In this document: piece by piece, positions 1 to 64,000 of the stretch | Numbering within the stretch: position 1 is the first letter of the stretch | How the letters are laid out: the number at the start of each line of letters is the position of its first letter | Origin: Obelidium mucronatum | Taxonomy: Eukaryota; Chytridiomycota; Chytridiomycetes; Chytridiales; Chytriomycetaceae | Assembly (NCBI GenBank): GCA_025765595.1 | Contig: JAIVFH010000045.1 | Location: 186,001 to 250,000, forward strand | Length of the DNA stretch: 64,000 nucleotides | Direction: 5' to 3' | Position numbers and translations under genes: made by a program | The notes under the pieces: generated by a model | Seen by the model: only the letters and a program-made list of their open reading frames with translations | The model's database searches: none | Told to the model about the DNA's origin: nothing

Positions 1-402
1 GCATAGATTTCACCCCTTGTTGCATCTGTAACGGCTTTTGTTGAGCTGGAGGTCCAATAATCGGGTGTTCCGGGTGGTTTGACGATACGGCGGTCGTACA
101 CACGAACCAGATCGTCACTGCATCCCAGAGCCAAGTATTGAGTGTGAATCGGGTGGATCGAAATTGCAGCGACACCGTGACCCGTTGGTTCGGAAAAGAA
201 GCGACCGAGTCTGCGGTTTGTAGGACGAGTGGCGGAGGAGGCTGAAGTGACGCGGCTCGTTTTGGGAATCCCACGGGGAGGATCCAAGCGGGCTGCTGGA
301 TGTTTTGAAACTGATCGGTTGATATCAATGAGACAAAACTTGTTGCAGTTGTCGGAGCAGGGACAAGAAGTCGCGATTCGGGTATCATACTAAATTATGT
401 GA

Positions 403-446
<44 letters not shown>

Positions 447-991
447 ATCGTCTTACTTGGTTTACAGTTCCATCATCGCTGCACGAAAAGAAAACGTGTG
501 GATTTTCTGGATCAGGGAAGACTTCGTAAGTCATTTCGCTGTGGCACATGAAGAGGCCATTCACAACTGGTTTGGAATCAGCCACCTCGAGATATCGCAC
601 ACGCTGTTTTTTTTTTAAAAAGAGTGGAACCAAAGGGGATATTGTTTGTTTAGATTTAGCGATGCTTTTGTGACTGAGACACACCCCATTTGCAGCACAA
701 GAGACAATCTTGGAATCATTCGAAGCAAACAAGAATTTTGCTGAAAATATGTTTGAGGTATGACCACTTTCGAAAGATTCCAGCAGAGGTTCGGGTGAAT
801 AAGGATTCCACAGTTTGATTGTGCAATCGTCTGTATTTTTTTTTTCAAAGGTCAAGAAGTGGGTTGAGACTCCCTTTTTATCAATCACAACCACACCAGA
901 CATAATTACCAGAGCCAGAAACAAGAAGGGATCCCTGCGAATTCCACGCTAGAGTGTTGACACAGCCGCGATGGCCTTTGAGCGTTGGCTT
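1..991 (-). CDS. DCAF6/8-like WD40-repeat protein, partial
   Basis: Minus-strand gene running off the left edge. I read four exons: 991-910, 830-685, 603-457 and 389-1, each joined by GT-AG introns. The first contains a WD40 start (LKGHRGCVNTLAWNSQG, then LLVSGSD). The second reads CTIKLWNPY and then GHTSNIFSAKF. The third has FPDPENPHVFFSCSDDGTV. The fourth has GHGVAAISIHPIHTQYLALG followed by VRVYDRR. This order and wording match DDB1-CUL4-associated factors 6/8, which act as substrate receptors of CUL4 ubiquitin ligases and fold as a beta-propeller. The intron after the third exon (390-456) carries a poly-T run. Upstream exons and the start codon were not resolved beyond 991. The family is clear; the DCAF6 versus DCAF8 choice is not. 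Confidence 0.75.
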
Positions 992-1847
992 CTGAACAGC
1001 CAGGCGCCCCTATCACCGCAGGCAAGTGTGAATAAGGAATCAGGAGCTTGAATGCAATACTGACTGCAAGCTGTGTGTAAGATACTGGCGGCGTCTGTGT
1101 GTGTGTTCGCCCTCTTGTGGAGAATGTGTTTCGGTGGCCCATTCTTTGTTGTTCTGCAGATTTTATTTTGGAGGATTCAAAAAGCGCAACCACTCCAACG
1201 CAATCACCTCCCCTACGACCCACGGGTTAATGAGCTGCAAATTTCGCCTGTGGAAAACTCGACAGTTCAGAAAGTTGAATTCACAGCCAGACCATCTCGT
1301 CCGCTGATGTTTTGCGCGCAGCATTCTCTCTTAGACTCCCATGCTACCTTGTGAAGCAGTGGGAATACAGACGAATGACACTGGGAAATGCCTTTCAAAA
1401 GAATAAAAATGACTGCAATTGAATTAGAATCAGATTACATTGTACTCTTTTCAAGTTGAGAGATGAGAGGAATGTTTCCTGATAGTTTGGCCAGAGCGAG
1501 AGTGGGGCCGCGTCTCCCGTGTTTCGAGTCTCGAAAGATTTAAGATCAATATTATTACAACCTGTTTGCATTTCCAACGAGACTCCATGCTCGTAACTGG
1601 GAAACTTCGTGACAGACACCCATCGCGTCTGATGAATTCTCAATCAATTTGCATTGAAGCATGAGTCACATACTTATTCAGCTTGTTATTTGAAGACCCA
1701 ATAATGAAGGAACGAAGGAGTCTCAATGAATCCCGAAATCGAAAATTTCCTGGAAAATTTTATTACTTTTTCATTTCCCATTTACTTTAAAATGGACGTC
1801 TATTCTCTCGCATCAGATACAAATCAATAGTTTAACACTTAAAGCAT
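992..1847. other. Intergenic stretch, no supported gene
   Basis: Upstream part of the WD40 gene and the region before the first Reeler gene. It holds short open frames on both strands with no recognisable motif. The 5' exon(s) of the WD40 gene may lie at 1040-1300, but I could not join one convincingly. Confidence 0.4.
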
Positions 1848-2722
1848 ATGCATCTTATTCTGTCCTTGGTATCTTTCGTTGCAGTTGCAACTACTGCCTT
1901 TCCAAACGGTGCACCACGTTGCAAAATTACTGAAGCCGTCATCACGGCGGGCCACAAGACCCCACAATCAGCTAATCTCGGGTTCTCGATGCAGTTGCCA
2001 GTTAGTATTCTTAATCTTCGTGAACAGAGAGATAAACTTCAAGAGACTAACGCTTAACACGCGAAATATAGGCATCTTACACACCTGGATCCACAACTCC
2101 GATTCCAATCACAATTACCGCAGCCCAACCCACTGCATTCCAAGGTATCCTGGGCTACGTCACGCCAGGAACCACCCAAGACAGCACCCTAACCGCCCTT
2201 CCCGGTGGACCCACTGTAAACGGCGTTCCCAACCACGTTGGAGTGTTCCAAAACTTGGGAGCCCAAGGACTTCGAGCCCAAACGGCGAGCGCTTGTAACG
2301 CCCTCAACGTTCAGAATGAAGCCGCGGCGAGCACAATCACGCAGGCACAACCAATGAAGGCTACCACTCCATTTACGATCATGTGGTTACCCCCTGCTAC
2401 GAACCAAGGAACCGTCACTGTCAACTTTGTTATTTCTACTGGCACGCGTAGAACTCCTTGGGCGATTGTGAACTCTGGACAGATTCTTTCTACTGTCGCT
2501 GGAGGTGCCACTGGAGGTGCTGGAAATGGTAATGGAACAGTAGTTGGCGGTGGTGGCGCGGGAGGTGCCGGTGGGGTTGTCGTTCCACCCACTCCACCTG
2601 TTGTTACCAAGCCACCAGCCAAGAAAGCAAAGAAGGCCAAGAAAGCCAAGAAAGCAAAGGCTGTCAAGAAGGCTAAAAAGCCAAAGGATGCGGATGGTGA
2701 CGAAGACGGTGACGATGACTAA
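1848..2722 (+). CDS. Secreted Reeler-domain protein, paralog A
   Basis: Two exons, 1848-2000 and 2072-2722, phase 0. The intron starts gttagt, has a CTAAC branch-like site at 2047-2051 and ends tatag. The protein starts with a hydrophobic signal peptide (MHLILSLVSFVAVATTAFP) followed by GAPRCKITEAVITAGHKTPQ. It continues SYTPGSTTPIPITITAAQP and FQGILGYVTPGT, then FTIMWLPPATNQGTVTVNFV. The C after GAP, the G-H-K-T-P segment, the Y-x-P-G strand, the F-x-G-x-L strand and the late W-x-P-P strand are the pattern of the Reeler domain (N-terminal domain of reelin and of secreted animal defence-like proteins). The end is a Gly-rich linker, a Lys-Ala-Lys repeat and an acidic tail, so the mature protein is strongly bipolar in charge. 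It is the first of three tandem copies. Role in this organism unknown. Confidence 0.85.
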
Positions 2723-3007
2723 ATAATTCATCAGCCTTTATTGTTTCTTGTTCTTCAAGTATTGAAAAGTCTTAAAAAGTAAAACTTCTATTTGCATTGT
2801 ATTTATTAGGTTTTGTTCAATCTATATTCTTCCGACTTGTCTTTTAGAGGCCTTGTACCCCGCCAAGACCGAACAACTGAAACTGCACGAAATTTTTCAA
2901 CTCCCCATCACCCCAGTTTCAAAGTCTTATGGGAGTCACGAAATCCAAGATATGTGCCACACTGATGCGGCCCACAAATTCCATTTGTTTCAAAAAAGGA
3001 ATATGGG

Positions 3008-3014
3008 TATAAAA
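3008..3014 (+). promoter_or_regulatory. TATA box of Reeler paralog B
   Basis: TATAAAA lies 63 bases before the ATG at 3077, a sensible distance for a short fungal 5' leader. Paralogs A and C show no equally clear TATA box. Confidence 0.5.
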
Positions 3015-3076
3015 CGGAGGGAGAATCTTTACACCCAAAAATAGGAAAAAACATCTCATTTCCCCATTTTAAGCAA

Positions 3077-3924
3077 ATGCAATTCCTTGTTTCTCTCGTT
3101 GCACTTGCATCTCTTTCGACAGCATTGCCAAGCGGTGCTCCAAAATGCAGAATCGTGGAAGCTGCCATCACCAAGGGTCACAAGGTTCCACAATCGTCAT
3201 CCCTTGGATTTAAGCTGAATCTACCAGTTGAGTAATATTACTATGATTGTTTTGCTCCCTCGGTATTCCTCCAAAAAAAACGCCGAACTTAAAAAATATC
3301 TGAATACAGACTTCCTATACTCCAGGCGGACCAGCGATTCCAATCACAATCACATCCGCCAAGCCCACAGAGTTCCAAGGAATCCTTGGGTACGTGAGCA
3401 AAGGCTCAACTCAAGACAGTGTTCTCACAGCAAGTGGCGGATCAACAACCGCTCCCACATCCCACGTTGGCGCGTTCCAAAGCATCGCCTCTCACGGGCT
3501 TCGTGCACAAACAGCAAGTGCATGTGCAGCCCTCAATGTCCAAAACGAAGCTGCGGAAAGCACAATCACCCATGCAAGCCCTTTGAAGAACATCAAGACG
3601 CCATTCACAATAATGTGGAAACCGCCAGCGAAAGATGAAGGCGTTGTAACTGTGAATTTCGTGGTTACCACCGGCACAAAAAGTAGACCATGGCAGATTG
3701 TTCCGGCTGGTCAAATTAAATCCTTGGGGGCTGTTGGTGATGGAAAACCTCCATCTCCACCGTCCAAGCCAACGGTTACTAAAACCAAACAACCAAAACC
3801 AACTCGTACCAAGAAGCCAACGAATGGGAACCCTCCAAAGACGCAACCGACCAAGAAGGGAAAGCACGGACACCATAATGGCGATAATGACAATGATGAC
3901 AAAACTCATGAAGGAAAGCACTGA
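3077..3924 (+). CDS. Secreted Reeler-domain protein, paralog B
   Basis: Exons 3077-3226 and 3310-3924, with the intron at the same site as in paralogs A and C (after LP, before SYTPG). Signal peptide MQFLVSLVALASLSTALP, then GAPKCRIVEAAITKGHKVPQ. The domain continues SYTPGGPAIPITITSAKP, FQGILGYVSKG, LRAQTASACAALNVQNEAA and FTIMWKPPAKDEGVVTVNFV. The C-terminal tail is Pro/Lys/Thr-rich (TKTKQPKPTRTKKPT) and then His/Asp-rich. The most diverged of the three. An AATAAA at 4020 is a likely polyadenylation signal. Confidence 0.85.
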
Positions 3925-4310
3925 TGGAAAAGAGCGCCCCTCGTCAACTTTCTGTATTCATATGTTCCGGCTCTAGCATTCTTTCCTATTTCATATTCGT
4001 ATCAGTTCTCTAAAGTGCAAAATAAAACTGCGTTCCATTCTCACCCCTTTTTTTTTTTTTTTTTGCGAGCCTGGCTGCGGCACATCCTCTAAAAATTATG
4101 TTAATCAACTCGCCACCCTCTAGTGTTGTTCATTATCACCTCGTAATGAATAGTAGAGGCGATTGGAAGGGCCGTTTTTTTTTCCCACCAAACTCTTTTT
4201 CATTATCATTTTCCAGGCAGAAGTCATTTAAAAAGCCAACTGCCCCGCCGCCCCCAAATCCATTTCTCACCCTCAAGCAATTCAAGAGAAAGCAAACTAT
4301 ACTTTTAGAA

Positions 4311-5004
4311 ATGCAATTGTTGAACGCTTTGACCTGGCTCCTTGTCGCTATTGCCACTACGGATGCATTCCCAACGGGTGCGCCTCGTTGCAAAATCACT
4401 GAAGCTGTCATCACAGCTGGACACAAGACTCCTCAGTCGAACAACCTTGGATTCAGAATGCAGTTGCCAGTTGAGCTCTTTTGCTACAGTACTTTCTGTA
4501 CTTCTTGTAACTGACAATTTCATTCAACAGGCATCCTACACGCCCGGATCGACCAAGCCGATCCCAATCACAATCACGGCCGCCAAGCCCACTGCCTTCC
4601 AGGGCATCCTCGGGTACGTCACGCCGGGAACCACGCAGGACAGCGTCCTGACGGCGCGGCCCGGCGGCCCCGCCACCAACGGCGCGCCCAAGCACGTCGG
4701 CGTGTTCCAGAACCTGGCGGCCAAGGGCCTGCGTGCGCAGACGGCGAACACGTGCACGGCCGTAAACGTCAGGAACGATGCGGCGGCAAGCACGATTACT
4801 CAAGCCCAGCCGTTGAAGGCCGTCACGCCGTTCACCATCATGTGGACCCCGCCAGCGACAAACCAAGGCACGGTTACCGTCAACTTTGTTATTTCGACGG
4901 GCGCCAGCAAGACTCCTTGGCAGATTGTCAACTCGGGGCAAATCGCGTCCACTCAAGGAAATGCTAAAGCCAAGAAGGCCAAGGGCAAAAAGGCTGGCCA
5001 GTAG
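4311..5004 (+). CDS. Secreted Reeler-domain protein, paralog C
   Basis: Exons 4311-4469 and 4531-5004; intron gttgag...caacag at the conserved position. Signal peptide MQLLNALTWLLVAIATTDAF, then PTGAPRCKITEAVITAGHKT. The domain is nearly the same as paralog A, but exon 2 from about 4550 to 4780 uses G/C-ending codons almost throughout, unlike its neighbours and unlike its own exon 1. The tail is short and Lys-rich (KAKKAKGKKAGQ). AATAAA at 5110 is a likely poly(A) signal. Probably a recent duplicate of A whose exon 2 has a different substitution history. Confidence 0.85.
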
Positions 5005-5199
5005 TTGCCAATCAATCCGATTTCAATTACCACGCTTTTTCAATTCCTTTAAGTGCATCTGTTCTTTGTTGGTTTTTGGTACTTGCATTTTTTTTTTCGT
5101 GCATCAGCAATAAACATTCATGTTTCCAATTACTAATAATAAAATACAATCAAATAATTTATAATATGAAAGGGAGAAAAAGACTTCATCTATGCGAAG

Positions 5200-5266
5200 G
5201 CGGCAGAGAGTGAGTGAGAGAGTGAGAGTGAGTGAGTGAGTGAGAGAGAGAGTGTGTGTGTGTGGC
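5200..5266. repeat. GA/GT microsatellite between convergent genes
   Basis: Run of gagtgagt, gagagaga and gtgtgtgt units between the 3' ends of Reeler C and the Rtt106 gene. Confidence 0.8.
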
Positions 5267-5294
5267 TGTGTGCCAAAGAGTCAATCAAACTGAT

Positions 5295-7409
5295 TCAGAG
5301 CTCCAACTCATCAATGTCATCCTCATCATCCTCGTCTTCCTCTTCCTCATCCTCATCTTGATTAACGGCCAAAAACTGTCTTTTCGACTTGCCACTGTTT
5401 CCATCCACCACTAAATCTTCCTCACTCTTTCTCTTTCGGGAAGAACTGGACGATGACGCTGTCGACATTTTCGCGACATTTGATCCAGTTTCGTCGTCAT
5501 TCATGGCATTGTCAATTACAAGAGGTTCTTCTTCTTCTTCCTCTTGTTCATCATCTTCGTCATTGTCATTGTCATCATTATCATCGTCGTCGTCAGAGGA
5601 ACCATCATTGGTTTGGTGGTCAGAGTCATACTCTTCATCCAACTGTATAAATACAAGTCAATTGAAGCGGCCAAAAAAATTGGGAGTAGACTTAAAAAAG
5701 AATTGATGCACTAAAAAAGAATTGAATAAACCGCCTTCGGCGGTACACTAAAAAAGAATTGAATAAACCGCCTTCGGCGGTACACTAAAAAAGAAAGAAT
5801 TGAAAAACCCGCCTTCGGCGGTGCACTGAAAAAGAATTGAATAAACCGCCTTCGGCGGTACACTAAAAAAGAATTGAATAAACCGCCTTCGGCGGTACAC
5901 AACAAAAGAATTGAATAAACCGACAAAAAGAAAAAGAATTGAAAAAAGAATTGAATAAACCGCCTTCGGCGGTACACAACAAAACAATTGAAAACCCGCC
6001 TTCGGCGACCCGCCTTCGGCGGTAAAAACCCGCCTTCGGCGAAAGAGAAAAAAAAGACACATTACATCGTCATCATCATCGTCCGAATTCCCAACAAAAT
6101 CAGCGTCATCCTCAGAATCTTCATCATCACCATTACCATCAACATTACAAACATTCCCATTGGAATCCAAACGAGTCGATTGATCAGCATCGTCATCATT
6201 ATCGTCATCATGAACCAATTCACCAGAACCCATCAAAACAACACGATCGGCAGAAGAATCCTTCTTTTTTGCCGTTGCAGCCAAAGAAGCGTTTGAAGGA
6301 ATGGGTTCATCAGCAGATGCAACTGGGATACCTCTTCCTTTAAAGTAAGCGAGTACACCTTCCAAGTCAGACTTGTCAATCATTTCCAACTCAAAAGATT
6401 CCATTTTTGATAAAGAAGAGATTGAAGAGGAAGAAGAAGAAGAAGAAGAAGAAGAGGCGGAGGAATCATTGACAGTGGGATAGTAGTGAATCAAAAGACT
6501 GAATGTTCTTGAAGTAATGACAGCAAATGAGATGGATCTGACTTGAGAGTGGGGAAGGACAAGTAATGGTTTCTTGAAACCAAAAAAGAGAGTTTTCGGA
6601 AGCAAATAGAGGTGCCTGTTATTTGTTTTGTAATTTAAAATTGAACTGGAACATCACTTGGACTAACAAACTAACCCATCCTTCATCTTGACAAGACCGT
6701 TGATCCAGCAGACACCGCCGCGACCCAGTTTCCCCGGAGCAGCTTGGTCAAATACTTTCATGTCGGGCTCCTGGATGTTTGGAAAGACGCGCCTGATGAC
6801 GTTGAGCAGCCTGTCCTTCTTGGGGTCCTGCTTCTGCAGGGTGGCGGCCAGGTCGTCGTGGGGCGACTTGATGTCGAGCACCGCGCCGGAGTTGTCGAAG
6901 GCGCACAGCAGCGCGTCCGGGCGGGCGGCGGCTTGGGCGGCGCCCAGGATAGCGGGGTCCGCGAAGCACAGCGCGTCGGCCGAAGAAACGCTGACGAGCA
7001 GCGAGTAGTTTTCGCGCGGCTTGTTCGGCGTCGGCACGCACAGCACGGCCGCCACGCGCGCAAGCCCCACCGCACACGCAACGCCGCCCGTCGCCGGCGT
7101 CGCAAGCACGAGCGCCTTCGCGTGCACCGCCAGCGACAGCGTCTTGCGCGCCGGCTGCGCGAACCCGAGCGGCGACACCGACGCCACGTACGCGCCGAGC
7201 TGCGCCAGCCCGGGCGGTGTTGTAGCTGCGCGAGTTGGACTAGTTGCGCCAGTTGCACTGGTGCTACCGGCACCACCGGCACCAGCAAAGTACCCCACTA
7301 CCCGCTCAAGCACCCCGCGCACTCCCGCATTCGCACTGCACAGCTGCTCAACGTCCCGTCGCAGTGCTTCGTCTTTGATGCTCGAAAAGTCGCTAGTGTC
7401 CGAAGTCAT
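5295..7409 (-). CDS. RTT106: Rtt106-family histone chaperone
   Basis: Exons 7409-6676, 6615-6066 and 5642-5295. Intron 1 is 60 nt; intron 2 is 423 nt. I start at the Met of MTSDTSDFSS; an in-frame upstream start at 7451 is possible. Rtt106 binds H3-H4 and deposits it on replicated or repressed chromatin through tandem PH domains. Diagnostic stretches: LARVAAVLCVPTPNKPRENY (first PH domain), then across the exon 1-2 join GHLYLLPKTLFFGFKKPLL, SQVRSISFAVITSRTFSLL and FELEMIDKSDLEGVLAYFKG, which follow the Rtt106/Pob3 pattern closely. A run of about eleven serines from an (AGA)n tract at 6427-6462 is inserted in a loop of the second PH domain. The C-terminus is extremely acidic, as in the family. 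Exon 1 is GC-rich, the rest AT-richer. Confidence 0.85.
5705..6045. repeat. GC-hairpin minisatellite inside Rtt106 intron 2
   Basis: About eight units of roughly 37 bp, each containing the palindrome CCGCCTTCGGCGG followed by tacactaaaaaagaattgaataaa. The three right-most units are shortened to the hairpin core. The array fills most of the 423-nt intron and leaves the splice sites (gtaatg at 6065, tacag at 5643) intact. Confidence 0.9.
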
Positions 7410-7489
7410 TTTTAAATTCTTTTTCCAAGAAACAAATCTGCGGAGCAGCACGAATGTAATGAACAGAAAGCTGACTTGGCCTGCGTAAT

Positions 7490-8420
7490 ATGAAAGAAAT
7501 TGCGCCCAAAATTGAAAGGAAAGCTATAACGTCGAGGCCGAGTTTTATTCCGCTTCCAGCAGAAGTCATCCAATCGATCCTGCTTCAAATTCCCCTTGGA
7601 TGCGTGCTTTCTCTCAATTGCCTTGGCCTCAAAGTCACAGCTAGATGTTATTTTCCTTTATGCGTGATTAAATAAACAGAGTTAGATCGGCAATATAGTC
7701 TAAGCGACGGCTTATGTGACTTAGTGGGAAAGTGGGCGTTGAGTTCTAGAAGAACGCGTTATTTCTCCTAAGAATCTCTCTCTTTATTATTGAACACACA
7801 TTGGTAATGCAATAAATACGATAAGCGGCTATCATATTATAACACTAGACCATTCTACTTCAAGTCTATATTCTTTGCTCATCGTCATCTAAATTGACCA
7901 ATCAGCTGGATCTCAAGAAGCTCCTATTGATTCCAGGGGGCAAACTGCCATCATCGTATCAAAATCTGTGGTCGCTGATTTTCTTGCAACGTTGGATACA
8001 TCTGCAAACTACAACGATCCAATCAAGTGGACTGCTAGTCAAGGATCAGCAATCATTGTCAACCGTCTCATGTCAATTCAAGAAACGGAAGGCAGCCTCT
8101 TTGATTGATCTGCAAGAGGCCCAGAACTTTCCCATTCAAATTGCATGTGAGAATGGCCATCAAGTTGTGCAACTCATTCTATCTAAACCAAATTTTGTGG
8201 ATCTATCGGACAAGGAAGACTATTGTATGCAATTTGCCATAAAGTTTGTTGTGGATGTTGTTGCTGTTGGTTCTATTCTAAACGAATCACACAAAAACAC
8301 ACACTCTCTTTTCCTTGATTGCCAGAAATGGCCATTATCAAGTTTTGGAATTATTACTTGAAGATGGTTGTGCAACACCTTGTTCTGAATGGTTACTGTT
8401 AATTTCAAAAAAAAAGACTC
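7490..8420 (+). pseudogene. F-box / ankyrin-repeat gene, probably decayed
   Basis: Starts divergently from the Rtt106 gene. The first open stretch carries an F-box-like helix (LPAEVIQSILLQIPL). Further on, in other frames, are ADFLATLDTSANYNDPIKW, IACENGHQVVQLIL and, after a possible intron ending at 8325, ARNGHYQVLELLLEDG, which are ankyrin-type helices. The order F-box then ankyrin repeats is common in chytrid-like fungi. I could not join the pieces into one frame with GT-AG introns (stop codons near 7675 and 8135), so I call it a likely pseudogene. A second F-box-like gene lies at 31.9-32.7 kb inside a transposon. Confidence 0.55.
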
Positions 8421-9032
8421 AAAAAACATTAGGGGGTTTCAAAGTTACAAAAAAAACCATTTCTTTTGTTTATTTTTTCCTCAAAAGAAATCGTTTTTTT
8501 CTCAAAAAAGCATCGACTGAGATGCTTTTTTCTCCCGTTTTTTTTTCTTTCTGTCATTTTTTTCAAGCAGCAATGCCAAAAGGTTGTGCCCTCATTCCTC
8601 AGGCTGCAACTAAGACTACGGCTGCAGCTACAAACGTTAAACCATACGCAAAGCTCAAAACTCCTGTTCAATAAAACGCAATTGTTTCCTAGCTGGAAAT
8701 CACAGCCAAATTCAAACCTATTACTGGTTCTGCCACTTTAAATAGTACTTACGTTTCAGGAGCCAAGTTGAAGAAAGGCATGGCATAGATTGGCTGGTCA
8801 TTGGTTGAAGCAGTTTGATGAAGAATATGGCAATTGAGAGCACACTGCCTAAAATTGATTGGTGTGGCAATGGGTGCAAAAAATTCAATGTCAGGGGTGC
8901 CGCAAGTAGCTTTTTCCAGAGTAAGAGATCTGTATTGAGTAGATTAATGTCATCAGAGGTATTAGCCCCAAGGTGACTCCGAGAAACAAGTGCTGCAAAT
9001 GGAGGATCATCTTTCTGCCGCCATTAGAAAAA
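8421..9032. other. Intergenic, no supported gene
   Basis: T-rich tract at 8400-8570, then sequence without a recognisable motif. Open frames here are short and on opposite strands. Confidence 0.4.
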
Positions 9033-9315
9033 GAATCTGTAGGCATGCGGAGCATGGCCTTAGAGTTCTTAAACACCCCCGTGTTTCAGAGTTCTGAAGG
9101 TATAAATAGGAGGAAATGTCCTTCACCGGAAAAGGGACGAACATGCGGAGAAGTGTGCGCGTGCACGATACTTCACCCTTGTCGCTTCTGCAGAAGTAAG
9201 CTCGCACGCGAGCGACGTCCACCGCCCCTTCGCCTGAGAGTCATAAGCTGCCTCTTAGCCATACAACATCTAGCGGCTGTGATTGTCCGGTGCTGCGTCA
9301 CCTACCGATTATGAT
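9033..9315 (+). repeat. LTR-like copy, left, inverted relative to the right copy
   Basis: About 280 bp that reappears in reverse complement at 12478-12750. It carries a TATAAATA promoter motif (9100-9107) and shared blocks such as gcggagcatggccttagag. Probably an LTR fragment of the copia element next to it, but its orientation is opposite to the copy that flanks gag, so it is not a normal 3' LTR. Confidence 0.65.
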
Positions 9316-9724
9316 AATCTCTTCCTTTGATTACCTCTGCCTGACAGAACATAGCATGATAGCCTAGGTTCTCGGGAGAATCCTCGTAATCCTATGAAGA
9401 ATCCTCATCTACTTCCTGAGAATCTTCGCTTTCGCTACCCGATTCCTCAGTACTAGATGCGCTTTCCGACCGCGTATCCTTTGCACGACTTACAAATAAT
9501 GCTAGGACTCTCACTTTGCGTCGGGCTATCAGAATCTCCCTCCCCCTGTTCTTCAGGCAGGGCGACTTCTAATAAACTTCACTTGCGCAGATTTATCGCT
9601 TGAGCTAACATATTGTCTAACTCTGAACGAAAATCCCTTTCTCCTTCTGCAGTAAGGACTTCCTGAGCTTCCTCCGGGAATTGCAACTCAGTACTCTTGT
9701 CTTCGACATGTCCGGTCTTAGACT

Positions 9725-10430
9725 TCAACTATAAACGTGGAATCTGTGAAAACTCAGCTTTCCATGATTGTTGATGCATCTTATAATTGACAGAGAGTGA
9801 TGTCCAATGTAAATCTTTGTAGCTACATCCGCTGACAATTCTCCTTTCTTGCCCTTCTTGAAGACAGGCACAAGAACTTTACACCCAAAGACTCGGTGAT
9901 GACCTATCTCAGGTTTTATGCCATAATAGCGCAAGAACGGACTTTCCATATCATTGTGCTGGTTTGGCCATAAATTACGTAGATTGTTAGCAACAATGAC
10001 TGCGTATCCCCAGAGCTCTTTGGAGAACGACGTGTGAATATGAATTGTCCGAGACACACTCTTCACATGACCACCATGTGTGGATAATCCACCCCAATGG
10101 TCTCTACCGTAATCCCTCTAACTTCGCAGAGTAAGTGATTATTGGTAGCAATTTCTCCGTTGTCCATCTGCAAAACCCGAACTGGTCTTTGCACGGTCTG
10201 TTCAATTAAAGCCATCACTACTAATAGTTTGGCTAACGCATGCGACTTGCGTTGAAGTAACCTTAAGAAAGAGAAACGCGAGAAACCACGACGATTAGAA
10301 AATAATGGTACATCTGACCTTTATAATAGAATCCGTCCAGTAACATCGGCATGTAACATTTTGCCTGGGCCAGTTGCCTTGATTACAGTCCCTCTGAACC
10401 AACTTTGGCCAACTTAAACTTCCCAGCTAC
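9725..10430 (-). pseudogene. Copia integrase remnant
   Basis: Reading the minus strand, LHADVTG and VLQMDNGEI mark the first two catalytic Asp positions of an rve integrase, but stops interrupt the frame. The open part (10066-9725) holds the conserved copia C-terminal region: LRNLWPNQHNDMESPFLRYYG, then GHHRVFGCKVLVPVFKKG and a match to the usual KIYIGHHS segment. Catalytic Glu not seen. Inactive. Confidence 0.75.
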
Positions 10431-10562
10431 ACACGACTCGTATTGATGCTTGTTGTCAATCACGATCGACTTAAACTGGTCAGAATTAACCAAAAACAAT
10501 GCGATTTTACTTAAAACTAACAACAAAACAACCCAATCACAAACAACCAGAAAAACTGAATT

Positions 10563-11764
10563 TTAAGAAGAAAAGAACAATAAACACTCAGGCGTTTCTG
10601 AGAATTCCATTCCCAGGCATCCAACCGACATGTTTAGGTTCAATTCCAACATCATTTTTCGCCATGTTTGACTGAATTGCGGGAGTCCCCTTGGGTTTTT
10701 CTCCTCCCCCCTGTTGGTTTTAACACGCTTCTTCTTTTGAGGACACGAAGAACTGAAGTGATCTGTATCACCGCATTCCCAACAAGAACCGCATTCCCAC
10801 TCCAGGTTGTGAAATCCAGAACAGTCATCGCACTTCGGAAACTTTCGTTGTTTTGAAGCCACTTTCTGTGATTTCTTTGCGTTCTTCTGTTGTCGCGAGC
10901 CCATACTTTGCTGCTTTCTATCAGCAAGGCCCGTGATCGTGACCTTTGCGACTGGAGCGTTACGTTTGTTTGCTTCAACGTAACTGTCCCACAAATCCAA
11001 CATTTTCTGCTCCAACTCTTTGATGGACAGATATTCCTGGAAGCAAATCAATGATCCTACCGCAAGTGCACCTTCTTTTGTGAGTCGAATCCCAAATGAT
11101 GAGTTTCACCCAAAGAAGTGCACTTATCTTCTACGTTGCGAATCTCGTTGATATAATCAGGAATAGTCTGATTCGCGCGTATCGCTAATGCCTTATACGC
11201 GTCCACGACCGAACTATCCATCTTGCAATTAGCAGGATACTTCGTACGTTGAAGTTCCGCCCATAACTCAGCAGGAGTGGCAAACCCGGAATAGGAAATT
11301 TGCGTTGACCGTGTCAATCCACTTCTGATGGCTTGCATAGTCGTCTGAACCGCATCTGCATCGTCCTTTGCGCGGCAATCTGGTGTCTGCCAGATCTTAT
11401 CCAACTGTTCAAACTGTTGGTAAGCTGCTTTCCACTCTTTGATCATCTGAGCTGATGGGATTTCATCCCCTTCAACAGCTTCCGTGTCTTTGTTGTTGTC
11501 ATCGCCATCGTCATCCGACTCTTCTTTGGCGACAGACACTATAGTTTTCCCACTTTTGTCTGGTAACAATGCGAGTTGCTGCAACAACGCCTCCGGCAGG
11601 TTTGGGTGAACGTGCTTGTTTACGAATGGGACAAACTTCGCGTCCAGAGTTCTTTCGTTCAACTGACCTATCTCTGTCAATGTCAGACGTTTCCAGACTG
11701 GATAGTTAGTGTCACTCAAGAGGATGCGCTTATTCTCTGGCTTCGCGTCTTGGTCTTTTGACAT
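10563..11764 (-). pseudogene. Copia gag with CCHC zinc knuckle, frame break near 11055
   Basis: N-terminal part 11764-11057 begins MSKDQDAKPENKRILLSDTN and YPVWKRLTLTEIGQLN, the start of a UBN2-type gag domain. C-terminal part contains CWECGDTDHFSSSC, a CX2CX4HX4C knuckle, preceded by a second Cys cluster (CDDCSGFHNLEWECGSC). The two parts are in different frames. The later gag copies at 46.9 and 53.6 kb carry about 21 extra bases at this point, so a small deletion may have caused the break. Base pair 11033|11034 is the empty site for Helitron copies seen at 46247 and 52944. Confidence 0.75.
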
Positions 11765-12477
11765 CCTTTATTTTTAGAGAACAATAACGCCGTCTGACGG
11801 CATTAAATTCAAACAATAGCGAGAAGCCTAGGAATCATCTCAACACAAGAGATACTCCTAAACACCCGAAATCCGCTTTTGAAAGCGATTTTGGTGCAGG
11901 CTGTCACATCTGAGGACGTGATCATTGCGCACAATGATCCAAACAAACATACTCTTTTCTGCATACTACATAGCTTAGAGATAACTATTTATTAAAAAAG
12001 AAGACATTCTTTTATGAGTTCGACGACGTTGGGTCCGCTCTCGAGTGGTTCTAAATTTAGCAACACCACTATCATCGCAACAACACACGCAGGTGCAAAC
12101 CTACCGAAAAACCGGCAGAGTGTCGTTACATGGTCAGTAGGATCGTAAATCCACAGAGCATTCCGCAACTCGACGCTGGGGAGCGATGATCAATGTCCTA
12201 TCAAACCACAAACAAGTTAACCGCTTTGGCGCCCCAAGGCGCTCACCCACCAAACTTGGTGACGACATTGAAGGACTCGTTCTGATCACAGATCTATCAA
12301 GGCGCCACACGGCGTCACCAGTCTCAGTGATAACTACATCTGAAACACCTGAAACTTTGAGGCGTCAAACAATCAAACGCTTTGATCTAGCCAACAAAGA
12401 GAAGCCAAACAGCCTGCTCATTTGCAAAGCACATAACAACATAAGCCGAGCTGTTTGGGCTCATAACTTATCATATT
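11765..12477. other. 5' leader / LTR remainder of the copia element
   Basis: No gene. It lies between gag and the right LTR-like copy. Near the gag ATG (11790-11812) is the palindrome AACGCCGTCTGACGGC, also found at 26730-26755 inside an unrelated element. Confidence 0.5.
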
Positions 12478-12750
12478 CGGTAGGTTACGCAGCACTGGAC
12501 GATCACAGCCGCTAGATGTTGTATGGCTAAGAGGCAGCTTATGACTCTCAGGGGAAGGGGCGGTGGACGTCGCTTGCGTGCGAGCTTACTTCTGCAGAAG
12601 CGACAAGGGTGAAGCGCACACTTCTCCGCATGTTCGTCCCTTTTCCGGTGAAGGACATTTCCTCCTATTTATACCTTCAGAACTCTGAAACACGGGGTGT
12701 TTCCTAAGAACTCTAAGGCCATGCTCCGCATGCCTACAGATTCTAACATT
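12478..12750 (-). repeat. LTR-like copy, right
   Basis: Reverse complement of 9033-9315 with small indels. Its TATA motif points toward gag, as expected for the 5' LTR of a minus-strand element. Confidence 0.65.
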
Positions 12751-12780
12751 ATTCTTGATTTTTAGTGATGGTTGGGGGGT

Positions 12781-12866
12781 AGCGGCCTGTGAACCAGTGG
12801 CTTGTGGCTTGTTCCCCACAAGAAAAGGTACAGAGCGGCCTGCTCACAGGCCGTGGCACAAGTCTT
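12781..12866. repeat. Fragment of GC-rich KDZ-2 end repeat
   Basis: Contains gtacagagcggcctgc and caggccgtggcac, matching the repeat next to the second KDZ subfamily at 49465-49505 and 59705-59745. Abuts the LINE poly-T tail. Confidence 0.6.
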
Positions 12867-12947
12867 TTTTTTTCGGTATGAACTGTATTTTGTAATAAAC
12901 ACTTGTCGAACTACTATTTTCCCCCCAATTGCTCCTCATACTGCAGA

Positions 12948-14319
12948 TTAGGTTTTAGCTTGGCTTAGTAGGTTCATTGTTGATTTTTCGGTTGCAAATG
13001 GGTTTGGACTTCTTTTTGCAAGGTCTGATATTCTGGGATTGCCTTTGGTTGATAGTTTTTGAAGTGACTGTGTCACCATGTTATACCACTTTTCCTTGCC
13101 TGCATTAAAACCTGGGTACCTGATGGCCATTTCTCTTTGGCTAAGTATTCTTTCACTGTTCCTGCATAGGATCTGCTCCACAAATAGGATGTTCCACCTC
13201 TTAAGGTGGGTCTTGACTTCATTATATGTTACCCAGTTGTCTATCGCATGAGATGTTTCTCCTCCTTCTACCTTCCCAAAGGCTGGTTTTTCCTTTCCTT
13301 CACGGTCAAGGTGTTTAATCGCTTCACAACTTATGCGGTGTCTGAACATTCTGTTAAGTGTGGTTGCAAGGTGGTGGGTGCCTTTTTGCACTTTTGCCGG
13401 GAACGGTGTCTCCAGTGGGCAATGAGGTAGTGCCAATTCTTCTTGCAGGTTTGCTAGGCGAATTCTTGTAACTTTTCCAAGCAAGTCATCAGAGTTTGCT
13501 TGAATCATTAAGTTGCTGATTGTGTCATACATAAATAGGTCATTCCAGTCAATGAGATTATATATCTGTGAGTGTTTCATTTGGCAGGTTGGTATTTTGC
13601 TTTCTGTTTTACTAGTCCTAGCACTGGTGTAAACCACTTTTCCACGTCAGTTGGGACCGGTACAGTTTGCCATTTGTATCTTATTTGCTGCATGAGCACT
13701 GTGTTTATGATCATTATTGTGCTTTTGTCTGTGATTCTTTTGTCTTTCAGCATGTTTACCATGGCTTGTATTTGGGTCTGTATTTCCTCATTTGCTCTTG
13801 TGTTTGAGTTATCGGCCGAGAAGTAGTTTCCCAATATTCTTTCACTTTGGTCTTTTTGCAATACTTCCACTTCACTTTGGTCAGGACTGATTGGGGGGTT
13901 TGGGGTTAATGGCAATCACTTTGACTTTTTTGGTGTTAGATGCTATCGTATTTCCCTCTTGGAATTCATAGAGTAGTTTGGCCTGTTTTCCAGTTCTTTC
14001 CAGTTGTCAGCTACTGTGTTGGTGTCATCCACAAATGCAAGGGCTGCTATGTCTTCCGATATAGTTTCGATATCCCAGTTTTTTCCGTTGAACCTTGTTT
14101 TGATATTTGCTGAGAGTTTTATACCTTTAGTTTCTTGGTCAATGACGCACAGGATTGTGTCCCAGAATATTCTCCATTTGATAGGGGCCAGGACAGAGCC
14201 TTGTTGGATCATAGTGCCTATTTGTATGCTTTCTGTCTCGCCAATTGCTGTTCTAATTTTTGCCGTGAGTTTCAGTTGTGTATTATATTTCCATGCTGAG
14301 TAGCAGTTTGGAATTTTGA
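12948..14319 (-). pseudogene. LINE ORF2, RT fingers/palm to C-terminus
   Basis: Continues the RT cut at 33000. Minus frame 14319-13943 reads IPNCYSAWKYNTQL, then QGSVLAPIKWRIFWDTIL and LAFVDDTNTVADNW. The FVDD box is the RT catalytic motif (usually YADD). Frames 13915-13577 and 13637-12948 hold the conserved C-terminal region after the palm. Frames change at 13.94 and 13.6 kb. Confidence 0.8.
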
Positions 14320-14459
14320 CTAGAGACATACGCTCAGTCACTTTGTTTCTTCGCAGTGCAGGTTGCAGCCCAATAGAACCTTGTTTAGGCCAAACGAAGT
14401 GAAACCAACTTACTGCCCAGCCTCAACTATTAAAACTAAACTTATCATCAAAAAGCAAA

Positions 14460-14577
14460 GAAAATAAAAAACAAGTTAATAAATAAAACAAATTAAACAG
14501 TTAATAAATAAATAAATAAAAAATAAACATTTTAAAAATTTAAAAAAAAATAAAAATAAAAATAAAATAAAAATAAA

Positions 14578-14608
<31 letters not shown>

Positions 14609-14810
14609 TAAAAATAAAAATAAAACTAAAACTAAAATAAAAATAAAATAAAAATAAAATAAAATTAAAAATAAAATATATTAAAACTAAAAATAAAAAT
14701 AGATTAAAAACTTTACTAAATAAAACAAATTAAACAGTCAATAAATAAATAAATAAAAAATAAACATTTTAAAAATTTAAAAATAAAAATAAAATAAAAA
14801 TAAAAATAAA

Positions 14811-14841
<31 letters not shown>

Positions 14842-14880
14842 TAAATATAAAACTAAAACTAAAATAAAAATAAAGTATAT
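14460..14880. repeat. (TAAAA)n-type AT array
   Basis: Dense taaaa/taaaaa repeats with a partial internal duplication. The same array in reverse occurs in H7 at 63010-63420. Confidence 0.9.
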
Positions 14881-15239
14881 TTTGACTCTTCACCCAAAAA
14901 AAAAATTTTTCCCTACCCCTGTGAAGACGTGTCCGTGAAGAGTACGCAAATATTCAAAATATTAAAAGGCCCGCTCAAATTTATTCAAGATATAATTGAG
15001 CTCTTCACCCCCCAGCCTCTCCCAACGTTTGAGGCGCAAAAACCATTTGAAAAACATCCCGAAAACTAACACATGCTCTCTGCTACAAGAAATCCGCATG
15101 GCACCAATGTGTCAGTTATCGCTCGCTCTCGAGGCAGCGCGATGAACATTGTACCTGCAGCACTGCCGGAGTCCCCAATACCTGTGCCATGTAGGCGAGG
15201 CCGCCCACCAAACATAGGCGAGGCCGCCCACCAAACTCT

Positions 15240-18200
15240 CAAAGATTTAGTCCACAGCAATCCTCATCTTTCGCATCAGCTTCCGCAAGTAATTCAAGAA
15301 AACGGCAGAGAACTGGAGAAGATGATGGCTCCTTCGAACACCCCCCAACAGCAACAAACACCAATGCTGTTTGTGAAGTTGAGGAATCTGTTGAGCAAAT
15401 CAATGACGAAGAAGCTGCATCAGATACGGGTGATGAATACTGTGCTTTCGAAATAGCATCAACACTGCACTTCAACGAGCAGCTAGCTCTTCGACAGCAA
15501 TCAGACTGGGCACACAATCAACAGAAAGGGACGAAGATTTATTTGGAACATCAAAAGGAGTACAAGGTGATTTTATTTTTGTAGTGCATCGGACATTCTA
15601 ATGTGGTGTTGTCAGAATTGGTGCCGCGAGCAGCAATATCCAGACGAATTTGTGAACGAAACAAGAATGCTAGTATTTCTTAAACATATTCAGAGCCGAA
15701 GCCTCAAAGCGCGTGGTCAAAAGTCTTCAAACACATTTCAAAGAAGGACAACATGAAGCATAGCCGGAAAAATTACAGTTATTGAGCGACGAGATAAAGA
15801 AGGAGAAGTTATTTACCGGCATCCTGATTATGAAGCGCTTATGAATGGTAGATCTGATCGAACATTGAGCCACTAATAAGAGTGGTTGTGAATGCATTGG
15901 TTCATCTGTATTGCTGGCAAAAAACTGATACTGTAAGACTTTTATTTGATAATAAAGAAGTATTTCTAACTTCTGTCCTTGATTGAATTCAGCCAAACAA
16001 TCCCTGTCCGTATCCGCGAGAAACATCAATCGGCAGTTTTTTGAAAGAACACAAGCAAAATTTCTCAAAAGATAAGGCTGTGCGATTGGATGATGCTGGA
16101 CTGGAAGATATTACAATGAGGGTGGACAAAACTCAATGGAGATCGTTGACGTTGGGGCTCCTTGAAAACAAAAAGTTCATTGAGCTTGCTACGCTTCATG
16201 TTGATAAGCAGGCGGTTGCGAGGCACCAACTAGCTCGTGATTGGCATTGGAAGGATGCCTTTTTGTATATGCTGGAGCGCGAAAGTGTCACTGGAGGAGA
16301 TGTTGTTATTTTAGTTGGGCGCACAAATGAGTCGAAAACAAACCATTTTCAACGAGCTGAACATTTTGCATTTTTTCGTCATAAAGATGTGATGAGTTGT
16401 GCATGGGGTTGGATTGTGGAACTACAGGTTTGCTTTTCTTTTTCCGGATGTTAATTTGTTATTTTTCTTAGCTAAGAGGCTGTTTCAAGTATTTTTATTT
16501 CAATGTCTTTTAAAAAAATAAATGATGAGTCACCTCTTTTATTGAATTTGTGTTTCAAGTACGAACACAGAAGGACTGCCAAAGCCACAACAGATGCTGC
16601 TCAAGTTCTCACGCAACTATTACCACTTACTTCGGAACTGTCAAACGGTCGCATCCAGGTCATTTCGACTTCTGAAGCTGGTCCAGATGAAATCAAAAGG
16701 CACAACAACCCAACGTATCGCAAACATTGGAGGAAGGAATGAAATAATGGCAGTGCCTTCCTTCAAAATCAAAAAGGCTATCAGTTGCGATTACAGAGCC
16801 ATCGATCACAAGTATTCGATTTGGGGATATTATTGAATCACCGCAAGGCATTCGGCTCGGCAGCAATGATTGGCAATTGAGCAAAGAGATTTCGAAGGCT
16901 TGTATTCAATACTTGAATCGCTCCCCACAGACTTCCTTGACGGATGAGAGTCACAAATTTATCCAGTGTTGCGGGATGAGCCCAATAACGCAAGTTCAAG
17001 GCAACACAATCATCGATGTCAATGTAGCTTTTCCAACGCAGAGGTTGGCGGATTTGATGCCTATCTGTCTCTACTTGGTAATTTCCGGCAAGAAAATCAG
17101 ACAGAACTGCAATTCGCGTGAAACTTTCGCTTGAAACTGCCTTCTTTCTACCTTGACTTGCTCCTGGTAATATGCCATTGCCTTGTTCTGGTTGAAATTG
17201 CTTGCTGACAGCCACTTCTAAAAGATTGCACATCATGTGTCGCTTGCAATTGTGGCAATCACTGTGACAACAATTCTTGTTGATGCTGGAATGATTGGTG
17301 TCAGTGGAGGCGGGTGACAGTTTTTGTTCTGGTTTTTGTTGGTCTTTTTTTGAAAAAGAGGTGACAAAAGAGGTGCCGAACCTCTTTTGAAAAATGACGA
17401 AAATGATTTATCTCTTTTTTTCTCCCAACCAATCAAATCTTTTCTTCGAAAAAAAGACATGGCAATAAAAATACTTGAAACAGCCTCTAAAAAAATCAAA
17501 TCAACCTCAACGTCGCACCGTCCAACCTCAACGTCGCACCTTCCAGGCTCCCGGACTGTATTCAGAAATAGCCAGAAAAACATGGCAAAAGCCAGAGGTG
17601 TTGAAGCGCAAACTATTCTACAAGGAAAAGGTGTTGGGGAATCCCACTTACGGCAAAATGTACAAGGCTCTGGATGAACAAATGAAATCCAGCGGCATCA
17701 TTTCGAAAGTAAGTTTATGCAATGTGTTTTCTGTGATGCAATGAAACTGATGTTTTTTTTTAAAAGAAAAAAGCACACCTCAGCCGCGTCAGCGGAAATA
17801 TGCAAATGTTGAATCGCTCTATAGATCCTGGCGCTATGAGCCTGGCGGCACGCAACCGACTGGACTCGCAACTAGCATGCTATCAGTTTAGTTTTTCATG
17901 TCCTGCATCACGAGTTCTTGCCAACTGGGAAAAGGAATCAGGTAAATAGGTTGACATAAAAGCGCAACAATAATATGGTTAAATAGGCACCTATAACTGT
18001 CTGCGGGAACTTACAAAAGTCCCAGACGAGTTGTTGAAATTGGCCTTCGATTTTTTGGACGACGAAGAGGCCAAAGTTAATGCAAACATTGAAAGTGGCC
18101 ATTATGAACAGTTCTACGGCAGTGAAACTGCTATTTCGGAGATGGATTACATCAGGGTTATGAGGCACCAGCAATCTATGCTGTTTCAGGACATGGCGGA

Positions 18201-19346
18201 AAAGATGGACAATGTAAGTTAGTTGGGCATTGGTGATGATAATCTAAATACTATTCAGGCGGAATACATGACTGCTGTTGGAGAAAACGATCCATTCTTG
18301 AATTGCTTCTTATTTGATAATGATGCATTCAAGGCCTACCGTGAGAGCGCCAGACAATCTCGAGCGTCATTTGGGATCGACGACAGTCATCACGCCCAAA
18401 TTGAAAGAGCGGTCCCGCTCGTGGCAACAGCAATTCGGCAATCCCAGCATGAAGGAGTTCAACAGCGTACTGCAATTATGGAGGGCGTTTTGGATGCCAA
18501 CGAAAAGCTGGACTCTCTGAGCACCGAGGTTCGAAGCAACAATGCGGCCATCTTGAGACTGGACTGTCACATGGCGGCAGTTTCGCAGGAGCAGCGCTTA
18601 ATTCGCGATGAATATTTGGTAACTTTCTTTCTTTATTTGATATGCCACACTAATGGATTTCTTTCAAAGCGGGTGCAAGCTCTGACTACGAGTTCCCACG
18701 CCACCAGCTTCATGGCTCAGGCGGCGGCATCGATGAACCATGCCGTTGCTTTCAATCAAACAGCCATGTTTGTGGGGTCAATGGTGGATCAAACCCCGAT
18801 GCAAACAGCAGAAGTCTTGCAACGTGTAATTCCAACAGCAACAATGCACCCACTGGCTACTGCAACGACCCCACTGGCAACGGCTCCACAACCAGCGGTA
18901 CCCATTCTGCCAAACGAACCCATTCTGGCGGGTACAGCCGCGGCTATGGCTCCTTCTACCGCCGCTGCTCCCCCTGCTGCAGTAGACGGTGATCCAAACA
19001 TCTACCACTTCTTCCAACTGACAAAGGGAAGCAAAATATCACAATGTTTCCATGAATTTGAAACCGGACTCTGTGGGAAGCAATCGGTCCTCAGTATTGA
19101 AAAGGAGCATGGGGTGAAATGGCGCCAGTGGATGGAAGGTGGGAAACGAATCAATAGGAAGACGAAAGTGTATACAACGAGACTCACCATATATAAATAC
19201 ATCAAAAAAGTGGCGAAAGATAGTGGGTGTAGTGATTTGGTGAGTGTTGCGGAGCTGCAGAAGGAGCTGGATGCGTTTGTGAAGGAAAATTGCAAGAGAG
19301 GAATTGATTCTTTTTCGATGAGCCTTAAAGAGAGAATGAAAGTTTA
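15240..19346 (+). CDS. Crypton tyrosine recombinase with GCR1_C domain
   Basis: Multi-exon gene. N-terminal SAM-like part: RQQSDWAHNQQKG, EYK|NWCREQQYPDEFV and NETRMLVFLKHIQSRSLKAR (intron about 15567-15614). Catalytic domain: YMLERES (putative first Arg), GRTNESKTNHFQRAEHFAFF and RHKDVMSCAWGW, matching the GKTNQ/RHKDV block of Cryptons. After the inserted TIR element come PEVLKRKLFYKEKVLGNPTY, KKAHLSRVSG (HxxR) and LACYQFSF (the Tyr). Next is an Ndc10-like domain (MRHQQSMLFQDMAEKMDN), a coiled-coil-like segment, an Ala/Thr/Pro linker and a C-terminal GCR1_C domain (ISQCFHEFETGLCGKQSVL, then HGVKWRQWMEG). Introns at 17942-17986, 18214-18258 and 18619-18669 are clean. The 5' third has stops at about 15.87 kb and a 23-bp duplication at 15.20 kb. 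A, probably inactive, but all late catalytic residues are kept. Confidence 0.75.
16476..17487. mobile_element. 1.0-kb TIR element, PIF/Harbinger-like, inside the Crypton
   Basis: Inverted ends GAGGCTGTTTCAAGTATTTT and its complement, about 30 bp with few mismatches, flanked by TAA on both sides (16473-16475 and 17488-17490). A 3-bp TAA/TWA duplication is characteristic of PIF/Harbinger. It sits in the Crypton gene between the RHKDV block and the HxxR block. The only sizeable frame is minus 17236-16838 (132 residues), which I do not recognise; probably non-autonomous. Confidence 0.75.
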
Positions 19347-19520
19347 ATAAAGTAAATGTTTATTCTTGACAATTGCAGTGCCATCGTTCACGTAGTTTCA
19401 CAGTTCGATGTTTCGGAATGTTTCGGAATGAGATCGAATTGTCGAAATTAAATTTTTTCGAGTCTTCACGAAGCACCCGGTGTTACGTCTTGTGAGTCGT
19501 AACATCCATATACAGAACAT

Positions 19521-20495
19521 ATAAATATCTATAAAATAAAATTAAAAATAAAATATATTAAAACTAAAAATAAAAATAGATTAAAAACTTTAAAAAAAAC
19601 AACAAAATAGTAAGAAAAAAAGTGGTAGTGAATTCCATTTGATTTGGATTGCAAGTACTTTTTGTCAGTTTGTTTTATACTTTTTTTCTTGTTATTAACT
19701 TGTAATGACTTTTTTCTTGTAATGAGCTTGTAATGACTATTTGTTTTAGTAAGGCACTTGTAATGAATATTTTGTCTTGTAATGACCTTGTAATGAAAGT
19801 TGTTTGAAAATGAAAAAGGCATGCACCCTTCCAAAAAAAAGTATAAAAGAAGGAACTTTGCCCTTCTAAAAAAAGGCATTCTACTGGTTGATGTCTTCTT
19901 TGGCTCAGATGCCAAACCCAGGTTTTACTTTGATTAAATTAAATCTATTACTAAACCAAAATACTTCCAGTTGAATCTACTTGAATACTAGCTGGCAAAA
20001 AGGGTGCACACTTTTTGCTTGCATTATCACCATATCACTATACATTATACACTACATATTATACTCTATTCCCTATACACTACACACTTCACATTATACA
20101 CAATACAACACACCTACTATTTTTTATACAATACAATGCAGTGCACTGGCAGGTGGAAAGGGTGCACACTTTCTACATGCCATGCATCACTTCATACAAT
20201 ACCCACAATACCATGCAATCACAACTCATCTCATACATTCTTGCAGAAAGGGTGCACACTTTCTACCTGCTATGTACTAATAAATACAATACAATACAAT
20301 ACAAAACTATACAATACAATACAATACAATACTATACCATAGCTGGTTGGGAGACTGTAGCTGACATACAAATACCATACATACAATTCAATACAATACA
20401 ATACAATACAATAGAAAACAATAGAATAGAATACAATACAAATACAATACAATAGAATACAATACAATAAATTAATAAAGCTACAGTCTCCCACT

Positions 20496-20500
<5 letters not shown>
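19521..20500. repeat. H1 internal repeats: TAATGACTTG units, hexamers and ATACA microsatellite
   Basis: Several (t)cttgtaatga units at 19690-19800. Three copies of a block with gggtgcacacttt at 20000, 20160 and 20250. Then an (ATACA)n tract at 20283-20470. All recur in reverse in H7 at 62220-62960, so they belong to the Helitron. No gene. Confidence 0.8.

Positions 20501-20527
<27 letters not shown>
20499..20527. repeat. Poly-C run
   Basis: About 28 C interrupted once near its right end. The matching place in H4 and H7 has only about 9 G on the opposite strand, so the run has expanded here. Confidence 0.9.
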
Positions 20528-20530
<3 letters not shown>

Positions 20531-20867
20531 TTGCCTAAAAATTCTCTCTTGATTGCTTATGTTATCAACAGATAGTTTTTAGTTTTCCCCTTCCTTTTTC
20601 TGCTTCTTTGAAAATTCATTGCCATATCTTATATTTTTCCATATTTATTTTTATAATAAAAGTATGTACAACTAATTCCTCTTGGTATTTAATTTGTTGT
20701 GCCCCCTAAAGCATCCAACTTATTTTCTAACACACTCCCCAGCTTAATACAAACTTAACCTAGCCATTATTGATATGTATTACCTAAGTCAATATCCTCT
20801 CAAGTCTAGGGCTGTTAGCAAGAAAAAGAGAACATATACAGAAAAATTTCTACAAAGTTTTTTTTTG

Positions 20868-20945
20868 GCATGTTAATATGGGTAACCCTGGCATGTTAAT
20901 ATGGGTAACCCTGGCATGTTAGTATGGGTAGCCCTGGCATGTTAG
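20868..20945. repeat. Four tandem GGCATGTTAATATGGGTAACC units
   Basis: 23-bp units with small changes. H4 and H7 have two units each in reverse (51895-51935 and 62082-62130). Confidence 0.85.
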
Positions 20946-21252
20946 TATGCCAAATCTGTTCAGGTCTTGGATGGCCTGCATCAGGATTAGGCCTTTTTTT
21001 ACTTCCTTGACTTGTGTTTTTTGTTTGTTGCAGTAGCCAGGCTCCCTAGTTTGAAATAGTACCCAAAGAACAACCCCTTTTCAATCTTTTCAGCTTTGAT
21101 CATTTCCAGACTTTGTTTGTTTTCATGTTTGTTTTCATAAAGTTGGGAATCCCCATTGGTTGTAACTTCCAAATGTCAAGAATGCACAAAAATAAAACTC
21201 AGGTATAACTTTAAATTACATTTTCTAAATATAGAACTACAAGGAATTGCCT

Positions 21253-21258
21253 TCCAAC
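21253..21258. repeat. Left target-site duplication TCCAAC of the 11.7-kb element
   Basis: Repeated at 32947-32952. The flanking sequence on both sides is the Helitron 5' region (rc of ggggttggaaggcaattcc), which becomes continuous once the element and one copy of TCCAAC are removed. Confidence 0.85.
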
Positions 21259-21563
21259 TATGGTCAGCCGTTTGACCAAATATTATTTTTTCAAAAGAGA
21301 GTCAAAATTCAATATTTTTTTTAACACACAGTCAAAAATCCCTCTTTTTTTTTAACACAGAGTGAAATCGAATTTTTTTTTTCAACACAGAGTTGTTATC
21401 GGAAAAAATAACAAGAGCGACGAAACTAATAAAAACCACTACTGGCAGATTTCTGCACATTTAAATCAACGTTATATGTAATTTACTCAGATTTCCAACA
21501 CATAGCAGTTGTCGTAGAGTTTGGGCAGTTGTGGCAAAAGTTCTGAAAAAAAAGAGAAGAAAA

Positions 21564-24500
21564 ATGACAACAACTGCATGTGTCAAGTGCAGTTGTTGCA
21601 ACCAGTTTAAACCGGCTGCAACAGTTCAAATTCTTGATGAGAAGCAGTGGTGCACTGACTGCCTTTCGAATCTGGTGAAGGACCGATCGCAAACAAACAG
21701 TTCACCATCAGTGGTCACAAATGGGGTTGCATCAAGAATGCCAACATCATCAGCAAACACAAAAACATTGCACGATACAAGGTACAGATGTCTTTATTGT
21801 TGTCGTCACTGACACTAACGGCTCATTCAGGAATGTCACCTCCTTTTTGAGCGGGGTTCAAACTCTCCAATCGCAAGCTGACGCAAGCTCAAGCACTGGA
21901 TCTGTAGCTGACGCAGCAAGTGCCGAAAGGCGCAATGTTATGGCACCATACAAGCCTTACCAAGGTCCCAATACGCTGGTTGCCCCTGGGGCAACAATAT
22001 TCAAGAATCGAGAAAAGCGCAAAGTTTCAGAAAAGTCCACCGTTGGTTCTAACAAAAGAAGCAACCCTATTCAATCAATTATCAAAAACCATTCCAGTGG
22101 TTCATCGGGCGTCAACCAACAAATCCCAGCTGATAATAGAAACGGCGGAATGGGTTACAAGGGGAAAGGGGTGACTATTAACATGTATTACGTCCCTCGA
22201 ACAATGTATTTTGACGACAAAGGGAATCGTCATGACATTTTTATCCTTCCATTTGATGAAATGTAAGATTTGTCATTTGTGGGCACCCATACGTGAGCTT
22301 ATTTCAAATTCACAGGCAAAAAGAACTCAAAACTCTCAAACTGTTTCCGGAAACGATTACAGTCAATTCGGGACTTTTGAAAAGTGCGTTAGAAACATTT
22401 GCGAAAAAGGGATACCAGATGACTGTCGATTCTCAATGTCCTTTTGACAAGCTTAACTGGGTTCTGATGAGTTACGAAGGAGGGTATCAAGTTGAAGGAA
22501 AGGTGATGTTTCAGCCCGAGTGCTCTTCGGAAAGACTTGAAACAATGTGGCAGCAACTTCAATCAGACGCGATGCTGAATGAGCAAGCCAAAGGACATGG
22601 CTATTACCAGCAGATCAGCAGTTATCAGAGCACGTTCCAGCGGAGAACAAAGAGCTATTTCGTCCATGCGTTTCCTAAAGATCAACCACTAGTTGGTGAG
22701 TAATTTTAAAACATCAATATTAGCTGACGGATACCACCAATCAGGGAATCACAGTATTGTATCTGGCATTGCGGCTCACCAGTTAAAGGATGGAATTGCT
22801 ACGATTGCTAAAACTGAGAGAGACCAACCCAGCGACAGCGAAGACCACAGTGACGACCACAATGGGATTGGGACACGCGCAGCAACTAAAACAGTGGAAT
22901 ATCCCATGTTTTCTTCAGTTGATATGGCGTTTTCAACTGAAAATATTGGTGAAAGCTCACAACAACCTTCTCAGCGTGCTCGACCAATGATCCACTTAGA
23001 TTGGACACATGACAATCCTCCCAGCGACGACACAACCGTATCTTCAATTTCGACAACGTTGCCGCCAGTTGATGATGATATTCTCCAACTCCTTGACGCT
23101 GACAACAATTTCCATTTGGAATTGGAGATGGCGTACTTTGCGTCGCAGGAATTGTCAAACAGTTCGGAAGCACTTGATCACACTCCTACAACCTCATCCT
23201 CTTCAAATGAACTAGAGCCGACGGTGGAAGAAATACGGAATCGGTCTGCCATGGCTGCTGTCGCAAGAGCTGCTCAACCAACGCCAGGATCTCAAACAGA
23301 AACTGTGCAACTACTGGGTCAGAACGATCAACAAAACCATCAAAACACTGAATCATCTACTCTTGCAGAAAACACAGAATCATCTACTGTTGCAGAAATT
23401 ACCGATATCTTTGCTGCTTGTGATCGTTTGCGGACGTGGGATTCTGCGCGTCTTGGTATCCCAACAGGGGAAAAATATGAAATTAGGCAACCTGCCGGTG
23501 GCTTTACAGCGTACAACATTGAAGGCCTTCTTGACGATGAAATGAGTACCCGGTCTTTTGCAAAACTTCCTGTTTTGCAAGATAATCAAGAATTCCCTGC
23601 GTTTGATGCTCGAGGCTCAGTATTGGCACAAACGGCAGTATTTTTTGGTGAAGAGAGACTTAAATCAAATGAGTTTGAAGGAGAAACTTTGAGACATTTT
23701 GGTTTGACGGAGCGAAAGCCAAGTGCACGATTGCGTTTGAGCTACATCAGCTTTGGAAAAGTACCGATTATTCATGTCTTTTCTGCTTATTATTAACATG
23801 ATTTCTTTCATTTAGTACCTGTGTTGGGGCCTTCTTCATCGCGCTGATGCATGCATGTTTCCTTCTCAAATGGCACCACAAATGCTACTGAACGTTTTAA
23901 ATGCGCCTGTAAGTTGGTACACGCGCGCGATGGTTGAAAGAAGTGGAAATGGGAATGTATTCCAGTTTATTGGCGCTAATCGCAACTACTACTGTGAAAG
24001 TGTGAAGGGAAGGATTGTTACCCACAATATTTGGGCTGATGAATTGGAATTGGATCAGTATGTGTGGGGGCCCGATGTAAGTTTTGATACACTCAAAAGG
24101 GTTTGCTAATATCTGTCACAGCTTGATAGGGATTGGGAGGCAGCCTTGGATAACGAATGGGAGGCATTTGTTATTCTGGCAGAATGTGTTCTGAAGTGCT
24201 ACACTGCTGCAGGACTTGCGCGACGAGGTTTTAATCATCATTGGCTCACAGATGATCAAAGTGAGGAAGAAGGACATGTCTATGAGCTCCCAGACTTTCA
24301 ACAGCTTTTTCCCCTTGTCGCGAATCTCTTTCGAGAACCAACAACATTTGATGAGTATCGAAAACAGTTTAAACCACTTGCATTGACTGCATCTGATCGT
24401 GAGCGCCAGACTTGGATGGCATGGATGGAAATTGCAAGAACTTGGACTTGCCAGCAGTACTGCAGAAGCTTGCGATTGATCACAGGACAGTCATTTATCC

Positions 24501-24694
24501 CTGTGCCGAAATTGATTGCTCTTTCATTCACTGCACAGCCAAACTATTGCAAGTACTCCACTTGCTTCAGCAATGTTAATGTCAGTTTTTACGATGTTTG
24601 TGAGGAGGGAGTTGATGGGGTGGCGTCTGGTATGTTTGCTGGGTTGATTGCGCCAGATATGTCTGACGAAGCCCTCAAATTTGGAGCAGTTTAA
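21564..24694 (+). CDS. Large protein with N-terminal zinc cluster and divergent HECT-like C-terminus
   Basis: Six exons: 21564-21781, 21831-22262, 22316-22695, 22724-23760, 23816-24076 and 24122-24694, all GT-AG, giving 966 residues. The start is the first ATG (MTTTACVKC). Residues 6-38 have CVKCSCC...WCTDC, a small zinc-ribbon-like cluster. The middle is Ser/Thr/Gln-rich and acidic. From about residue 620 it resembles a HECT ubiquitin ligase: FGKYLCWGLLHRADACMFPS matches the LG+..a.l+hg....fs segment; RLITGQSFIPVPK matches the FvTGs...Pp strand; YSTCFSNVNVSFYDV matches the catalytic TASTCFN loop, putting the thioester Cys near residue 924. In animals, multicopy G2E3-like HECT proteins are common in repeat-rich loci. 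The HECT assignment is by eye and needs a profile search. It converges on the integrase gene, 41 bp apart. Confidence 0.6.
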
Positions 24695-24735
24695 TAATAC
24701 ATAAATTCATTTATGAAAAATACAACTTTGAGCTC

Positions 24736-26572
24736 TCAATTTTCAGATTGTTCTTCACTTCCTTCATCTTCCGCTACGTCACTGTCGCTGTCAAAAATGC
24801 TGTCGACATTCACATCATTCTCTTGCATCATACCGTTAACAACTGCCTTAGCATCTCGAAATATGCGAGCCCCATGTTCTTGGTCATCAGACAGCATCAC
24901 ATCCTTTGGAAACATATGATGGAAGACTTCAAGCTGCATTGGGGTAAGGGGGCACTGAATCTTTCCAACACGAGCTCTTTCAGCTCTTGGATTTGGCATA
25001 AAGTTGCTGAAGTCTCCATCTTCAAATCTCTCACGTCGAGGTCGTCCATGAGGATCGTCTCCATAAATCTCAATTTCCCCATCATGCAGAGAATCTCCCA
25101 CAGGGTCATCCACAACAGATCGGCTTTGAAGAAGTAAACCCACGTTAAACACTAAGTTTGGTGATTTGTAGTGATGCATTCGCTTTTTATGATTGTTGTG
25201 AGCTTCTCGAAACTGATCCAGAACGAGTTGAATTCGTGGCAGAAATACTTGATGCAGAACCCAGAGCTCCCATGTATTATTCACATCCAAGCAGTCCCCT
25301 TCCATTTCCTGAAATACTTGCTTGAAATCGTCAATTACTTTCTTCCCCAAGTCAAGATTGAATCGTTCAATTCGCTGATTATGGACAGATCTCCCAGCAA
25401 TACAAGACCCCCTTCCTAGGCCATTCTTCTGGATCACATATTCTGCAACAAGGATATTTTCTCCACCTGTTTGCGCAAGATATTCAAAACAGTAACAAAT
25501 CAAAATGCACCAACCTTTATCGCATCTTACTCTGGAAGGCGTTCCATACGTGGCGCATCCACTCAAAAAAGCTTGAAGTACAGTTTCAGGACGGTTATTG
25601 GTTGATACTTTGGCATAAGTGCAGAGATGTGAAAAGCCATCGATTCCTAGCAGCCAGGGTTAAGATTGAGAATAGAAAAACGCACATCTTACCTGCGTGA
25701 ATAACAAACTTCCATTTGACTAATTTGTGGTTTCCATCAATATGCTGGAGTGCACGTGGTCCAATAACTGTATAGCGACGCCTCACAATCGCATGCACTA
25801 AACGATTGAATACGCCAACTGGGTCAGCTTCCTTAACAGCACAACGAACACGTTGCCTTGTTACACGAATACCAAACATTGACCATAAGTGAGCTGCAAT
25901 AAAGTCCGCACCTGACTTTTTGTGGATTCGGAATATATCGCGCACTTTTCCCAGCAAGTCAATGTCGGTAATATCCGACCATGAGTATGGATCTATGAAC
26001 GCTCCATTTGCAATTGCTTTTTGTATGGTGTTCATAAGAGTTGTTCGGCTTATATCTGCACAACTTGCTATAAGTGACCAAGTGGCGCCATACTGTCTCA
26101 GAACATGAACTTGAGCCAAGTTAACTTCCTTTTTTGGTCGGCCGGCACGTCCAGTTCTAGCAATCTCTACAGTCAGTCTCCCAGAGTATTCCTCCTTGAT
26201 TGTATCATCCACTTTGGTAATCAAATGTAGCAATCGTGCTTCCACATCAGACAAGTTCTCGATTATGGCTTCTGACAGTTTTGGACCCAAACGGTTCTGC
26301 TGATGAACCACAAACTGCAGAAGGGCTTCAATGTAACCAACCATCTGTTTCATTGTATCCCGATCCATTCGATGGCGTTTCTCAGTTCTGTAAGCCCTGC
26401 GTAGAGTCATCAGCGCGTATTCTGAAACATTGGCAATGAAATCTTGATCGTGTTGATTCCTGTCAAGAATCTCGGCCGTTTCATTGATATTTGCATCAAA
26501 AGCATTGTCCATGATCACATCTTCAAGGTCGTCATCCAGCTCATCCAAGTTGAAGGGTTGACCAAGGTCCAT
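24736..26572 (-). CDS. rve/DDE integrase-core transposase
   Basis: Exons 26572-25693, 25646-25515 and 25466-24736; introns of 46 and 48 nt; 580 residues. The start is ATG of MDLGQPFNLDELDDDLED. A helix-turn-helix-like region (about 155-190: GRPKKEVNLAQVHVLRQYG, ADISRTTLMNTI) precedes an integrase fold with first Asp in LQHIDGNHKLVKWKFVIHAG, continuing after the intron as GIDGFSHLCTYAKVSTNNRP. The second Asp is in SRVRCDKG, then GGENILVAEYV, and the Glu is in HNQRIERFNLD. This matches the integrase-core proteins common in basidiomycete and animal (fish, cnidarian) genomes, including GRGS.IAGRSVHNQRIERLW. Catalytic D-D-E triad is complete. It ends in an acidic tail. It most likely cuts and joins the TIRs of this element. 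Confidence 0.85.
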
Positions 26573-26726
26573 TGTTTTTCTTCTTTGTTTCAAGATGTTT
26601 CACTTATTGGGTAATAGACTTTATTGAGATCCCATCACTGGAAATCACCAAAATCCAAGAAACTCGTCCAGTTGATCGCTGGCCTTGGGATTGCGGCACT
26701 TTGTTGGCATTTTGTGAACAAAATAA

Positions 26727-26762
26727 AATTAACGCCGTCTGACGGCGTTAATTTTATTGACC
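26727..26762. promoter_or_regulatory. Perfect hairpin with AATAAA on both strands
   Basis: Arms AATAAAATTAACGCCGTC separated by a single T. Located between the integrase start and the minisatellite. Each arm carries AATAAA, so it could serve as a poly(A)/termination site in either direction. A similar core, AACGCCGTCTGACGGC, lies in the copia leader at 11790. Confidence 0.6.
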
Positions 26763-26794
26763 ATCAACAAACACCAATCACCAAACAAACCCCA

Positions 26795-27118
26795 ACCACG
26801 TAACCGAACCATCCAATACGGACGAGTAAACCAATTCCATCCAAGAACGGACAAGAATTCTTTGTCAAAACCCATAAACTCAAACCAAACCATCCAAAAC
26901 GGACAAGTAAACCAATTCCATCCAAGAACGGACGAGAATTCTTTGTCAAAACCCATAAACTCAAACCAAACCATCCAAAACGGACAAGTAAACCAATTCC
27001 ATCCAAGAACGGACAAGAATTCTTTGTCAAAACCCATAAACTCAAACCAAACCATCCAAAACGGACAAGTAAACCAATTCCATCCAAGAACGGACGAGAA
27101 TTCTTTGTCAAATATTCA
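26795..27118. repeat. 81-bp minisatellite, four copies
   Basis: Units run from gacgagtaaaccaattcc to accatccaaaacg and alternate between gac-a-ag and gac-g-ag at one site, so units 1/3 and 2/4 pair up. That suggests doubling of a two-unit block. 81 is a multiple of 3, so both strands look open. Confidence 0.9.
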
Positions 27119-27140
27119 AGAATCAGGACAAACTTCACCT

Positions 27141-27917
27141 TTATTTATAGTATTGATTAATAAAGTTATTGTTGCATTGTACACATTCAACAGAATTACA
27201 GTTACGGAATCTACACACGGCTGTAGAATGGCCAGGAATGCAGCAGTGAGAACAAGACCTGCTCTTTAAAACCCTGTCAGCGTCCCTTTCCTTGCACTGC
27301 GGCTTTTCACACCCGAGATACCGGCATACCAGTCTGCATGTTTCACGCTGATGTTGAAGCTGCCTATCAAGTCGCAAGTCGCAGTGCTGGCACTTGAGAT
27401 TCTTGCCAGCAGATCGAGCTTCTTTTTGTCTTGCCAAGTACACGTGATAACAGTGTAGCATTCGCATTGTCACAGTTTCAGATTCAGTTCGCTGCCGTTC
27501 TGGAGGTGACAGTGGCTTTACTTTCAGGCTTTCCTGTAGAAGTATGTCGCCTGCCCAATCTATCAGAAAACATAAAGAAACTATGTCAGATTGAAGAAAA
27601 TGCAGTTACCTTCAACGTCAGGTGTGGCCCAAAATTCTTTTTTCAGGGCGGCAGGATTGAACGATTCTGCCGAATCCATATCAAGCGTGTCCCCCTCCTC
27701 GGTCTCAGACTCCAGATCCTCACTCAAACTCTCCACTTCATCAAATTCGACCCCTGCCTGAGGCTAAATGTGTGAGAGAAGAATTTCAGCAGAGCCGTTC
27801 ATTCAATACCTGGTGTTGATTGACAAGGTTGCTCAAAGGAATCCCAACCTCCTCGTAGCTACCGCTCTTTTCATATCGACAAATTACGGACGCAAGGTGG
27901 TACTGAAAACTGCTCAT
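27141..27917 (-). CDS. Cys/His-rich putative zinc-binding protein
   Basis: Exons 27917-27810, 27763-27610 and 27559-27141; introns 46 and 50 nt; 226 residues; start MSSFQYHLASVICRYEKSGS. The middle is acidic (VESLSEDLESETEEGD). The last 80 residues hold 14 Cys and several His: CQHCDLRLDRQLQHQ, RLVCRYLGCEKPQCKE, RSCSHCCIPGHSTAVC and CVQC. The spacing is compatible with three zinc sites; I do not recognise a named family. It is divergent from the H3-like gene with 156 bp between start codons, so they may share a promoter. Confidence 0.65.
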
Positions 27918-28073
27918 TGGTTTTTTTAGTTTGACAGGTTTTTTTCTGGCTTCGAGCTTTGATGAGCATTTCTTGGGCGGGACTTTGGGCGGGATTTTCA
28001 CCAATCTTTTTCAAAGTTAAACTGGAAGCATTATTATTATTATTTTTTGAAAGAAAGGTTATCTCATTCAAAC

Positions 28074-28859
28074 ATGGGTAGAAAGCGGCAGCCACCAAAA
28101 CGACTGGATTCAGTTGCTCAATCAAGTCAAACACACTCAATCAACAACCGGAACACCAAAAATCAAAAACTTACTCTTGCTGGAGTTCATGGTCCATTTC
28201 GGGCTCTTCGCGAGATTCAAAAGTATCAAAAGATGGATGGACGACTGCTTTTAACAGCTTCATTTCGTCGCATTGTAAGAGCTTTACATAAACATTTTTA
28301 TGCCTCTCTCATGTCTATTCAACAGATTCGTACAGTTACAATTGAACTGTTCACTGAGGCTCGCGGAATTCGGTTTGCTGCTCAAGCTCTGGAGTGCATC
28401 CAAGATGCTGCCGAGGCATATCTTGTAACACTTATGGAAGATGCCAATCGCGTTGCAATCCATGCAAAACGCGTAACATTGTTTCCAACTGACATACGGC
28501 TTGTAAACTATCTTCGTCGGCATTCCCTTCCTTCCAACAGCTCTGAAGTGAAATCAGCTGGTATTCCCCACCAAAATCTGAATGTTGATGAAATGAATGA
28601 AAAGCTTCTTCCGAGTACCGCTGTCCATCCAAAAGCAAGGCGTGGACGATTAATTGCCACTGTTCCAGCTTGTGGGGAATCAACAAACAAGGCTGACAAA
28701 GACTTTATTCCAACTGGTCAAAAGAAGCGTCAAAGAATTACTGCCGGTGGTGAAAAGGATGGAACTGAGGAAGAAATGGTGTTGCCACGGAGAAGTCGTC
28801 GACGACTGACAGTTGTGCAAGATAGCGATTCAGAGACTGGTCCTGCTTCAGCTGCATGA
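28074..28859 (+). CDS. Transposon-borne histone H3 paralog, CenH3-like
   Basis: Exons 28074-28274 and 28326-28859; 244 residues, start MGRKRQPPKRLD. Residues about 39-131 are an H3 histone fold. The aN helix reads GPFRALREIQKYQK (H3: GTVALREIRRYQK). After the intron, AAQALECIQDAAEAYLVTLM and EDANRVAIHAKRVTLFPTDI match helix 2 and the C-terminal part of H3 ([20 protein letters not shown]). Loop 1 (FTEARGIRF) is three residues longer than in canonical H3, the length seen in yeast Cse4; QAL and VTLFP also agree with CENP-A. The N-tail lacks the ARTKQTARKS modification sites. A tail of about 110 residues follows the fold and ends in Arg-rich and acidic patches. The 51-nt intron is in frame, so retention would insert 17 residues in helix 1. 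Confidence 0.85.
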   Translation: MGRKRQPPKRLDSVAQSSQTHSINNRNTKNQKLTLAGVHGPFRALREIQKYQKMDGRLLLTASFRRIVRALHKHFYASLMSIQQIRTVTIELFTEARGIRFAAQALECIQDAAEAYLVTLMEDANRVAIHAKRVTLFPTDIRLVNYLRRHSLPSNSSEVKSAGIPHQNLNVDEMNEKLLPSTAVHPKARRGRLIATVPACGESTNKADKDFIPTGQKKRQRITAGGEKDGTEEEMVLPRRSRRRLTVVQDSDSETGPASAA

Positions 28860-28965
28860 TATTGAACTAAACCTGTAAAATTATTGAAATTAATGTGAGG
28901 GTCTTTTCCACAAATAAATTGATTTGTGGGCTCATTTGTTTGCTGCCATTTGCACCATTTTTTTA

Positions 28966-30612
28966 ATGAGAAACGTGCGATACTGGAGGCATGACCCCAG
29001 CCCAATACCGTTTCATGGGCCAAAGATTGTGGAGCTGGAATCTACGTACCACACAGGTAGAGATGGTATTCAGGAACAGGACCAGCAGATCATTCGGTGG
29101 GGGAGCCAGCAGTCCGCAGGAAGGAGCGAGAGATCCGCAGGAACGAACAGCTCCCATGATTCAGTCCAACTGACCACAGATACTGTGCCATCTGCCAATG
29201 GTGTGAGTTCTGGCTGTATCGATGATGATATCAGTGGAACAAGCCGCACAGCATCGATCCTACTTCCCAAGCCAAAAAGACCAAAGAGATCGGTTTCAGC
29301 TGGTAACATTTCCAATCCTTCTGGGCTTACTGGAGGAGGGCAGCAGCAAAGTTCTTCTATTCATTCCAGCATTCGAATCATGTTTCCACCAGTATCTGAG
29401 TATCCTTCTACCTCTCTTCCTCCCAATACATTGGCAGCTGTTTCAACCTCTCCTCCTCCTAATACATCGGCTGCTGTTTCAACCTCTCCATCGACCGCTG
29501 TCTCAACCTCTCCATCGACCGCTGTTTCAACCTCTCCATCGGCCGCTGTTTCAATCTCTCCATCGGCTGGTGTTTCAACCTCTCCATTGGCCGCTGTTTC
29601 TATTGACGACCATGCTCTGACTCCATCTTCAAGTGCCCCAAACCCTGTTTTACCTACCGGAGCTACTACTGCTTCATTTTCTAAGGCTGTTCCAGCAGTT
29701 GAAGCACCTGTCACTGGATGGTTGAAGCTATCTGTTGTTATTCCCCAGAATATCAAAACAGTTAAAGTGAAAGTGCCACACTTCAATTCAGTGGTGCACT
29801 TCAAGGACGTTCTCAATGCCGTCAACAAGCTTCCCATTCATGTTGCTGGTGGAATTGCCGAAACAGTATGCATCATTGGTGAAGATGGCGTGGAGGACTG
29901 GACATTTGAAGGAGAAATCAATCTCCATGAATACCCAGCAAACTTATTTGCAGTCTACTTAAAGGCGGGAGATCCTTTCAAACCAGTGGAAATCCCACCT
30001 GTCTCTGGTTCAAAATCTACAGTGTCTAAACGAGTACCAGCCCAGGATTCCGCCCCAACACTAATTCAGCCTTCTGATTCTGCCTCCCCGTCTGCCTCTA
30101 CAGTCATCAAAACCGAAATTAGTAGAGCCAGCAACACAGTGGGACTGTGCCTGCGGCAAGTTGAGTTGTTTGCTGCAAAGTACAGTGAAACAAAAGCAAC
30201 TTCAAAATCAAACACAAAGGGGACATCGAAGAATGCTGTTGCACGAGCAATTATTCAGGAAAACGCTGTAGAATGCTCTACTTGGCCAGCAAGTAAGTTT
30301 AAGAAAACGCGTTAAGCATTTCTCACAACTTTCCTCCGAATAGCTGGGGATATGTACCTGTATAAAGCAGCCATTTTTGAAACATCAGCACGATTAAGCC
30401 AAATTTCAGCACTACGTCATGTGTCGTTGAAGGACGCATCTCGTGCGTCTGAGCCTTTTGATATCAAGAAAATCACCGTTGAGTTGACTGGGTTGTTGGA
30501 CAAGGTGAATGTTGGGCATAACATTGACATTAATGTTAAGGGAGGAAACACAAAATTGTGGGCAATGTGGGGTACTTTTCATAAGTCAGAGGCTTGGTTA
30601 CAGTGGAAATAA
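28966..30612 (+). CDS. Unrecognised 531-residue protein of the 11.7-kb element
   Basis: Exons 28966-30292 and 30344-30612. I chose the first ATG (MRNVRYWRHDPSPIP). The first half is low-complexity Ser/Thr/Pro with an 8-9 residue repeat (AVSTSPS) at 29420-29600. A globular-looking block follows (GWLKLSVVIPQNIKTVKVKV ... TFEGEINLHEYPANLF). The C-terminal 150 residues include GLCLRQVELFAAKY, RASEPFDIKKITVELTGLLD and WAMWGTFHKSEAWLQWK. It follows the H3-like gene on the same strand at 106 bp. Function unknown. Confidence 0.65.
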
Positions 30613-31859
30613 AGTTTCATATTAATAATCTTTGCTTTTTATCCCCAATCTAATTCTTTTTGAATGGAGTCAAATGCCCCCGAATCATTTGCCCACTAAT
30701 GAGCAAGATGCCCACTTTCGCGATTTAAAGTTGCATTCTGTTTTCTTCTTACATTCATTCCTTTGTTGCTTCTTTTTGTTCTTTCTTTCATTGTTCCTTC
30801 TTTCCTTTGTACCTTCTTTCCTTTGTTCCTTCCTTTCCTTTGTGGGCAAAATATTCTCCCAAAAAATGCCCGTCTTTCCACTATCCCTGACTATAGCATT
30901 GATTACAGCATTGATTACAGCATATAACGCACAGATGCAGAAGGGGGAAGATCTCATTGCGACCTTCTGGCCTCCTTCATCTACGTCTGTGTGTTGCTGC
31001 CTTCTATTTGCTTTCTCCATATATCCCCCCACATGCAATTCAAAAACAACTACCTTTGTGATTTAGTGTTGTATTCTCGGAAGGAGCATGGGATGAATCG
31101 ACTATCAGGCCAGTTGACGTTACCTTCTATGTGAATTCCTTGGTAAAACCAACAGTTAAAAGTTGCCACAGACAAGGTCTTGCAAACCAAATCAAGACTA
31201 TGAATCCTCCTAAGTGTTATTTTTTATCAGTGTATCAAATCAGCTCTAACCAAAGCAAACAGTAGCAACCAATTTGAACAACGGCAATCATTATCAAAAC
31301 CTGAACAGTCATACAAGGGAAAATTATCTTGTTTATTTTTGTTGGTAATTCTGTTTTATTTGAAAAAAAGACACAAAACATGGAAGGTAGGAGACATAGT
31401 TGTAGTCAATCACGCGTGATTTACGGGGCCATCGTTGGCTGAGGGAAAGCGCGTTTGTCGACGTCAAAAAATTAGTTGGTCTCGGACAACAATTTGACAT
31501 CACACGCGCTCCCACCTCGACGCACACGCCACCGGTCATCATTCGAACTCCCTCGCTCTCTGTATAAAAAACTCCCACCCCCCCTGTTCCTTGCTTCGAC
31601 CCAAGACGAGCTGCCAGCTGCCATTTGTGGGGGCCTACCATCGTAACCTCCACCGGTCTTTTCGCTCTTCCTTGGGTACATTTGCACGGTTCGAAGCGGT
31701 TTGGGGGTGCCATCGCACCTACCTTCTCTTTGTCGTGAAATCCCAATAAAGGCTTGTTTATTGCCACTTGTTGAGCGATAAACATTGTGAGGAATTGAGC
31801 GGTGCCGTTCGATGGGTGCACTTGGCACAATTCACTGCATAGCTTTACACACCGTTCCA
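30613..31859. other. Spacer with CTTCTTT-rich tract; possible extra exons of the F-box-like gene
   Basis: 30740-30845 is a T/C-rich tract with no credible gene. On the minus strand 31860-31725 reads RCVKLCSELCQVHPSNGTAQ and ends at a good donor (AAG|gtaggt), so it may be a further exon of the F-box-like gene. I could not place the rest. Confidence 0.4.
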
Positions 31860-32685
31860 CATTACACTGCCACCAAAAAAATTAAGACGTGCTAGTGCCA
31901 CTGTCTGATCAAGTCCTTTTATTAATGTTGCAAACCACAACTGACTCATTACTCGAAGAACACAAACCACATTAACCTTCCTATGGACCAAAATTCCCGC
32001 AAAACACTCCATTAGACTCATTATCAGAATCCGAACCCTCATCCGACGTGGTTTCAAAGTAGTGCGCTAAGTCACCACAACTTTGATCCATCATTCCAGC
32101 CACCACCGCAGAATCAACATTGGTGATGTATCTCACAACAGCTTCGGTGCAGCTTGGGAATCTCTTCAGCCACAGTACAAGAAAACTTCTTTTATCGCAC
32201 TTTTCCACCAGCACAAGTCGTGGCTGCAGTTTAATCTTGATCAAGCGCTTAAGCCACTTCTGAAACCCTTGACCATAACCACCACCATTGATAGGGAACC
32301 CAATGCACCACAGGGCTGCCAAATAGTTGTAGTTTAAGCTGTTTACCCAGCTGACAGATAGCTGACGCCGCACCAACTCTTCATTTCGTTTTTGATGTCT
32401 TTCACGAATAGCACAAGCAGGTCCTGCTCGCGGAACGTCCGAAACAAGTCTTGTCCAATAATGGATGTCTGTTTCAGGTGGATTTTGCGTAAATCTGTCT
32501 GACAACAGGTGTTCCTTAGCAAAGGTTCGGTCGTTGAGGATTGCTGCAAACTGCTTGTTGGCTGCACCAACAACATGGAAGAGATGCCTGCTGACTGGGA
32601 GCTTGATCAAAATCATTTGCACCACTTCAGGAGGAACACCATATCCCGACGGGTATTGTGAAGTCATTTTTAATGACCTTGCCAT
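31860..32685 (-). CDS. F-box-like protein of the 11.7-kb element
   Basis: Start MARSLKMTSQYPSGYGVPPE at 32685 (MTSQ at 32667 is also possible). An F-box-like segment follows at once: PPEVVQMILIKLPVSRHLFH and ANKQFAAILNDRTFAKEHLL. The rest has Trp/Tyr-rich helical segments (LVRRQLSVSWVNSLNYNYLA, FQKWLKRLIKIKLQPRLVLV) like the ankyrin-type tails of chytrid F-box proteins, and an acidic end near 31985. F-box proteins recruit substrates to SCF ubiquitin ligases through Skp1. 3' exon structure is unsure. It may be host-derived: a related F-box/ankyrin gene lies at 7.5 kb. Confidence 0.55.
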
Positions 32686-32946
32686 CAGACTTATCTGTTT
32701 TATACCGCATTCGACGGAGGCCAGTGTGTGACTTTTTTTTTTCAAACATGCTCTATGTGTTAAATATTTTCTTGTTTATGAACTCTTGTGGGAAAAAAAA
32801 TATTTGTGCAAACTGTGTGCAAAAAAAATCTGACTTGCATGATATGTTGCAAAAAAAATAAAATTAAAGTGCTACCTGTTGCACAAAAATCTGGGAAATG
32901 TCTATATCTTCCAAATAAATAATATTTGGTCAAACGGCTGACGGTA

Positions 32947-32952
32947 TCCAAC
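32947..32952. repeat. Right target-site duplication TCCAAC
   Basis: Pairs with 21253-21258. Confidence 0.85.
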
Positions 32953-32999
32953 CCCCTCAAACTCCCCCTTAACATGACAGGTTGACAAGCAACCTGCAA

Positions 33000-34336
33000 T
33001 TCTTCTGTGGCTTCTCATAACCGCCCTTGGGCTTACTGAGTCAAAGGCTTTCTTAATGTCATTCAATAGTATGTAGCACTCTTTCTTGGTTTCAATACAG
33101 TGGTCAATGATTGCTTTAACACAATGTATGACTGGGTCAGTGGATTCACCAGGGAGGACAGAGCAGTTTCTTCCTTTTAGTACATTGTTTCTGTCAAGGA
33201 TAGGGACCAGTCTGTTCTTTTTTATCATTTCTTGGAGTTTGTACAGCGTTTCGAGTAACGCGATGGGTCTTGTTGAATATATGTCCGCGCCCCATTCTTG
33301 ATTTTTTTGGGATTGGGTTTATGATTCCTTGCAGCCAGCAGTTGGGGGAGTCCATATACTCTTCACATGTTTGCATCATCTTCACTATGAGTTTCCAGTT
33401 TTCTTGTCCTCCCATTAGCAAGAGTTCTTTGGTTGTTCCGCTGTTCCTGGGGGCTTTTTTAATTCCAAGTTGCTGTTTTCATCTATGTTGTCCAACGGTT
33501 TGTACGCGTCTATGAAGATGGATTTTTCTTTGAATTCTTTGTCTGGTCTTCTGCAGAACCAATCTTAACCCCTTTGCGCAATTCTGTCGAGGGTTTCCAT
33601 AACTTCTTGTTTCCCCGCTAGGTCATAAAGTTTCTCAGTTTGGGATGGTTCCTTGCATTTCATTTGGTCCTGTGCAATCTTAGTGTGTTCTTGGATTCTT
33701 TCTGGGTCTCCTTTCCTGAGTTGCCATTTGTTTGTTACTTCGGCTAGTTCTGCAATTAGGTTCTCTTTCTTTAGGGCTAAGTTGAGTGATTCTTGGAATT
33801 TCACTCTGTGTGTTTCATTCGTTTTTTCCATATCGATTACTATTCTGGTTTCTTTCTTTGTTTTCATTGAGGGGCTGAGTAAATGTTTCACTTCAATGTC
33901 TGCAATTACTGGAACATGGTCAGAGTATTTATAGTCCAAAGCATTCACATTGAGATGTTATTTTGGCCAGGTTAGGTTCAAGCCATATACTGTCCAGTCT
34001 ACTTGCTTGTGTTATTCTCCCTACTTCCATTTTGAAGTACGTGTATTTCTCGTCATCTTCGTTGATACTTCTGCATGCATCTTCAAAGTTTGCTTCTCTT
34101 AGCCATTTGATAAGGCTATTCTTCCGTTTTGCCGGCCTGATGTTCACTTTTACTGATTTCCAGTCTTTAGTAGTTTCTGCTTCATTTGTGTCGCCAGCAA
34201 TGATTGTTCCAATGTGTTCGCGTTTTTTGCTATCTTCTTTTTGCCATTTATTAAGTGTTAATAATGTGTTTCTTGTGTTTTCCGCTGTGTCATTCGATGG
34301 CCAGTAGGTGTTGACTATTCTGATTGTTCCTTCCTT
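33000..34336 (-). pseudogene. LINE ORF2: end of endonuclease and start of RT
   Basis: 34336-33929: endonuclease end with GTIIAGDTNEAE, then ITQASRLDSIWLEPNL. 33948-33565: YSDHVPVIADIEV (terminal SDH motif) and the linker. 33421-33240: LQGIINPIPKKSRMG. 33228-33000: ECYILLNDIKKAFDSVS (RT motif A), interrupted after RSHRR by H1. Several frame changes. Confidence 0.8.
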
Positions 34337-34348
34337 CAGCGCGGGTTC

Positions 34349-34640
34349 CGAGCGGCACGCGCGATTCGGGGTCCGATTAGGGCCCTATTCGGGGTCCGAA
34401 TAGGGCTCCTAATCGGATCCGATTAGGATTTGGTCCGATTCGGAGCCTAATCAGGGCCGATTAGGGGCCCTAGTAGCTCTCCTAATTGCAAATGAGCAAA
34501 TAGGACTGCTCCTAGTAGCATTTGTCTGCTCCTAGTAGCACTCCTAATAGCATTTTGCTCTGCCAATTGGAAACCAAATGGCTTTAATACAACTCCTAGT
34601 AGGACTCCTATTGGGGCCCTATTAGCACTATTGAATGTAA
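34349..34640. repeat. Left subterminal array of TCCTAATCGG-type repeats
   Basis: Many copies of a 10-12 bp unit (cctaatcgg, cctagtagc, ccgattagg) in both orientations. Similar arrays occur at 37205-37450, 38523-38725 and 40275-40545 and throughout the MITE. Probably transposase binding sites. Confidence 0.8.
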
Positions 34641-34818
34641 AACATCTAAAATAAATGCATTTAAAGGGTAAATAAAATTTTACACAATTTTTTTATACAA
34701 CTATGCAAAAATCAAAGAAAAATCCAAAAATACAAGAAAAATTCAAAAAAAACTAAGAAAAATCCAAAAAAACCAAGAAAAATCAAAGAAGTATCAAAGA
34801 AAAACAACACTCAAAATA

Positions 34819-37800
34819 TCACTGGGTTTTCTTCTGAACAGGTTGCCTCTTCCAAGAATTTGCCAACACTCCCTCCTGGCACCCTTGAAAGTACTTTTCA
34901 ACATCTTGAAAACCTGTAGTACTCCAACTATAGATTTGATGCCTAGGGACCAATCTTGCATTGAACTTTGACATGTGCTTCCCATCATCGCTGTAAGAGA
35001 AGATGCAATCTTCTTTGTCAAAGTAGCTCGTGTACGTATTTGGAAAGAGCTAGTATAATAAATAAAGGATTATTAAAAGAAATTGCTTGAAGTGATACTA
35101 AAATAAAAACTTACTCTTTGGAATTCCAAATCAGCAAAGTAGACTCCAACATAAGCCCGAAAAATTTCCACAGTATTTCCAAAGTTGGGGAATTCCTTTG
35201 ACAAGGTTGCAGCAGCAAGAGTTTTGGTCATTGGTGGCTCTCGATCCTGCGTCAGGTAAGAAAAGCGGATACCAACTTCTTTCACTTGACTAATGAACTT
35301 GTCTTGGGTGCCGGTGCGTCCTTTGGCTTTGGCAACAACTTCAGCAACAGACGTGGGGACTTGGCGACGCTGTTTGGATGCGATGGAAGATGGCTTTTCT
35401 TGCAGAGATGGCCCAGTCACAGGTGAATTAATCAATGGAGAACTTGCAAATGGATCAAAAATTGCTCCTAAATACCAAAAATACTGAGAAATATGTTTAA
35501 ACAAAATGGCATCCTACCAGAATCAGTGTAGGCAACATCAAAGTAATCAGGGCTGTGTGGATCCAAAGCAATGTCCACCAAAACTGATTCGTCAAAGATG
35601 TACTCCTCTTGGCAGAACCAACTAACACTGTGGATCTTCCTGCGAAAGTGGGTTGTGGCTGGATGGACTTTTGCAGCAGCCAAAACATCAGCAAGAAAAA
35701 CTAATAATGGATTGATTGTTAAAAATGCACAATATAGACAACGACTTGGTCTCACCTTTTGCCTTGTTTCCCTCAGCAAGTGTCCCTTCCACATTACAAC
35801 GAAAAACTGCTCCTTGATTCTGAAACTTGCATTTAACAGAAACCATCTTTTTCACCTCTGCTTCTTCTTCTCCATCACTGCCCAAAAGATTCATGACACG
35901 TCGCTTCTTTTTGGGATGAGCCTGCACTTCTTCTTCATCCACCACTTCCTCATCATCCTCAACTTCATCTTCCTCCGCATCTATGTTCTCCACACGATGC
36001 TTCTTTCGTACAACTGGCTCCACCACCTCAATTTCATCATCATCATCTTCAATCACAATTGCCTGAACCTTCTTTCTTTGCTGGACTGGTACCTCCCGCT
36101 CCTCCTCATCCCCCTCCTGCTCCTCTTCCTCTTCAGCATCAAGCTCATTTTCTCCACCATCAATATCTCCAATGTCATCATCTTCATCAGCTTCAGACCC
36201 TTCAGGCGCATTGTAAAGTGGTGTTAACTCACTTTCTGAATCGTCAGCATCTGTTGACTTTCTGTGAGTTTCTGCCCAAGCCTTTAGGCTAGCCTTGAGA
36301 TTATCAATGCTTTCAGCAACTGCGGGAGATACCACCGTAGAAGCCTGAGATTCGAGAACAGACATTGACTTGGATAAAGCAGTCTTGGAGGCACCAGCAG
36401 ATCTTGGCTTGAGGACAGCTGTTTTTGGCACTGGCTTGGAACTGGAATCAGCTGTCTTGTCTGCTGTCTTAGGAGCTGGCATTGCCTTGGACACTTTGGG
36501 AGCTGGCATTGCCTTGGACACTTTGGAAGCTGAAGTAGCCATGGGAACAGTAGTGGCCTTGGAACCAGAAGTGGTACTCTTTGGGGAACCAGATTGAGAA
36601 GCAGGAGTAGTATTTTTAGCAGTGTTGTGAACTGTAGTAGCCTTGGGATCTGTAGTGGCCTTGGAAGCAGAACTGGTCAAAGTCTTGGGGGAAACAGATG
36701 GGGGACCAGAAGCAGTCTTGCCAGCACCAGGAGTAGTCTTAGCAGAGCCAGGAGGAGCTGGAGAAGGATTAGCTTTTGAAGAACTTGGAGAAGTATGAGC
36801 AGGATTCGTGGAATTGGAAGAAGAACCAGCTTGTTTGGTTGGTGTTCCTATCACATAATTAAATTAAATATTTGTAATTCAATCAAAAAAATGAGACTAT
36901 AAATACCCAAACCAATTGGATCATCAGATCCCAATAGTGGAAATGAAATTTTAGACTTGATAGCTCTTCTAGGCTCGTTTTCTGCAGCAGAACCTGGAAG
37001 CTGGCTGATAGGAGGAATATCAGGTTCACTATCAGACCTAACCTCATTAGCAGCCTGTTGTCTTGCGGCACGAGCAGTAGCCTTCTTGGCAATTTTGGTG
37101 GCATTGGTGTCAGCAGGAGTAGGAGCAAAAACAACATGGTACTTGTTGTTTGAAACTTTTCTAGCTAAAAGATAAATACATAATAAAAAGGGTTAGATTA
37201 TTAGAAAATTAAAGGGCTGTAATTGTGGTCCTAATAGCGCTCCGAATCGGCTCCTAATAGCGATCCTAATAGCGCTCCTAATCGCACTCCTAATCGCGCA
37301 CCGAATCGTTTCCTAATCGCGCTCCGAATCGGCTGCTAATCGTACTCCTAATCGTGCTCCGATTCGCGCTCCTAATCGTGCTCCTAATCGTGCTCCTAGT
37401 CGGATCGCGAATCGGATCGCGAATCGGATCACGAATCGGATCGCGAATCGCGCATCACACCAAAATGAATAAGACTCACCATATATGTATTTCGCCAGCG
37501 CCGCTGCGCGTTCCTCATCATTTTCGGAACGATTTCCATCTAAATCCACGATCCCACTGAAGCAGAGGTCCTCCAGTGCTGTTAAATCCTGGTTTGTGTC
37601 TTTGATCCACTTGTACACTTCTGCCATTGATTTGTTCTTCAGCCCAGGGATGTGGACTGTACATTTGGTTTTATCCAAAAACACTAGCTTCAATGTGTTG
37701 TTGGAGTTGATGTATCTGTTGTGGTTGGGAGTGGTGTGTCAGCGATCACCTGTCAAACACAAACAAATAAACCCAGACCTCAACATCTTGTCCAGTGCCT

Positions 37801-38068
37801 CAGTGGCCTCCTCTACAAGCTCTTTAGGAGACCCTTTGGTTTCCATGACTCTTTGGTGCAGGTCAGGACAGAGTTCTTTGGTGACTTCTCGCAGATCACT
37901 CCACAAGATGAAGATGGTCTTCTTGTCATCCAAGGTCTTGTAAGGAGCCTGTTTCCACAAGCCATTCTTGATCTCATCGAAAGAGAACTGGATGGACAGT
38001 CTGTTTGGGTTGTTGCTGACTCTGAGGGGTGGCAGTGTGTCTGGCAGTGGCAGTGTTGGTGATTGCAT
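34819..38068 (-). CDS. KDZ-element accessory protein, acidic, unrecognised
   Basis: Start ATG at 38068 (MQSPTLPLPDTLPPL...FDEIKNGLWKQAPYK). Clear exons: 37690-37480, 37164-36907, 36847-35756, 35700-35518, 35467-35115 and 35049-34819, with GT-AG introns; the join near 37.74 kb is not resolved. A Ser/Thr/Ala/Pro/Lys-rich stretch and a very long acidic region (36210-35930) sit in the middle. The C-terminal globular part (WFCQEEYIFDESVLVDIALD; VKEVGIRFSYLTQDREPPMT; RAYVGVYFADLEFQR; KHMSKFNARLVPRH) has a clear homolog in the second KDZ subfamily (49416-48684 and copy), so it is a conserved partner of these transposons. No TET/JBP motif seen. Confidence 0.65.
37205..37450. repeat. Array of CTCCTAATCG units in intron 1-2 of the accessory gene
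   Basis: About 18 units of gctcctaatcgt / cggatcgcgaat type, inside the intron 37479-37165. Confidence 0.85.
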
Positions 38069-38092
38069 GGGGAAAAAACTTTGCCGAAAAAA

Positions 38093-40092
38093 ATGAAAAT
38101 CCCTGCCTCACATGTCAAGATGGGAGCTCAGCTGGCAGAACAGTTCCCAGCCTTCCAAGCTGAGTTTTCAATCTACGGCAGTTTTGAAAAGACTTACAAC
38201 AAGACACTCCGTTTGCGGGATTTCATTCAGCTTCTTGCTACTTCTTTTGGCGTTCCCATCCTGGCAGCCAAACAAACTGCAGAGGCTGTCTTTGATTCAA
38301 GAATTCACGAAACAATTACCCCAAATGTACCTATTATCCTGTCAGCTCCGTTTACATACTGCATCAAGTGTCAGAGCCATCTAAAGATTGGGAGATGGCA
38401 AGAAGTCACAATCTTGGATGCAGATTCAGCTAAATCGGGTCTTCCAATTCTAAATACTACATGACTGTTGCATTTGCAAATTTGTGGCTGAAGAATGTGC
38501 CGTCTGTAATGCTGTAAGTGTTGGTCCTAATAGCACTCCTAATAGCGATCCTAATAGCGTTCCTAATCGCACTCCTAATCGCGCTCCTAATAGCGTTCCG
38601 AATTGGAAGTGAATCGGAGAGCGATTAGGAGCGCGATTAGGAGCGCGATTAGGAGCGCGATTAGGAGCGCGATTAGGAGCGCGAATTGGAGCGCTATTAG
38701 GATCGCTATTAGGAGTGCTATTAGTAGTGTTTGTTGCTTGTCATTTACTGACAGACTATTCCTTAGATGTAAAATGTATACTCTGCAGAATGCATACCAT
38801 TCAGCATTTCCATCTGTTTCATCAGATACTGAACAGTATTCAGGGATTCCTTCAGCTGCATCATCATCTATTTTCAAGCGGGCGTATTACTTGTACCAGA
38901 TGCTCCTATTGCAAGAGTACATTCAGGATCCAGCAGTTTCAGAGGCGCTTCAAGCAGCTCATGAAGATTTTGATTATTGCTGCTTCCAACCATCTTGGGG
39001 GGAGAAGGGCAGACGGCTGTTTCCGTATTCCCTACATCTTGGAGAGTACTCAAGCAATCAAGTGTCTGATAATGTAGAAGATTTGCGGTTGGCAATGAAG
39101 GAATATGTGGAGTGGATGAATGCGCACTTTGCAGTAAAATGGAAACATTCATGTGGAGAATGTCATGTTGTTGATAGCAAAGGCCAGGAGTATAGTGCAG
39201 CAGTGATGGATGGAAAAGTGATGGGGCACTTGCTGTGCAGAGTGATTGGATGCAATTTGGACATCATTGGGATCAATACAAAATTCTGTATCAATCATGC
39301 AGGATTGAAGGGGAAATGCATCATTTCAGGATGTGCGAATCAAAAACGAGAACGTGAGAACTCTTTTGATTACCAGCCGCTGTCGTGCAAGGAAGTAGAA
39401 CATATGGAGGCGGTGGGAAAATTCTTCTCAGACCCATCAACAACAAGTGAGAAAACTGCAAAGAAGTATGGTGGAAAGACACGAGTGTCAGTGGGGCATG
39501 TGAAGGATGATGAAAGGAATTATGAGGAGTTTGGGTTCTGTTACAGCCCATTTGACAGATTCCTGCCAGGGGTGTTCCTGGTTGTGTGGAGCTGTGGGCA
39601 CATTATGGACATTGGGAAGATGTACTCGTTTGAGTCCAACAAGTTTATCACAGGATTTCTTTGTCAAACATTCATGAGGCTGGAAGAGTATCCTACATTC
39701 ATGTTTTATGACAAAGCATGTGTTTTTGTCAGGACTTTGAAAAACGGCGCTCAGCAAAACAAGCTGCTCCACAAGTAAGGATGTATTTGCTGTGATAGAA
39801 TCTAACTTCTGTACTTAGGATGCTATACCAAAAAATCATCTGGGTTGTTGACCGATTTCACTTCAGAAACCATAGTCGTCGAGACAGATTCTGCATGGAG
39901 AATTGTGACGCTAGGTCTTTTGCTAGGCTATACCAAGGTAACAAGCCTTTATTCAACACATCAGCAGCAGAACAGTGTGCTGGATGGTTTGAAAAAATGG
40001 GACACATTTTGCGATATTTGGACCCTCTTCAGGCAGACTTTTTTTTGTTCAGCATGGTGTACATGAGAAATGAGCAACTGAGCAAATGTTAG
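38093..40092 (+). CDS. KDZ transposase with CxC5/CxC6-like Cys clusters
   Basis: Start MKIPASHVKMGAQLAEQFP at 38093, only 24 bp from the divergent accessory start. Exon 1 to about 38510 ends with Cys pairs (YCIKCQSHLK; DCCICKFVAEECAVCNA), the latter in a shifted frame. Exon 2 from about 38733 to 39774; exon 3 39819-40092. Exon 2 has the CxC6-like cluster: VMDGKVMGHLLCRVIGC, TKFCINHAGLKGKCIISGC. The DDE core follows: SCGHIMDIGKM, YPTFMFYDKACVFVR (first Asp), IIWVVDRFHFRNHS (second Asp), FCMENCDARSF, FNTSAAEQCAGWFEKM (Glu) and FFLFSMVYMRNEQ. This is the KDZ pattern of agaricomycete transposases (FYDN.C; D.FH.; NSSAAEQ). Catalytic residues are present. Confidence 0.8.
38523..38725. repeat. Array of GCGATTAGGA / TCCTAATAGC units in the transposase intron
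   Basis: First half in one orientation (tcctaat), second half inverted (gcgattagga repeated about eight times), so the array forms a large imperfect palindrome. Confidence 0.88.
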
Positions 40093-40553
40093 TAGCCAGA
40101 GTTTTATTTGAAAAATTGAAAAATTTTTATGATTAATTTTAACTATAATATCATAAAATTCTGAAATTTAAATTTTGTATTTTTGCAATTTTTTTTAAAT
40201 TTTTTCAGATGGTTTGTAATTTTTGGGAATTTTTTTAGAGTGTTTTGCAGTTGACAGTTATTTTCATAGGTTGTTAAGTCCTAGTCGGTCGTCCTAATAG
40301 GACTGAGTAGCTCCTAATAGGACAATGCTCAAATTGCAGGAAAAAGTTGTTTCCTCCTAACGAGAAGTGATTAGGACTCCATTAGGAGGCGGCTAGGAAC
40401 GCCAATAGCCCTATTGGCCATTCCGACTGGAGCCCGATTCGGGGTTACTCCGATTCGGACTCCGATTCGGACCCCATTCGGACTCCGAATTGTTTCCCGA
40501 ATCGGAGTCCGAATCGGAGTCCGAATCGCGCGTGCCGCTCGCTATAGTACGTG

Positions 40554-41065
40554 CCTTCCTTGAATGTGAGTGTCAGTGATATGAGGCTTGCATTTGGTTT
40601 TTCGCATTTGGTGTAGTGCCTGCTCCACTTTTCTGTTATGATGATTCCAGTTCCTGCTGTTTTTTGTGTGGTTCCTGTTGTATTTGTCCAGTATGATAGC
40701 CCTTTAAATTCACTGTTATAGGCGCGCATCAGTTTTTGGACTTGCTTGTCAGTGCACTTTGTTTCTTGTAGTAGTAAGACGTCAACGCATTGTTCATTTA
40801 TTAACTGGGATATCTGGATCATTGTGATGTCAGTAAGTCCTCTACAGTTGTATGCTGCCACTCTCAATGTTTTTTCCGGTTTTTTTCTCATTTGGCTAAG
40901 TTTCCCTATAAATTTGTTGTTATGCTGATCTGTTTTGTGGCCTATTAATTCCCTGCTATGCTGATTTGTTTCATGGGTTCTATGGTTGTCTTGGCGTTTT
41001 GTTGTGTCTGCCAGAGGTGTTATCGCAGGTTCACTGGTGTCTCCGCCTGTTTTGTTTTGGGCCAA
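40554..41065 (-). pseudogene. LINE ORF2: endonuclease N-terminus
   Basis: Minus frame with LRVAAYNCRGLTDITMIQIS and VLLLQETKCTDKQ, the N-terminal AP-endonuclease motifs (N, E) of LINE ORF2. Interrupted at 40554 by the KDZ element; the frame continues at 34336 (LTFKEG then TIRIVNTYWPSN). Confidence 0.85.
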
Positions 41066-41701
41066 TTGCAGGTTGCTTGTCAACCTGTCATGTTAAGGGG
41101 GAGTTTGAGGGGGTTGAAGGCCAATTCCTTGTAGTTCTATTTATAGAAAAGATGTTCCTACTTTGTTCAAATGGTTTGAGGGTTAAGAAGGGGGTTTTAA
41201 TAGCTCTATTTTTAGAAAATGGACATGTTCAAGCTGTTGCTTCCCTGGCAATTAAAGGAAAATTGACTTGGAAACAAAGTAACTCCAGACAACACAACTG
41301 TCTCAAGAAGGGTTTTTTGACCTGAGTAATCATGTTTTGCTTATTTTATTTTCTAGCTGCTGTCATGTCAGGCTTGTCCACCTGAAAACCAGAATAAGCT
41401 TTCCTCTAATTGATTTCATCAACTAACACAAATAACGGAAGCTCTAAAGAAGGCAAAATTAGTAAGCAGCACAGATTGCAGTCAGACTCATGATGAGAAT
41501 CTGTCTGCTTTTGGCTTGTTCGACATCTTCTGGTCATTCCCCAAGATTTTAAATTTGGAAACAAAGAAGAGAGCCTCTTTTAATTTTCTGGTAATCAAAA
41601 AAGAAATTCTGACTTATCGCACACACCCCTAAAAGAAATTTTCTGCTTACAAGTGTTGCAATTCCATTAAGTCCTAATTTCTCTGGAGTTGCAACCTGCA
41701 C
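41066..41701 (+). mobile_element. Helitron-like copy H2 with shortened 3' end
   Basis: Begins TTGCAGGTTGCTTGTCAACC after an A. Ends at TGCAACCTGCA, about 37 bp before where CTAG would be. Either the 3' tail was deleted or the copy ends at the inner repeat. No gene. Confidence 0.7.
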
Positions 41702-43600
41702 TGGTTGTTTCCCTGGTTGTGTTCTGAGCAATGTTTTCATAAGTTTGTCAATCTTCTTTCTGACATCTTCACTAATTGTGGTTGCAATTCTTTGAGGTGT
41801 TTCTGTTCTTTCAGTCTCTTTTGCGAGGTCCGCATGGTTGAATTTCTGAAGCTCTAGCCATTGTGTTCTTTTTAAGTTTAGGTGGTTCTGTTGTTCTATG
41901 CTGGAGCCTTCCGCCTGTGGGTTGGGATTCAAAGCCTTCCATTTGTGGGCGTGTTTTGTATTTTCTCCTTTTGGTGGAATCATTTGTTCCCTTCTTTTTC
42001 TTTATTGTGATGTTCCCCTTGTATTGTTTGCAATAATGTCTGTTTTCTGGTTCTACTTTGGTGTAATATGTTCCAGTAGTATTTCTTCTTTTATTTGTGT
42101 TATTTTCCCTTTCGTTCTCCTTGTTCCCGCCACCAGCTTCTTCCCTCCCCCGCTTCTTTTCCGGTTTACTCATTTTTGGTTCGGCCCAGTTTCAGGGCGT
42201 TTGGGGTTGTCACTTCCGCGTCCTCATCTTCGATTTCCATCGCCTCTTCGTTGCTGTCAAAGACCACTCCCTGTGCAACCCCAGTCTCCACTTCGAGTCT
42301 GTCAATGTTCCGGTCGATTCTTTCAATGTTTTGGTCGGTTCTGAGCTGGTTTTCTTCCATGCGGCTGATAGCTTTGTCCACGGCTTCCATCCACTTTGAC
42401 AATGGGCTACTTCTTGGGTGGGTTTCTTCTTCCTTCATTTTGTCCAGTTTCTCCCCCTCTTCCGCCAGTTTTTCATCTCTTTCCCACACAAACTCGTTCT
42501 TCCACTCTTCCAACTCCTCCGCGATTCTGCTGTTCACCAGGTTCTCCATCACGTTTGTCTTCTCTTCACTGATCACCTTCTTTACTAGCTCGCGGATCTG
42601 GGTCTCAAGAGTGTTGGTGATGCTGGATGGTGTTGTTGGGCTGAGTGTTTGGCCAGGCATTGTCCATCCGTCGTCCCAGTGTTGGCTTGGTTGGTGGTTG
42701 CGTCGGCGGCGATGGTCTTGGTCGTTGGTGGTGTCTTCCGTCTTCTTTTTGAATCCATGCCGTGTCAACTTTGATGCGTAGTGTCTGGCATCCGCTTGCC
42801 TCCGCCTGGGTTAAGCCTCCATTGCGTTCTGCGTACCCTCTCACCGATTTTTCAATTCTCTTGATGTCGGCGCGGCTGAAGTTGTAGACCAGTTGTTTGT
42901 CGGCTACCCTTTGCCAGTCCAATTCTTCCTGCTGGCGTTGGCTTTGGCAGAGGTGGCTCGGGTGGTCTTTCTGGCAGTATCTGCAGTGATCTCGGAGTCA
43001 GTAAGTCCCTTGGTCCATTACGTACTTGCGGTAGACTGTTGCTTGGACTTCTTTAGTTGTTTTCGAGTTTTTTCCCAAGCGCAGATCTCGCTCACCTGTT
43101 TCCCATCCCATCTGCTTGCTTCAGCCGTAGTTGTCACCAGGATTTCAAGCCCGTCGCGGGTAATTTTGATGCGTTGGTATTCAATGCTTTTGACTTGAAC
43201 CAGTTTTTAAGTTCTGTTCCATCATCCAGGTCGGGCACTATCAACCACCTTGGTCTTTCCCTGTCGATTCTCATCTGGATCGGCTTGTTAGGGTCAACCG
43301 GGTAGACGTGATGGCCATTGAATGGTATTCCGGACACCTCCAGTGCCTGGATCTTCTCCGCTTCCGTGCTGTAGCTCAGTGTGACAACCACTTTGCCACT
43401 GCAGCTGTTAGGGTCTTCTTTTCCATATTGGTTGTTTGACTTGACTCCAGCAAACGTGTCGAAGGCTTCTGCTACTTCTTTGGCAATAGTTTGGGCATTC
43501 TTCCTGAGTGGGTTTGTGACTTCCATAATCATTACTGTTGGCCTCATGGTTTCGTCTTCCTGGCTCATTTCAAAGAGCATTCTTGAGTCTCCTTGTAGGG
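41702..43600 (-). pseudogene. LINE ORF1 (nucleic-acid-binding, coiled coil, CCHC)
   Basis: 43580-43134: ORF1 N-terminus (MRPTVMIMEVTNPLRKNAQ; VVVTLSYSTEAEKIQALEV; ERPRWLIVPDLDD), an RRM-like arrangement. Near 42970 CRYCQKDHPSHLC is a CCHC knuckle. 42768-42166: long charged coiled coil (RELVKKVISEEKTNVMENLV). 42173-41702: Lys/Asn-rich tail. Frames change three times, so it is inactive. Confidence 0.7.
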
Positions 43601-43617
43601 CAATTTCCTGGTTGAGG

Positions 43618-45496
43618 AAGTTTTTTTTTTTTTTTTTTTTTTTGGTATGAACTGTATTTTGTAATAAACACTTGTCGAACTACTATTTTCCCCCCAATTA
43701 CTCGGATTGATTAGTAAGGCCCGGCCTCATACTCTGGATTGCGATGATTTCCACCTAACCCCCCTTGTAGATCCCCAGTCTACTACCACTACCACTTCCC
43801 CGCTCCCATCCTCCAACTCGTCTTGAGTTTCCACCTATATTGTGCACCCCTAATCTACAACAACCCCACTTCCTCCACTCCCATCCCTTAGCTCCTCTTG
43901 AGCTTCCACACTTATCGGGGGCCTCGTTATCAAAAACCCCTGTGGGGAAAAAAGAGAGCCCCCATCTGGCCTCCCTTCCACCATATGTCTCTTGCTTGTG
44001 GGGTTCCAGTCCCCTTGCTGCTTGCTTGGTCCTTGTGTTGGTAGGGTCCCCTCTGGATGGGTCGACCCTTGTCGCCATCCTTTGGGACTTTGTAGGGACA
44101 CCGGTCCCATGTCCACATCTTCGTCAGGTATTTCCAGTCTTTGTCTTTCCCTTGCTATGTCATGGCTGATTTCTTCTAATGTCGTTTTCCCTTTTCTCAG
44201 CTCCTTGAATGCTCTGTCTTCATATTCTTGTAGTTCTTCCAGTTTCCTTTTCAGTTGTTTCTTTTCACTTTCCTTTTCCTCGCGGTGTGTAGTGAAACTG
44301 GCCGCGTGTGCACTTGAAGGTGAGCCTATTTCCCAAAGTAGTTTCCGCAATTGTTGGCACTGTAATTCCCACTGAGTTGATGATTCTGCCGAGTTTTGCT
44401 TTAGACGATCTTTCTTTAATTCCTCCCGCCTCTGCAAGTTTGTCGATGTGTGTTTTCGTAATGTGCGCGTTGACGGTCTGGTTTAAGTCTTCAGTCGCAC
44501 TCATTTGGTATTTCCTCGAGTTCTGTTGGTTAACACTTTGTTTATTTTGGTTGGTTCTTTGTCTGGATTTTCCCGCCATGCTTTTGCTCTTCACTGTTTC
44601 CTTTTTTCCCGCCCTTTTTGATGTGTTGTTTTTTGAGTGCTTTGATTGGTTTTTTACCTTCCTCTTTTTTATTCCGTCTTTGTTTGTATTGGCTCGGTTT
44701 GCTCTTCTTGGTGTTTGGTGTTGGCTCTTGTTCATTCCATTTTCCATCGTTTTTCTCTTTATAAGTCTACAGTTTGGTTCAATAAAACTCCTTGTTTTCT
44801 TTTATCCTTCTGACTTGTATTAGTGCGGTCACTTGTGGTGTTGTTGCTGTTGGGAGTGTTATTCAGTTTATCTTTTCTTCTTTTCTCCCTTTTTCTTTTC
44901 TCTTTTTCTATAACGTTTTTTATTCTTTCTGTTGGGTCTGTGTATTTGGTGGGGTTGGTGGGGTCAGAGGGGTCCGTGGGGTCACGTTGGTTGGTGGTGA
45001 TGCTGTGTAGGACTTGTGTGTAGTTTCCATTCGCCGCACTCAGCCAGAACCCACCAGCCAACAGTATGTGGGTCTGGCGTCGACGGGGCAGATGCATCGC
45101 GCACAGCCGGGGGTCCCGTTTCGGCTGCCCCTTCTCCGTCCCTTCTTGTTGGGTTTGACAGTCGTCTGTCCCCCCCAAGATCCCGCCAGCGATCACCTCT
45201 TGGCACTGACGTCGACGGGGCATATGCATCATGCATAGCCGGGGGCCCCGTTTTGGCTGCCCCCTCTCCGCCCCTTTTCTAAAAATCCATAGTCCAGGTT
45301 CCGCTCCAGATCCAGATCCAGTCAGACGTCTATCTATCCGGCGCTGCTTGTCGCTGCTTTTCCTACAGTAAAGAGTGTGGTAAGTACTGTATTGGTAAGT
45401 ACTTACTCCGATGATCGCCCATGATCCAGATCCAGATCCAGAGAGTCGTCCGGCCCCCGCGCGCTCCGCTGCCGCCACGTCATCCCACCCACCGTG
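43618..45496 (-). mobile_element. LINE-derived non-autonomous element
   Basis: Poly-T (43618-43642) followed by the same 3' UTR as the LINE at 12876 (ggtatgaactgtattttgta). Further up are a coiled-coil frame (44437-43850), a basic frame (44747-44265) and a GC-rich 5' part (45478-44759) with two copies of a roughly 85-bp unit (45080-45165, 45203-45288) resembling promoter monomers. No endonuclease or RT. The shared 3' end suggests it is mobilised by the LINE. Confidence 0.6.
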
Positions 45497-45681
45497 GACA
45501 GCACAGCAGACGCGCGAGGACCCCCGTTGTAGGGGTTTTTGTTTGTCTGCTGCATTCGGTGGTGTGGTTTGTTTGTTGTGGTTGCACGCGTCAGAGTTTT
45601 AAAGATTTTTTTTTCGGAATCAACGTCTTGTTGCATCCAGGATCCAAGATCCCTTTGTAGAGTTGTGACATTTCTTTCAAA

Positions 45682-46246
45682 GTCTCTTAACAATACAATG
45701 GAAAACAACAATGCGATTTTACTTAAAACTAACAACAAAACAACCCAATCACAAACAACCAGAAAAACTAAATTTTAAGAAGAAAAGAACAATAAACACT
45801 CAGGCGTTTCTGAGAATTCCATTCCCAGGCATCCAACCGACATGTTTAGGTTCAATTCCAACATCATTTTTCGCCATGTTTGACTGAATTGCGGGAGTCC
45901 CCTTGGGTTTTTCTCCTCCCCCCTGTTGGTTTTAACACGCTTCTTATTTTGAGGACACGAAGAACTGAAGTGATCTGTATCACCGCATTCCCAACAAGAA
46001 CCGCATTCCCACTCCAGGTTGTGAAATCCAGAACAGTCATCGCACTTCGGAAACTTTCGTTGTTTTGAAGCCACTTTCTGTGATTTCTTTGCGTTCTTCT
46101 GTTGTCGTGAGCCCATACTTTTGCTGCTTTTTATCAGCAAGGCCCGTGATCGTGACCTTTGCGACTGGAGCGTTACGTTTGTTTGCTTCAACGTAACTGT
46201 CCCACAAATCCACCATTTTCTGCTCCAACTCTTTGATGGACAGATA
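45682..46246 (-). pseudogene. Copia gag 3' fragment, copy 2
   Basis: Zinc-knuckle part (CWECGDTDHFSSSC) almost identical to 10563-11033 but cut at 46246 by Helitron H3; gag resumes at 46932. Carries the spelling SPQNKK where the 10.7-kb copy has SPQKKK. Confidence 0.85.
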
Positions 46247-46931
46247 TTGCAGGTTGCTTGTCAACCTGTCATGTTAAGGGGGAGTTTTGCAGGTTGCTTG
46301 TCAACCTGTCATGTTAAGGGGGAGTTTGAGGGGGTTGTAGGCCAATTCCTTGTGGTTCTATTTATAGAAAAGATGTTCCTACTTTGTTCAAATGGTTTGA
46401 GGGTTAAGAAGGGGGTTTTCAATAGCTCTATTATTAGAAAATGGACATGTTCAAGCTGTTGCTTCCTTGGTAAATAAAGGAAAATTGACTTGGAAACCAA
46501 AGTAACTCCAGACAACACAACTGTCTCAAGAAGGGTTTTTTGACCTGAGTAATCATATTTTACTGATTTAATTTTCCGGCTGCTGCCATGTCATGCTTGT
46601 CCACCTGAAAACCAGAATAAGCGTTTGTCTAATTGATTTCATCAACTAACACAAGCCAGATTAATGCCTAGTAAGCAGTACAGATTGCAGGTAGACTCAT
46701 GATGAGAATCAGTCTCCTTTTGGGTTGTTTGACATCTTCTGGTTAAGTGTGGAAACAAAGATGACAGTTTCTTTTAATTTTCTGGCAATCAAAATAGAAA
46801 TTCTGACTTATTGCAAACACCCTAGAAAGAAAATTTGTGTTTACAAGTTTTGTAATCCCATTAAGTCCTAATTTCTCTGGAGTTGCAACCTGCACTGCGA
46901 AGAAGCAAAGTGACTGAGCGTATGTCTCTAG
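46247..46931 (+). mobile_element. Helitron-like copy H3 in copia gag
   Basis: TTGCAGGTTGC...TCTCTAG, 685 bp, between A 46246 and T 46932, with a 40-bp duplication of the 5' terminus (second start at 46287). The uninterrupted site is 11033|11034. Confidence 0.88.
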
Positions 46932-47134
46932 TTCCTGGAGTTTGAGGGCCATCACCGCCTGAGCAAATCAATGATCCTACCGCAAGTGCACCTTCTTTTG
47001 TGAGTCGAATCCCAAATGAAGAGTTTCACCCAAAGAAGTGCACTAATCCACAGGTCGCAAGTGGCCCGCTAGCGGCTCGTCATCAGGTCGCAAGTGGCCT
47101 GTGAGCGGCTCCCGAGGTCCGGCTTGCTTCCCCA

Positions 47135-47390
47135 ATTGTATTTGCTGTGATAAGAATCTAAATTCTGTGCTTAGGATGCTATAACAAAAATCATCTGGGT
47201 TGTTGACCAATTTCACTTCAGAAACCATAGTTGTAGAGACAGATTCTGCATGGAAAATTGTGACGCAAGGTCTTTTGCTAGGCTATACCAACGAAACAAG
47301 CCTTTGTTCAACACATCAGCAGCAGAACAGTGTGCTGGATGGTTTGGGACACATTTTGCGATATTTGGACCCTCTTCAGGAAGACTGAGG
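47135..47390 (+). pseudogene. KDZ transposase 3' fragment
   Basis: Aligns with 39785-40040: last intron (gtatttgctgtgataa...cttag), then MENCDARSFARLYQ and FNTSAAEQCAGWF with the catalytic Glu. The frame breaks after GWF because of a small deletion. Confidence 0.8.
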
Positions 47391-48349
47391 TGCGGTGGCA
47401 AGCCATCCGCTAGGACCTTTTTAGCTCTGAATTTTTTTTTAGAACTTTTAAAGAATAGTACTGCATAAAACCGAGTCAATACTTAAGAAAGAGCAAGAGC
47501 AAAAGCTCGTCTTTCCATTGATAGAAGGAATGTATAATATGATTGGTAGTATAATCCGGCAGTTGTACCAAATTAATGAGACAAATCATCTTGTCTTCAA
47601 ATTTTTTTAGGGGGCCAGAACTTTCTTGAATAAGCCATGGAAAGTTTTTGCACAAGTCTTATGGATATCAATGTCTTTGAGAGAAAGCTACATATAAAGT
47701 TTGAGGGTTATTGTTTGCACGGTCCAATTGAGCAATGGTGATCCAATGATTCAAGACCCCTTGAAGTTTCTCAGGGGGCAAGCCAAAGCCAAGATAGCGG
47801 GAAATTGGGTCAGAGTAATGGACTTTGACTTATCAGAATTGGGCAGCAAAATCTGACAGATACGTGAGAGGGGGCACAGCAACAGCACCAGGAGCACACC
47901 CAGCCACCAGAGCCAGATTACAATTCCGAACTTTGATCCACAACCAGCCAGGCATGAATTTTAATTGATTTACAACCACACCATTCACTGTTGTTGATAT
48001 GAACTACTCATTTGGAGCAACAGCAAATCCCAAAAAAAGGCCAAAGTTCCCTTGGCAAAGATCTTCAAGTGTTCCAAATCTGGAATACGCTTTGTTATCA
48101 TCACAGGCTTTCCGAGATAGAATTCAAAAGTGAGGGGAATTTTGCTGGTGGCATTGTCATTCGGAAAACCAAGAGCCTTCGCTACAATCTGATAGCACAC
48201 CAATTGCTTCTTCCAAGCCAAGTCCATGACTGCCTACCGCAAGACAGCACATTGTTCAAGATTCTTTGCAGTAGCCACTGGAGCAAAGAGTTGGCAAGAC
48301 ATTTGACAAAGTAGATTGGGAACTTGCAGCACTGATTGTGTCCCCATAG
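47391..48349. other. KDZ-2 interior, no supported gene
   Basis: Short overlapping frames on both strands (48012-48314 +, 48227-47985 -) with no motif. Identical copy at 54088-55046. Confidence 0.4.
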
Positions 48350-48683
48350 CCTTGCGAGCCGCTAACGGGCCGCTTAGCAGGCCGCTCGCGACCTGTGGGC
48401 GCCCCACGTGCGAGCCGCTAACCAGTGGAAAGCCACCCGCGTCGCAGTTAGTTCACAGGCCAAAAGCCAGTTGACAGCCAGTGGAGAGCCAGTTGAAAGC
48501 TAGTCCTTACTTTATTTCAAAAAAGGTAAGAAGCAATAAGCAGAAAAGTTTTAAAACCATAATATATGTATTTAAAGTAATAAACAAAATCCAAAGTACC
48601 AACAATAAACAAAAACAAAGAAAGGATGCGCGAAGTCCAAAATAACAAAATATTGAAGAAACAATAAATAAAAAAACCCCCGA

Positions 48684-49416
48684 TCAGCGCTTTGCCTTCT
48701 TGCTTGCGCTTCCTTCCTGAAGCGGCTCCCGCCAATATGCCTTCTTGACATGTTGGTTGTTTGCAAAGGCCCGAAGCACCACATACGTCTCTGGCTTGCG
48801 CTGATGGCGGCTTTGCCCAGCCTTGTAGAAGTGCAGATGGTTGAATGCTTGGATGAAGCTGCCAGAATTGTGGTTTTCGTCAGGAACACCAGTATGGAAG
48901 GACAGCTTTTTGGTCCATTCAGCAAAATGACGTTTCGCTAATTCAAAAGTAAATGTCATTCCGCTGTATGTTGCAAAGAAGCACTTGTACTTCAAGAAGA
49001 TCTATAGCAAAGTCAGAAAACGCAGATAACACTCAATAAACATGAAATCACCTTTTTCAGCTCCTCATTGTACAAATGGAGCCCAACGTACGCATGTCCA
49101 GACTCCTTCTTGTCAGGGAAGTTGACCAACCCAGTCTCCTGCTTGACCGTTCCCGGGTTCTTGTCCTTTCGTATGTTCCCTTCAGCCAACAGCTTGCAGT
49201 AGATGATCGCATACTTCATCACATCATCGACTTGCTTCTCCTTCACTCCTCCCGAACGTCCCGCTGGTCGAAACACAATTGACGACTGCGTCGAAGTTGA
49301 TTCCATCGAATCACGGCGGGAGCTGCCGGAGCCAGAGCTTGGAAGCATTGGAGTTGAATACAATTGCGATGACAGTGGGGTCACAACGGCAGGGCGAGCG
49401 AACACTGGTTGCGAGA
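48684..49416 (-). pseudogene. KDZ-2 accessory protein, last two exons
   Basis: Exons 49416-49052 and 49001-48684 with a 50-nt GT-AG intron. Motifs HAYVGLHLYNEELKK, then IFLKYKCFFATYSGMTFTF, LAKRHFAEWTKKLSFHTG and a basic end. Homologous to the last two exons of the 34.8-38.1 kb gene (RAYVGVYFADLEFQR / LFPNTYTSYF), with the intron in the same place. The open frames are intact, but upstream exons were not found. Confidence 0.65.
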
Positions 49417-49620
49417 CTATGAATAAAAAGGCAGGGGTTAGGCTTGTGGCTCGCGCCCCACATAAAAAGGTACAGAGCGGCCTGCCAACAGGCCGCGGCA
49501 CAGGTCGCAAGCGGCCCGCTAGCGGCTTGTCAGCAGGTCAAGCGGCCTGTGAGCGGCTCGTGATGCGACCGGTATCGCGCCTCGCGAGGTCTGGCCCGCA
49601 TCCCCAATTGCACTGATTGC

Positions 49621-51558
49621 ATCAATGTCAGACTTAATAAATGCCCCCCCAACACATTTGCGCTAGAATCCCATGAATGCAAGGTCTGAATATAAGTTTG
49701 TCCTTCTGGCACCAGACCTGTATCCAATAAAATAGGATTATTGGAAGGTACCATTTTCCAATAAAATAAAGATATTGGAAAGGCCAATTTCCAAAAAAAT
49801 AAAAATATTGGAAAGACCATTTTCCAATAAAATAAAATATTGGAAAGATGGAATCAAGGGAAAACAAACCTATGTTAAAAACACAACAAAATTCAAGTTT
49901 GCCCATAGGCGGTGACCAGCAGCAACATTTGAGCCCCTCCAACGCTAGTCTCTCACTCAAGCAGATGTTTCAGTGCCCAAACATGGGGGCTATTATCACA
50001 AGCTTCACAAGTTCTCAAATCTGCTTTTCCCACAACATCAATTTTTTCATTGAAACCTTGTCAACAATGGGCAGGTAAGCACATTGTATCTTGGTTTTTA
50101 GTGTGTGATTCAAAAGAGGAGATGGATCCAAACATATGATCCACACACAATAGGAGTGAATTGTATCTCCTTCAATCATGAACCTGCAGCTGTGCCGCCG
50201 TTACATTGACTACAACACCATAAAGCAAAAAATGGGAATCGGTGTGCTGATAGGACTGGTCTGTAAAAACATTCTGGGATGCTGCACATGGCCATGATGA
50301 CCCAGTTTCTGCTGACACATGTGTTTGAGTTGTCAAGGGCAGCGCAGCAGCACTGGCACCATGTTCACCAAGGCTGGTTTTTTGCTGTCGCAGAATGACG
50401 TCAAGGATTGTCCACAAGATGACAGCAGACCTGGCGGCTGGTGCACTTGGCACTGTAGTTTTTTCCATTGAGGCAAAAGTGGCGCAAAGTGCACTGATTG
50501 GTTAGTTCCACCCAGAGTCACCTCTTAGTCACCTGCAATGATTAGCCTTTGCTGCACAACAAAGAACAAGGTATGTGTGGTTTGTACAGAGACTTTGGAG
50601 TCAGGGGGGCGGGACTGAAAATTTTGGATTGGTAGATTTGCACATCTACCAACATCAAATGACTCACCTCAAACCTCCCGGTGCCTGCCGAAGGCTCTGC
50701 CTCGGCCCGAGGCAAGATCAGCAATGCCGCTAGGACATTTTGAAGTCTTGAGACCAATTGGAGGCTCCAGTGTCTGGTGCAGCGGTCCTGAAGACAACCA
50801 TTTGACATTTATTTGTTCAGAATTTTTGGAGTCCCACCCCCCTGCTTTGGAGTCACAGCTGCAGATTCAGCAGACATTGCTGCAGAGTAATTGCCAGTAC
50901 CCATACTCCCTGTTGAGGTTGTCCAGTGCATCTATTTGTTTTTTGATCCGTGCCAGGCACTTGCATCAAGGACTTGACTTGCCAGCGCAATACAGAGCCA
51001 CTGCGCAAGTTGGTGCTACGTTGGTGGTTGGCGTCCTGTCCTTTTGCGCTACTTTTTGTTTCTTATCATCCTTTGGTGTCTTCTGTTCGCAGCGGTGGTT
51101 GAACCATTATCTTGGGTGGACTTTCATACAAGTATGTCCTCTCTCCATCCATCTCATCCACAGCCATGATTTAAAGACTTCTAGAGGGTCCGTGGACTTC
51201 AGCAACAGATCCAGCATCAAGAGACTGTAATGGAGCAGCGGCAGTGGTATCGGCTGCTGCAACGAGAGTAGCTGATGAGTCAGGGGTGGCGTGAGTCTGG
51301 TCACTTGATTCTTCAACTGTCGAGTCACCAAGCATATGTTCGTCATTTTCATTGTCGCTGCTTTGATGGGAGTCTTCTGTGTCTGAGCTTTTGTTATTGC
51401 TCTTGCTTGATTCACTTCCCCACCACCATCTTCAAACACATGGACACTATTATCGATATCCAGCTGGATCCATTTAGCTCTTTTCACTGGAGTGGGACAG
51501 TCAGGGTCGCCTGTACGCAAATGTAGATAAGAAACAACCACCCAACATTCAAGAAATT
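49621..51558. other. Unit region B, no confident gene
   Basis: At 49728-49850 there are four CCAATAAAATAAA-type repeats with inverted ttggaaa neighbours. A minus frame 51540-51440 (WIQLDIDNSVHVFEDG) may correspond to exon 4 of the KDZ accessory protein. Plus frame 50724-51230 (168 residues) has no motif. Copy at 59860-61739. Confidence 0.4.
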
Positions 51559-52193
51559 GCAGGTTGCTTGTCAACCTGTCATGTTAAGGGGGAGTTTGAG
51601 GGGGTTGAAAGGCAATTCCTTGTAGTTCTATTTTTAGAAAATGTATTTATTTTTGTGCATTCTTGACATTTGGAAGTAACAACCAATTGGGATTCCCAAC
51701 TTTATGAAAACAAAAATAACAAACAAAGTCTGGAGAATGATCAAAGCTGAAAAGATGGAAAGGGGGGTGTTCTTTGGGTACTATTTCAAACTAGGGAGCC
51801 TGGCTACTGCAACAAACAAAAAACACAAGTCAAGGAAGAAAAAAATGGCCTAATCCTGATGCTGGCCACCCAAAACCTGAACAGATTTGGCATATGCCAG
51901 GGTTACCCATACTAACATGCCAGGGTTACCCATACAAACATGGCAAAAAACACTTTGCAGAAATTTTTCTGTATGTGTTCTATTTTTCTTGCTAACAGCC
52001 CTAGACTTGAGAGGGGGGGGGCCAGTGGGAGACTGTAGCTTTATTAATTTATTGTATTGTATTCTATTGTATTGTATTTGTATTGTATTCTATTGATTGT
52101 TTTCTATTGTATTGTATTGTATTGTATGTATGGTATTCGTATATCAGCTACAGTCTCCCAACCAGCTATGGTATAGTATAGTATTGTATTGTA
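51559..52193 (+). mobile_element. Helitron-like copy H4, 3'-truncated at the duplication junction
   Basis: TTGCAGG start after aagaaA; nearly identical to the first 0.6 kb of H7. Ends in (TATTG)n where unit 2 begins. Confidence 0.85.
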
Positions 52194-52378
52194 GACAGCA
52201 CAGCAGACGCGCGAGGACCCCCGTTGTAGGGGTTTTTGTTTGTCTGCTGCATTCGGTGGTGTGGTTTGTTTGTTGTGGTTGCACGCGTCAGAGTTTTAAA
52301 GATTTTTTTTTCGGAATCAACGTCTTGTTGCATCCAGGATCCAAGATCCCTTTGTAGAGTTGTGACATTTCTTTCAAA

Positions 52379-52943
52379 GTCTCTTAACAATACAATGGAA
52401 AACAACAATGCGATTTTACTTAAAACTAACAACAAAACAACCCAATCACAAACAACCAGAAAAACTAAATTTTAAGAAGAAAAGAACAATAAACACTCAG
52501 GCGTTTCTGAGAATTCCATTCCCAGGCATCCAACCGACATGTTTAGGTTCAATTCCAACATCATTTTTCGCCATGTTTGACTGAATTGCGGGAGTCCCCT
52601 TGGGTTTTTCTCCTCCCCCCTGTTGGTTTTAACACGCTTCTTATTTTGAGGACACGAAGAACTGAAGTGATCTGTATCACCGCATTCCCAACAAGAACCG
52701 CATTCCCACTCCAGGTTGTGAAATCCAGAACAGTCATCGCACTTCGGAAACTTTCGTTGTTTTGAAGCCACTTTCTGTGATTTCTTTGCGTTCTTCTGTT
52801 GTCGTGAGCCCATACTTTTGCTGCTTTTTATCAGCAAGGCCCGTGATCGTGACCTTTGCGACTGGAGCGTTACGTTTGTTTGCTTCAACGTAACTGTCCC
52901 ACAAATCCACCATTTTCTGCTCCAACTCTTTGATGGACAGATA
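52379..52943 (-). pseudogene. Copia gag 3' fragment, copy 3
   Basis: Unit-2 copy of 45682-46246. Confidence 0.85.
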
Positions 52944-53628
52944 TTGCAGGTTGCTTGTCAACCTGTCATGTTAAGGGGGAGTTTTGCAGGTTGCTTGTCA
53001 ACCTGTCATGTTAAGGGGGAGTTTGAGGGGGTTGTAGGCCAATTCCTTGTGGTTCTATTTATAGAAAAGATGTTCCTACTTTGTTCAAATGGTTTGAGGG
53101 TTAAGAAGGGGGTTTTCAATAGCTCTATTATTAGAAAATGGACATGTTCAAGCTGTTGCTTCCTTGGTAAATAAAGGAAAATTGACTTGGAAACCAAAGT
53201 AACTCCAGACAACACAACTGTCTCAAGAAGGGTTTTTTGACCTGAGTAATCATATTTTACTGATTTAATTTTCCGGCTGCTGCCATGTCATGCTTGTCCA
53301 CCTGAAAACCAGAATAAGCGTTTGTCTAATTGATTTCATCAACTAACACAAGCCAGATTAATGCCTAGTAAGCAGTACAGATTGCAGGTAGACTCATGAT
53401 GAGAATCAGTCTCCTTTTGGGTTGTTTGACATCTTCTGGTTAAGTTTGGAAACAAAGATGACAGTTTCTTTTAATTTTCTGGCAATCAAAATAGAAATTC
53501 TGACTTATTGCAAACACCCTAGAAAGAAAATTTGTGTTTACAAGTTTTGTAATCCCATTAAGTCCTAATTTCTCTGGAGTTGCAACCTGCACTGCGAAGA
53601 AGCAAAGTGACTGAGCGTATGTCTCTAG
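52944..53628 (+). mobile_element. Helitron-like copy H5 (unit-2 copy of H3)
   Basis: Same length (685 bp), same 5' duplication and same flanks as H3; duplicated with the unit rather than inserted independently. Confidence 0.88.
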
Positions 53629-53731
53629 TTCCTGGAGTTTGAGGGCCATCACCGCCTGAGCAAATCAATGATCCTACCGCAAGTGCACCTTCTTTTGTGA
53701 GTCGAATCCCAAATGAAGAGTTTCACCCAAA

Positions 53732-55742
53732 GAAGTGCACTAATCCACAGGTCGCAAGTGGCCCGCTAGCGGCTCGTCATCAGGTCGCAAGTGGCCTGTG
53801 AGCGGCTCCCGAGGTCCGGCTTGCTTCCCCAATTGTATTTGCTGTGATAAGAATCTAAATTCTGTGCTTAGGATGCTATAACAAAAATCATCTGGGTTGT
53901 TGACCAATTTCACTTCAGAAACCATAGTTGTAGAGACAGATTCTGCATGGAAAATTGTGACGCAAGGTCTTTTGCTAGGCTATACCAACGAAACAAGCCT
54001 TTGTTCAACACATCAGCAGCAGAACAGTGTGCTGGATGGTTTGGGACACATTTTGCGATATTTGGACCCTCTTCAGGAAGACTGAGGTGCGGTGGCAAGC
54101 CATCCGCTAGGACCTTTTTAGCTCTGAATTTTTTTTTAGAACTTTTAAAGAATAGTACTGCATAAAACCGAGTCAATACTTAAGAAAGAGCAAGAGCAAA
54201 AGCTCGTCTTTCCATTGATAGAAGGAATGTATAATATGATTGGTAGTATAATCCGGCAGTTGTACCAAATTAATGAGACAAATCATCTTGTCTTCAAATT
54301 TTTTTAGGGGGCCAGAACTTTCTTGAATAAGCCATGGAAAGTTTTTGCACAAGTCTTATGGATATCAATGTCTTTGAGAGAAAGCTACATATAAAGTTTG
54401 AGGGTTATTGTTTGCACGGTCCAATTGAGCAATGGTGATCCAATGATTCAAGACCCCTTGAAGTTTCTCAGGGGGCAAGCCAAAGCCAAGATAGCGGGAA
54501 ATTGGGTCAGAGTAATGGACTTTGACTTATCAGAATTGGGCAGCAAAATCTGACAGATACGTGAGAGGGGGCACAGCAACAGCACCAGGAGCACACCCAG
54601 CCACCAGAGCCAGATTACAATTCCGAACTTTGATCCACAACCAGCCAGGCATGAATTTTAATTGATTTACAACCACACCATTCACTGTTGTTGATATGAA
54701 CTACTCATTTGGAGCAACAGCAAATCCCAAAAAAAGGCCAAAGTTCCCTTGGCAAAGATCTTCAAGTGTTCCAAATCTGGAATACGCTTTGTTATCATCA
54801 CAGGCTTTCCGAGATAGAATTCAAAAGTGAGGGGAATTTTGCTGGTGGCATTGTCATTCGGAAAACCAAGAGCCTTCGCTACAATCTGATAGCACACCAA
54901 TTGCTTCTTCCAAGCCAAGTCCATGACTGCCTACCGCAAGACAGCACATTGTTCAAGATTCTTTGCAGTAGCCACTGGAGCAAAGAGTTGGCAAGACATT
55001 TGACAAAGTAGATTGGGAACTTGCAGCACTGATTGTGTCCCCATAGCGAGCCGGACCTTGCGAGCCGCTAACGGGCCGCTTAGCAGGCCGCTCGCGACCT
55101 GTGGGCGCCCCGCGTGCGAGCCGCTAACCAGTGGAAAGCCACCCGCGTCGCAGTTAGTTCACAGGCCAAAAGCCAGTTGACAGCCAGTGGAGAGCCAGTT
55201 GAAAGCTAGTCCTTACTTTATTTCAAAAAAGGTAAGAAGCAATAAGCAGAAAAGTTTTAAAACCATAATATATGTATTTAAAGTAATAAACAAAATCCAA
55301 AGTACCAACAATAAACAAAAACAAAGAAAGGATGCGCGAAGTCCAAAATAACAAAATATTGAAGAAACAATAAATAAAAAAACCCCCGATCAGCGCTTTG
55401 CCTTCTTGCTTGCGCTTCCTTCCTGAAGCGGCTCCCGCCAATATGCCTTCTTGACATGTTGGTTGTTTGCAAAGGCCCGAAGCACCACATACGTCTCTGG
55501 CTTGCGCTGATGGCGGCTTTGCCCAGCCTTGTAGAAGTGCAGATGGTTGAATGCTTGGATGAAGCTGCCAGAATTGTGGTTTTCGTCAGGAACACCAGTA
55601 TGGAAGGACAGCTTTTTGGTCCATTCAGCAAAATGACGTTTCGCTAATTCAAAAGTAAACGTCATTCCGCTGTATGTTGCAAAGAAGCACTTGTTCTTCA
55701 AGAAGATCTATAGCAAAGTCAGAAAACGCAGATAACACTCAA
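53732..55742. mobile_element. KDZ-2 remnant, unit-2 copy, left part
   Basis: Includes the transposase 3' fragment (53832-54087, +) and the last accessory exon (55707-55390, -). The preceding intron is occupied by H6. Its missing upstream exon lies at 59655-59291. Confidence 0.7.
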
Positions 55743-57864
55743 TTGCAGGTTGCTTGTCAACCTGTCATGTTAAGGGGGAGTTTGAGGGGGTTGGAGGCCA
55801 ATTCCTTGTAGTTCTATTTTTAGAAAAAGTGTTCCTTCTTTGTTTAAATGATATGAGGGTTAAGAAAGACTTTCTAAATAGTTCTATTTTTAGAAAATGG
55901 ACTGGTTCAAGATGCTACTTCCCTGACAATTAACAGAAAACTGACACACAAATAATAGTCAAGCTAAATGACTCAACTGTCTTCAATCAGGGTTTTTTTT
56001 GACTGGAGTGATTATGTTTTAAGGAATCAATTTTCTGGCTGTCCTTTTATGCTTGCACACCTAAAAAAAAGAAAAGGTTTCCTCCAAGTGATTTTCACCC
56101 AATTATGGAGGCTACAAAAGTACACAAATTAAGAAGAGGATTAACGCTATATAAGCAGCACCCATTGCAGGCATGAGAACAATCTGTCTCCTTTCACATC
56201 TTCTGTTCATTAATCCTCAAGATTTTAGGGAACAGTCCAAGTAGAGTTTTTTGGATCCCCTTGGAGGAAAAAAGGACATTTTTCATCCCCTTTTGACATT
56301 TTTCTCAAGTTGTGCATTTTGATCCCTAGACAAAAAAAATAAAAAATAATTAACAAGCATGACACTGCAAATGAGTGAGGTTGCCATTCCAACCAAAAAA
56401 TTGCCATTCCAACCACCCCCCAAAAATGTTCGAAACATTGTCACAAACACAGCTTCCACACTACACCCTTGCAAACTTCAAAACATATGTATTTTTATTC
56501 GCTTTTTCTCTCACACAAAGTTTTATAAGGTTTTCATTAGTAATAAAGAAGATAGACTTCAGTTCCTCCACTCACTCATTGTGACCCAAAACATGTTGAT
56601 CAAAGGCGTTCTGCCACCTACGCTTGTGTGCAGGGCATATGCGATACTTATTACAGATACTGCAGTTGAGCCAAGCCGCACTTGATTGCCAGATCTTGGT
56701 GCAGCGTTGGTTTTCTGTTTCTCCGCGACAGGTTTTCGCATCTTTGGCAGCCAATTTGGTTGCTCCCACCCTCTCTTGACGTGTCTTTCGATTCTCCTTC
56801 TTTTCTTTTGACGCTTTTTGCTTTGATTCCTTGGCTTCAACGGCTGCTTGCTGTTCCTGGTGGAGTTCTTCAAACGAATAAACTCTGTTGGTCTTTACAA
56901 CTGATTTGCCCTTTGCTGCGACTTTCTTCACTGGTGGAGCTGTTCCCATAGTCTTGAAGACCTCGAGGAACTTGGCGACCTCAGGATTGCGGGCATTGGC
57001 AAGAGTGGAAGGGTCGCCAATGTTGAGTGACGCATTTTCCAGGATTTTTTCTTTAGACCAGGGAAAGATGCCTGTAGACTTGAAAGCAGATTGGATCCAT
57101 TCAGGCTTAATTGAGTTTCGAGCTTCCAGAGTGATTGGAACCAGTTCTTCCCCGAGGGATGCAAGGTTACAGATCCATAAGCTCCATTTCTGTTGGAATA
57201 GGCGTACAATTGTCCGCTTTAAATTCGCGAAAATCACCTCATCCAGAGGCTGCAAGAAATGTGTAGTGTTTGCAGGTAGGAAGAAGCCGTTGATGCCAAG
57301 CTTGAGGCAGTGGTCAAGGGTGTCAGCGGTCCTGTGGACGCCAAGGTTGTCCAGCAAAAGAACAGGTGTCAAACCGGGGTGCAAAATCTCCCAACAAGCT
57401 TTATCTTGCATGGTACTGAGCCTCTGGCGTTGGCTGTGGTCTCTGGGTCTTGAATCTCGAGGTTTCCGAATTTGGTTGGAAGGACAAGAATGTCCAAAAC
57501 TCGCTCTCCTGACGCTGTCACGAATGGAATGAAGCTGGCAACCTTGCCTCTGGAGCCAGTTATCTCGCTGGGACGGGCGACTGCAGTGCTGACCAGAGCC
57601 TGAGAGCTGGAAGAACTGTTTTCGAGCTTGAGGCGCATTTCGTCAACATTGACCAGATTTGGCCAACTAAAATGGCCAGACGCCATCCAGGCTTCAAACT
57701 GCTCCACCCATTTGGCGATCTCCTCTTTGGTAAGCGGATCTGTTCGTGCCTTGCTTATAGCTTTTGTAGTTCGGAGGCGAACTAGATCTGAATGGCGCTT
57801 GATGAACTTGGGATACCATGCCTTTGCTGACCATGTTGAACCAGGATTCTTGGCATCATCGTAC

Positions 57865-57872
57865 TCAGTGAC
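57865..57872. repeat. 8-bp target duplication TCAGTGAC, left
   Basis: Repeated at 58405-58412. Confidence 0.9.
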
Positions 57873-58404
57873 CACGTACTATAGCGAGCGGCACTCCCGA
57901 TTCGGACCCCGATTCGGACTCCTAGTCGGAAATCGATTCGGAGTCCGACTAGGGCCCTAATAGGGACCGACTAGGAGCAATCCCGAATCGGGCGCGACTC
58001 GGAATGGCGGTTACGCCAATTTGCGCTCCTATTCTCCCCCTAGCGTACTCCTAACCTGTTTCCAGTAGGAGATTTCTGCTTTTTCCTTTTATTTTGAGGG
58101 GTTTTCTTTCTCCTAGTCGGACTTCCGAAGAGGACATAGCATCAAATGAGAAAAATTACCTAAACTACTGAAAAACTTTTTAAAATAAAGCTATTAGAAC
58201 TCCTTTTAAGAGGTGGCGAATGCTATAAGGACAGGTCCAATTGGCGCATTTGCGATTAGGAGCGCCACTAGGAGCCCTAATAGCGCCCTATTGGGCTCCT
58301 AATTGGTCCAGCTCCTAGTCACGTCCGATTCGGACTCCTAGTCGGACTCCTAGTTGGGCCCTAATCGGACCCCGAATCGCGCGTGCCGCTCGGACCCCGG
58401 GCTG
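57873..58404. mobile_element. KDZ-type MITE, 532 bp
   Basis: Ends CACGTACTATAGCGAGCGGC and, in reverse, CAGCCCGGGGTCCGAGCGGC. These are the two end types of the 34337-40553 element. Internal sequence is almost only TCCTAATCG/CGATTAGGA-type units. No gene. Flanked by TCAGTGAC. Confidence 0.9.
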
Positions 58405-58700
58405 TCAGTGACCAACGCTATGAAGTCTGTGCGAGCCAATGGACAGTGGCAGATCGATCTTGTCTCAAGAAAGGCTGTGAACATTTGTTCCTCGCCATCT
58501 GAGAAGCGCTGGTTGCCGTGGGAATGTCCCTCATTCTTGTCCATGCGTCTGTAGATGGATCGAACTGCCTCTTGATTGATGTTGAGGTTTGCAGCGACGG
58601 TTTGGGAAGTTGGTGACATCGGCAAAAACTTGCTTGCGCACAGAGCTATTCTGCTGGGCTGGAGCCTTGGTATACTTCGGAATCTTCATTTGATGTGTGC

Positions 58701-59228
58701 AAAATTTGGAGGCGTTATGAATAAAGACTGTTGATTTATTTGGTTTTGAACTTTTTTGGAGCATGGTCTGATTAGCAATTTTTTGGTTGGATTGGCAATT
58801 TCACTCAATGAAGTCCAAAATGGCCAACTGGATGCAGCCCTAAAGCATGTTGCAAGTCTCACTGGTTCTCAGGAAGGGGAATCAGTTCTGACAGTCATGA
58901 CCCCATCCAAGTCTACCGTCGCAACAATCAATGTGGTGGTGACTGTAAAGCTTGCCGCTGAAATACAGTAGCTATAGCTGTAGTGATACCATATATCCAC
59001 ATGTTTTGGTACATGCTTATTTTCCTGTCCCAAGTGGTGGGGCGGGCATTTTCTGATCCCTTTTCCAAAAAAAAAAAATAAATTGGCAGGAGCACTTGGA
59101 ACCTCCCTTACATAACAGAAGCAATGAATATATGAGTTTCTTTGGCAGCCACTTTATATTTATAGCAATCAAAAGAAAAACCCCACTTAAATTCTACTTT
59201 TGAGCAGAGACCTAATTTCTCTGGATTT
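58701..59228. other. H6 3' region, no supported gene
   Basis: Plus frame 58756-58971 (71 residues) has no motif. An imperfect inverted pair AGGGAAC..TCCAAGT (56228) / ACTTGGAACCTCCCT (59094-59108) may be the TIR of the DDE_1 element. Confidence 0.35.
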
Positions 59229-59290
59229 GCAACCTGCACAGCGAAGAAGCAAAGTGACTGAGCGTATGTCTCTAGTAAACATGAAATCAC

Positions 59291-59655
59291 CTTTTTCAGC
59301 TCCTCATTGTACAAATGGAGCCCAACGTACGCATGTCCAGACTCCTTCTTGTCAGTGAAGTTGACCAACCCAGTCTCCTGCTTGACCGTTCCCGGGTTCT
59401 TGTCCTTTCGTATGTTCCCTTCAGCCAACAGCTTGCAGTAGATGATCGCATACTTCATCACATCATCGACTTGCTTCTCCTTCACTCCTCCCGAACGTCC
59501 CGCTGGTCGAAACACAATTGACGACTGCGTCGAAGTTGATTCCATCGAATCACGGCGGGAGCTGCCGGAGCCAGAGCTTGGAAGCATTGGAGTTGAATAC
59601 AATTGCGATGACAGTGGGGTCACAACGGCAGGGCGAGCGAACACTGGTTGCGAGA
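59291..59655 (-). pseudogene. KDZ-2 accessory exon, unit-2 copy
   Basis: Copy of 49052-49416, with one coding change (NFTDKKE for NFPDKKE). Separated from its last exon by H6. Confidence 0.7.
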
Positions 59656-61739
59656 CTATGAATAAAAAGGCAGGGGTTAGGCTTGTGGCTCGCGCCCCAC
59701 ATAAAAAGGTACAGAGCGGCCTGCCAACAGGCCGCGGCACAGGTCGCAAGCGGCCCGCTAGCGGCTTGTCAGCAGGTCAAGCGGCCTGTGAGCGGCTCGT
59801 GATGCGACCGGTATCGCGCCTCGCGAGGTCTGGCCCGCATCCCCAATTGCACTGATTGCATCAATGTCAGACTTAATAAATGCCCCCCCAACACATTTGC
59901 GCTAGAATCCCATGAATGCAAGGTCTGAATATAAGTTTGTCCTTCTGGCACCAGACCTGTATCCAATAAAATAGGATTATTGGAAGGTACCATTTTCCAA
60001 TAAAATAAAGATATTGGAAAGGCCAATTTCCAAAAAAATAAAAATATTGGAAAGACCATTTTCCAATAAAATAAAATATTGGAAAGATGGAATCAAGGGA
60101 AAACAAACCTATGTTAAAAACACAACAAAATTCAAGTTTGCCCATAGGCGGTGACCAGCAGCAACATTTGAGCCCCTCCAACGCTAGTCTCTCACTCAAG
60201 CAGATGTTTCAGTGCCCAAACATGGGGGCTATTATCACAAGCTTCACAAGTTCTCAAATCTGCTTTTCCCACAACATCAATTTTTTCATTGAAACCTTGT
60301 CAACAATGGGCAGGTAAGCACATTGTATCTTGGTTTTTAGTGTGTGATTCAAAAGAGGAGATGGATCCAAACATATGATCCACACACAATAGGAGTGAAT
60401 TGTATCTCCTTCAATCATGAACCTGCAGCTGTGCCGCCGTTACATTGACTACAACACCATAAAGCAAAAAATGGGAATCGGTGTGCTGATAGGACTGGTC
60501 TGTAAAAACATTCTGGGATGCTGCACATGGCCATGATGACCCAGTTTCTGCTGACACATGTGTTTGAGTTGTCAAGGGCAGCGCAGCAGCACTGGCAACA
60601 AGATGACAGCAGACCTGGCGGCTGGTGCACTTGGCACTGTAGTTTTTTCCATTGAGGCAAAAGTGGCGCAAAGTGCACTGATTGGTTAGTTCCACCCAGA
60701 GTCACCTCTTAGTCACCTGCAATGATTAGCCTTTGCTGCACAACAAAGAACAAGGTATGTGTGGTTTGTACAGAGACTTTGGAGTCAGGGGGGCGGGACT
60801 GAAAATTTTGGATTGGTAGATTTGCACATCTACCAACATCAAATGACTCACCTCAAACCTCCCGGTGCCTGCCGAAGGCTCTGCCTCAGCCCGAGGCAAG
60901 ATCAGCAATGCCGCTAGGACATTTTGAAGTCTTGAGACCAATTGGAGGCTCCAGTGTCTGGTGCAGCGGTCCTGAAGACAACCATTTGACATTTATTTGT
61001 TCAGAATTTTTGGAGTCCCACCCCCCTGCTTTGGAGTCACAGCTGCAGATTCAGCAGACATTGCTGCAGAGTAATTGCCAGTACCCATACTCCCTGTTGA
61101 GGTTGTCCAGTGCATCTATTTGTTTTTTGATCCGTGCCAGGCACTTGCATCAAGGACTTGACTTGCCAGCGCAATACAGAGCCACTGCGCAAGTTGGTGC
61201 TACGTTGGTGGTTGGCGTCCTGTCCTTTTGCGCTACTTTTTGTTTCTTATCATCCTTTGGTGTCTTCTGTTCGCAGCGGTGGTTGAACCATTATCTTGGG
61301 TGGACTTTCATACAAGTATGTCCTCTCTCCATCCATCTCATCCACAGCCATGATTTAAAGACTTCTAGAGGGTCCGTGGACTTCAGCAACAGATCCAGCA
61401 TCAAGAGACTGTAATGGAGCAGCGGCAGTGGTATCGGCTGCTGCAACGAGAGTAGCTGATGAGTCAGGGGTGGCGTGAGTCTGGTCACTTGATTCTTCAA
61501 CTGTCGAGTCACCAAGCATATGTTCGTCATTTTCATTGTCGCTGCTTTGATGGGAGTCTTCTGTGTCTGAGCTTTTGTTATTGCTCTTGCTTGATTCACT
61601 TCCCCACCACCATCTTCAAACACATGGACACTATTATCGATATCCAGCTGGATCCATTTAGCTCTTTTCACTGGAGTGGGACAGTCAGGGTCGCCTGTAC
61701 GCAAATGTAGATAAGAAACAACCACCCAACATTCAAGAA

Positions 61740-63588
61740 ATTGCAGGTTGCTTGTCAACCTGTCATGTTAAGGGGGAGTTTGAGGGGGTTGAAAGGCAAT
61801 TCCTTGTAGTTCTATTTTTAGAAAATGTATTTATTTTTGTGCATTCTTGACATTTGGAAGTTACAACCAATTGGGATTCCCAACTTTATGAAAACAAAGA
61901 TAATAACAAACAAAGTCTGGAGAATGATCAAAGCTGAAAAGATGGAAAGGGGGGTGTTCTTTGGGTACTATTTCAAACTAGGGAGCCTGGCTACTGCAAC
62001 AAACAAAAAACACAAGTCAAGGAAGAAAAAAATGGCCTAATCCTGATGCTGGCCACCCAAAACCTGAACAGATTTGGCATATGCCAGGGTTACCCATACT
62101 AACATGCCAGGGTTACCCATACAAACATGGCAAAAAAACACTTTGCAGAAATTTTTCTGTATGTGTTCTATTTTTCTTGCTAACAGCCCTAGACTTGAGA
62201 GGGGGGGGGCCAGTGGGAGACTGTAGCTTTATTAATTTATTGTATTGTATTCTATTGTATTGTATTTGTATTGTATTCTATTGATTGTTTTCTATTGTAT
62301 TGTATTGTATTGTATGTATGGTATTCGTATATCAGCTACAGTCTCCCAACCAGAAGTATATTGTATTCTATTTATTAGTACATAGCAGGTAGAAAGTGTG
62401 CACCCTTTCTGCAAGAATGTATGAGATGAGTTGTTATTGCATGGTATTGTGGGTATTGTATGAAGTGATGCATGGCATGTAGAAAGTGTCACCCTTTCCA
62501 CCAGCCAGTGCACTACATTGTATTGTATAAAGAATAGTAGGTGTGTTGTATTGTGTATAATGTGAAGTGTGTAGTGTATAGGGAATAGAGTATAATATAT
62601 AGTGTATAATGTATAGTGATAATGTATAGTGATAATGCAAGCAAAAAGTGTGCACCCTTTTTGCCAGCTTGTATTTAAGTGGATTCAACTGGAAGTATTT
62701 GGTTTAGTAATAGATTTAATTTAATTAAAGTAAAACCTGGGTTAACTGAGCCAAAGAAGACATCAACCAGTAGCATGCTTTTTTTTGAAGGGCAAAGTTC
62801 CTTCTTTTATACTTTTTTTTGGAAGGGTGCATGCCTTTTTCATTATCAAACAACTTTCATTCCAAGGTCATTACAAGACAAAATATTCATTACAAGTGCC
62901 TTACTAAAACAAATAGTCATTACAAGCTCATTACAAGAAAAAAGTCATTACAAGTTAATAACAAGAAAAAAAGTATAAAACAAACTGACAAAAACTTATT
63001 GCAATGCAAACTTTTTTTCTAACTATTTTTAAGTTTTTTTTAAGTTTTTAATAAATTTTTATTCTAGTTTAATAATTTTATTTTAATAAATTTTTATTTT
63101 ATTTTATTTATTTTTATTTCTATTTTATTTTTATCTTTATTTTTATTTTATTTATTTTTATTTTTATTTTATTTTATTTTTATTTTATTTTTATGTTATT
63201 TTTATTTTTATTTTATTTTATTTTTATTTTTATTTTATTTTTATTTTTATTTTATTTTATTTTTATTTTATTTTTATTTCATTTTTATTCTATTTTTATT
63301 TTATTTTTATTTTATTTTTATTTTATTTTTATTTTATTTTATTTTATTTTTATTTTTTGTTTTTTTTAAAATTTTTAAATGTTTATTTTTTATTTATTTA
63401 TTTATTAACTGTTTAATTTGCTTTATTTAGTAACTTGTAGTTTATTTCTTTGGTTTTTGATAATAAGTTTAGTTTTAATAGTCGAGGCTGGGCAGTAAGT
63501 TGGTTTCACTTGGTTTGGCCTAAACAAGGTTCCATTGGGCTGCAACCTGCACTGCGAAGAAGCAAAGTGACTGAGCGTATGTCTCTAG
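61740..63588 (+). mobile_element. Helitron-like copy H7, complete, 1.85 kb
   Basis: TTGCAGG start after cattcaagaaA, CTAG end before Taaaataac. Same subfamily as H1 without its cargo: it contains the GGCATGTT-type repeats, ATACA microsatellite, hexamer blocks and AT array in the same order. No open frame of note, so it shows the non-autonomous backbone. Confidence 0.9.
63010..63420. repeat. (TTTTA)n AT array in H7
   Basis: Reverse complement of the 14460-14880 array; longer and purer. Confidence 0.9.
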
Positions 63589-63874
63589 TAAAATAACAGT
63601 AGTACATACCCGTCCTCTTTTTAGTATTTTTAAGCATCTTGAATTTGTTCCTCCAAGATTCCATGTCTCGATCAAAATCCCTTTTTTGACAGGAGTCAAG
63701 AGACATTTTCCCACTGTTGCTGACCAGCTGGAAGGCTCTCTACCAAAACATCAAGCAATGCTAGAAATAAAAATCAGATACTCTCCTCTTGAATTGCTTT
63801 CCACGGCCTCCTGTCTTTAAAGCCCGCTTCATCCGCTTTACAAGCTTTTTGACTACATGAGCCCTTGATTCTGA
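63589..63874. other. Short flank, no confident gene
   Basis: Minus frame 63706-63590 (MSLDSCQKRDFDRDMESWRN) is open but short; it may be an exon of a truncated gene. Confidence 0.35.
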
Positions 63875-64000
63875 CACGTACTATAGCGAGCGGCACTCCC
63901 GATTCGGACCCTATTCGGACCCTATTCGGACTACTATTCGGAAAACGATTCGGAGTCCGACTAGGGCCCGATTCGGGTCCTATTAGGACTCTGAATCGGA
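63875..64000. mobile_element. KDZ-type terminal repeat, element continues beyond the window
   Basis: CACGTACTATAGCGAGCGGC followed by the same subterminal units as at 57873. The 8 bases before it, GATTCTGA (63867-63874), should recur at the far end. Confidence 0.8.

Follow-up and report, generated by a model that had tools for sequence, protein, structure and literature searches.

A histone H3-like gene and a divergently transcribed partner in an IS3EU-like DNA transposon of the chytrid Obelidium mucronatum

Introduction

Histone H3 genes have been reported in DNA transposons of fungi in two cases, both concerning hAT elements. In Pyrenophora tritici-repentis, an H3-like gene named H3L is present in 26 copies in a transposon with a hAT transposase. 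These copies are near-identical and recent, and the authors judged H3L to be neither H3 nor CenH3 (PMC3538342). In Pseudocercospora fijiensis and five relatives, the host H3 was captured by a hAT transposon as an intronless transcript copy, which was reportedly multiplied by the element and inactivated by RIP (PMC6710886). Another epigenetic cargo is formed by the TET/JBP dioxygenase genes. These genes for DNA-modifying enzymes were found in 11 fungal DNA transposon lineages of Basidiomycota and Ascomycota, IS3EU and Plavaka included, with transfer between superfamilies and a suggested anti-silencing role (PMC12730594). The same study describes IS3EU families with TET as having terminal inverted repeats (TIRs) of more than 30 bp, ends of the form TAYGG..CCRTA, and an alpha-kinase gene opposite the transposase (PMC12730594). 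IS3EU elements are published with TA..TA termini and a 6-bp target site duplication (TSD) (PMC10045372, PMC12730594).

Here we report the analysis of a 64,000-nucleotide stretch of the Obelidium mucronatum genome (contig JAIVFH010000045.1, positions 186,001 to 250,000; C45), hereafter the window, to which all coordinates given without a contig name refer. A sequence-only reading had proposed that it contains a CenH3-like H3 gene as a component of a DNA transposon, and that no transposon with its own H3 was described. The last statement is wrong in view of the two published hAT cases (PMC3538342, PMC6710886).

Results

The H3-like gene lies in a complete DNA transposon of 11,688 bp (21259..32946), here called element A, delimited by its TIRs, by its homology with a second copy on contig C15 and by an empty site. 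The homology with C15 begins at 21259 and stops at 32946, and the limits drawn around the H3 gene by the sequence-only reading are exact by this comparison. The element runs from TATGGTCAGCC... to ...GGCTGACGGTA, and its TIR arms (21263-21298 and 32907-32942) are 36 nt long and 89% complementary. The comparison with C15 also places a TSD, TCCAAC, on the left (21253..21258) and on the right (32947..32952), and a single TCCAAC is present in the empty sites (L065-L070). An exact empty site was found at all six repeat loci read. When the two flanks are joined around a single TCCAAC, the sequence finds repeats without the insertion, and 31 of the 42 matches listed span the junction. The termini TATGG... 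and ...CGGTA (TA..TA) and the 6-bp TSD, confirmed by the empty site, fit an IS3EU-like element. Compared with TAYGG..CCRTA, the element has a 36-nt TIR and a left end, TATGG, that fits, and its right end reads TACCG.

The predicted transposase is encoded on the minus strand (24736..26593), probably in two exons (26593 to about 25661, and 25659-24739). It matches the rva_4 integrase core (PF24764) with 147.6 bits and is 96-97% identical across C15 and the contig C313. On the opposite strand, a second large gene region in several frames (21531..24694, plus strand), similar in C15 and C313, occupies the place and orientation of the IS3EU alpha-kinase gene. A piecewise search of its frames gave no Pfam match, to alpha-kinase or otherwise. 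Downstream of the H3-like gene are a 463-codon ORF (28924..30315, plus strand), split across several frames in C15, and a 254-codon ORF (31981..32745, minus strand), in two frames in C15 and without significant Pfam match.

The second complete copy (C15:372877-384555) has different flanks and a TSD with one mismatch (GAACAG/GAACGG). A third copy, on C313, ends at the contig start inside the partner gene described below. Searching the genome with the TIR pattern, allowing up to three mismatches, gave 11 matches versus 3 for the control. Five are exact (both ends in C45, both in C15 and one in C313) and six have two or three mismatches. The H3 gene is open in both complete copies, at different insertion sites, which supports the earlier proposal that it is a transposon component. 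The opposite case, with other copies devoid of H3 and the window gene as sole CenH3 of the host, does not apply as far as visible from C15 and from a separate CenH3 candidate on C209/C55. The reading of an interrupted host gene is rejected, given the copy on C15 and the empty site.

The H3-like ORF itself (28074-28859, plus strand) was correctly recognized from the sequence. It matches the Pfam Histone family (E 9.4e-22) and contains the fold motifs cited at that time, LREIQKYQK and VTLFPTDI among them. We predict an intron of 51 nt, GT..AG (28275..28325; GTAAGA...CAACAG), between exon 1 (28074..28274), delimited by comparison of the window with C15, and exon 2 (28326..28859), where most of the histone fold is encoded together with the C-terminal extension. 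Being in frame, this intron leaves the window ORF open by chance. It is 50 nt long in C15, and the intron is deduced from the fact that the frames of both copies match on both sides only after splicing. Once spliced, both genes are open across 244 codons, and the window variant has 244 aa. The best PDB score of the window protein rises from 60.5 bits unspliced to 68.4 bits spliced. The unspliced protein of 261 aa is ruled out, with a 17-residue insert inside helix 1 and a C15 intron one base shorter. For family C (see below), the splice predicted likewise agrees with the public protein P0003; for P0001, the public model of a family B copy with a frameshift, the splicing differs from our prediction. 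An AlphaFold model of the unspliced ORF was too poor for use (pLDDT 41).

Three features noted earlier hold for the spliced protein: its loop 1 is three residues longer than in H3, it lacks the canonical H3 N-tail, and it is extended at the C-terminus by about 110 aa. The H3-H3 bundle residues H113, R116, D123 and L126 and the DNA-contact residues R72, R83 and T118 are identical in families A, B and C, A and C being 32% identical; the DNA contacts R63/K64 are missing in family A. In the window, two GGGCGGGA sites (27975-27994), 12 bp apart, precede the start codon of H3 by about 90 bp and are kept in C15. Upstream of H3, GGCGGGA occurs twice in A and once, reversed, in B; C20, C35 and three promoters of canonical H3 genes have no such site.

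Upstream of H3, on the opposite strand and head-to-head with it, is a partner gene with, in order, an N-terminal exon (27810..27917, minus strand; MSSFQYHLASVICRYEKSG..), whose family B counterpart is MSNFQFRLAAVIVKYEK, an acidic exon (27614..27757, minus strand, limits approximate; EVESLSEDLESETEEGDTL..KKEFW), with counterparts in families B and C, and a Cys-rich exon (27144..27494, minus strand), hereafter zn. All three families have the acidic stretch. The Cys-rich part appears zinc-knuckle-like, as far as Cys/His spacing indicates, and this exon has no Pfam match. No partner homologue was detected by a database search, which says little because it missed even the copies of this genome. The AlphaFold model of the partner (mean pLDDT 56) was too poor for use.

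Within the genome, a search with H3 gave 32 rows, and the Cys-rich part of the partner was found in 19 rows. For 13 H3 rows at 11 loci (C45, C15, C2, C202, C10a, C35, C20, C62, C36, C10b and C221) zn is within 1.5 kb and always head-to-head. There are nine loci if C62 is merged with C20 and C221 with C10b, as apparent near-duplicate contigs. The pairs C20/C62, C10/C221 and C209/C55 have equal or near-equal scores in several searches and are perhaps unmerged haplotypes. Other H3-like rows (C678, C143, C73, C6, C28, C85 and C112) are without nearby zn, the neighbourhood check covering all H3-like rows except C528. None of the canonical H3 and CenH3-candidate rows has zn within 1.5 kb; the sole exception at a larger distance is a canonical H3 located 7.8 kb from a family B zn. 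C33 contains zn pieces and no H3 match, and zn genes of the C35 type are also present on C53 and C118.

Beyond the partner gene, as seen from H3, tandem repeat analysis identified an array with an 81-bp unit repeated 3.8 times (26802..27112), containing repeats of the motif CCATCCAANACGGACARG. Arrays are found at the same place in other cassettes: 71 bp repeated 3.1 times in C2, 46 bp repeated 4.1 times in C20, 92 bp repeated 3 times in C10b, and 46 bp repeated 2.4 times in C36. There is no comparable array at that place in C35. The 18-bp motif is common to A and B among the three families. Allowing one mismatch, it has 42 matches in the genome, versus 0 for a reversed control, and 37 of these are beside zn genes (C2 6, C10 10, C15 7, C33 2, C45 4, C202 6 and C313 2); the other five are on C305 (2), C652 (2) and C27 (1). 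The two on C305 lie close to either end of a foldback-like repeat (L071, C305:10301-16950) with 1.8-kb inverted arms 93% alike and no H3 or zn match, and in C652:600-6784 the motif has the same spacing as in C305.

The location of the array inside the element and near the transposase, as well as the motif near both ends of the C305 repeat, could point to a role in transposition rather than in anti-silencing, the partner and the H3 variant wrapping the array or the ends into a transpososome-like complex. We consider this very improbable, as the TIRs of A and B do not contain the motif and the cassette is present in elements with different transposases.

These other elements form two further families. 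The family B element of C2 (C2:755484-764107) has identical 21-nt TIRs, ends CATCGC..GCGATG, a 2-bp TSD (TA) and, between its TIRs, a Plavaka transposase (PF18759, E 6.9e-21). A shorter family B element (C10:143020-147588) has the same TIRs and is devoid of the transposase region, and C202 is a partial copy. In family C, a Plavaka ORF (PF18759, E 2.1e-26) adjoins the zn-H3 pair of C20, and the copy on C36 has different flanks and an internal deletion; the homology limits of this family are sharp, without a convincing TIR. The transposase of element A has no match to those of C2 and C20, which, both being Plavaka, align weakly (24%, E 0.07-0.09). The transposases found with the cassette are thus rva_4 in A and Plavaka in C2 and C20, none being of hAT type. 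DNA alignment of A with B is limited to the array, the partner and H3. The cassette of C10b has 80% DNA identity to that of C20 and adjoins an unclassified repeated ORF with 24 genome matches; this ORF has no Pfam match, and we do not treat it as a proven transposase. Another divergent H3 variant (C143:11015-12061) lies 98 bp from an ORF of this repeated type. Since Plavaka transposons of this genome also carry related cassettes, the cassette would have either moved between transposon lineages or been acquired more than once.

The start codon and the histone fold of the C35 variant are in different frames, for which reason this gene has perhaps decayed or contains another intron. Immediately downstream of this H3 variant and its zn is an ORF with a SET domain (C35:36811-37881; PF00856, E 2.3e-8; L040, C35:32001-41000), flanked by inverted copies of an uncharacterized repeated gene (21 matches). 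H3, partner and a possible histone methyltransferase are here side by side.

The CenH3-like identity proposed initially is not supported. The fold of the window protein is 52% identical to C35, 47% to S. pombe Cnp1, 46% to the host H3, 41% to the CenH3 candidate of this genome and 39% to human CENP-A, and the protein appears no nearer to CenH3 than to H3. Human, budding yeast and plant sequences served as references in this comparison. Two trees were built, the first with 19 rows and the second with 18, after addition of database sequences and removal of doubtful rows. In both, A and B form a clade and group with C35, whose loop 1 is two residues longer than that of H3, rather than with CenH3 (support 92/89 and 98/93). 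A grouping with CenH3 was not rejected by AU tests (p 0.21 in the first tree, 0.15 and 0.17 in the second), and the CenH3 rows themselves fail to form a resolved clade in the second tree. A single clade of transposon H3 rows without C35 gave p 0.13 in the first tree and was rejected in the second (p 0.022).

The host has canonical H3 genes, seven of which were read, and a separate CenH3 candidate on C209/C55, which contains HRYRPG and has a longer loop 1; no transposase from the three lists lies within 8 kb of it. With this candidate, the window gene was set aside as host CenH3. The fold of the C209/C55 candidate is 77% identical to that of P0007 of Synchytrium, a protein labelled CenH3 in this analysis. 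The CenH3 status of the candidate is itself uncertain, since canonical H3 scores best against it in the PDB (159.5 bits), with Cnp1 at 155.8 bits. The predicted intron position is common to families A, B (GC..AG) and C, to C35 and C28, and to the CenH3 candidate C209, and is absent from the seven canonical genes (L010, L011, L012, L014, L015, L017 and L018). A CenH3-related origin of the transposon H3 is therefore possible, judging from gene structure.

A captured gene of CenH3 type could act as a mimic, recruiting kinetochore-like chromatin for segregation or centromere targeting. The long loop 1, this shared intron, the AU tests, the uncertain status of C209 and the tie at 68.4 bits between H3 (8kcb) and Cnp1 as best PDB matches of the spliced protein all agree with it; the fold identity, higher to C35 and to the host H3 than to the CenH3 candidate, and the position of A and B beside C35 in both trees argue against it, and we find it improbable. 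What stands of the earlier interpretation is the H3 gene as transposon component, and neither its CenH3-like identity nor its novelty.

The comparison of A with B (C2) gave dN 0.38 and dS 1.66 for H3. For the partner, dN is 0.22 and changes affect about 53 of the 65 synonymous sites; as dS is saturated, these ratios are rough. They indicate long-term constraint on H3 and partner at the sequence level. Within family A, H3 has 6 synonymous and 12 nonsynonymous changes (omega 0.65). In family B omega is 0.67 for H3 and 0.99 for the partner, and in family C 1.03 for H3, on few changes in both. The first transposase exon of A has an omega of 0.24 between the window and C15. For H3 and the partner, recent constraint within families thus appears weak or absent, on few changes. 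Several copies are damaged: H3 is frameshifted in C10a, has a deletion in helix 2 in C202 and has stops in C10b, and the C15 partner gene is spread over two frames.

Passive transduplication, in which host gene pairs are captured and drift in transposons without benefit, like the hAT H3 of Dothideomycetes, would explain the within-family omega values and the damaged copies, and it has these published precedents. It would also fit the fact that most related transposase loci have no H3, which is within 8 kb of only 2 of the 6 rva_4 loci (a third being truncated) and of only 3 of the 31 Plavaka loci. Nevertheless, a colinear pair has been kept between A and B despite saturated dS and a dN of 0.2-0.4, the array motif is common to both, and the predicted introns are retained, unlike in the intronless P. 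fijiensis copies. We regard this possibility as rather unlikely.

Discussion

The H3-like gene is best explained as an accessory gene that an IS3EU-like DNA transposon has kept. It belongs to a cassette that comprises a C-terminally extended H3 variant, an acidic Cys-rich protein whose gene is transcribed divergently, and an adjoining tandem array. On balance we favour the idea that H3 variant, loader-like partner and binding sites constitute a transposon chromatin module, perhaps with an anti-silencing function, as far as sequence features can suggest it. The encoding of an acidic protein together with a histone suggests that the partner could be a dedicated chaperone or loader for the H3 variant. 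Its Cys-rich part and the neighbouring motif array suggest DNA binding, and the partner would bind the repeated motif. The H3 variant would pair with H4, and variant nucleosomes without the usual H3 tail would be placed on the element and may protect it from silencing. More tentatively, different transposon superfamilies could share such a chromatin-assembly system of their own (H3 variant, acidic DNA-binding loader and site array), which would mark the element and let it escape host silencing.

Like in P. fijiensis, H3 is here carried and multiplied by a DNA transposon, and the Obelidium genes differ by their predicted introns and several open copies from the inactivated ones described there (PMC6710886). 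Compared with Pyrenophora H3L (PMC3538342), Obelidium has IS3EU-like and Plavaka elements, deep divergence, a partner gene, a tandem array and a C-terminal extension. The features that are new with respect to the hAT cases are the head-to-head arrangement of H3 and an acidic Cys-rich gene, the neighbouring tandem array, the related cassettes in Plavaka, and the similarity that both proteins have retained between A and B despite saturated synonymous sites. By analogy, the nearest parallel for cargo sharing is provided by the TET/JBP transposon genes, in which one epigenetic cargo is likewise found across unrelated superfamilies; the cargo in the chytrid is a histone with a partner instead of a DNA-modifying enzyme (PMC12730594). 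No H3 in an IS3EU, Plavaka or chytrid transposon was found in the literature searched, subscription papers being mostly outside its scope. A database search with three transposon H3 proteins (7994 scored) gave 838 proteins at E <= 1e-8. Among the best 120 of these, the top two are from Obelidium, followed by a protein of Lotus that contains two ordinary H3 folds; P0003 is the only one of transposon type among ten examined.

VANDAL transposons carry anti-silencing factors. If true, the shared chromatin-assembly system would be a histone-based counterpart of these factors and of the transposon TET/JBP genes. The presence of H3 in hAT elements of Dothideomycetes and in IS3EU-like and Plavaka elements of a chytrid means that unrelated transposons took up H3 in distant fungi. 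That H3 is kept with partner and motif across transposon superfamilies suggests use rather than accident. With the partner and the motif, a chromatin module becomes an idea that can be tested directly in vitro. If it is true, transposons would bring their own nucleosome parts, beyond evading or recruiting chromatin enzymes.
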